From Antedon mediterranea (lineage: Eukaryota > Echinodermata > Crinoidea > Comatulida > Antedonidae), in assembly GCF_964355755.1 (NCBI RefSeq), contig NC_092671.1, forward strand, positions 35,543,304-35,607,303: a stretch of 64,000 nt of DNA. The letters are read 5' to 3'. The stretch's first letter is position 1; every line of letters begins with the position of its first letter. A model generated the notes under the pieces. That model had not been told where the DNA came from, searched no databases, and saw only the letters and a list, made by a program, of their open reading frames with translations. Below are positions 1-64,000 of this stretch, piece after piece. A program made the position numbers and the translations under genes.

Positions 1-50
1 AAAAACAAAATGCTTTTATAAGGTTATTATATAGGTAAGTGAATTTCACT

Positions 51-3000
51 TCACTTAAATATTCCATCGAAGTTTCTAGTTGGACGACAAAGTGACGCAG
101 AACGCGATGTTCTGGTCATGTCTTCATAGAAGCTATCTGTTGTGGAGACGACGCTAGCCGAGCGGGAGAACGGTCTGATACTGCCTTCGTAAGTTGAGGC
201 ACGGCTGTTCTGTCGTTGTAGAAACCCAACATCTGTTGGACAAGATGGATTGACTCCTGACCTTAGCGAACCTTCTCTCGACAGGCCGTTCACTTCGAAA
301 GGAGGACTGACGTCTGCAGAAGGGGAATAAGGTGGTAGCGAACCTTCTCTCGACAGGCCGTTCACTTCGAACGGAGGACTGACGTCTGCAGAAGGGGAAT
401 AAGGTGGTCCTTGTTCGTTCTCAACAACATTCGGAAGACGACCGCATGCTCTACTGAAGGCATCGCCGACAGTACTGTAGGTAACTTCTTCTTGTACAGG
501 TTGTTGATTGGTTGGTCGAATGTTGTCCTCATACGCATCGACACGATCACTTGTTTTGAACCGAGTATGGAGTAAATACGGGTTAGCTGAAAAAAGACGT
601 ATTTTGAAAATGATGACAAAAATGAATTGATTACCGGAATATAAAAAGGACACAAGTCCATTATTTAGCCAAATTGAGTTAAACATAGAAAATGTTCACT
701 TATTCATTCATTCATTGATTCATTCATTTTCTGATACAAAAAAACAAAAAGAGAAATAATCCAGAAAATTAACAATAAAGCATAGGGCTACCTTGTGTAT
801 GAATCATGGACCCAAGTCCACTCACTAAGTACTATTAACACGTGATAGAATACTGGTATTATACTAGAAGGGCCCCAATACCATGCCAGGGACTACGGGC
901 TTTCTTACACACAATAGATAACGCCCTCTGTTGACGAATATGTAGGTTTCACTGTACAACACAATACATGAATTTGTCTATTGTCTTAAACGCGTTCCCA
1001 TAATGCAACAGAAGCGCGTATAATCATGTACTATATCATTTTACATTTAGATATGAATACATAAGTTGTTATATAATCAAGAATACCAACAATAAATAAT
1101 TCAATAAATCATGATGTTTTTAAATATTTTCACAAAACACTATTGTGTGAGCTTGGGCCCATTGTTCTGGATAACTAAGTTGAAATACACCCAGAAAAAT
1201 GGTCAAACATTGCTATCATGAGGCTTTTTTCTCTCTTAAAATGTTACGTCGTTATAACGTATTTTACCTTGTGTCTTGGGGGAGGGTGGAAGAGGAAGAG
1301 GAAGAGTTACGGACGACATTCGATGAACTCTTTTCTTGTTAACCTTATTTTCATTGGAAAATGTCCTGAAAGACCAGATAATGCTTAGTTAGATAGATTA
1401 GATAGAAATTGACTTATCAAGCAATATTACTAATATTAGTACTTAGGCCTAAGCTATTATGGGCTGTTTAGATATAAGGGAATGGCAACCATCGATTTGT
1501 TGATTTTCCAGAAGAAAATAATTGAAATGATCTTGAAATAACTGCTAAATAAAGTTGAAAACAATGTTTAAGTAATCGTAGACGAACTAAAGCTAAACAT
1601 ACAATGTGTGGTCATTTATTAGGTAGGTGGGTATTAGGTTTTATGTAGTAGGCCTACAACAAATTTTGTTATTGTGGCTAGAAGCTGGCCAAATAGAACA
1701 CCTCTAGAAACTATTAGTGTAGGCCTATTATTGATTTTGATAACTCAAGAAACGTAATAGAAGATAGGCCCTACCGTATATAGACGAACTACAACTAAGC
1801 CTACAACTATGTTTGTTATATATACATCATCATTGTCGGTAGGCCTATAGAACCGAATAGATCTTACCATCGTCTTAGTTCACGTGCTTGGTTCTTTAAG
1901 CTGCAAATGAGAGCAATCACGACAAAAACAGACAGAGTGCCACAAACTACGATTAAAGCAATCGACACCGTTGTCAATTCCTCTCCTTCTGTAGTTGGTG
2001 AGTGTGATTTACCCGATCTTGGAGTTTCAGGGCCTTTGTACAAACAACAAACACAATCAATGGAAGTAAGGCCAACAATTATGCCTAACATAAGCATAGG
2101 GTCTAAGTAGAAATAAATAAGGTCTAATAAGCTAATTGTTATTTTTTTAAAAATAAAATAAATTATAAATAAACACCGGCGCAATGTATAATTTAAACTT
2201 CTATTACAAATAAACTAAAAAAACATAAAATAGAAAGGGTTATATCAATCACTTTGCATAATAGTCTTTCTTTCTACCTATTATTTTCTACGCAAATCAT
2301 TTTTTTTTCAATAATATCACGTCGTTATGGTTTATTAAAGTAACCTCATCAACAGCCTATTTTAAGCAAATGATAAACAGAAAATAAAGAATAATAAAAC
2401 TAACAGAAGCTATCGTGTAAAACATAAATTAAAGCAGATTTTAAAAAGAAAATACGAAAGCGATTATAAATGGCTGGCTTTGTCAGTCGAATTTGAAATT
2501 GCTTATTTATTTTAAAAACTGAATTAAGCAAAAGCATTGATTTATATAAAATTAATTTTAACCTAACCGAATTTATTTATTGGCAATTTTATGAGCACGT
2601 TACATCCAATGAGCGTTTTTTAAGTTAGCAGTGTTTTTTCCAATTCCTGATTAAACAAGCTAATTCAATCTTTGTGCGGCGAGAGTTGGTTCGAATCCAA
2701 CTCTCACCGCATTGCTTGTATCCTTAGGAAAGACACTTTACTTACATTTGCCTGTCTCCACTCAGGTGTATAAAATGGGTACCCAGTTAGATCAAGACAC
2801 AACTTTGCGCTGATTAATTATGTTTCCATACTTGTTTGATCAAAAAATGACCGAGGTAATACTGAACAGCACATTGAGAGCTTGCTTATAATATGCGCAA
2901 GTATGAACTATTATTATTATTATTATTTTTATTATTTTACGATTTTTATGCTTTATATATGCATCTACTCATTCTTTCTTTCATTTTCTTTTTTTTTCTA

Positions 3001-6000
3001 GCAGTGACTAGTTAAATAAATAAAAACTAGTAAGTTTTTTTTAAATGCACATTTTCGGAAAAAAAGTCTTAATTACCGTCCGGTACTTCTTTGCTGACCA
3101 CCAGTGTGGTCTTTATACTCTGTGTAACAGATTGAACCTGAGTATTTCCGAGTTTCAATTTACTAAAAGAATTCAGAACACATCAGTTAGGCCTATTTAT
3201 GAACATTACCTTTTCCATTTATTTGGCCATCTCCTCGAATATGAAATTATATACTTCAGATTAATTCTGAAATGATCGAGTCTGAGTCTTTGTTGGTGAT
3301 CATCTTAACTTTGCCGGACAAACACGCAGGGCCGTAGCCAGCATGAGGCAGATAAGGCGCTCGTCTGAGGCAGTTCAATTTTCACCATCAACCCCAATTT
3401 CCCAGAACCGATCGTCATATTTTATATTAATAATTATATTTAAAGCATCTTTGCCTCGTCTGTTTTTAACCTCTTGCTACGGCCTTGACACGGCAAATAA
3501 TTATTGTTCAGCATTATAGCATGGCATTTTAAGACTACAAAATAAAACCTATAATTACCAAATTGAGGCATCTTCGTCCCATACATGTCTTGACGAACAC
3601 TTGCAAGTTCCATCTTCATTGCAACCGTATGCTTGGCATTTCTCTGCACACCCTGGTGGTTGATCATCCGCTTCAGATTCCTCACAGTGTTTACCACCCC
3701 AACCAGCATTACAGTAACACTCACCAGTCTCTGGATGACATGTACCACCATTAATGCATAGACACGTGTGTACGCAGTCTGGCCCCCAATTTATACACCG
3801 TTTTTCACAGTACTTTCCTTCGTATCCAGGCTGGCAAGCACATCGACTATATTCAACAGTGGCTTCACACGTCGCATTGTTTCGGCAACAATTTGGAAAC
3901 CAGCCGCATTGTACGTCTACACCATCAGCACATGTCTCAGAACAGTCAATGTCACCATAGCCAACATCACACTGACATTCACCTGTAAGAGGATGGCAAC
4001 TATCCACGCAATCACTGCAATGAAGATCACAGTCTTTACCGTACGTTCTACGAGTACACTCCTCACCACATGTTACTCCTTTCCAGCCTGGAGCGCAGTC
4101 ACATTCGCCAGTGACCGGGTCACATGTACCACCATTACTACAACTCGGACATTTGTGTTGGCAATCTTGACCGTATACGCCTACTGGACATGGTTCACTA
4201 CAGTACTCACCAGTCCAACCGCTAGAGCAAATGCATTTTATGTTACCATTAATGCTACGGCAGCTACCTCCATTCTGACAGCATTTGTGATCGCATACTT
4301 GTAAAAGGCTTGTCTCTTTTTCACAATCTGTGTAAAGGTAAAGTTCTAAGTAAGAAATGCATGTTAACGAAATGCAACGAAGGATGTGTGTGTGTCTTTT
4401 ATTAGGCCTACAATCGAATACAAGATTGTTTACTGATAACTGCAAACATCGTGTTAAGTAAAAGTTTTCAACACTCGAATAAATTAAAGATAAATATGCT
4501 TACCGTTTTCACAACTATTTCCAGTTTCATGAAATCCGGGACGACAATACAACTCAGTTTCTATGTATTGGTTGCAAACCTTCTCAGATTGTGTAGTTGT
4601 TCCACTGAATTAAATGACAAAATACTATTACAAGAATCGTAAAATTACGTGTGCAAACATGGAATTGATTTCACACAGTAGGTTGACTAACAATGTTAAG
4701 TTTAAAAAAAAATACGAATAGAATATCTTTGCTATGTTTGGTACATTATTACGTAACAACCACTAAATAGGCCGAATTGATGTTATTTTGTCTTTAACTG
4801 GGTCAAGTAAAGATGATCTTCGTTCGATTTAAAAAAAAAATCTCTTTCGTTTTTTAATAGTACATCTTATCAAATGGTCAATACTCTTACGTTAATATTC
4901 TGCATTGGATATCTTCACAGTATTCAAGTTCGTATTCTTTAACTTCAACAATTATAGTAGAAATTCCCCACTTTGTAACACTAAACGAAAGAGTTGTATT
5001 TTGAATATAAATTGTGAATAACACATTATAAGATTAGTATATAGGCTAATAATAATAATATTTATTTGGAACAACACTTATCAGTCGTAGATGGTGCGTC
5101 CATACCAATTACAAAATTTAATACAAAAACAATGGAAAATAAAAACTGAAATTAAAATAAAACATATTTGAGATAATGACATAACATTTGACTCGACGCT
5201 ATTACAAAACTTATTTTAATGTAAATAAAGTGAAATATAGTGTTTGTATAGACGCCTCAAGAAACTAAATAAAGGTTCTTTCGAATTAAAATTACTGTAT
5301 GTCCTTATCATTATTTGTTTTCCATAATTGAAAGAGTTTAGATTTCACACTTTCTTATTCTCGTAGGCTACTACCGTACAGTAACGAAGAAGCCATATTG
5401 AAATATCGAATCTCAGCACCGTCACGTGATTGTATTTCATCCATTTACAAAGCATAACAGTTTCCTTGAAATTCAGTTTATTTTTCGTTTGAATGATTGA
5501 TATGTTACTTTCGATTAAAGTTGTTTTTGTTTTCCTTCTCGAATATTTTCAGACAGTTTATATTTTAAAAATGCAAATGCTTCAAAGGACAAAATGATTT
5601 TCAATTTCAATTAATTGGCTTCACTAATTTGTTTTAAGTTTTCTTTTTTGTACTTTAAAGGTGGGAGCCAATAATCACATTTCTAACATTGTATCACCTT
5701 GTCAACTAATGTAAATGAAGGGAAGATAAATGCACAAAGTAAAATTTACCAATATAACCTGATTTAACAAAAATTGAATACTTTGTCCTGTTTAGGGTTA
5801 AAACACGTGTTTATAGCTACATGTTGTTTTCCTCCACTCGTTTAGCAGTCAACATGTCACTATTATGTTCAATTTCTCCACATGTTTAGCAGTCAACATA
5901 TTTAGGTACGTGTTTAGCGTTGCGTGCATACGATTTTACTGTGGCGGATAAAAAGCTCCACACATGGCAAATTAAACACGTTTAGAATCTAAACGTGTCT

Positions 6001-6681
6001 TTATATTGCTCCACAACAATCATCACGTCACTGATGTGTTGAGTTGACTACAGACTACATGTTTAGAATGTGTTTAGAACCTATGTTTCATATATAAACA
6101 TGTTTAAGGCTAAATGTGTCGAAAAGTGGGTACAAATACATGTTTTTTAAGATCTAAGCACTATTACAGTGTAAAGATGTAGCTAAACCTTACTAACGAA
6201 GAGTAAGAGTTAACTTTCTTTCTGGATTGTTTGATTTAACCATAAACTAGTTTGGTTAATTATTCTGATCCCGGCAACATGCTATATTTCGAGGAAATGG
6301 ATGGATACCATAATTCTACAAAAGTGTAGTATTATGCATTTGTTTAAGTGATATTTTAAATAGATTTTTCAGAGCCCCAATAGAAACTTTCCTAGGCTAT
6401 TCCTTGCTTTCAGAGTTTCCAATTTTCCTTCTTAAAGAGTTTTTGTTTATTATCTTAATAATATAAATTAAACACAAAAAGGCAATAATTTTATGGGTAA
6501 TGGGTAAATAATTTATAATCCAATCAATCTAATTTTCGAAAAAAAACCCCATTTATGATTAGTATATTACAACTTACTTTCTAGACAACACGTTCTTGGC
6601 TCCCAGCTCAAGACTACTACTGGAATTCACCAGAAAAAGACACAATAAGCCTAGCACAAAGTGAGACGCGAAATGCAACAT
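51..6681 (-). CDS. EGF-repeat single-pass receptor (Draper/MEGF/SREC-like), intact copy
   Basis: Exons in gene order on the minus strand: 6681-6578, 4980-4891, 4604-4504, 4327-3559, 2033-1868, 1365-1268, 586-51. Joined phases agree except between the EGF exon (ends phase 2) and the membrane exon (starts phase 1), so at least one short exon of 3n+2 bases was not found. Exon 1 encodes a hydrophobic signal peptide (MLHFASHFVLGLLCLFLV). Exons 2-3 look like a degenerate EMI region ending in a CRPGF motif. The large exon encodes about 255 residues of EGF/laminin-type Cys repeats (for example CSNGGTCDPVTGECDC). The 1868-2033 exon holds the membrane helix followed by basic residues. The tail (1268-1365 and 51-586) is Ser/Pro-rich with VTYSTV (ITIM-like, about 468-485), YEDM (YxxM, 117-128) and two PPYSP motifs. 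The family comprises phagocytic and scavenger receptors at the cell surface; an engulfment or immune role is inference. Confidence 0.85.
265..408 (-). repeat. 72-bp in-frame tandem duplication inside the receptor tail
   Basis: Two head-to-tail 72-base units, starting near 265 and 337, differ at about one base (gaaagg versus gaacgg). Each encodes 24 residues beginning PPYSPSADVSPPF, so the reading frame is kept and a PPxY-type motif and its Ser-rich context are doubled. The near identity points to a recent duplication. Confidence 0.93.
2660..2945 (+). mobile_element. tRNA-derived SINE
   Basis: A perfect RNA polymerase III B-box (GGTTCGAATCC, about 2693-2703) is followed by a SINE-type body with a 'cctgtctccactcaggtgta' segment and a TTA/ATT-rich tail near 2911-2935. 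The tRNA-like head is degraded upstream of the B-box. It lies in a receptor intron. Confidence 0.7.
3328..3489. mobile_element. Possible hAT-like MITE
   Basis: The ends CAGGGCCGTAGC and GCTACGGCCTTG form an imperfect terminal inverted repeat about 160 bp apart in a receptor intron. No clear target duplication is visible, so the assignment is weak. Confidence 0.4.
5045..5275 (-). mobile_element. LINE 3' end fragment
   Basis: Read on the minus strand, this AT-rich stretch ends in an AATAAATATTATTATTATTA tail, like the 3' ends of the other LINE remnants in the window. It lies in intron 1 of the receptor. No coding part is left. Confidence 0.4.
5800..6180. repeat. Repeat rich in 'acacgtgttta' words, shared with 14860-15170
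   Basis: Segments such as 'tagctacatgttgttttcct', the following 'ccactcgttta' and 'gtcaacatgtcactattatg' recur almost unchanged at 15011-15070. Both ends contain related words (aagatctaa, acatgttta) in inverted orientation, so this looks like a small inverted-repeat element. It occurs once in each of the two paralogous receptor loci but in different introns, which suggests independent insertions. Confidence 0.6.
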
Positions 6682-7009
6682 TTCGAATTCTTATTTCGAC
6701 CAGGTCGCATCCGACATTTCCGACATCGCAACGCTTTCTAATAAACTCACACAATTACAATTTTCATTGAGTAAGTGTTTCTGTTTCGAATTTACTTCCT
6801 TCTTTCGATGGCAAATAAATAACCTATCACCTCAAAGGTGATTAAAGTTATATTGTCTTGTGTCCAAGTTTCATAAAGTATGAAAATTCGTCTTATTTTA
6901 GAGCATTATAAAAATACATCTGGAGCTGCAACATTTTGAAAAATAATATTAATAGTACATTTTTGTAAAATATTCTTACATATATATTCGTCATTCATGT
7001 TGTTGAACA

Positions 7010-7380
7010 ATATCGATCGACGATAAATATATAAGCATGCATATTTTTTTTCAATAAAATAAAAGAAATTAGAAAGGTTTTCGTTCTAGAACTATAGGAT
7101 AATCATTTATGCTGTCTTTGAAAAAAATAATATTTTAAAAATTCCAATCATATGACGTCATGATGAATAAAAACAATAAAATCGTTGTACTGTCACGATA
7201 TTATAATCATGACGTCATTTGATTGGACGTGTGAAAATATCATTTTCATCAAAGGAAGGGTAGATGGTTATTCTATAGTTCTAGAATGAAAGTTTTTTGT
7301 TTTGTTTTATGTATGAAAAATTCCTTTGTCTATTTATCGTCGATCGTTATCGTTATCCTCCTAGTGTAAATGGACCTTTA
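7010..7380. mobile_element. MITE, 'AAGGCCCxTTTACACTAG' family
   Basis: Inverted halves are visible: tctagaactataggataa (about 7086) pairs with ttattctatagttctaga (about 7270), and the outer arms carry cgatcgacgataaat and atttatcgtcgatcg. The right end reads gtgtaaatggacctt. A better preserved relative lies at 47634-48083. The 5' terminus is degraded. Confidence 0.75.
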
Positions 7381-7850
7381 TACCATGGGTAACTACATTC
7401 TCATTCTAACCGCCAATATCAATTCAGCCAATGAAAGTAGGCCTATACCTAACTGTTATACTTTCCCCCTCACAGATATTTGACGATGAAATAAAAATGC
7501 GTTAAACAATAAGTAGTTCTCTGAAATCCTCTCTATAATAATTATAAACATTAGTCAACAGTTGTCTTAAAATACTACAGAAACCAAAAGTATCTGTCAT
7601 TCAAGTTAATTTCAGTTTTTTTTAACTATCGAACTAATTACGATCGAATCCAACGCTTATTGTTTCGCAAAATAAACTATGCCTAAATTAAAAATATAAT
7701 GCAAATACAAGTATTTTACACGTTCAAATTTAGCTATAAATGATAATTCACATTTTAACTGTAAATCAATATATTCTCAAAGTACTTTGTTCTACTAAAA
7801 AAGTAATACAACCTCGTTAATAACGGAAAGATAATTGTACAAACTTAGAT

Positions 7851-8900
7851 GGTTCTCGAATACATAGTAATTTCAGCGTAAAAAAACTGGCGATTTCAAA
7901 TGTACGTACGGCAGGACTATAAAACATTGTCGCTTACAGAAACAAATAAATAGACACAATGAAATATGTAATCAACCAAAATTAGCACCTAGAAACTTGT
8001 CACAAAATGAGTCGAAATTTGTTATTTGGACTCATTTAAACAAACCCAATTTTGTTAAATTATTCTTTATATATCTTTATTATCCAATCAGTAACGAAAT
8101 ATTTTTTTTATAGGCCTATAAATAATATAGGCCTACTACTAAATAGAGTAAAACATTTCCGATTTAATACTTTATTAAAACTGTCACTGTCTCATGGTCG
8201 ATTGAAATAGTAAAGTACATTTAAAGACCACTAATACGTTTATATTTTTGTAATTATTAATTAATACAAACGTTGAGAAACAACTGACAGTAATAAAGTA
8301 TTATATTATTATGTGTTTATAATCTAAAAGTAGGGGCTACCCACACTCACAGTGATAACGTTTATTAGTATATTTGTTTATATTATATCTAACAGTACCA
8401 ACACACTTTTGATTCAAATGGCGATCAAAAGTGGTTAATACCTATTTGCAGTATTGTATAGCATTACAATACAATTTTTGTTTATTCTCCAAGGGTCTAT
8501 AAATTTACCTACTTGTGTTAAACCATGGAGGTATGCAATACTGTACTCGAGCTGTTCAACCGGTTTTCAGCCATTAAAAACAGTTATCGTAGGAGGAGAT
8601 AGGAAAATGCGAAGCATCATCGTATTATTGTATGCGGGTATTTTTCACGATGGACATGTATTAGACAGTGTATACCACGATCGGAAAACACCCCTATTTG
8701 GGGCAAATCGTTGAACCTGAATTCATTTTAATTGTCAATAACTAATTATCTGACTCAATTTAATTAGTAAACAGGGTTACATCAGGTGGTTAAAATCAGT
8801 ACCGAAAGTACGAACCAACTTTATATACCATCGAGTAAACATTCTAGAAGTAACGCGCGATTTACCGAATTTTGCCCTTACGTAAATTTATATATAGACT
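7851..8900. repeat. Local duplicated block, copy A
   Basis: This non-coding block is homologous to 8949-9580 and 9581-10617. Shared landmarks are ggttctcgaatacatagtaa, ttgtaattattaattaatac, gtaggggctacccacac and atcgtaggaggagatagg. A weak ORF at 8454-8714 is not conserved as protein in the other full copy, so I treat the block as repeat DNA. Confidence 0.85.
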
Positions 8901-8935
8901 AGATGGTACTCTCGCTTCGCTCGCGTACCATCTAG
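8899..8935. repeat. Hairpin at a block junction
   Basis: CTAGATGGTAC and GTACCATCTAG flank a 15-base loop, tctcgcttcgctcgc. The hairpin sits exactly between copies A and B of the local duplication. Confidence 0.85.
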
Positions 8936-9082
8936 GTCGTGCCCACATATGGTTCTCGAATACATAGTAATTTCAGCGTAAAAAAACTGGCGATTTCAAA
9001 ATGTAGGCCTACGTACCGCATGACTATAAAACATTTATTTATGTATTTATGTAGTCAACCAAAATTAGCACCGTGCGAATTA

Positions 9083-9580
9083 CTTCCAAAAGAGAAACTT
9101 CTCACAAAATGAGTCCAAATGTTTGATTTGGACTCATTTAAACAAACCCAATTTGTGTTTTGTATCTAACATTATTGAGGGTTGGGTTTTTTTTAATAGG
9201 CCTATAAATAATATAACACTAAATAGAGTAAAACATTTCCGATTTAATAACTGTTAAAATTGTCACTGTCATAGTCGATTGAAGTAGTAAAAGTACATGT
9301 AACGATACACCACCACGACGTTTATATTTTTTTGTAATTATTAATTAATACAAACGTTGAGAAGCAACTGTCAGTAATAAAGTATTATATTATTATGTGT
9401 TTATAATCTAAAAGTAGGGGCTACCCACACTCACAGTAATAAAGTTTATTTGTATATTTGTTTATATTATAATAAACAGTAGGCCTACCAACACACACAA
9501 TAAGAAATTTGCGATTCAAATGGCTATCAAAAGTGGTTAATACCTATTTAGAGTATTGTATAGCTTTACAATACTATTTA
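9083..9580. repeat. 498-bp tandem unit 1 (within copy B, 8949-9580)
   Basis: The segment starting 'cttccaaaagagaaacttct' is repeated head to tail at 9581-10078 with only a handful of differences (for example cacactcac/cacattcac, acgttgag/acattgag). Copy B begins at about 8949 with ggttctcgaatacatag. Confidence 0.92.
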
Positions 9581-10617
9581 CTTCCAAAAGAGAAACTTCT
9601 CACAAAATTAGTCCAAATGTTTGATTTTGACTCATTTAAACAAACCCAATTTGTGTTTTGTATCTAACATTATTGAGGGTTGGTTTTTTTTTTAATAGGC
9701 CTATAAATAATATAACACTAAATAGAGTAAAACATTTCCGATTTAATAACTGTTAAAATTGTCACTGTCATAGTCGATTGAAGTAGTAAAAGTACATGTA
9801 ACGATACACCACCACGACGTTTATATTTTTTTGTAATTATTAATTAATACAAACATTGAGAAGCAACTGTCAGTAATAAAGTATTATATTATTATGTGTT
9901 TATAATCTAAAAGTAGGGGCTACCCACATTCACAGTAATAAAGTTTATTTGTATATTTGTTTATATTATAATAAACAGTAGGCCTACCAACACACACAAT
10001 AAGAAATTTGCGATTCAAATGGCTATCAAAAGTGGTTAATACCTATTTACAGTATTGTATAGCTTTACAATACTATTTATGTTTATTCTCAAAGGGCCCA
10101 TAAATTGACCTACTTGTGTTAAATCATGGAGGTATGCAAGCATGGTTAAACCAAATAATTTGGAATGTTCCATTCATCGCAAATCAATACATTTGTATAA
10201 AATTATATTAAATCTATCAAAATAGTATTTTTTTAAGAAAATCGGCCTGTCTTCAACATTATGATACTGTACTCGAGCTGTTCAACCGGTTTTCAGCTAT
10301 TAAAAACAATTATCGTAGGAGGAGATAGGAAAATGCGAAGTATCCTCGTATTATTGTGTACAGGTATATTTCATGAGGACATCCATTAGACAGTGTATAC
10401 CACGATCGGGAAACACCCTATTTGGGGCAAATGGTTGAACCTAAATTCGTTTTAATTGTCATTAACTAATTATCTAACTAAATTTAATTAGTAAACAAGG
10501 TTACATCAGGTGGTTAAAATCAGTACCGAGATTCTAACCAACTTATTATACCATCGAGTAAACATTCTAGAAATAACGCGCGATTTACCGAATTTTGCCC
10601 TTACGTAAATTTATATA
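9581..10617. repeat. 498-bp tandem unit 2 and copy C of the local block
   Basis: 9581-10078 repeats unit 1. It then continues through the part shared with copy A (10079-10617). Relative to copy A it carries about 128 extra bases near 10136-10263, between 'ggaggtatgcaa' and 'tactgtactcgagc'. The extra piece could be an insertion in C or a deletion in A. Confidence 0.88.
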
Positions 10618-11001
10618 TACATGCAATGCGTTTGGTTATCATTCGATCATCTGTGAAATCGAGCGCCAGCTTGTCCGATGAAGATTACTCTTCGTACCCC
10701 ACAAAAGGAACAATCCTTTCTACAGACTTAGCTGGTACAGTTCGTTCATGTTTTCGAAGATTGGCCGATGGTCATCAGAAGCTATAAAGATAGCAATTAT
10801 ATTTTTATTAAATCCATTTTACAAGATAATATTAGGGAAGAGTGAATTCCCCGATAACATGTATCATTTTTTAAGTTTGTTTCTTTATTTCCATTTACAC
10901 CAAAAAACATAAACAAAAATAAATATTCATAAATAAATAAATAAATATTCATTACAAAAATGAAAGAATGAAAATATATAATAATCAGAAACACCTCATG
11001 T

Positions 11002-11111
11002 AACTGAATTTATTTATTTATTCAAATTGCTTCGAAGAACTGAATTTATTTATTTATTCAAATTGCTTTGAAGAACTGAATTTATTTATTTATTCAAATT
11101 GCTTCGAAGAA
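11002..11111. repeat. Three tandem 36-bp repeats
   Basis: The unit 'aactgaatttatttatttat' + 'tcaaattgcttcgaag' starts at 11002, 11038 and 11074 with a single base change (cg to tg in copy 2). It abuts the 5' end of the LINE fragment. Confidence 0.92.
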
Positions 11112-11119
11112 TGGAGAAT

Positions 11120-11991
11120 AGGATAATAAATCCGTATCTAGTCATTGTCATCTGGGGGTCATGATTAATAGTGAACTTACTTGGGATGATCATGTAAACT
11201 TAATTATTTCTCGTTCAAATCGAATGTTGGGTTTTATTACTAGTATTGCAGGAGGATCATCCCCTTCAGCTATTTTCTCACTCTATAAAGCTCTCATTGT
11301 CCCCATCCTTGAATATGGTGTCCCAGCGTGGTTGCCTCGAACCAAAAAACTTACAGAACGTATCGAGGCAGTCCAGCGAAGGGCTACTAGGCTTGTCCTT
11401 AAACAAACAAGAGGTGAAATGGAATACGAGGAACGTCTCACTAAGCTAAATTGGCCTACACTATCTAATCGAAGAAATTATCTTCTGTTATCCTTTGTTT
11501 GTAAATCACTTATTGGAACGGTTGATTGTAGTAGTGTTCGTCAATCTTTAGTTGTTAATGGCCGTCACCTTGATACACTTAAGTTCATTCATCACTATGC
11601 TCGAACCAATTGTCTTCATCATTCCGCTATTAATATATTCCCTAGGTTGTGGGAAGAATTACCGGAAATGATTAAAAATTCTTTAATTTTAGACAGTTTT
11701 CAAATATTTTTAAATTCACTTAAATCACATGTTTTATATTGACTTTGTTGAATCGACTATTATGTATTTTATCCGTTTATTTTATATTGACACTGTTGAT
11801 TCGTCTATATGTTTTTTAAATATTTTTATATAGTTTATTTTATATCATTGTTGTTACTTTGGGAGTACGGAACCTGAACTCTTGTTATAGTGATTAGGTT
11901 CACTTTTAGGTTCCTGCCTACTCCCTTAGTTTCTGTGTTTTGTTTGTTTGTAACTGGTTTTTTTGGCAATAAATAATAATAATAATAATAA
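11120..11991 (+). mobile_element. 5'-truncated non-LTR retrotransposon (LINE)
   Basis: An open frame of at least 193 residues (11161-11742) is the C-terminal part of a CR1/L2/Jockey-type reverse transcriptase. Visible motifs are ELTWDDHV, SLYKALIVPILEYG, AVQRRATRL and, at the end, FPRLWEELPE and SFQIFLNSLKSH. The frame is continuous from the HLGVMI motif just before 11161 and stops at 11742. A 3' UTR and an (AAT)n tail (about 11969-11990) follow. The catalytic core and any ORF1 are missing, so this copy cannot move by itself. It sits where the paralogous receptor at 12122-16306 would be expected to have its cytoplasmic exons. Confidence 0.88.
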
Positions 11992-12666
11992 TAAACACAA
12001 TGAAATATATAGCCCTACAATGGCACAATGGCAAAACATATGGAAAAATATATACAATGGCAAAATAAATGTAATATATATTACACTTTTATAAGTACAT
12101 ACCTCTACTATTTTTACTTTTTTACTTATATATTTTATATGAAAGGAAAGCAATGGCCATGATAATGATTAAAGCAGCAGACGACACACACACAGTAGCA
12201 ACTGAATTCGATGAAAGTAGCGGCTGTGTTGATGAGTTTGTTGTTGTTGGTGCCTTTATAACCGGGGGTGTAGTGACAGTTGTTAGCGGTCGTTGGTATA
12301 ACTCAGGCTTCAGATCTACATAGAATGAGAACATCCACATTTGGTGTAAAGTCAGATCTCAAGGATATCAACATGAAATCTCTCTTCAATCATAATTCAT
12401 TGACGGAAATGTATTAATATACTATTCAAGTTCGGATATAATAAGGACAACAAATTATTCATAAATTTCATTTAGGATATAATAATTAATAATAGGCCTA
12501 TCAAGTGTTCCATAATTATAATTTGAAATTGTTATTTTGGAAGTTACCTGTTGTATTTACTGTTGTGGTGATCAGATCATGTATAGTACTTTCTTTTGTT
12601 GTTGTCGGTACTGAAAGAATACAGATATTAACATTATTGTTAATTTAAATAAATAAACCTTGATTA

Positions 12667-12788
12667 CAAAAAGTGATGTGCCCATATATGGACATGATGA
12701 TGTCATATTACTACCATATTTGGGCATATCACTACCATATTTGGGCACATCACACTTTTTTTGTCAAACTAGTTTGATAGTGTAAACG
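12667..12788. mobile_element. PIF/Harbinger-like MITE, partial
   Basis: It has the family's 'gtgatgtgcccatatatgg' core, the two 'actaccatatttgggca' repeats and the right arm 'aaactagtttgatagtgta'. The left terminal repeat is missing. It lies between two stalk exons of the pseudogene. Confidence 0.75.
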
Positions 12789-14589
12789 GCATGGTATAAA
12801 GACCATAAATAAATAATTATTCACAATAGTATATGGTATTGATTAGTTATCAATGATAAATTAATTATTTAAATCGTTTATTAATCAATACAAATGTGTT
12901 TACAAAAAATTATATTTTCTTACCGAAATCATATGTTTTATCTAATATTGTGGTGATTAGATCATATACTGTAGTTTCTTTTGTTGTTGGTACTGTGGAT
13001 ATAAGTATATGTATTTGTCAGATGATTTTACTATAAAAACGACTTCTTCGAAACCAAAAGATACCATCGAAGTCTGGACCCCAATGGAATTAAGTATTTT
13101 ACTTTTGGGATATTCATCTAACTCTAGTCTTACTGCTTTTATAATTTTTAAAATATTTATAGCCTATTGTAGGTTTTTGTCTTAATAAATAAAATCAATC
13201 AATCACAGTATTGTATTGACTCATCATGCTTTATAAATCATTTTAAATCATATAAGTTTGATAATTTGATTTTACTTTAACAACTAAAATGTTATGAATT
13301 ATTATTAAACATGCCTTACATTCTTTAATGCTTACGGTTGAAAACTGAATAATTTCAGGTTCCAGCATACTACATATAAAAAAACAAAATACACGATACG
13401 ATTAATTTGAAATTGATAATTTTCCTAATATGGTTTGTTAAATATGCGCTCGTTTGGTTAATAAAACAGGAAGATATCAAATATATAATTGCCATCATGA
13501 CAACAGTGATCAAATGAACGCCTGGCTAGAGTTGTAGAGGTAGTGGGGTTGAGAATACAATTACGTAACAATTGGGCAACATCAGAATAATCAGATTAAT
13601 TCATTTTAATTACCAAAATGAGGCAATGTCGTCCCATACATGTCTTGACGAACACTTGCAAGTTCCATCTTCATTGCAACCGTATGCTTGGCATTTCTCT
13701 GCACAGCCTGGCGGTTGATCATTCCGTACAGATTCCTCACAGTGTTTACCACCCCAACCAGCAACACAGTAACACTCACCAGTCTCTGGATGACATGTAC
13801 CACCATTAATGCATAGACACGTGTGTACGCAGTCTGGCCCCCAATTTACACACCGTTTTTCACAGTACTTTCCTTCGTATCCAGGCTGGCAAGCACATCG
13901 ACTATAATCAACAGTGTTTTCATTCTCTTTTCATTTTCATGTTTCGGCAACAATTTGGAAACCAGCCGCACTGTACGTCTGTACCATCAGCACATATCTC
14001 AGAACAGTCACGGTCACCGTAGCCAACATCACACTGACATTCACCTGTAAGAGGATGGCAACTATCCGCGCAATCACTGCAATGAAGATCACAGTCTTTA
14101 CCGTACGTTCTACGAGTACACTCCTCAGCACATGTTACTCCTTTCCAGCCTGGAGCGCAGTCACATTCGCCAGTGACCGGGTCACATGTACCACCATTAC
14201 TACAACTCGGACATTTGTGTTGGCAATCTTGACCGTAGACGCCTACTGGACATGGTTCACTACAGTACTCACCAGTCCAACCGTCAGAGCAAATGCATTC
14301 CATGTCACCATTGTTACGACAGCTACCTCCATTCTGACAACAAAGAGTTCAAAGTTCACGACTGCATGTTTCGATAAGTCCTTTCTCTTTTTCACAATCT
14401 GTAAACAGTTTAAATAGTTTAAAGAAATAATAACACGCAAGGAGCAAATATTGAATGTGATGTGAAAATGATTTTCAACAAATGTTTGTTTAGAACAGCA
14501 GTAAGTTTTTTGTTTTTGTTTTATTTTTTGTGGTTAATTAATAATTAATGATTTCAAATAATATCTAATTTTTTCAATTCAATTCAACT

Positions 14590-14870
14590 TTTACTTTAGA
14601 CAATTGTCCATATGGTATAATGCATTACAAAAAAAAAAAGATGAAGGAGAGAGGACCAACACTTTTATTTATTGGTATATAATGCCTCTCTCCATTTGTA
14701 GTACATGTTTGAATCCATCAACACATATTTATATATACAAATTAAAATTCTGTTTTCGCTTTTCATTATTCTTGTAAGAAATGTTGGTGTTGTAAAATCA
14801 CTATAATATACAATGTACAAATAGTGTTTAGATCTTTTGTATTTGTACCAACTTTTCCACACATTTAGTC
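14590..14870 (-). mobile_element. LINE 3' end fragment with (TTGAA)n tail
   Basis: On the minus strand the end of a reverse-transcriptase frame (ILICIYKYVLMDSN) is followed by 'gagagaggcattatatacca' and an AAGTTGAATTGAATTGAA tail. The same module is found on the plus strand at 31880-32180 (MLICIYKYLLMDSK). Confidence 0.7.
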
Positions 14871-15170
14871 TTAAACATATTTAGATATGAACATGTTTAA
14901 ATACATTCTAAAAATGTAGTGTGTATCTATTTTGTGCCCCTTTTCTCATACATTTAGCTTTTAAACACGTAGTTACATGTTTAGCGTGTTTAAAACCTAA
15001 ACGTGTTTATAGCTACATGTTGTTTTCCTCCACTCGTTTATCAGTCAACATGTCACTATTATGTTCAGTCAACATGTTTAGGTACGTGTTTACCGTTGCA
15101 TGTGCAGGCTAAATGTGTGGAAAAAGTGAGTACAAAATACATGTTTAAGATCTAAACAATATTTAACACG
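14870..15170. repeat. Second copy of the 'acacgtgttta' repeat
   Basis: It shares several runs of 20 bases or more with 5800-6180. It lies in the intron between exons 3 and 4 of the receptor pseudogene. Confidence 0.6.
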
Positions 15171-16306
15171 TTATTATGATTATGATTATTATGATTGATT
15201 AAAGTTCACAGAAACAAAACCAAATAATAATTATTATTCTCTATATTTTAGACCTGGTTCAAATTTGCAACTTACCATGCATATAAAATACTATACAGTA
15301 TCGCCATTTATAGCATTACATTAATATTCATATACATTACTATTATTATTAAGGTACTTACCGTTTTCACAACTTTCTTCAGATTCATAAAATCCAGGGT
15401 GGCAATACAACTCAGTTTCTATGTATTGATTGCAAACATCCCGAGTTTGTGTAGTTATTCCACTGAATTTATATAATATAGTATGTTAGTACGTGACTTG
15501 AATTATTGTTTACGATTTGTCGATAACAACATGCTAATGGTTAGTAGTATAGACAACACATTATATTTACGTTATTATTCTGCATTGGATAATACCACTT
15601 CTGTAACCACCACAGTACTCAAGGTGGTATTCTTCAACCTCAACCAGTATAGTGGAAATCCTCCACTTTGTAACACTAAGAAAAACGAGAAAAAGTTACA
15701 TTATATAAGTGTAAAGGTAATAAGATAAGAGGATAAATTAATGCACATAAGTCTGGACAATAGCTGTAGAAATTGTTTGAGAATCACAACCCGACCACTT
15801 TAAGGCAATTATTTTAGTGTGTTAATTGTAGGTGGATATGTTTTAATCTATTTACACAGATAAGCAGTAATAATAACGGTAATAATAATTAAGAATCTAT
15901 TATTACTACTTATTATTTAGTACTTATAACAGTTTACACAAAACCTGAAGAGGACAGGCGGTTTACGCTCAGGTTAGATGCAGATTCTACGTGGGACAAG
16001 CTACGCTTACCGTACTGTAAATTGGCCTTAACTCTCGTCTCTTAATATTCAACTACATTCAGTAAAATAAGGCTAACTTGGAATAATCAATGGATATTAC
16101 TGACATTTAACGACAATTAGATTCTCCTTGATTCTTTTACCTAGTATATACTATTTTATTTACTAAAATAGTAATTAAAAATATTATTACACAACTTACT
16201 TTCTGGACAACACGTTCTTGGCTCCTAACTTAAGGCTACTGCCTACATTCACCAGTAATAAACAGATGAAGCTTAGCAGCACCAAGGATGACATAAAATG
16301 TGGCAT

Positions 16307-19300
16307 CTCGGTCTCTTATTTCGGCAGGAGGCAATGTCAGAATGCTTTAGGCTTATATTTACATTACTTTTCAATGATACTTACTTCCGTATTTTCTACC
16401 GGAACTACAGGAACACGTATCGATAGTCGATGGTAAAATAAAAATAACAAATAGACCTAATGTATGCATGTGTGATAAATTAAAAAAGAAGACAGGCAAA
16501 ATAAAAAACATTACTGATTTGGGTTGAAAGATCGTGCCGCTATTTTCATTAAGATATAATAAGAAGTATAATATACAGTTTAAAGCTATACGGGTTGTGA
16601 TATATTATATTATTTGTAGTATGTAGGTGCGTCTTTTCATTGTGTGACGTAACTAGTAATTGACGAAATAACCGCTCTTAGAGAAACTACACTTCGACAG
16701 AAATAAAGATAAATTATCAGTAAACTTGACAGTTTGTTTATCAAGTTCTATTTATCCGTAAAAATGTAATAAGGTGCTACACTACTGTTTTTTAACTGTA
16801 ACTGCGAGTAAACTTTTTAGAATAAGAGATACAGGAAATTCGTTGCTCACGTGTTGAATCGGATGTACCGGAAGGAGATACAATGTAATGAAAACAAATT
16901 AACAGATTCAGCATGAACTTTTGAAGTTGCTACAATTTCCACCTATAATAAGCCCATACATCATATACAACTAGACAACACATAGTAGGCCTACACTCAA
17001 ACTAAAATATGATGAAAATAAATGTATAAGGGCAAAACATAGACTGAAAAAACAATGTCAAACATATAGATAGTAAATGGCCAACATAGTAAGAATAGTA
17101 TTTTAAAAATGTTAAGGTTTAGAAATAGTGGAATTAAACAAATGTAATACAAGGCCAAAACATACAATTTAGCATATAATATGGAAACTATGTTAAACTT
17201 AAAATGAATCGTGAAGGTAAATAAGTTTATATATGTGTGCATGTTTGTGCCTTTTAACTACTTTATTGAATTGTACAATTTTATATTTTTACAGAAATGT
17301 ATATATAGTATATATGTATTAGTGTAATGTACATAATATATAATGAATAAATGTTGGTGACCCCACGAAAAAGAATAAATACCCAATACAGTTTTGATGA
17401 AGTTGTTTGTTTTGTGTCACGCGCACGTTTGAAATGAAGTTATGTCCAAAACCACCCAACAAACATTGGAACTGACCATTTTTGCTCTAACACTGTCATT
17501 CTTTACCATGGGCATTGGGAATTTTAGTTTGTTTATACAATTTTCGGGAGCTCATTTTACTTTAGCTGAAAATCTTGGAACCAGGAAAACTAAAAATGTT
17601 GTTTTTTGAAAATGGATATTATTATTTTTTAGTAAAATTAATGCCAGAGGCCTTTTCTCATTGAAAAATTAAATAAAATGAAATGATGTCCCCTCGCTGA
17701 CATTTTTATCTTTGTGCACAAGGGGCAGACAAGGGCTATCACGTGAGGCCTCTCAGATAACCTACCACTTAAGTGCGACACTTAAGTGCATTGTAATTAA
17801 TTACACAACACCTTGCTAACGCCAATCATAAATATAGAAATAGAACTAAAAATATAAAAACAGATTAGATTAAAAACCAACATTCATAATTTTATCTTAT
17901 TTGAAGTGTCTGACTGATAAATAATTAGGCGTCAACTAATAACCTATAGGAACCACTCAAGATGTTCACCCATTTTATTCACGCTGAATGGGTCACTACT
18001 CTCTATAAACAGTACACATTATGCCCCTGTTGAGTAAGCATACATCGTTATCTTTGTTGATTGTAGGCACTATCACAATAGTATAATTTAGGCGTCAAGC
18101 CATCATTTTCTTATCTCTCAACGATTACCCATTTCAATATTTCAGTTAAATTTTATTTCCACAATATAAAAACATACATACAGGATAATAAATACAATGA
18201 AGTAATCATGTGGGGGGAGAGTCATATAAGTCAGAAAGACACAAGTTTAACCCACCCTAAGATATAACAATACATACAAATACAAAAAATAAAATATATA
18301 TACATAAAGTAATAACAAATAAAAGAAAACAAAGCTACAATTTCTAACTAAACCATATTATCCGATCTTTCATCTTGAATGATTGAAAATTGGACTAAAT
18401 TGAACAAAATAATGCCATGATTAAATCCTGATACTCTTGTAATAACTTCATTATGTCTAAAGATGTACTTTACATTCTCAACCCCAGATGTTGCAGTTGG
18501 TTAAAAATACTTATAGTTTTACCGCGTTTTCCTGTCTGTTTAATAAAAAGATAACTATTTTTGGCACATATGGCATTCCATACGTATACTACTTGGGTAC
18601 GTGTGAGCTGGTAAACTTTTCAGAGAAACATCGAGAAGCAAACTGGTGGACTAACAATAAAAGAAACAATAACAACAGACTTGGAGGGAGGGGGCAGGTC
18701 TAGTTTAATACGTATATATATTTAGACTTGCCCCAAGTCTGTATTTATTGTCTTTTTTTTTTATTTATTTGTTTTTATTTCGACCGCGATTTTTGTCTGA
18801 AAATACAGACTTGTGAAACACGTATAGAAATCGATTTGCAGACCGCAAACCTCCGATAAGAATGACGTAGGTTATCATACCGTATTTGGCTATATGGGGC
18901 GGGCGGTATGTAAATATGTATTTTGAATCAACCAATGATCATTTTGTTTCAAAATGAAAAAGATCGAGTACGTACAGTGCTGAATGTACTATCGAGACTG
19001 AACAACTGTTGATGAAATATAAAATCGTGTTGCCAAGTTGTTTTGTTTATTAATTGTTTAGTCCTCCTGCGTAGGGCTACTCAACTCGTACGTATGACCT
19101 GCCAAATAAAACGCCAATAAATAAGGTACATACCACCACCGACCGGCACACAACAGGGCTACACCACCACAAACACAGAACAGGACAGGGTCTGGGTGGG
19201 AATTATAAAATCAAATTATCTCCGCATAATATGATCCATTCAATGTTTGATTTGGCGGAGAAGCTAGCCTATCATATCAAGACGAGTTTTCATGTTCTTG

Positions 19301-20749
19301 GGAAAAATCCCATCAAATGTTTACCAGACTACTAGGCATATAAAATCATTTATAGCCTTCAGAAACTTTCATCAATGTATACCCAAGTACACATTGTCTA
19401 AACGTAGCATAGCGCATGCGTATCATCTTAGATGTTGAGTCTTTGAAATTCTGAAATATGAATATTAAAACTGCCTGCGAGTGAGTAGCCAATGGCATGC
19501 GGCTGAAACTAGTCAACTGGATAATTTATGCACCAAGAATTCTTGGTGTCAAACCACGTGACTTATGCGTGTTTCCCCAGACGGAGTATCCAAAGTCAAG
19601 TAATAAATGTATGAAACGCCATGTGTGCAAAAATATTTATATTTTACTAATATTAAGACAAAACTCCGTCTGGAGCCCAGACTAATATATATTATGCGCT
19701 GTGTCATAAATGAGAATTATAATATTTCTCATTTATGATACAGCGCAACGGCGTAGCCCTACAGTACGCTCAACACATGCACTTTGAAATGTATTTTGAC
19801 GACAGAAATAATCATCTTAGTATCTGTATCAAATATACATAATGCAGTACCTATCAGTGCAATTGTTAAACTTGACTCTCATTATTTTACATACATCGTA
19901 CGTTTTGCTTAGTATCAATTTGTGCATGGCTGTATCACTTAATTTATTTGAACACATTTCAAGTACTATTATCAAGTTGATAACAACTGAATCTACAAAG
20001 TTGTTATCTTATTCTGGGAGCTATTTTGAGTTCTGCTAAATTAACTGTCGTTTAATATCATTGCAAACGTAGTTTTTGGTTATAATATTAAAATAACATC
20101 AAATCTAGAAATTTAATCAATAAAAAACGTGAATCATACAAAAAAACATGCTAAAATGAAATAAAAACAACCAACAAACTAATTTTGATCGTTTTATTTT
20201 GAATATGCTACACACAATATTGTAAATCATGGAAGAGGTCTTATTAATACACACTATTTTAAACAACTAATTTTCCACGCATACAAAAATATAGTGGTGG
20301 ATTCAAATTGTACCATGCTATAAATTTACCGTTCTCCCACGGCATTCAAATTATAATCTTAACAAAAATATATATAATTAATTAATTGTGAGCATTGCTT
20401 TTTATAATAGATAGAAATTACGCTTACAATGTAAATTGACAATAGTTTATTTTGTAATATAAAAAGAGAGGATAAAGTAGAGGTAAAAATGATGCCAATG
20501 AAAGTATTGCTTCTACTTTTGCGCACTATACCGGTATATTATTTAACTGTATCGTTTTTTGGGGCTTCTTGTATCTAGTATCAATATGTACACAACAGAG
20601 GCGGAGTATACTAAGTGGTAACGTGACATTATCACTGCACAGTAAGTGGTTAAATCGATATTGTATTAAACAAAAAGTCACTGCTTCATCAGATGGGATC
20701 TCTAACCGAACTATCAACTGGTAAAGAAGACTGAATCTTATACACCAAC
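16307..20749. other. Intergenic: repeats only
   Basis: No gene is supported here. About 18130-18360 reads on the minus strand like a LINE 3' tail (TGTGGAAATAAAATTTAAC). About 18480-18790 and 19560-19690 hold copies of the family marked by 'ccagacggagttttgact' and 'atattttggcacatatggcg', seen again near 27260, 46630, 52430 and 60750. ORFs of about 60-80 codons here have no coding features. I saw no TATA-like box just upstream of the esterase start. Confidence 0.6.
19696..19746. repeat. Hairpin with 21-bp arms
   Basis: gcgctgtgtcataaatgaga and its reverse complement tctcatttatgatacagcgc (one mismatch) surround a short AT loop. It directly follows a copy of the 'ccagacggag' repeat and may be the end of that or another element. 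Confidence 0.85.
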
Positions 20750-26148
<5,399 letters not shown>

Positions 26149-26208
26149 TAATACTAATGCAATAACATATTATTATATTATAACAAACTTTGCAATATGA
26201 ATTACACA

Positions 26209-26214
26209 ATAAAT
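26209..26214 (+). terminator. Poly(A) signal of the esterase gene
   Basis: AATAAA lies 61 bases after the stop codon. Confidence 0.65.
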
Positions 26215-26264
26215 TGTTTGTATAATAATGCATAAAAGTGCATGGTAGGTTTGTCATTTCATTT

Positions 26265-26645
26265 CATTTATTCCACATTTATTTAGTAATCAATTACAGT
26301 ACATCATAATTACAGTACAACTGAAAACAGGGATCCTGCATAAAAAAGCTGTAGCTTCGTTTTTTTGTAGGACCCTTTTACATAAGAACAAGTATATATA
26401 ACTTAAATAAAACAAAGGTGTTGTTAATCAGCATATAGTGATAACAAGTTTTTGACCTGTTTTTTTATACATTTATTTTGTTTCTTTAAAATAACCGGTT
26501 TATTACTACCATTACAAGTGAATTCTTTCCACAATTTTGGTCCATATAATGTGTATAAACTGTTGACTGCAAGTTAGTCTTGTGAAGGGAATTTCGAATT
26601 CAGTTTCTGTTCTGAGGTTATGAGTAGACCTAATACTGTCACAGT
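26265..26645 (-). mobile_element. LINE 3' fragment
   Basis: On the minus strand, TEFEIPFTRLTC is followed in another frame by YTLYGPKLWKEF, the usual end of a CR1/L2-type reverse transcriptase with a frameshift, then an AATAAATGAAATGAAATG tail. It fills most of the gap after the esterase gene. Confidence 0.65.
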
Positions 26646-26932
26646 AATTTCATAGGTCGATGCCTATCATGGGCCTATACTTCATAGGTCCATGTATATC
26701 TTAGGCATATAATTGATAGGTCCATGCTTTTAGACGTACGAATTCTCTAATAGACTTCAATTTTTACCGAAACTCCAACTGTATATATACCTTATTGTAA
26801 CATAATGCATATTCAAATGAGTAGTTTTGTTTCAGTAGGCCTAAGTCATCTTTTTTTTAAATGATTTAAAAGTAAAAATTGTAATTGTTTGTACATGGTT
26901 AATAAATATTAAATATTTTGAACAGAAATCCA

Positions 26933-28588
26933 TCATTTCTTCTTTTTTGTTTTTTTCTTTTTGGCCGATTTCGCCGGTCTTCCTGACTTTCTTGACGCCT
27001 TTGTTGATTTTGTTGATTTCCCGGATTTTGATCGACTTTTGATGGATGATGAGTTTCCCTTCTTTACTGCTGGTTGTTTAGGTTTTTCGATGTATTCTAC
27101 TCTTTCGCCAACACATTTTAACTGAAAAAGCACAGCCATTACAGGTTAACCTTCTGTTGAATTTCCCCCAATTACCGTATTGGATTTTAGTTTTAATGCA
27201 TGTAATGCATGTCGCATGATAGATTTTTTTATGTTAGTTCATCAGTCGGCGTTTCATTATACATATGAAACGCCATATATGCCAAAATATTTATCTTTTT
27301 ACTAAATATTATGTAAAAAACTCCGTTTGGAACCCAGACTAGACGCATGGGTTCAATGGAGTATTTATTGAATATCATGTGACCCCCAATTATACAGTAC
27401 TTTATCAACTTTAAAATCATCGTTTTGTTGATACTAACCTGATTACAGACCCTACATCGATTGACTTCCCACATACAACCACTGAAGTCGCCTCTGAAAC
27501 ATGCTCGGCAAAACCTGGTACCACACCACTTACACTTGTACGTCTGTTAATACAAAATATCCTTTAATTTTCTGTATGGTTATGATTCTAGAATGTGTAA
27601 GATTAATTTTAATCTATTAAATTTATTGTCGTAATTTTCTATATGATACTTAGTTTATATCGATAAACTTTCTAAAGGTATACCAATTACAACAATGTTC
27701 GTTTTGGTCTATATTAAGTGACGCCTTTCCGAGTATTTTAAATTTGTGTTATAATAAATTAATTAATTCACTCAATCAACACGTTTATCGGTAATGATTC
27801 TATGGTATATTCTTGTGTGCCCACGATTGTTTATGAAACACAACGATACTGGTAATCTACAGCCAATTATAAAAGGAATAACAAAGAAACGATTGTCAGG
27901 TAAATAGTTAATTGGGGTTATCTTCCAATCGATACAAAACATTTAGAAATGACAAGGTAATGTACCGCAATATGCATGACGTACTCATCCCTGGACGCAC
28001 TGTCACCCATGCAAATGCAAAAATCAAAGTATATTTATTATTCAATTTTAGTTATCGCAATATGACCGATAACTGAGCTCTGTCTACACTATCAAATTGT
28101 ATGTGACAAAAATGTGATGTACACATTATATGGACATGATGATATCATATTACTACCGTATTTAAGCACATCACACTGTTTTTGTCAAATATAGTTTGAT
28201 AGTGTAGACAGATCTTTACAGTGTCTATTATTCAATCTTCTTAGGAGTTAATCTTATATGTTTAAGGCGAACTAGTATGTCATTTCTTTAAAATACAATA
28301 CTATACTAATACTACTATATGACTATACTATACGACAGTTGTAGTATAAAGGTATGTTACTAAGCCTAATATATACATAAACATTACACAAGACAAGTAC
28401 GCCTACCTAATTACGTCTTGGTTGTAATTCTGCAGTTTCTATCGGACCTATACTCTCTCAATGACTATAACTCCTACATAGGGTCTACAATTTTTGCCGT
28501 AACGTAAAATAGCAACGATACGCAAAAAGTTATACATATTAGGCCTAATACTCACCGTATCCACCGTGGGACATCCCCAGCGGCACAT
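26933..28588 (-). CDS. Small Cys-rich zinc-finger-like protein with Lys-rich tail, unrecognised
   Basis: Three exons, all phase 0: 28588-28556, 27543-27439, 27121-26933, giving 108 residues. The start is the first ATG after an in-frame TAG. The N half has ten Cys: MCRWGC, then CKWC (15/18), CRAC (23/26), Cys34, CRVC (41/44) and Cys49, with the core CGTRFCRACFRGDFSG. This spacing suggests a compact fold binding two or more zinc ions. The C-terminal 45 or so residues are Ser/Lys repeats (SKSGKSTKSTKASRKSGR) ending in KKKKTKKKK, a strong nuclear or nucleolar localisation-like and RNA/DNA-contacting segment. The three exons fit by splice sites and by the continuous Cys pattern. I do not recognise the family. 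Exon 1 is only 11 codons, so the true start could lie in another upstream exon. Confidence 0.72.
28076..28215. mobile_element. PIF/Harbinger-like MITE
   Basis: Inverted ends AGCTCTGTCTACACTATCAA and TTGATAGTGTAGACAGATCT enclose the usual 'gtgatgtacacattatatgg' and 'actaccgtatttaagcacat' core. It lies in intron 1 of the Cys-rich gene. Confidence 0.87.
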
Positions 28589-29074
28589 TTCTTGTATTGT
28601 TGATATTCTCTCCAGAAAACATCGCAGGGCCTAAGCCCCCACTTCGTATACCAAAGCCTTGTTGCTATGTGTGTCGATGGACGCTCGCGAGTTATACTAT
28701 TTGAACAATCAATCAATTCTATTGAAGGGCATAATATACCCACCTGAACCAAGGAGAATAACTAAACAATTGTATTGTTATATTGTTGTGTTTACTTTAC
28801 TAACGTGCGGTAGGTACTTGCTTGTTGTATCAATTATTTGTTCGTATTCTTAGGTTTAGGCCACTGAAGAATCAATTGCGATTGAGAAATCTTTCGAAGA
28901 TGCATATGAATTTAAATTAATTCAGCATTAATGACTAAGATGATTAAAGCAACTTGCCTACTTAAATTAAAACAAAACTATCATACTCATCTAACAGCGG
29001 GCAACTCGTCAATTACAGTATAGTTAAACTATTTAATAGTTTATCGTGCTTAACGATGTCTCATTTGACACTGA

Positions 29075-29145
29075 TTATAGGTAGGGTCAGGATTTGAACC
29101 TGGACCCTGGGATTGAATGATCCATATAGCCCCACTACACCCAGC
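29075..29145 (-). mobile_element. tRNA-like SINE head
   Basis: On the minus strand, TAGTGGGGCTATATGG resembles an A-box and GGTTCAAATCC is a B-box. The fragment is too decayed to be called a tRNA gene. Confidence 0.5.
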
Positions 29146-29550
29146 TAGAACTCCATTACTTACACCGAGAACGCTCGAGTGTACTGTTCACGTCCTATGA
29201 AAGTCCTCTGTATTTATGACAGTTAGTTTGTGCTTTTCCTTTATTATATCTAGAGTACCAACACACTAATAGAAACACTCCTGTCCAAATGTCTTCTTGA
29301 ACCGGCACCATTTTGTGATGTCTTCATTATCGTCATTAAAATATTCAAAATAATTAACTGTAACGCTTGGTTAATTATTCATAATAATAACAAAGCAAGA
29401 CATGAATATTTATGTGGCGACTTTATTTTTTCTTGTATACAGTACATATTCAGTTGTTTTGGATTTGTACAGATAGTTTTGTTATCAAACTAAATTAGTT
29501 TTCGTTCTTAATTTTGTAATAAAGTTAAAATACCAAATGTGTGTGGAACT

Positions 29551-29556
29551 TTTATT
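29551..29556 (-). terminator. Poly(A) signal of beta-tubulin
   Basis: AATAAA on the minus strand about 115 bases past the stop codon. An earlier signal was not seen. Confidence 0.6.
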
Positions 29557-29667
29557 TGTTTCATTGTCCTCGAATTTATCTATAGCTTCTTGTAGGTTAG
29601 TGTTTGAATGAAATGAAATGTAGATTTGTTGCAGACGATAAAAAGCAGTTTAAATAGCTGTATTTGT

Positions 29668-34109
<4,442 letters not shown>

Positions 34110-34203
34110 GTTGTTTGTTTGAATTGAAGAGACTTACAGGATGATTGAGGTTTTACCGTCCGGTCTGGTGTTTCGCAGTAATGAAGCGCTACTTTGCATT
34201 CGG

Positions 34204-34213
34204 TTTTTATATA
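34204..34213 (-). promoter_or_regulatory. TATA box of beta-tubulin
   Basis: TATATAAAAA on the minus strand lies 95 bases upstream of the ATG. Transcription would start near 34175-34180 and give a 5' leader of about 70 bases. An inverted CCAAT (ATTGGGCGG) lies just upstream. Confidence 0.7.
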
Positions 34214-37200
34214 CCGCCCAATTTCTAAATATGTAAATGTGATTTATATGACGCGCCGACTATGTCAAAATATGATTTTTTTTTATTGAAATCAATTAGT
34301 ATGGGGTTATTAATCTATAACAATTATTCCGACTGATTAACAGGTCCTAAGTAAATTAAGTAAAATTTTAGAAGATAAGAAACATCCATTACATTATGAG
34401 ATTTTATAAGAACAAGTCAGGCCGGTTACGGGCTCCTAGAGCTGATACGGCAAGAAACCGACTGTCTTTTGTACCAACTTCAACTCATATTTTTAACTCA
34501 AAGATTTTTAGATCATAATAGCGCACATGCAATATATATTTTAAAGTTTTTACTGTTGATGGATGTTTTAATTAATGTTTTTAAATTGTAAATTTGTTCT
34601 ATGTATGATGTAACTATGAATGTTTTACCATATTTTTCTGTCGAGGAAAACAATTTTTCCATGTACAATTTAGTATATGGAACGAATAAAAATTTGATTT
34701 GATTTGATTTGATATGATATAGAACGAAAATTACTAAATAAAAAATCACACAAAGCAAAATATATAGAACGAAACTCTCTAAAAAAACCCAGTAGGCCTA
34801 CAAGATAGTTTCGACTCGCTGCAGAGACGGTTAATTGAAGTAAACACTAGAAAACCATTTAAAAAGTGATTGCGTAGGCCTACTTTTAATAATAAATCAG
34901 TACATTTGCAGGGACATTACAGCACAGACGTACTAGGAAAGTTAAACAAATGACGTGTGTCAATAGGTAAAACTTTATTATTAAACTTGTTCGTTCGCTA
35001 AATTATCAGCTGTGATTTTGACAGAACGTACAATTCTGCGTACCATACCCAAATTGTTAATTGAATGATTTCTACAAATTGATCGTACGAACCTCACATT
35101 TAATCAGCCGTGATACCATACAATCTGACGTAGGTCAAATCTAGGTTGATACTATCATTTTCGATGTAACAGCTTGGGATACATACCTAAAAAATACAAC
35201 AAAATGAAAAGCAGGGGTAATTATCCATAAAGAGAAAGACAAGTGGAACTAACTATAGCAAGGTGGAATATGGCGGTTAGCATCTGTTAGGAAAGAGAGG
35301 AGTCTGATTGGTTCTCATCAGGCTAGATAAGATAATAAGATGTTTACGTGACCAAATAATATATACAACAATAATTAGGAACAGAGAGATATAATTATGT
35401 TATAATAATAATAATAATAGTACGAATTTATAATGCGCCAATTCCAGCAGTAATTAGTGATCAAAGGCGCGGTGTATGAGAGAACTCAATCTGATGAAAA
35501 AGATGAGTTTTCAAGGCAGATTTAAAGGCGATAGTAGACGAACATGATCTAATAGAGGCGGGTAGGTCATTCCATAAGCGAGAGGCAACAGAAGTGAAGG
35601 TGCTTAAGCCATATGTTTTAGATTTTCTGTTGTGTGAAATAATAAAAACAAAAGTTCAACTCATAGCGTGTATACAATTGTTAGGCCTATATGAATGAAA
35701 TGACATAGGCCTAACTTAATTCTTTCCATAGAAATACAATATAAAAGACAAAGAACAAGAAAAAAAACAAGGCACAAAACCAGGCAGAGACAGGATACAT
35801 TAAAAACAAACTTAATGACTATCTGGTAGGTGTCCGATTGCACTGATTGGATAAAAACATTTAGAATACAATTTGTATAAACATTAAAAATGCATAAATG
35901 CAAAATAAAATTAAAATATATTGCAATACCATTAAAAATCATCAATAAATAGCACTCAATACATTGCTCTCAAACTCAATAACAGACTCAATATGGGGCA
36001 TTACCACCTATCTGATAGGACAGTGATTAATTTACTATTGGTAATCCTTGACCACTAAAGGCCTAAATACATAAAATAAAAAATATCATCAAAATATGTA
36101 AAAATTCCAAGGCTGTGTTGATAATAATAATAATACCAGAAATTTAGATTATTATCAATTGCTTGCCGACATTTTTTTTTAGCTCATTTTCAATTTTTAG
36201 GCCTATGTATGGATCTTATACCCATCCACAAACCCCTAATGAAGTCCTGAGATTTCCTCATTTCGGCTTGGATACTACACCATACGACCGTTATAATATT
36301 AAAACGATATTAATATTAATCATTTACTACTTTATGTAGGTGCTTATTTGGCAATGAATCCACACATACACATAGTAGGATTTTAAACCCGAACGATTCT
36401 TTTGTCTTTTCTTTGTTCTCAATTTAGCAATTTCATACTTATAATCTTCCTAACAAAAGTTTATTGGACAACACTCTGACGGAACAAATGCAGCATTGTA
36501 ACGATAAAGTTGTAACAAAATATAATGTGCGTGCATAGTTCCCAGTATATAGGCTTAACAGGAGATTCACTATTATGATGTAGTTATCATCGTCATGATG
36601 TTTTTCAACCATTTTTAAAGAACCATAATTAAATTGATAAAAAATTAAACCAGTAGAGTTATACATAAACACAGTTTTATAATTTACAGAGGTCGCTTTT
36701 AAATTGAATTTCCTTTCTTTTTTCACCATAACATCCAAGTTCAAGAATATTGCATCCGAATACATTTAGGAATCTAGACGAATCAAAAACATTATAAATT
36801 TAGCCATGACGTAATCCGGAAATGACGTACTGCTATTCAAGTTTACAATAATTATTGTAAACAAGAGCAAAGAACAAACTGCGACAGATCACGAGTATTT
36901 TAAAGTACCGATAATCGTTTTATATCCTTGCTAAATAAATATAATCTACCGTCACACGATTTATTTATTTTGCATTATAAAAAAAGAAATTGTTAATGCG
37001 CGCCGCTAAACTTTTACCTTATGTTCAATGAAATAAAAAAAAGGTTACTTTAAATAAGAACGTAAAAGACATAATATTGTAATGTTGTTCATGTAAAATT
37101 GATTCACTATACTTACCTGTTTTAATATCCAACAGGATAAAAAAGAGTGTTATAACTAAATCACGAGTTATTTAATGCAAACAGTAAAGTAAAAAATTAT

Positions 37201-37635
37201 GCTTTAATTCTATTTAATTGTTTGTAACTACTGTGGAGTAGCTTTGCGTCAGGGTGCCTGGATGTGTCGAGTAATTGGTCAGATGTTTGCCCTACTAGTA
37301 ACGTAATTTTTACTTTATACTAAGTACAGAGAGGTATGAACTAGGCTAGTGATCTGTAGGTCATGGGTTCGAGTCCCACCCAATTCTTAATTCTCAATGT
37401 ACTTATATTAGTGTTTTTATCTGTAATATAAACGATACTGTACACAATGTGTAGGATCCGGCTCACCCTCTTTTTTATTTGAAAAATAGCCTATTTTGCG
37501 AGGGCGGACCTATACCTCTGTTTCCTTCTCCCATTTCTCCACATTACTAGTTAGCATGTGACTGGAGTGTATTTACTTTCATTCCGGTACTATACAAACA
37601 AAACAAAGGTTGATATGTAGTAAGTACATGTAAAT
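34214..37635. other. Intergenic between divergent tubulin and TM2 genes
   Basis: About 34405-34710 (+) is a LINE end: KSGRLRAPRADTARNRLSF and THIFNSKIF, stop, 3' UTR, and a (TTTGA)n tail at 34692-34715. About 35400-35640 holds a repeat starting after (ATA)n and running through 'gaggcgggtaggtcattcca'. A tRNA-like SINE head with B-box GGTTCGAGTCC is near 37366. The ORF at 36439-36765 has no coding features. No gene is supported. Confidence 0.6.
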
Positions 37636-39558
37636 GTGTCATATGCAGTCGCAATGTCGGCAGAGAAACAAATCGAAGCTAATGCATCGGCACATAATGG
37701 TTTTCAAACCAGCTCTGACTACAATCCATCGATAACTGTTACAGTAGAGAGATCACCATACAGGACCAAGTCATTACTCGACGCCTATATTTTACTTATA
37801 CCACTAGGCTTCTTTGGTGCCCACCATTTCTACCTGAGACGACCGGGATGGGGTGTGCTGTATCTGTTTACGTTTGGCCTACTTGGTCTAGGATGGTTGC
37901 TAGATATTTTCCGAATGCCAAATCTGGTACAAAACGCAAACAATAAAGACATCTACGGTGAAACATCGACTCAGAAGTTTGACTTGTTAGACACTTGGGT
38001 CATTGGATTTTGTCCGATAACCGGTTTACTTGGTAAGTTAAACTATAGAAAATATACAGTACTTATAACTGTATTTTTGTTTATTGAACCACTAAAGCTG
38101 TCAAAGTAACAAAAAAAAGTGATATGCCCATATAATAATATTATATGAAAATGTTGATGTCATATCACTATCGTATTTGGGCATATCACTACCATAGTTG
38201 AGCATATTACACTTTTTTTTTGTCAAATTAGTTTGATAGTATAGACAGAGCTTAATAAGAGAACATGACAATTATTCGTTCCCACTAAGATTAGTATTGG
38301 TAGCTTTATTCATACACACGGTCATAATATTACGTTCATGTATATTCGTTAAAAAAATGTTCGTACATCCACTTTACCATCCACATATCTATTCTTCCAT
38401 AAATTCCAAACAATCCGATCTTCATGCATACGTCTATCATTCCATTCGTTTTAAGCACTATTCCTAAAGTCCATTTCTATTCATCCACATAATCTATTCA
38501 CGCAAGTGGCGTAACGGATAAACCCAGGGGCCCCGAGCAGTGTCCAGATGTGTCGGAAAGGGTTAAAAACGCTCGATGCCTCTAATATTGGAGGGCCACT
38601 TAGGGACCTCAGGTCTCTACATTACGCCACTGATTCACGCATACATCATCACATCCCTCCAACCACGAATCTTTCGCATCTACAAATGAATATAAACCAA
38701 GTTTTTATGTTTACAAACACATTTTTCTATTTAACAGGTTTCCATCATTACCGTCTTGGACGGATTGGATGGGGTCTTCTGTACACATTTACACTAGGAC
38801 TGTTTGGTCTCGGCTGGTTATTCGACAATTTCCGAATGCCGCTACTTGTAAAACGGGCAAACATAGAAGCGTTGGAAAACAATCCAAGTGAGGGTAAATA
38901 TAAGGATCAGTGTGAAAGACAAGAGCCATTCAAAGGCTATTACCTAGATGATGTGTACGTTCTTGCGTTTAATCCGTTAGGTATCCTAGGCCTTCATCAT
39001 TTCTACTTGAAACGATGTGGATGGGGAACGCTGTACCTGCTTACCGTCGGTGTATTTGGCATCGGGTGGCTAGTAGATCTGGTAAGAATGAAAAGGTTGG
39101 TTGAGCGGAAGAATTCCGAAATCTGTCATCACAATCAAGGAGCTTACTATCATCATTCCAGTACACCACATTATGGAGCAACAAATCTGCCGCAATCTCA
39201 ATACCATTCAGAGAACACTGGTTTCCAACCTGAATACCAACCAGGACCACATGACTACCAGCCTGGCGTACCTAATCATTAACAGTGTCCACCACCTAAC
39301 TACCAGTATGGAATACCAAACCAACAACAACATGGTCCGCCAGGGATGCCTCACTACCAGCCTGGTATACCAAACCAACAACATGTTCCGCCAGGTATGC
39401 CTAACTGCCAGCCTGGCGTACCAAGTCACCAGTCACCAGTAAACCATCCACCACCATCAAGTAAAGATGACATCCAACTACCCCTAAGTGTAGGCGAGTA
39501 TCCTGACCCTACAAATACAGGTTTTCCTAGAGCGAATCCTCCTCCGTATACTCAGTAA
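37636..39558 (+). CDS. Triple TM2-domain membrane protein with Pro-rich tail; in-frame stop
   Basis: Two exons, 37636-38032 and 38738 onward, joined in phase 1 (GT/AG). Three TM2 domains follow one another (about residues 46-95, 117-166, 201-250). Each has two hydrophobic helices joined by a turn with the TM2 signature: [37 protein letters not shown] and [19 protein letters not shown], each followed by GWL(L/F/V)D. The intron splits domain 2. A TAA at 39280-39282 ends the frame at 313 residues. However, the same frame stays open beyond it to 39558 and continues the same tail repeat (YQPGxPN, PPGMP) to a PPPYTQ end, 405 codons in all. CAA to TAA would explain it. The function of multi-TM2 proteins is not established; single-TM2 relatives sit in membranes. 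Start could be Met1 or Met7. Confidence 0.83.
38109..38252. mobile_element. PIF/Harbinger-like MITE, left end missing
   Basis: It has 'aaaaaagtgatatgcccata', two 'gcatatcactac' words and the right end TTGATAGTATAGACAGAGCT followed by taa. It lies in the intron of the TM2 gene. Confidence 0.82.
38504..38632. mobile_element. hAT-like MITE with 8-bp target duplication
   Basis: Ends are AAGTGGCGTAACGG and CATTACGCCACTG, flanked by exact direct repeats ATTCACGC (38496-38503 and 38633-38640). It lies in the intron of the TM2 gene, about 100 bases before exon 2. Confidence 0.93.
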
Positions 39559-39837
39559 TACTGTACATTGAGTGTAGGCCTATGTTTATGTCGTGCTGGC
39601 GTACAGAAAGAAGTATGTTTTTGTATTCCTTGTTGCATACCCACAATCATGAAATAAGACGAATTAAAAATAGTGGATATATTTTTGTTTTCAAATGGCC
39701 TGAGCTATAATTTACAATATAATTGGTACCAAAGAACAATGAGAATGTCACTCTTGCCCGACGGTACTATGTCGGAGACTATAGATTATCTTAATCGACA
39801 CCTACATCTTATAGTATACTGTAGTCTGTCATTTTTA

Positions 39838-40615
39838 GTCGCGTGGAAGCGACTCTATAGTTCACTATGTCGGTCGGTTGGTCGGTCTGTCTGTCTGTCT
39901 GTCGGTCTGTCTGTCGGTCTGTCTGTCTGTCGGTCTGTCGGTCCGGTATCACTATGCGTTTTATCGCTTTCTGACCTTATCTTGATATCAGTTTAATCTA
40001 GCTAAGTCAATTTTTCACAGAATATTCCTTATGGCCAGGAATCGATGTGGTTATGTTTTCACGGTGCGCAATAAAAAATTACGCGGTCTGCGCACGATTT
40101 AACGAAATCACGTTTGTAATCATATCTTCACAACCATGAATCACAATTAAATAAAATTGGTACTCATAAATTTCAGGGCATAAATCATCATATGGCAATA
40201 CAATTACGTGCGTAGCGCATGTAACGCATGCGTACGCGCGCTTAAAATTTTCAAAATTTATTTTCGATGAAGAGAGTACGTTTCAGGCAATTTTAGCGTT
40301 TACAAAATTGCTATGAGTGCGCATATTTTTGCGTGCGCACTGCGCGTTAAATGTTATTGCGAACTCTTTTTGCCCGATTTCTGTTTTCTTGACTTACTTT
40401 TCAACTCGAAATTACGTTATACGAGCACGTCAAAAGTGACAGGCTACGCACGTGTAAATTTAAAAAATATAAATGTTTTTAAACATTTCAACATTTTTAA
40501 ACATGTTCAGTAATTTCGGTCAGTATAGTTCACTATGTCGGTCGGTCGGTCTGTCTGTCGGTCTGTCGGTCTGTCTGTTGGTCCGGTATCACTATGCATT
40601 GTAGCACGCGACTTA
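39838..40615. repeat. Two TCTG/TCGG microsatellite arrays in homologous flanks
   Basis: Arrays at about 39868-39943 and 40533-40583 each sit between 'atagttcactatgtcgg' and 'ggtccggtatcactatgc', in direct orientation about 670 bp apart. The outer edges tagtcgcgtgg (39838) and cacgcgactta (40604) are inverted. The span may be one DNA element, but the direct orientation of the arrays argues against a simple inverted-repeat transposon. The region between is rich in CG and GC steps. Confidence 0.6.
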
Positions 40616-41328
40616 ATGGCTGTTGGCCTTGTTATTGTATATCTGGAATTATGGGTGTTTAGTTCTAGACTAATATTGTCCCCCTCCCCCCTGATTTTTA
40701 TGTAAGAAAAATAAATACGGTATACAAAATGACACAACAAATGTTTGATTATTCAAAATTGCTCATTGAATTAGCAGGCCAGTTTATTGTAATTTACTGT
40801 TTTCAAAAACGAAAAATAATAAATGTGTATTTACAGAAATAACGTATTTTTCTAATAAGCATACATAATTTATATATAAATATGTGTTTAATAATATGCC
40901 AATAATTTGGTTTATAACCATAATAAAAACTTGATATCAACTTTGTCCAAGTACTCTCACTTGCACTGATGGAGGGCTAGTATTGCCCGAAAGGTCTGCA
41001 ATCTTCATTGAGATCCTGCCACTGATACACACGCCATTGTCATTATTTTCAATAACTTGCCTTTGGATTCATAACAAAAACTTAATATTATTGTAATTAC
41101 TTGGCTTGCGTTTTATTAGACTAAATAGAATAATTTACAAAACAAGGTATAATCAATGAGTGTTTGATACAAGATGATTATTAAATTTTAACTCTATAAG
41201 AGTTCTAAATTGTGGTATGAATTGATTTGTTGTATAAAATTTAAACATATATAATGTCAAGTAAAATAGTTTAAATAATTCAATTTCGAAAGGTTGCATT
41301 CTATCAGTCCACATTTCAGTCCCATACC

Positions 41329-41493
41329 CAGTGGCGTAACGGCTATGAGCTCACTGGCTAAACCCAGGGGCCCCGGAGCTTATGGGAGCCCGATGTCGAA
41401 AAAGGCTAAACACGCCTCGCTGAGGCCTCCAGCGTTGAAGGGCCACTTAGGTTCCTAAACCAAAGGGTTTTAGGCCTCTACGTTACGCCACTG
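41329..41493. mobile_element. hAT-like MITE with 8-bp target duplication
   Basis: Ends CAGTGGCGTAACGG and CTACGTTACGCCACTG are flanked by exact CCCATACC repeats (41321-41328 and 41494-41501). It lies about 70 bases past the Rab stop codon. Confidence 0.95.
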
Positions 41494-41564
41494 CCCATAC
41501 CAAGATGAAGTGTAAATTATCTTATGATGGTGGTTTATCCAGTTAATTTCCCATCATTCATGTT

Positions 41565-44500
41565 TCACGATGTTTTACAACATGGCGAGCTTTTAGTAGG
41601 CTCTTCTTCATCTTGTTCCATTATGGCTTCTTTCGCGCGCTTTTCCAACGCCATACGAAGATTGGCGGGAATTGCGGGAATATCTGCAGAACGTCGTCGT
41701 TCATCGTACGGTTTTGTGGTAAGACCACAATGTGGTGATGTCTGACTGAGGGAGATTAATGTCATTGCCATCCTTAAGAATGCTTCTTGTATTCCTAAAA
41801 AGCAAAAAATGTCAAATATAAATAATAATATAATGATTAATGTGGTCCGTTGGCCAATATTAAATGTAGTCTTGTAATTAAAGAAGTTACGATTGGGCGT
41901 ATTGGACCTACATATTGTTTCCGCCTCTGTGTTCCTTACTGAAAACATTATGCGAATGAATTACTCTAATTGGGAACTACTATTATTAATTCCCGTTGTA
42001 TGCTCATTATTATTAATTATTAATAATTTAAAATGGCTTTTAAAACCTGGAGAAAAGGGACATTAAGATTTAGTTTTGCTATCTATTTTCTGCTAAAATA
42101 AACACTTGTATGTATGGAATATACAATATTATAAACCTACCTTCAGTTGTCATTGCCGATGTTTCAAAGAACAGCGCCCCTATCGACGCTGCATAATTCA
42201 ACGCTTCCTGTTTTGGAACTTTTCGAGCATCTTTTAGATCAGATTTGTTACCAAGAACACACATAACTAAAGTTAAAAAAAAACAAAGTTTAGTAATGAC
42301 AATGTTGATATCTTAGTCAGGTTCTTTCGATCGCGATTTGGTAATTATTCTAAAAACAAAGAAAACTTCTTCAGCTAGTTCTGACCCAAACTGGTGGCGC
42401 TCGTAAAGGAATACACACAAAACAAAATACAATAAGTTTTACTAAGAGACTTGCAGTAGACTCATCCTACAGTCGTCACGTGTTTGATTTAATAATCTAA
42501 CTATTCTACACAGGATTAATCTAAACCAAAATGACAACTTTATAGATGAAACGTCTTATTTACCTATGTCACTGTCAACATTCATTTTCAGTTCTGAAAA
42601 AAAAAGTATCAATAATTAGTTTGTTTGTTTGTTTCTTTATATCCATTCACAAAAAAAAACAAAAAAACATTAACATACATAAATATTCATTACAAAAATG
42701 AAAGATATTCAAAACCTTATTTTAATATCTAATATATTAAGTACAATCCATCGTAGGATTAGTAAACTTTTATTAATATATACACGAGATAAACTGTTTT
42801 ACCCGATATTGTTAATATTATGACGGGTTGCGCCACATGACTACTACACGCTCTCAATATTGAATATTGGACCAACACTTTTAGACTAGAGTCAAAGTCC
42901 AATTAGCTATCGTTAGAGACTACAGTACAAAGATCACACAATTTTTAAGTGTTGTCTGTGTTTTTAGCCACTGGTTTCATAACTAGGGACGGAAAAGGGG
43001 TGTTAACAGAATATATAATATACAGTCACAACACCGTGACAGTTTGAACTGTGTTCATTTATGCATGAGATAGTCTAAAAATGACCTCTCACTAGAGGGG
43101 GTTGTCTATTCATATTTCAAGTTCAAATCTCGTATAACTAGAAGTATTTAGTAACTTATATTTCTTACCTTCTACCCATGATTTAACGTTTTCAAACGAA
43201 GGGTATGACGTCACGTCATAGACAAGAAAAGCTGCATTTGTCTTTCTATAATACATAGGTGCCATAGAGCGAAACCTCTCTTGGCCCGCCGTGTCCCAAA
43301 GTTGTAGTCTTACACGATGGTTGTCAACAGTCCTACAAATGTAAACAATATATGGTGCTTCATAAATATCATACATTCAACTATTCAAATTGATCAACGA
43401 TTAGGTTAACCCAAACGATTACTTTAATTTAATTTAGAGCACAAAGCCATAAATTCTTTTAACAGCAACATACTAATGAAAAATGATATTTCTATTTCAT
43501 TGTCGAGACATTTACAGCCCGTTGCAGTAAATTCTAAATAAATAATGAGTTTAAAACACAAGAGTATGATGTTTTACTCATCGGTGATGTTATTTATTTG
43601 AGGATATTGTATGTTGGGTTAAGAATATTAGTAAGGGTTTGCCGATGTGTTCCATGTTATATCGGAAGACACCGATCATCCTCTCCATGGCAACATTATC
43701 GGATCCGTTATCGTTAGTGGTAGGATGAGGACGGTAAATGCGCAGACGCCCACCGTTACAAGTACTGTACAATTAAAACAATTAAATGACGAGGATTTGA
43801 TGGTCTCAAAATAGCTGATGATATCAACAAATAACATTAATGATAGTTTACTTACATTTTAAAAGTGAAATACGAAGCACCGATAGTTGGGGCGACGGCT
43901 TTGCTGAATAACTTCCCAACATATCGAACAATAATACTAGTTTTGCCAACTCCTGAAAATTTCAAGAAATATGTACTTTTAATCCTTTGTCTTGCGTGGG
44001 TTCGTCCCTCCCACTTTTATTATGATACTCTGTTTTAAATATATGTAGGCCTATATATAATGTGTACATTTATATATTTTTTTAAATTATATTTTTTTCT
44101 CTCATTTATATGTTACAGTAGTTACAGTAAATTAACATTTGCTTATACCAAAGAACTTATAACACAAGAATCTCCTGTTCTTCAATTTACATTCAAAACA
44201 CAGTATCGGAAGTACAGGGTTAAAAGGTCAAACTGGGCGACGCATTTCACAGCATGGAGCAGCGCCCCCTCCAAACTAGGAAGTCAATTACTCTATCCCC
44301 CTAGAGTATTAGCAGATCCCCTCTATGATTTTGACTTTCTAATTTTATGCGGGCGCCCTACTCCTCAGTCAATTACTCTATCCCCCCTAGAGCATTAGCA
44401 GATCCCCTCTATGATTTTGACTTTCTAATTTGATGCGGGCGCCCTACTCCATGGCTCACAATGGCGCCACCCATAGCTCTATTCTATCCCACAATGCCTT

Positions 44501-45563
44501 TCGAAATTGTTACGCGCTTCGGACGAACAGGAGATTCTTGTGTTATAAGTTCTTTGTTGTATATACATAAAATGATTGATTGTAAGCACTTTTATGTTTA
44601 CAAGAATAGAATATTAATGCTATTCATAGATGACGTCATTTTTACTAGATGACGTTATTTTTACATTAATTTATTCAAATATACTGAAAACAATATTGTT
44701 ATAAGAATAGAAATGTTATAGCTAATGGTTTATTTCAACCATCAATAGTGCAATGTCTAACGTAAGGTCAATGATGGTGATAATGATGCCAGTTAACGAT
44801 TATTCGAATTGTGCACAAGTTATCATTATTATTGATAATAAGCTCTATAAATAGTACTTTATATTTGGTTACGTTCTATTCTTAGTCTTAGTCAATATAA
44901 CCTGTGATACCGACTAGATATTCTTATACAAGCTATTTATCAAATATAAATATAATCCTTAGAGAATATATTATATTATTCTTAAAAAAAACTCTTCAAT
45001 GGGCCTACCATTAAAACCATATTGGCATTCATTTTAATCAGATACTGACTACAATCAAGAATTCGCCGACTGGCTCAGGCTCTGACGATGAGAGAAATGA
45101 CTTACCGACTGATTTATTAACAACTGACAGACCAGCCGATATGAAAAATAGACAATGTAAATTATAGTGGAAGAAAGGCTATAGTACCACAGTTTACATT
45201 TGTCTCTGGTAGTTTACCAACGAGAATCGATTGAACTGTACTAAGAACTGACTGTCATAAAGCTCTGTCTACACTATCAAACTAGTTTAACAAAAAAAGT
45301 ATGATGTGTCCAAATATGGTAGTGATATGCCTAAATATGGTAGTGATAATATGACATCATCATGTCCATATTCACAGTTTTTATCACATAAAGTGTGATA
45401 GTGTAGACAGAGCTTAAGAGATACTGTATCTAGGAAGTTGTAAGTGCACATATTCTTATTTAACATAAGACCCTACTATAGCATGGACAAAAAAAATTAA
45501 ACAAATTAAAATACTCTTACCTTGTTGGCCTAGAATAACAACTTTGGCTTCCAATAACTTCAT
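41565..45563 (-). CDS. Rab-family small GTPase (Rab5/21/22-like)
   Basis: Six exons: 45563-45521, 43952-43856, 43332-43169, 42593-42564, 42266-42141, 41794-41565. Phases agree, giving 229 residues. It is a membrane-trafficking switch that cycles between GTP and GDP. All G motifs are present: GQQGVGKTS (12-20), PTIGASY (switch I), WDTAGQERF (59-67), NKSD (118-121) and ETSA (146-149). The switch II region RSMAPMYYR resembles the Rab5/21/22 group. The C terminus after a hypervariable stretch is SPCCKTS, two Cys for geranylgeranylation three residues from the end. Exon 4 is only 30 bases. Intron 1 holds an 85-bp tandem duplication and a MITE. The exact subfamily would need a tree; Rab24-like and insect RabX-like groups are alternatives. 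Confidence 0.93.
44282..44451. repeat. 85-bp tandem duplication in Rab intron 1
   Basis: Two copies of a unit from 'agtcaattactctatccccc' to 'gcgggcgccctactcc' start at 44282 and 44367. They are nearly identical, and GC-richer than the surroundings. Confidence 0.92.
45261..45414. mobile_element. PIF/Harbinger-like MITE with TAA duplication
   Basis: AGCTCTGTCTACACTATCAA and GATAGTGTAGACAGAGCT are flanked by TAA on both sides (45258-45260, 45415-45417). It lies in Rab intron 1, about 105 bases from exon 1. Confidence 0.93.
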
Positions 45564-47469
45564 TATAGTTTTTTATCCAGAAATATGTGCGTCCAGGATC
45601 TACTTGAGAACTTCAACAAAACCGCCTGGTACGGTGGCGTGATACCGTTGTCTCCATTAGCTGGCGCCTAATTATAAAAGTAGACTGGACAGGGCTACAA
45701 ACGTACTATCATATAACACGAATGATGATCAAAAACATTAATTACAAAAATTCAATTAACACATTCAAAATTTATGTGCGTCCTACGCTGAACATTCGTC
45801 GGTGATTGTTAGGCCTACTCAAATGGTATAGTTGTATAAGTTTATGATACTGCACCAGTAATGGCAAGATATTGATAAGAGTTAGGATTTGCTATGAGGT
45901 AACGGAACTGATAAAGTTTTATTTATTTAGACCGATTACAATAAACACTATAAGTATCCCTGATTATTTCAGTAGGTCTACGTTTTATGCTCACTGGGTG
46001 ACGGTTCATAGGTCACTAATTGGTGGTAGTGAACTCTCATAATCATCAATACAATAATATTGTATTGAAGATTATGATAGTTATCACGTGATCGATTCAT
46101 GGTTGGTTGTAAGGAAGCTTCTTTTTTAGACCTCCAGCGGATGTGAAATATATTCCATCAATTTGGCGAATAAGACAACATTTTTGTCACCATTTGGTTT
46201 CACAATCCCGTTTGGCAAAAAAAAAAAAAAAAAAATGCCGACCTCGATTTTTCTGGCGTGGCCAACACAATAAATATTGGTTTGACCTAAATGTGGAAAT
46301 ATGATATATTTATTGACAAATTGAGAACCAAATTAAATTAGATGCCGACCCTAATTTCATCAGTTTAGAGTCGGGCGTGGCCAACACAATACATTTTGTT
46401 TTGACCTAAATGTGGAAATATGATATATTTATTGACCAAATTAAATTCGATTTTAATGAAGTTATTTGTTTTATGCATCACATGCAGGGTTAATATTAAT
46501 GTCAAGAGGTTCGTTCGTTCCCACTGCCTATGGTTTCCTCAAATTTTTAATAAATGAATAAATATCTGTATGTATTAATATTATCATTAGTTACATTCCG
46601 CTGTCTGGTTGAATGTGCATTAGTAGTCTGGGTTCCAGACGGAGTTTTGACTTAATATTAGTAAAAAGATAAATATTTTGGCACAGATGGCGTTTCATAA
46701 TGTATACTACTTTTCAGACAAAAATCGAAAAAAAGAAAGAAAAGAAAGACAATAAATACAGACTTTGGGCAAGTCTAATGCATTAGGTATGATCTGACCA
46801 CAATTCACAGAGCTTTGATAGATAGACATGCAATCTGAAAGAGTCATGGAAGGGGAGAGTCTTAGCACTGGAAAAGTGATGAGGAGAGAGATGTGTGGTG
46901 GGAGATAGATTGATTAGTAGACGGATAGCTTTATTCTGGTCTTTTTTAAGTTTAGCGGTAGAAGAAGGTTTAGAACCCCAGACAGAGCAGCAGTAGTCAA
47001 GTCTAGAAAGGAAAGAATTACCTATAATAGGCCTACTTATTGATCATGTGATACTATTAGGAGATAGATGGATAACAACAACAACCTTTTATGATAGTTT
47101 CAGTGTGAAGGGATTTCAACATTCATCAGTTTCTAAATATACATATATGAAAACGTTCTAATGTAAAATTCTAATAATAAAGTACTTTAAATTTCTGTTT
47201 TTAAATATTGTACGCGGTCCTCAAAGGGTATTTCATGTGAAATAACAGTTGATAACAGTTTTAATTGTTAATGGGCCTAATTTTGTATTCAATGAATAAT
47301 AAGACATATGTAGGTCAGGCTCTCTATCGTTATCGCACACTGACTAAATATTAATTAAAACAATAGTATAATTATTTTTAAATTTATGATATAACAACTA
47401 GGACACGTGATATTATGATTACCGGATGGTTTATTATTGAGGACGCTTAGCATATTAGCATATCGAAAT
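45564..47469. other. Intergenic between Rab and GATM
   Basis: Contents: a hairpin near 46035-46080 (ctcataatcatcaatacaat with its complement), a tandem pair at 46237-46445 sharing 'ggcgtggccaacacaata' and 'tgacctaaatgtggaaatat', a 'ccagacggagttttgactta' repeat near 46630-46790, and an interspersed-repeat-like stretch at 46795-47030 running through 'ttattctggtcttttttaag'. No gene is supported. Confidence 0.6.
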
Positions 47470-47633
47470 AAAGTGGAGTTGGCAGTGTCATACAATCTTG
47501 TGCGGCACCAAGAAACAGAAAGGCTAACGAATTGGAAAATCAGGTGAGTGTTTAGACGGTGGTTTTAGAAAATGTATCGGTGGCATCGCAGTTGTAAAAT
47601 GGGTGAGATAAGCATCGTTTGTACAAATGAATT

Positions 47634-48083
47634 AAGGCCCATTATACTAGGACGATAACGATCGACGGTAAATAGAAACATGCATTTTCTTAAGCTCTGT
47701 CTACACTATCAAACTTTATGTGTCAAAAAAGTTTGATGTACCCATATATGGTAGTGCTATGCTTAAATATGGTAGTGATATGACATCATCATGTCCATAT
47801 ATGGGCACATCACATTTTTTTGACACATAAAGTTTGATAGTGTAGACAGAGCTTTACATAAAGCAAAGGAAATTAGCGAAATGTTTGTTCTAGAACTATA
47901 GGATAACCATTTATGCTGTCTTTGATAAAAAAAAATTAATAATTTTCATCAAAGGCAGCATAAAGGCAGCATAGATCATAGTTCTAGAATGAAAACTTGT
48001 TAAAATTATTTTGCTTTAGATATGAAAAATACATATTTACCTTTTAATCGTCGATTGTTATCGCGCTAGTGTAAACGGGCCTT
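47634..48083. mobile_element. MITE, 'AAGGCCCxTTTACACTAG' family, host of a nested MITE
   Basis: Ends aaggcccattatactaggac and gcgctagtgtaaacgggcct are inverted. Inside are gttctagaactataggataa and the inverted tagttctagaatgaaa. The 47693-47853 element is inserted in it, so it is the older of the two. It lies between the putative leader exon and the first coding exon of GATM. Confidence 0.88.
47693..47853. mobile_element. PIF/Harbinger-like MITE with TTA duplication, nested
   Basis: AGCTCTGTCTACACTATCAA and TTGATAGTGTAGACAGAGCT are flanked by TTA on both sides (47690-47692, 47854-47856). The copy is nearly symmetrical, with 'atatatggtagtgctatgc' near the left and 'atatatgggcacatcaca' near the right. 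Confidence 0.94.
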
Positions 48084-48369
48084 AATGCACAGATGCGTGT
48101 AATAGGAAACATTTGTATAACGAACAAACGTACAAACTCTCTTTCTCTCTATAGATTAAATAATTCACAAATTATTCATTTTCGTTATATTTTATGCTAA
48201 TAGAATACGGTGTCAATTTGTGAAATTATTTGTTCTGGTTTATAAACAATAGAATATTTGAAAAATAATTAGCATTGGAATAAACAAATATTATGCAAAT
48301 TTAAGGATTAAAAAAAAAGAGTCATTTAATAATATTTCATAATAAAAATATTTTAAATTTTCAGTCAAA

Positions 48370-51300
48370 ATGATGAGAAGGAATATTAAGGCGTTTTTGA
48401 GCACATTTACCAAGGTAAAAGGAGACGTGATATGAGCCTTGTTTTAAGTTTCTTTATTATCATCATTCTAACTTTCAACCAATCAGCAGAAAGTCGGTTT
48501 CTGTGGTAATGTAATACGAAGTGTGTGTTTACGCGCGCGACGTACTATAACTAAACTGCAGTTGATGCGTGCGCATCATGGCACGCGCCTAAAAATTATA
48601 CACACATTGTGTGATTTTAATGTAGCCAGCCCTCTTGTCTAGGCTAGGCTAAATAATATTAATTAGTAGGCCTGAAATTCTACACAATATATACCAGCCT
48701 AGGCTAGCCGAATTAAAGCAGCCTAGAATTAGACGTTATAGGCTCATTTGACACATGTTTATAGTATAGTGTTAGTGTTAGCCAATAAATTAAAGCAATG
48801 CAAGCTATCAGAGCTTTTCGTGGTGGATGCAGAGGTCGAGAACCCGCCAGAGTACTCATGAAAAGTGCCACCCTCAGTAAGCCTAGGGCTAGGCCTAGGC
48901 ATAATTGTTCCAGGCCTGGATACGTTTTACTTCACAGGGTTAGTTATTTTATATGTGACCTATCTATAGAGTGAACATTGATAAAGTTACATGAATATCT
49001 GTGAATTAGGCCTATTATAATATTATGGTCTTTGATCATCATTTTTTTGGGATTATCATTGACAAGATTGTTCCACACCCATCTACTAGCCTACCTATAT
49101 AGTAATTATCTAGGCCTAGGCATATCTTTTTTTAAACCTTCTTAAATCTTAAAGATGTATTTTCCCCTGAAAAAATAATTCTTAAAAACATTTTTGTTGA
49201 ATGTTCCATATTTTCCCCTGAAAAAATAATTCTTTAAAACATTTTTGTTGAATTTTCCATTTTAATGCAACATAGTTATCCACTTTGACCAAAAACTTGA
49301 TCGAAAAAAAAATGTAATTACCTGAAAAAATGTAATTTAAAGCAAAAAATAGTCAAATTGGCTGCCAGCCAATGGATTTTTGGTTGAATTTAACCATTTA
49401 TTTTGTATTTTTATAAGTAAAAACATTATTTTGTTTTCGCTTTTTTAACTATGGAAGTGATTAACTTTATTAAACTACAAAATAACATATTCAAAGTCTG
49501 ATTTATTAATCTTCATTTTTCATGTTTTTGGGGGACAATACATCAATACATATATTACGTTACATTGTTGTTTTTTTGCTTTCGAAGGAAATACATTTTT
49601 ATTTTGATTTGATTTGATCTAGTTAGTAGACTACTGAACTGTACTTCTAGGTAGCTACAAACCAGTCTTTTAGTACTAGGCCTAGCTAGTAGGCCTAGCT
49701 AGTAGACCTAGCTAGTAGGCCTACATTAGCTAGTAGGCCTAGCTAGTAGGCCTACTATAGAGTATGTCTACCAAGTAGTAAATTACACGTGTTATTATGT
49801 ATTGTATTCGTGTATAGCCTAATGTACGCCAAGGCTTTACTTCTTTACCTGTTCGATTAAAAAAAAACATGTACACTTTTTTAGAATCTAAGTTCTAGAT
49901 ATAATCATGACGTTAAAGTTCCTATGGAAGGTAACACCAATCATGAGACACAAGAATTGCACCAATCCACCAGAAGCCCAGTCAGATCTTTCAACGAATG
50001 GGACACATTGGAAGAAGTGATTGTAGGCCGAGTTGACAACGCTACTATTCCTCAGTTTTCGATTGAAGTAAAGGTACGATATAAATAGATATAAAAAGAG
50101 GAACGTCACTAATATTAAAGATGTATTGTCCCCTGAAAATAATAATTCTTAAACATTTTTGGTTGAATATGCCGCTTTAATGTCCTATTGAATAGTTATC
50201 CACTTTGACCAAAAATTGGATTGGAAAGCCAAAAAAAATAGTCAAATTGGATGCCAGCCAATGGGCTTTTACTTAGTTGAATTTAACAACATTTTTGTTT
50301 GGTTTTTTTTTTCTACGGAAGTTAATCTGATTAAATAAATCTTAATTTTTCAGGTTTTTGGGGGACAATACATCTTTAATTAGAAAGAGTTACAGTTTTA
50401 CTCTTTTTTTTTACTTTTTGCAAACGAATAATAACCACAGTGAAAACGATGTATTTAATTACAGGCAAACACAGCTGATAAACAATGGCCGTTTTTCAAA
50501 GCAAAAGGTGGGCAACAATTTCCGTCTGCGCATTTACAGAAGGCATATGACGAAGTAGAGGAGTTCTGTCGTGTTCTGCAGCACGAGGGTGTAGTTGTAC
50601 GTCGTCCTGAAGTCATCGACTTCAGCAAAGAGTACGAAACCCCAGACTTCAAGTCCAAAGGTTCCTTTGTCATTATTTATTTTTATTTAATATTTCACCC
50701 AGAGGCTCCTTAGTCTCAAGAAGCCTCTGCAACATATAACTATGTTATACATTTGAGCTTAGCAACAGAAGGTGGAAATATATAACAACAAAAATCTAAA
50801 TAGCAAATCTTATTAACAACAATTAAATAAAATGATAATTTGTTTATTTGAATTAATCCAAAAATAAAAATATTACATAAAGTTGATTGTTTAAGAGTAG
50901 AGTCTTGATCAAGTAGGCCTAAATATTTAAACTTGATTGTAACATTATTTTTCATCGTATGTTTTTAAAGACAATTGTAAAGCTAGGGCAATGCTTTCTT
51001 AATTATTCAGGTCTGTACGCAGCCATGCCAAGAGATATCCTATTGGTAGTCGGTGATGAGATAATCGAGAGTCCAATGGCTTGGAGATCTCGATTCTTTG
51101 AATACCGTGCGTATCGTCCTCTAATAAAAGAGTACTTCAGGAACGGTGCGAAATGGACCACTGCTCCTAAACCGTTGATGAGCGACCAACTCTATGATCA
51201 AGTAAAGCTCTGTCTACACTGTCGAACTAGTTTGACAAAAAAAGTGTGATGTCCCTAAATATGGTAGTGATATGCCCAGATATGATAGTGATATAACATC

Positions 51301-53341
51301 ATCATGTCCATATATGGGCACATAAAATTTTTTGTCACAGTTTGATAGAGTAGACATACTTTAATCATTTGTTTTATTAATACGTAGAACTGCTAGATTG
51401 AAATTAGCACATTCATTATATAATTAAGAAAATAACATTAAGTTAAGTTAATCTCCCTTCGATATATAGGCCTACTATCTGATTACTTTTTGCAACTACT
51501 ATACCAGCGTTAGAGGGCCACTTAGGAGTGCTAAACCAGTACCTTTGCCCTGTGCGTTACGCCACTGTCCCGAAGGCTCGCCCTCCCATGTTCTACTTAT
51601 ATGTGTGACTATATTTTGCAGGACTACCCAGTAGAATCGACCGAGCACAGGCACCAGTTAGCAGCAATGGGAAGATTTGTTACGACAGAGTTTGAACCGT
51701 GCTTTGACGCAGCGGATTTCATGAGAGCTGGAAAAGACATCTTCGCTCAGAGAAGTCAGGTAAACAGAATACAGTAGCGTAACGCAGGGGCAAAACCTAA
51801 GTGGCCTCCAAGATCCAACGCTGGAAACCTCGGGCGTTTTTAGCCTTTTCGGTATAATTATCCTCTGGGCACTGCTCTGGGTGTCCCATAATATCTGGGG
51901 CCCATGGGTTTAGCCAGTGAGCGCTCATAGCCGTTACGTCACTGACAGAATACATATGTCTTATGTTTTCAATTTAAATTAATTTCAAATTGTATATAAT
52001 TAATTACCATATTTGATTCATTAATTGCATACAGTATGTTATCTTATGTTTCTGGAATTTTGTTAACCTACATATTAATCTGAAATAAACAACAATTTTT
52101 TTTGGATTGAAATAAATTGCGGAAGTCCACGTAGAAAAATGATGGTAGTTAAACGAATTGTAGTGTTTTATTACTAGACCTAATTATAGTAGGCCTATAG
52201 GGACTTTTTTTTCTCAAAAGATATGTTAAAGTAACGTGCCAAATTATGAAATAGTACAAAGTTGTTATTTTGGCTATTTTCTGTAAAAATCCCTATACTT
52301 TTATACAGGTAGTTATTATGTAACCTGCAGAATTAATTTTCCATGCGCAGCACTTGTTATTATTGTTCTTTTTTATGTTTAGTATTTCAGTAGCCGTTTC
52401 GAATTTTGTCTGTATTTTCAGCTCATGTATTATACGTATGAAACGCTATGTGTTCCAAAATAGTAAGTCAAAATGCCGTTTCTAACCTATGTGTGCTCAC
52501 TGGTGTGTAAACATACCATTATATCACGCTCAAACAAAAAATCGCTTCAATTGTTTAAACAAAAATATTCATTAAGATTTTCTCATAGGTAACAAACTTG
52601 ATGGGAATCGAATGGTTACAGCGCCATCTGGGAGACGAGTACAAAATCCATACATTGTCTTTTGATGATCCTAATCCAATGCATATTGACGCAACGTTCA
52701 ATATGATTGGACCAGGTTTAGTGCTTTCTAACCCGGATCGTCCATGTCACCAGATTGAATCCTTCAAAAAAGCTGGCTGGACTATCGTTAAGCCTCCGAA
52801 ACCCGTTATACCTGACCGTAAGTTTTGTAATTCTTGTTATATAATCCTATCAATACGGCTTTAAACTATGTATATTATGAAAAAATAATGCCTACTTTCA
52901 TTTTAAAATCCACACATTCGAAACCAAATCAACTTAAAGATGTATTGTTTTGTGAAGTGAAGTGAATATTTATTATGTGACATTAAAATGGCATATTCAA
53001 CAAACAAATAATTTTTTCAGTGGACAATACATCTTTAATGGTTCCCATTCAACAACCAATCACACAAAATATCGAAATATTATATATCAATAAATTAGAT
53101 ATTTATTATTTCAGATCATCCTCTTTGGATGTCATCGAAGTGGTTGTCTATGAACGTGTTGATGTTAGATCCTAAACGCGTGGTAGTAGACCAAAACGAA
53201 GTACCGACGCAAAAAATGTTTGAACGTCTGGGAATTGAGTGTATCAAAGTTAACTTGCGCTTCGCCAACTCGCTAGGGGGCGGTTTCCATTGTTGGACAA
53301 CAGACGTTCGGCGTGCGGGTGATTTGCAGTCATACTTTTAA
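48370..53341 (+). CDS. GATM: Glycine amidinotransferase (L-arginine:glycine amidinotransferase), mitochondrial
   Basis: Makes guanidinoacetate and ornithine from arginine and glycine, the first step of creatine synthesis, in mitochondria. Common exons: 49885-50073, 50465-50660, 51011-51201, 51622-51759, 52589-52817, 53115-53341; phases agree. Two first coding exons both join in phase 0: 48370-48414 ([15 protein letters not shown], 404 residues in all) and 48798-48938 ([15 protein letters not shown], 436 residues). Both are Arg/Lys-rich, acid-poor presequences. A likely non-coding leader exon ends at 47543 (cag/gtgagt). Motifs in the 436-residue numbering: EPCFDAADF with Asp268, [11 protein letters not shown] with His317 and GGGFHCWT with Cys421, the catalytic triad of the family. 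Similarity to vertebrate GATM is high throughout. The donor of the 48798 exon is GTTAGT and that of exon 50465-50660 is GTTCCT, both weak. Confidence 0.96.
49149..49543 (+). mobile_element. MITE, TTAAAGATGTATTGTCC family
   Basis: It starts ttaaagatgtattttccc and ends ggggacaatacatcaa. Inside are atagttatccactttgacca and ggctgccagccaatgga. It lies in GATM intron upstream of the 49885 exon. Confidence 0.85.
49660..49757. repeat. Minisatellite of TAGTAGGCCTAGC units
   Basis: About six units of 'ctagtaggcctag' with small variants. It is a local expansion of the TAGGCCTA word scattered across the whole window. Confidence 0.85.
50115..50379 (+). mobile_element. MITE, TTAAAGATGTATTGTCC family, perfect 17-bp ends
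   Basis: TTAAAGATGTATTGTCC and GGACAATACATCTTTAA are exact inverted ends of a 265-bp element in the GATM intron after 50073. The internal words match the copy at 49149-49543. Confidence 0.94.
50665..50960 (-). mobile_element. LINE-like 3' end in GATM intron
   Basis: On the minus strand, 'gcagaggcttcttgagacta' and 'aggagcctctgggtgaaata' are followed by a TTAAATAAAAATAAATAA tail. It begins within a few bases of the weak GTTCCT donor at 50661, so the insertion may have altered the original intron start. Confidence 0.5.
51206..51360. mobile_element. PIF/Harbinger-like MITE at a GATM splice donor
   Basis: The left end AGCTCTGTCTACACTG begins at position +5 of the intron after the 51011-51201 exon. 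Only GTAA of the donor lies outside the element, and TAA is part of the target triplet. The right end is decayed (gagtagacatact/tta). Confidence 0.9.
51505..51573. mobile_element. hAT-like MITE fragment
   Basis: Only the right part remains: 'gcgttagagggccacttagg' through 'gcgttacgccactg'. It lies in the GATM intron before 51622. Confidence 0.75.
51772..51944. mobile_element. hAT-like MITE with 8-bp target duplication
   Basis: Ends CAGTAGCGTAACG and CCGTTACGTCACTG are flanked by exact ACAGAATA repeats (51764-51771 and 51945-51952). It starts 13 bases after the end of GATM exon 51622-51759. Confidence 0.95.
52934..53038. mobile_element. Short TTAAAGATGTATTGT-family MITE
   Basis: A 105-bp deletion derivative beginning ttaaagatgtattgt and ending ggacaatacatctttaa. 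It lies in the last GATM intron. Confidence 0.85.
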
Positions 53342-53353
53342 AATTGCTAATGA

Positions 53354-53363
53354 AATAAATAAA
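53354..53363 (+). terminator. Poly(A) signals of GATM
   Basis: Two overlapping AATAAA words begin 13 bases after the stop codon. A signal this close would give a very short 3' UTR, so a later one may also be used. Confidence 0.55.
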
Positions 53364-53959
53364 TTCTTGCAATAACTTGATTTTATGAATTTAAATTAAT
53401 ATGGTTTTTAATTAAGTATCTCAATGATACATTTTGAAATAGACTTACAATGTTAATTAAACGTTTTCTTTTCTTACTAGTATTTGATAAGTGATTTTAA
53501 CACTTGTAAAACAGACATTTTTTTCATTAAAACTGAGAGTACCGTATAAGAAGACATACATTACTGTATGGTATTGATTGAGAGATAGGCCTATTCCTTT
53601 ATTGCATTTCTGGACTTATTAGTGGCGTGGTTGGCGTGATTAGCAGTATGTGTATTCCACAGGTATAATTTGACATTTTACTCAAACTTTGAAGGAATAG
53701 TTTATTAATGTCAGATGAGCTGGTTATGTACCACCAATCAAATACACATAGGCCTAATGAAGGCGCACAAATATCCCCGGTGTATGATATGCAAAATTTA
53801 CATTTCTTGCAATGACATTCTTGATTCTGTTGATTTCATCATCCGACTAGAGAACGTAACTAATGGATGTAATTCATAATATTGAGCATTGGTGACAATT
53901 ATGATGACTAGACTGATATGTTGGTAAAAGGTAATTTATAATTTAGGCATACTTAAGAG

Positions 53960-54104
53960 CAGTGGCATAACGCAGAGACCTCCCGTGGCAAGTTGCCTAA
54001 CGCTACAGGCCTGCAGTGCAGGTTTTCAACCTTTTCGACATATATAGGCCTAGATTCAGTGCCCCTGGTTCAGCCAGTGAGCGCTCATAGCCGTTACGCC
54101 ACTG
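53960..54104. mobile_element. hAT-like MITE, 8-bp duplication with one mismatch
   Basis: Ends CAGTGGCATAACG and CCGTTACGCCACTG are flanked by cttaagag and cttcagag. Confidence 0.9.
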
Positions 54105-54719
54105 CTTCAGAGCAGTCCAGGGAGGCACAATTTCCTCTTAAACCCACTGACGTATCATAAAACCCACATCTTTTCTTATTTACCCCAAAAGTTATTCACT
54201 AATTAAATACTAAAGAAAGAAGATTAGTTTGTTTTGGTTTTATTTTTAAGGACACGCACAATGATTTTATAACCCATAAAACTTTGCACAAGACGATTTC
54301 TTAACATAGATAAGAAGCAAATCATATCGCTCATTCAATAGGTGAATCAATTAATATTTAATAAACCTAAAACTGATGTAATTTTTGCGTACAGCTAGGA
54401 ATACAATAATTGCTACTGAGTCTAACGATTGCCGAGATCAAATTCTAATTCTAAATGCAATCACTCATTGTTTTCCTAGCAATCACTTTATTAATCAAAG
54501 TCCACTTTTGTTTATTGGGGCTGTGGTATTATTTCCATTCTCCAAATGTACATATGTGTGTACATGGTGGCACGTATAGTTTGTACAATCTTGTAATCAA
54601 TACTTGTATTAGGATGTAGTGAGTCAATTGCAATTGATTTGAAACACTTATAATGCATCTGAAATCGATTCTATCAGGTTAATTAGCAAGATATTTCTAC
54701 TGAACGTTGCAGAAATGTA

Positions 54720-55045
54720 TTTTATTTATTTTTTAAAATTTTTATTCAACTTCTCACTAACATTGTTAGTAAAGGATCGAGACCAACAGATCTAAAAACA
54801 TTGCAGTCCCAATTGCACAGTGTGTTTGTGTGGACAAGTACACCGGGGTAAAACCTCTTACTCGTTTTGAAAGATTTACATAGGTTTTTTAAAGTGCACA
54901 TGAGCTATGTGTACACTGGACCTACGGTTTATAGTCCTTCTAGACTCGTTCTACCACCAGAACCATGAAGCGAGTGAGCCTCGAACCCTTGCCGATGGCT
55001 ACGTAATTACGGTTCCACTGTCTTAACCGCTTGGCCACTCACACA
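54720..55045 (-). mobile_element. tRNA-derived SINE
   Basis: On the minus strand the head reads GTGAGTGGCCAAGCGGTTAA (A-box TGGCCAAGCGG) and, about 40 bases on, GGGTTCGAGGCTCAC (B-box). This resembles a class II (Ser/Leu) tRNA. A body of about 250 bases and an AT tail follow. Confidence 0.72.
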
Positions 55046-55439
55046 CTCGTTTGATTATATTATTTTTACTAAATTTATGTTTCATAAATTTATTAGTTTA
55101 ATAACTTGACCTTTGTGTTAGATGATACATATAAGCCCAAGAGTTCACGTTTATTTAATAAAGCTTTAGCCATAGTATTAATTTCATTGAAAACATCTAC
55201 ATATCATCAAGGGGTCACGTACCATTTGGGTAATCTGGTAATACAATACTTGTATTACGCTAATACGAGTCTGTTACAATTTACTATAATCACGTGTCTT
55301 GATTAACAGTTGTGGATCTAAAAGAAGTATGAGCCATCTTGAAACGCGTTTTGATATGGGAACGTGCACATCTAGAATGGGATTGGGGGATAGTTGTGTA
55401 GACACGCGTCCAAACAATGTTTTTTCTATATATATTTAG

Positions 55440-55660
55440 GAAAATTGATAACCACAAGCGAATTCATTCACTATCCTTCTTGAAGGTGCCAATCCTGTTC
55501 ACAAGACAAACGTATACACAACAAAGTCTTTGGGAGTGGAGTTATAACTTGTCATTAGAAAAAATCCTGACAGGACTTGAACCAAGGGCCCTTGGGTGCC
55601 TTGGGTTGGTAGCCAAGCATCATAACCACCAAGCAAGAACTTCTTTTGTTGTTGTGAAAA
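55440..55660 (-). mobile_element. tRNA-derived SINE
   Basis: On the minus strand, TTGGTGGTTATGATGCTTGG and GGTTCAAGTCC serve as A- and B-boxes. The body runs toward 55440. Confidence 0.62.
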
Positions 55661-57541
55661 AAACAAACAAATTCCCATGATAATTAATGTATGCACCATA
55701 TTCAGCCAATCACAAAGCGGATATTACTTTCTATCTGCATAGTGATGAGCAGAAGGCGAAGTGAATATTGACTTGGCAATTCCATGTGAAATCATAACAC
55801 GTATAATAACAACTAGCCAAAGGTCATTATACCGAGGCTTTGAAGCTTTGAAAATTGAATTATCTTGTTGTAACTCAACCCACTGGCTATTCAACGAGTA
55901 ACTGACTTCAACCCAGGGGTTTAATTTACTTTATCGATTCAATTTATTATCGTGTTTATGAAGATTGACAAAGATAATTACGGCTGGTGTAACATACGGG
56001 AACTGCATTAGCAATTATTATCCAGTAATGTTATCGAACGAAAGCACATTAATGAAAATACACATACCTTTGTGTAGGCCTTGTCCAGTATGACAATTAC
56101 AAGAATGTTTTACCTGATAATTAACAAGAGATGTTTTTGAAGAAACAAAATTACCCACGTTCTAAATTTATTCATCCCTTAATCTGCAGTCATTTTAATT
56201 TATTATGGCGTGCTTTAATAACATTTTAATCGATACCGTATTAATATTAGCTCCACGTATTACTCTTCTTTTTGAAAGGCTTAATGATCCGTCATATACC
56301 TATATGTTTGTTTATTTTTGTATTTATTTTATTTAACAACAACAATTCTTTATACAAGATTACATTACACAATCAGCAGTAACAAGAAAACCTGTTATAT
56401 TGCACCGGTGTATATTGTTGATATGTGCTTTAGTGGAATCTCAATTTACACACGATATGCCAGCCAATGGTGATTATCAAGTATGGCCTTTAAGGTATGA
56501 CTATTATAGAAACCCTTATATGTTAAATTCAATGTTACATCAATACCACTACCGTACAATTGATAGAGTGCATTGACACACCACCTCCACTATCAAATTT
56601 GTTCAGTTTGCATCTACTAATCTTTTTAACATTTTTTCCTTAAATGTAATTGTTTGGAGATTAAGCTCACTTAGCTTTTCATTTTATGCTTTATAGGCTA
56701 ATTGTATTTTATCCATATTTTCTTTTTCTTTAATAAATTAAATTATAAGCTTATAATACTTTGACAATATAGTATTATTTAGGAAGTCCATGAAAGGGGA
56801 CATGTGGTTTCTATTCCATAAAATTAATTGAATTATAAGCTTGATACTACTTTAAACAAATATTATTATATATAGGAAGTCCATAAAAGGGGAATGTGGT
56901 TTCTATTCCATAATATAAGGTTTCTATTTCATGTAGGCCTACATGAAATATGTTAAGTTACTGGTATTGCCAAACCCATTCACTAACACTGCTACTGGAA
57001 AAAAGTAAAAAGAGAAAGAAGAGGGCCAATATATGGTTTATCGCAAATAGCGATACATTATGGGAAGGAATTGGGAGCAATAAGCGCCACCGCCAGTATA
57101 TATTTTTTATTATACTTACTTATACATATTCATCATTTTTCTCAAACGGAAAGTACTGTTCTTTAATAGCGATTAATGGCGATAATGCCCTCTCATGAGA
57201 TTTGAACAGCATTTTGGTTACCCAATTTGACAATTAAGGATCACCTATCAATTTAATTTGTCATCATACACCTGCAAAATATCCAATGGCAAATCCGGTG
57301 CTTTGTAAATCTTTTAACTGTTTAGTTGATCAGTTCCAAGCTATACTTCCCCTGTAAAAATATAACCGCGCTCTACTTGTGATCTTACTCAATAAGGATG
57401 ATATAAGTTGAGGAAATTACTTTCAATTTATAGCATTTTACACTTAGCGACCTAATTACATTCATTAGTGGCCGTACGCACAATTGTACGATGAAACGGC
57501 CCCCAGTGAGCTGCCTATACATTATGGAAGAGACGAAACAG

Positions 57542-58105
57542 TTAAAGATATATTTTCCCCCTGAAAAAATAATTCCTAAAACATTTTTTTGTTGAATATG
57601 CCATTTTAATTAAATTTTTCTTGTTATTTATCTATTCATATTTTATTTATTTATTGACTACTTTTGAAACATTTATTATATATACTTTTTGAATTATTTT
57701 TTCTGGTGGAACTAGCCTTTAAGCTCTCTGGGCTTATTTATGTTTCTCCAGCATAAGTGTATTCTAATTAAAACTGTCATGTTATTTTACAATGATGTAT
57801 CTTATGAAAATAAAATTGAATTGAATTGACTGTCACATAATAGTTAGGCCTATCCACTTTGACAAAAATTGGATAGAAAAAAAAATGATGTACCTGAAAA
57901 AACTTTATTTTAAAGCAAAAAATAGTAAAATTAACTGCCAGCAAATATGTTTTTGGTTGAATTTAACCATTTATTTTGTCATTTTATAAGTGAAAACATA
58001 ATTATTTTTTCGTTTTTTCCTCTGAAAGTGATTAACTTTATTAAAACTACTAAATAACTATTTCAAAGTCTGATTTATTTAATCTTTATTTTTCATGTCT
58101 TTAAA
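57542..58105 (+). mobile_element. MITE of the TTAAAGATGTATTGTCC family with nested LINE end
   Basis: The family sequence is split by a foreign piece at about 57610-57830, between 'gccattttaat' and 'gtcacataatag'. The piece ends in AAAATTGAATTGAATTGA, a LINE-type tail. The outer part matches 49149-49543. Confidence 0.8.
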
Positions 58106-61013
58106 TTGATACAATTGTCCTTTTATTTAATTAATGTTTATCTCACTGTACTGTACCTACTACAGTGTATGTATGACGGGGAATTAAAAACAGTAACAAT
58201 TGCTTTTTTGTTAATAATAGCAGTATTTACACAGTCCCATCTTATTTTATTTGATCGCCAAATATCCATAAATAAAGCAGCAAAAACAATTATGATTTGA
58301 TGACTTTAAAGTGTATCGACCTTTACATAAGTACTGTTTCTAAACACGATATTAAATTTAGCTAATTTAATTCAATAACAACGCCGTCTTCGAGAATCGA
58401 GATGTTCCGTAATATCCGCCCAAAACAACAACATTATTTAGTAAATCAATAAACAGTGAGCTGTTTTAAATAGGTTATGATATCGAGCACGCTAATATAA
58501 TACAATCTGTCAATTAAGTCATGTTGACGTGCGCGAATACTTTATTAAGTCCAGATCCACTGAACGTGAAATGCTGCCATCTCACTATTAAAATTACTGC
58601 AGTACTCGGTGGTGGTATCTGACGTCACGGAGTATCTCTCTTGCTACTAAAATGCTGCAGTGGAGAACAGATCAGGTCATGTTGAGTACAGGATGGAGAA
58701 AGAACATTCTTCATCCTAATAAAAACATCCCAAAACACACCATATTTAACTGCTGGTGTCAACTGTTCACCACCCAATTTTTGCAGCTGTCACTAGGCAG
58801 AGCCTAACAGACTATTGCAAGTCTACTAGATACATGTCTGACTGTGAGCACGTACATTTATTTAAGGCAAGCCAAGAGTGGTGGTTTCCATTATATTGGA
58901 TAATAAAAAGGAATCTGTATCTGTATTAAATGGAGGCTTTTGTTTTGATGTTACATTTTTATTCAAATGAAATTTATTTATTTGTTTTATTATTTGCTGG
59001 CCTATATATACTGGTGAATAAATGTGATAATAATAATAATAATAAATACTTTATTTTAACACGGAAAAGCTTGTGTCACCATAAAGGTGTTCTTCTACAA
59101 GGCCGTGATCAACTAACAGTAATACATTACAAATTTAACAATAACAAATTTTAAAAATAACAAATTAGAGAAAAAAAATATATGAACAGAAACCTTAATT
59201 ACATTTATGCTAAAAATACAAAATAAATAATAAATTACACCAATAAAATCGTGGAAATAATGTCACTTAATAATAATACAAACAATACTGTAATTGTGAG
59301 AGTTTTATCTTTAAAATATTATAATGATACTGCAGTTTGTCGACACTGCTTGCTGCCGAGTATAACTTAAATGGCCTAATTAAAAATACGATCATGGTTC
59401 CGGGGTGTTCACCGCAATTTGCTGATTAATTGACACTTCTCTGGTTGTCATTAAGCTCTTCTGTGACAATGATGTCAATTATTATCTGTGTTTATGATAG
59501 ATAGACTCATCATAAAACATTCGTGCCATTCGTAGCAACCGATCTATCTATATAAAATTCAGGTAGTTGTCTCCAGAAATTGACAACACAGAAATTTGTA
59601 ACTAATTGGTGACATCAATTTGAAAAAGTCAGCTCTGCTTGGCAACATGGATGTGAAACTGTGCCAGTTAATTGGAGTCAATATTGACTAATGGTTCATT
59701 AATAGCTTATTAGTGTTTAATTATTAATCCTGTTGGTAAATACCTGAGCTTATTGCTTGAAGATAGATAGATAGATCCTTGTTCATTTCCGCAGTGTAAA
59801 TACTGCTTGCATAAAGTAGGCTTAAAAGGCTCAGGATAGTAAACACTTTAACACTTTGTCTGCTAAACAGAGGTTTAAAATGTTAATAGAAAACTTTAAA
59901 AGGATAGTGCTCAATTAAATTATATTTATTTAGTAGTTGATTTTGGATAATGATAATATTCATGGCAGAAATGGTCAAAATTCAAAATATTATCAAGTTT
60001 TTTGTACCATGGGGCTTCTTAAAAAAAGTTCCATTTATTTATAGTGTACCAAACAAACTTGAATCATGGAGGAAATAAACTAAACTAAACTAAACTAAAC
60101 AGAAACACCTTACGTTTGCACAAAAAAAAGTCCATTGCATTTGTTGTTTTGTAACTATTCAAATAACAAAAAAAAAATCGTTGAAATAATGAATTATTTG
60201 AAATAATAATGTTCGGTATTCCTAGGGGCCCTTTAGCCGTTCGCATTGTTTGCATGTCATGTCGTGCTAAAATATTTACTGTCGTACGCATCAGGCCTAT
60301 GCATTACTCGCTCTATATGTTATTAATATTATTGAATATTGAAATGTCAATGTTACTGAATATCTTTGCTTACATGAACACCTGTTCTACAGACGACTAA
60401 TGATTTATGAGTGGATTTATTTCCCGCCAATTAATTTATTATTATAATCCCATGGGATTAAAAGTAATTTTCACCCAACTTCATTTCGCTAATTATAAAG
60501 TTTATTGTAAACTATAAAACAAACCTATTAGCATTTAGTTATGAAAACAACAATTCTGTTATGTTTCTATTTGTGACACTAAGTAGGCTGCAGTAGTAGT
60601 TGTTATACATCAAGAGTGAAAATATCTTATAAACTTCAAGAAAGAGGGATGCAGACGAGTAGTTTCAATAAGCAAATCTGGTGATGGATCGTCAAAATTA
60701 AAGTTAAAATTTAGAATGATAGTCGCCGACGTATAACAGCCGGTAGTCTAGGTTCCGGAGTTTTGACTTAATATTAGTTAAAAGATAAATATTTTGGCAC
60801 ATATAGCGTTTAATAAGTGTATTACTTGAGCCTTGAAATAACTACAGATATGGGAAAACCAATACCAACCGGTTGATAAGCGATTTTTGTTTAGTCAGTC
60901 TTCAGAGCCGACCACAGCTCACCAAATGAATCATAAGCCTCCCCACTCCATTACCGTATGTGTGCCGTCTGAACTCCAAAAGAATGTTCGTACGTACACA
61001 TATGCGAGAGTAA

Positions 61014-61093
61014 AGCTCTGTCTACACATCAAACTAGTTTGACAAAAAAGTGTGATTTTTTGTCACATAAAGTTTGATAGTGTAGACAGAGCT
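61014..61093. mobile_element. 80-bp PIF/Harbinger-like MITE
   Basis: The smallest copy: AGCTCTGTCTACACATCAAA and TTGATAGTGTAGACAGAGCT with almost no internal sequence. Left triplet TAA, right triplet ttt. Confidence 0.9.
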
Positions 61094-64000
61094 TTTAAAC
61101 AGACACAGCGTTTCCTCTCAGTACAAGTCATACGAATACAGTAGTTTGGGGATTCAAGATCCAAACTAGCTGCTTCCATTTTAATCTGCCCCTTTTTATT
61201 TAAAGTTGTCTACAATCTATTCTACCGTGACGTATACACTTTATATCTCATTATAGTTGTTATATAGTTTACATTGTAATCGATACGCTTGAATATAAGA
61301 ATATTGTAATGTTATTTCTGGTTATTGTCTATGATGATTTTTTTCAATACAACAGCTGCCTGTTAAACTATTAATTGCATCATAGAACTATCAATTTAAA
61401 TATACTTATAGAACCTAACCATCAATATTAAACTCGATGTGTGATGCAGCCTATACTTGCTTCTTCTAATCTTCTTAGCTATTTCACCATGATGTAGAGT
61501 ATCAAGTAGGTGCACGATTTATATAGTAAAATATTTGTTATAGGTTAAATAACTTAGGAGGAATAGACATAAACCCATTTACGAACATGTGTGCAAACAT
61601 CTGGACAAACACGTGGTTTTTAATGGTCTTTTGTAATGCTAATTCAGTTATAAATATTTTGATGTATCAATCAGAAATGACATTATTCTGCAAAATGTGC
61701 ATAAATCAGGCATTCATATTTTTTCTAAGCTCAACGTGACCTACATTTTGATTAGTTATTTTTAACTACCTGGTAATTTTAGAAAAGATACATAAAAAAT
61801 AAAAATAAATGTGTATAGCATTGTAAAAACGTAGATCTCGATCACACCAGCAGTGAAGTCAACTGATACTAACTATCCATCAATGAAGGCCATCTGTCTT
61901 TGGAAAAAGACGGCTACAAGAACAGTAACAATAGCATCTTCTAACTTCAAACCTAATAATTACACAACAACATTTGCTAGGAAACCTATATATTTTAACA
62001 AAAGGTTGCACATCACTATAGGTATTGAAAGTCATAAAAACAAAGAGATATAATATTAGCTGAATAATTGAAGCATGTTGTTTTTTTAATGTCTATGTAT
62101 ATTTTACGTTTAATTATTTGTTATATAATCTTGTTGTTTTCTTTCAAATTGTTTAAACTCTAAATCTTGAGGTATATGAGTGTCCTTTCCAAAAAATTCT
62201 AATAAAATGTAAGTACTTCACTCTCTTGCAATTTAAAAACACTTTTACATGAAATTTAATCTTTAATACACACTGTATACATTGTCATTAAAAGTACTAT
62301 AGTGTGATTGATTAAATGCTATTTTTTTGTGCCATAGATTAAACAAAAAAATGTTCAACTTCGTCGCTGATAGAAAACTATGCAACGACATGGATGATTG
62401 AACACAGTGAACGTACTGATATCAAGACGCCGATTCCCACTGAGATATTCGACTTGCACCTGAATGCTTCTAAAAACAAACGTTGCAAAGATCCTGTGTA
62501 CACATTTTCATAACAATATGTTTATTTTCTATTCGCGTGGTAAAGTTAGTGTTACAGTATTTCATAAGTGTAACGCTCTGACCTGAATATTTCTGTTGGC
62601 AACAGTTCTACCATGATTCAATTCAATTTAATCTTTTATTTTGGAATCTCTGGTCCAAAAAAAATAAACCAGGGAAGAGTTAATTAACTCAGGAAGAGTT
62701 AATTAACTCTTCCCCGAATAAACATACTGGGAGAAGGAACGCTAGTAGACCAAACCGAGTACCGTTTTGATTTCGATCATTCGGGAAATTTCCCCTCATG
62801 GAACAAACTTAAACAAACGAAAAAACATATGAGTGATTGAGTTATACAATATAACGTGCTATCATCTCGATACTATTCCATCTGACTTAACTCCATTATA
62901 ATATTTGTGATAATTCAATAAAATTGTCAATGTCATATTTCTGGTATCACTCCATTAAGGTCAATTTACATGGATAAGACGTACGCAGTTCTGACGGCCG
63001 GTTTGGCGGAAGTAGTTACAGGTTGTACGTGGACAAGCTCGGCGATTTTTTCCGCTTAACTTTACCGCCGTCTATGTAAAGTGGCCTTTATATTAGTTTT
63101 TCGTAAAACATGAACTCTATAGCTTCATATTCATCTAATCTAATGCACCATGTGATATAATATAACATTTCAGAAAACAAAACACACATTACAAATTGCC
63201 TCTTTTTCATGAAATGCCAAAAACGTCCTCTCCAACACCTGCTTGATGCCCGGATGTACTTTTTCTTAACGGTAAAACTCAACCGTCAACGAACATAAAT
63301 TGAAACAGTTAACTCGTTAGTGGCGGTGTTTCTAAAGGTACAAAATTAAATAATATACACTTTACAATTTAAAATTACCAAAGGTTCAACTGAGTGTATG
63401 GCACCGCGGGTGTACTTTTGCTATGATTGCTTTACGTTTATATATTAAAATGGAATGTTGTGAACTCAATTATTTAATAACATTCATGATATCATGTAAA
63501 TAGGCACTAAAGAGTATTTTGTGTAGGCGACAAACACTTAATATGCATTCCATAAAAATAAAATTTTTATTACAAGCCGTTTACAAAGACGATATGTCGT
63601 CTATTTAAATCGTAACTTGCATGTGACCTATACTTTGTCATGACCTGTTGTTACTGTTATACTGAGTTACTCATATTATAAGACGTGGAAATGAGAATCT
63701 ATGTAAACAACTTGCGTTTCACAGCATTAAGAATACAAACCTGGGAAAGAAAGTAAAGTTAATTCTTGATCAAGTAGTCAACGAAAGTCTTGTATCTAGA
63801 TCTCAACTGATCAGAAACAAATATATGATTGTTTAATATAGAATCTAATCACCTGCACAGTGGGGCGTAACGTAGATACCTTAGACCCCTGGTTTAGGAA
63901 CCCTAAGTGGCCATTTTGGGCTATTTTTAGCCTTTATCCCCCCATAAGCTCCGGGGCCTCTGGGTTTAACTAGCACCTGCAACCGTAGTGAAACTATTTT

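Follow-up and report, generated by a model that had tools for sequence, protein, structure and literature searches.

Within the window, the 64,000-nucleotide stretch of DNA analysed here (C2:35543304-35607303, from an assembly of 354 Mb in 18 contigs), two neighbouring genes probably represent an old tandem pair of paralogues in which the EGF exon of one copy, gene B, was converted and gene B was then inactivated, leaving it as a pseudogene or a null allele. The pair would have arisen by an ancient tandem duplication of a gene encoding a type-I membrane protein that carries EGF-like repeats, and B has since diverged across its 5' exons and introns as well as in its stalk and membrane exon. More recently its EGF exon would have been overwritten by, or exchanged with, that of gene A, the direction being possible either way, and a single long exon, still homologous enough, would have been the only part to undergo conversion. 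Later, and probably recently, a stop and a frameshift would have entered the EGF exon of B, so that no full-length receptor could be made from it.

Gene A

Both genes were remodelled on the minus strand by means of splice signals and exon phases. Gene A (6681-51) is intact, and in this model has 8 exons encoding 649 aa, with out-phases for exons 1-7 of 2, 2, 1, 2, 1, 2, 1. An intact copy with a tail had been recognised in the original prediction, and its phases are reconciled once two exons absent from that account are added, exon 5 (3162-3077) and exon 7 (1365-1268). Exon 5 is needed to bridge the phase 2 left by the EGF exon and the phase 1 in which the membrane exon begins, and exon 7 to do the same between the membrane exon, which leaves phase 2, and the last exon, which begins in phase 1; in each of the two introns concerned it is the top-scoring candidate that supplies exactly phase 2 to 1. 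The exons of gene A are as follows.

6578..6681, minus strand: exon 1, with the ATG and a hydrophobic signal peptide (hydropathy peak over residues 1-19), ending in phase 2 at donor AAA|GTAAGT
4891..4980, minus strand: exon 2, divergent N-terminal region, phase 2 to 2, no EMI match
4504..4604, minus strand: exon 3, Cys-containing, with C-PGF-C, phase 2 to 1
3559..4327, minus strand: exon 4, the intact array of EGF-like repeats, 256 aa of which 45 are Cys, phase 1 to 2
3077..3162, minus strand: exon 5, linker or stalk, phase 2 to 1, from splice signals and phase only
1868..2033, minus strand: exon 6, transmembrane segment, hydropathy 3.0, phase 1 to 2, acceptor weak and donor strong
1268..1365, minus strand: exon 7, first cytoplasmic exon, phase 2 to 1, from splice signals and phase only
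51..586, minus strand: exon 8, cytoplasmic tail with TGA stop, in which 72 bp are tandemly duplicated in frame at 264-408

The hydropathy of the protein peaks at residues 1-19, the signal peptide, and again at residues 408-426, giving a single membrane span. The tail encoded by exons 7-8 is about 220 residues long and Ser/Thr/Pro-rich, and nothing else in the whole 354 Mb assembly matched it significantly. At 264-408 in the tail exon, 24 aa (PPYSPSADVSPPFEVNGLSREGSL) occur twice through the 72-bp tandem duplication, with the copies 98% identical; the duplication appears to be recent and is possibly polymorphic.

Type of protein encoded by gene A

The EGF exon of gene A matches the Pfam families hEGF, EGF and EGF_2 above their curated cut-offs, and we infer that the gene encodes a cell-surface receptor or adhesion protein. 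The EGF repeats of MEGF10/11, Draper and CED-1 follow a NGGTCDPVTGECxCxPGWxGxxC-type spacing, and gene A resembles these proteins in being type-I, with a signal peptide, an EGF array of this type, one span and a tail. The original prediction had gone further, in calling one exon EMI-like and the protein a phagocytic receptor, and neither label is upheld. With E allowed up to 5-10, Pfam gave no match to the EMI domain in A or B; searched genome-wide, the Pfam EMI model hit 16 places, none inside the window; and against a profile built from the genome's own EMI exons A and B score no better than shuffled sequence. The motif scan of the gene A tail found NPxY and YxxL/I 0 times each; an ITIM-like site, VTYSTV (chance P 0.27), and a YxxM site, YEDM (chance P 0.06), occur once each, numbers within or near those expected by chance.

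The cytoplasmic motifs described for MEGF10 and CED-1 are NPxY and YxxL (PMC1762421, PMC8092387), and the EGF-like repeats number 17 in MEGF10 and 18 in CED-1 (PMC1762421), whereas gene A has about five or six, all in a single exon. Membership of gene A in the MEGF10, Draper and CED-1 group was rejected because EMI is unsupported by three tests and the tail has neither motif. Among the best receptor structure matches are the EGF region of Tie2, the Angiopoietin-1 receptor (2gy5, E = 8e-21), and SCARF1 (8hna, E = 4e-10), but the likeness is confined to EGF repeats, which are common to many unrelated receptors, and no kinase or Ig domains such as those of Tie receptors were found in gene A. A phagocytic or signalling role would be a guess from architecture only.

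Gene B and its lesions

In gene B (16306-12126) exons 1-4 are followed by a linker exon, a pair of Thr-rich exons and a membrane exon; of all these the EGF exon alone is not open. Its exons and lesions are given below, the linker, stalk and membrane exons being placed solely by splice signals and phase.

16200..16306, minus strand: exon 1, signal peptide, intact
15571..15675, minus strand: exon 2, intact, five codons longer than gene A exon 2
15362..15462, minus strand: exon 3, intact
13614..14398, minus strand: exon 4, EGF exon, 91% identical to that of gene A, with a TGA and a net +7 frameshift
14349..14351, minus strand: in-frame TGA, lying among 12 bases inserted relative to A (CSREL*TLCC against CDHKCC in A)
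about 13919..13943, minus strand: net +7 patch, a divergent ATGAAAA-rich segment of ~30 bases, frameshift with one Cys codon lost
13320..13369, minus strand: linker exon, phase 2 to 1, from splice signals and phase only, absent from the earlier account
12924..12992, minus strand: Thr-rich stalk exon 1, phase 1 to 1
12548..12610, minus strand: Thr-rich stalk exon 2, phase 1 to 1
12126..12315, minus strand: membrane exon, in phase 1, start fixed by the acceptor AG, followed by TAA or a weak phase-2 donor AA|GTAAAA

Most of what had been predicted for this copy is borne out. The in-frame TGA is present at 14351-14349, inside the 12-base insertion, the frameshift is a net +7 in the divergent patch at about 13919-13943, and the Thr-rich stalk exons, two in number, lie at 12992-12924 and 12610-12548. 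An aa identity of 57-61% shows these two exons to be related and points to an internal exon duplication. Both lesions are in multi-base divergent segments rather than homopolymer slips and are therefore unlikely to be base-calling errors, although they were read in a single assembly and could belong to one bad allele. An internal acceptor at 14326 would on paper bypass the TGA in frame, but the site scores -2.9 and the +7 shift is not rescued by it.

The predicted lack of a cytoplasmic exon also stands, as nothing resembling the tail exons of A was found near gene B, nor was a second copy of them found in the 354 Mb assembly. When the frames behind phase-2 acceptors were enumerated between B and A, the candidates were short, many lay in repeats or antisense to the LINE, and none resembled the tail of A. 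The membrane exon of B is directly followed by TAA, and the identical bases can be read as a phase-2 donor, as in A, with a score of 3.2 against 9.2 in gene A.

The intact exons 1-3 followed by the TGA predict a secreted-type product of 120 aa, which could conceivably be a decoy. A premature stop with several junctions downstream makes a transcript a candidate for nonsense-mediated decay, and since the TGA comes after 120 codons with several junctions still to follow, transcripts of gene B are such candidates. Gene B has frame-disrupting lesions relative to an intact homologue and retains its introns, as an unprocessed pseudogene does, and judged from its sequence it most likely has no function and would give no receptor protein.

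Divergence between the two genes and probable gene conversion

The two loci had been held to match exon for exon. It is apparent that this is so for exons 1-4, over which the tandem minus-strand loci are homologous and the phases of the first three junctions are identical (2, 2, 1), but the membrane exons agree in position and entry phase only. Similarity between the linker exons and between the membrane exons is not significant, the best tblastn match of the latter having E of about 0.8 and blastn giving none; the introns and 3' exons of A and B give no blastn alignment, save for a dispersed repeat in non-corresponding introns.

Over the exons that do align, identity is 91% in the EGF exon and 74-86% in exons 1-3 (blastn). 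For exons 1-3 dS is 0.405 and dN 0.183, against a dS of 0.064 and a dN of 0.063 for the EGF exon and a dS of 0.045 for its core. Synonymous changes are found at 5 of 114 sites in the EGF core and at 19 of 62 in exons 1-3 (Fisher P = 2e-6), and when all sites are taken the contrast in divergence between the EGF exon and exons 1-3 has P = 2e-13. A tract with far lower synonymous divergence than the remainder of the pair is what gene conversion leaves, and because dS is 0.06 in the EGF exon and 0.41 in exons 1-3 the EGF exon of B has most simply been homogenised with that of A by conversion. Genome-wide the EGF exon was found at the A and B loci only, with the next best matches about 40-55% identical. 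The alignment of the two copies breaks off no more than about 6 bp from either boundary of the exon, and divergence is greater at its 5' end than in its core, a pattern such as conversion limited by missing flanking homology would give. Unusually strong synonymous constraint could in principle also keep dS low, yet a sixfold to ninefold local gap is much to expect of it.

On these figures gene B is an old diverged paralogue and not a young decayed copy of A. The earlier view of B as a decayed duplicate holds to the extent that pseudogenisation is the best reading; it does not hold for the history of the gene, which is that of a diverged paralogue (dS about 0.4) with the EGF exon alone homogenised.

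Constraint on the EGF exon

A comparison of dN and dS between the EGF exons had been proposed as a check on decay, and gives a ratio near 1. This does not amount to free decay because the structural residues have been kept. There are 27 amino-acid changes between the EGF exons of A and B, with 0 at Cys, which makes up 45 of the 256 residues (P = 0.004), although the test assigns no change to A or to B, and if half of the changes occurred in A the P for Cys in B is about 0.05. At Cys, Gly, Tyr and Trp together 1 change is observed against 9.6 expected. As the changes avoid these residues, both EGF exons would have remained under constraint during most of the period after conversion, and the lesions of gene B are probably recent.

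Alternative explanations

It is possible to see the lesions as a segregating null allele, or as an artefact of assembly or haplotype, with the typical gene B being an intact tail-less EGF receptor. That the lesions are read from one assembly, that the remaining exons of B are open and that the EGF exon has kept its pattern of constraint would all fit such a reading, which is nonetheless unlikely, as the lesions are complex, multi-base and atypical of sequencing error, and two independent lesions on one allele require time or a non-functional background. A good deal less credible still is a recent duplication of the whole of gene A, decayed as a unit after loss of the cytoplasmic exon. The tandem arrangement on the same strand, the common exon-intron layout, the broken EGF exon and the tail exon that was not found are what would be expected of it, but exons 1-3 have a dS of 0.4, the introns cannot be aligned, the linker, stalk and membrane exons have no detectable similarity, and no exon of B other than the EGF exon is decayed, so that the EGF exon greatly understates the age of most of the gene. 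We regard this as very improbable.

Gene B might instead yield a functional membrane protein with neither EGF repeats nor tail, able to regulate gene A or act as a decoy for it, if exon 3 were spliced to the first Thr-rich exon. But for the +7, the EGF and linker exons form a symmetric phase 1-1 cassette, and the phase 1 in which exon 3 ends fits the stalk, which begins in phase 1. The product would be in frame and about 212 aa long, with a signal peptide, the N-terminal region, a mucin-like stalk, the span and about 6 cytosolic residues; it would retain both hydrophobic segments, and every exon used is open and has splice signals. However, phase-1 introns commonly lie on both sides of extracellular modules in genes of this type, and skips that keep the frame are therefore expected by default. 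The product would also be without the EGF array, the sole part that was homogenised and shows constraint, and gene B scores below gene A both at the donor of exon 2 (4.5 against 6.5) and at the acceptor of exon 3 (3.3 against 6.7), all of which makes such a protein improbable. A more elaborate version, in which B is kept as an EGF-less, tail-less, mucin-stalk regulator of A, skipping the EGF and linker exons, while its EGF exon serves as a conversion donor that diversifies the array of A, we consider quite improbable. If B did make the skip isoform, or did act as a donor, a broken paralogue would still be shaping an intact receptor.

An old pair with a converted EGF exon and an inactivated gene B thus remains the preferred reading. 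Identity limited to an exon between diverged tandem paralogues, one of them broken, is a known outcome of birth-and-death evolution combined with conversion, and the pair looks like ordinary birth-and-death of a receptor family with gene conversion. It is like other partially converted tandem duplicates with a pseudogene, in that identity is limited to an exon and the partner B is broken, but differs in that the converted exon of gene B alone bears the lesions; our search of the literature found no identical case. The pair would be a clean, small example of two old tandem receptor paralogues that underwent exon-limited conversion before one was inactivated, and carries the caution that a single large exon of high identity can disguise an old paralogue as a fresh pseudogene copy.

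Repeats and neighbouring sequence

A truncated LINE was predicted downstream of gene B in the place of the missing tail, and is present.

about 11124..11994, plus strand: 5'-truncated LINE, C-terminal part of the reverse transcriptase, A/T-rich 3' repeat, downstream of gene B

The LINE gives no account of the missing tail, and was rejected as its cause since it lies beyond the membrane exon, is young, and insertion alone deletes no exons. Its family has at least 40 genomic matches, most of them 96-100% identical over the same 3' part and one 100% identical over 871 bp. With so many copies at 96-100% identity the insertion would be young, and the family appears to have been recently active.

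Between genes B and A, at 9080-10079, there is a 499-bp tandem duplication with 98% identity, with what seems to be a further, more diverged relative of it at about 7855-8870. The dispersed repeat shared by the introns of the two genes is A/T-rich, with ACATGTTTA-type words, and partly inverted; it lies at 5789-6165 in intron 1 of A and at 14820-15163 in intron 3 of B, positions which do not correspond. On the plus strand at 20752-23900 a cholinesterase/carboxylesterase-like gene of several exons, with a GESAGG motif, was noted by eye only.
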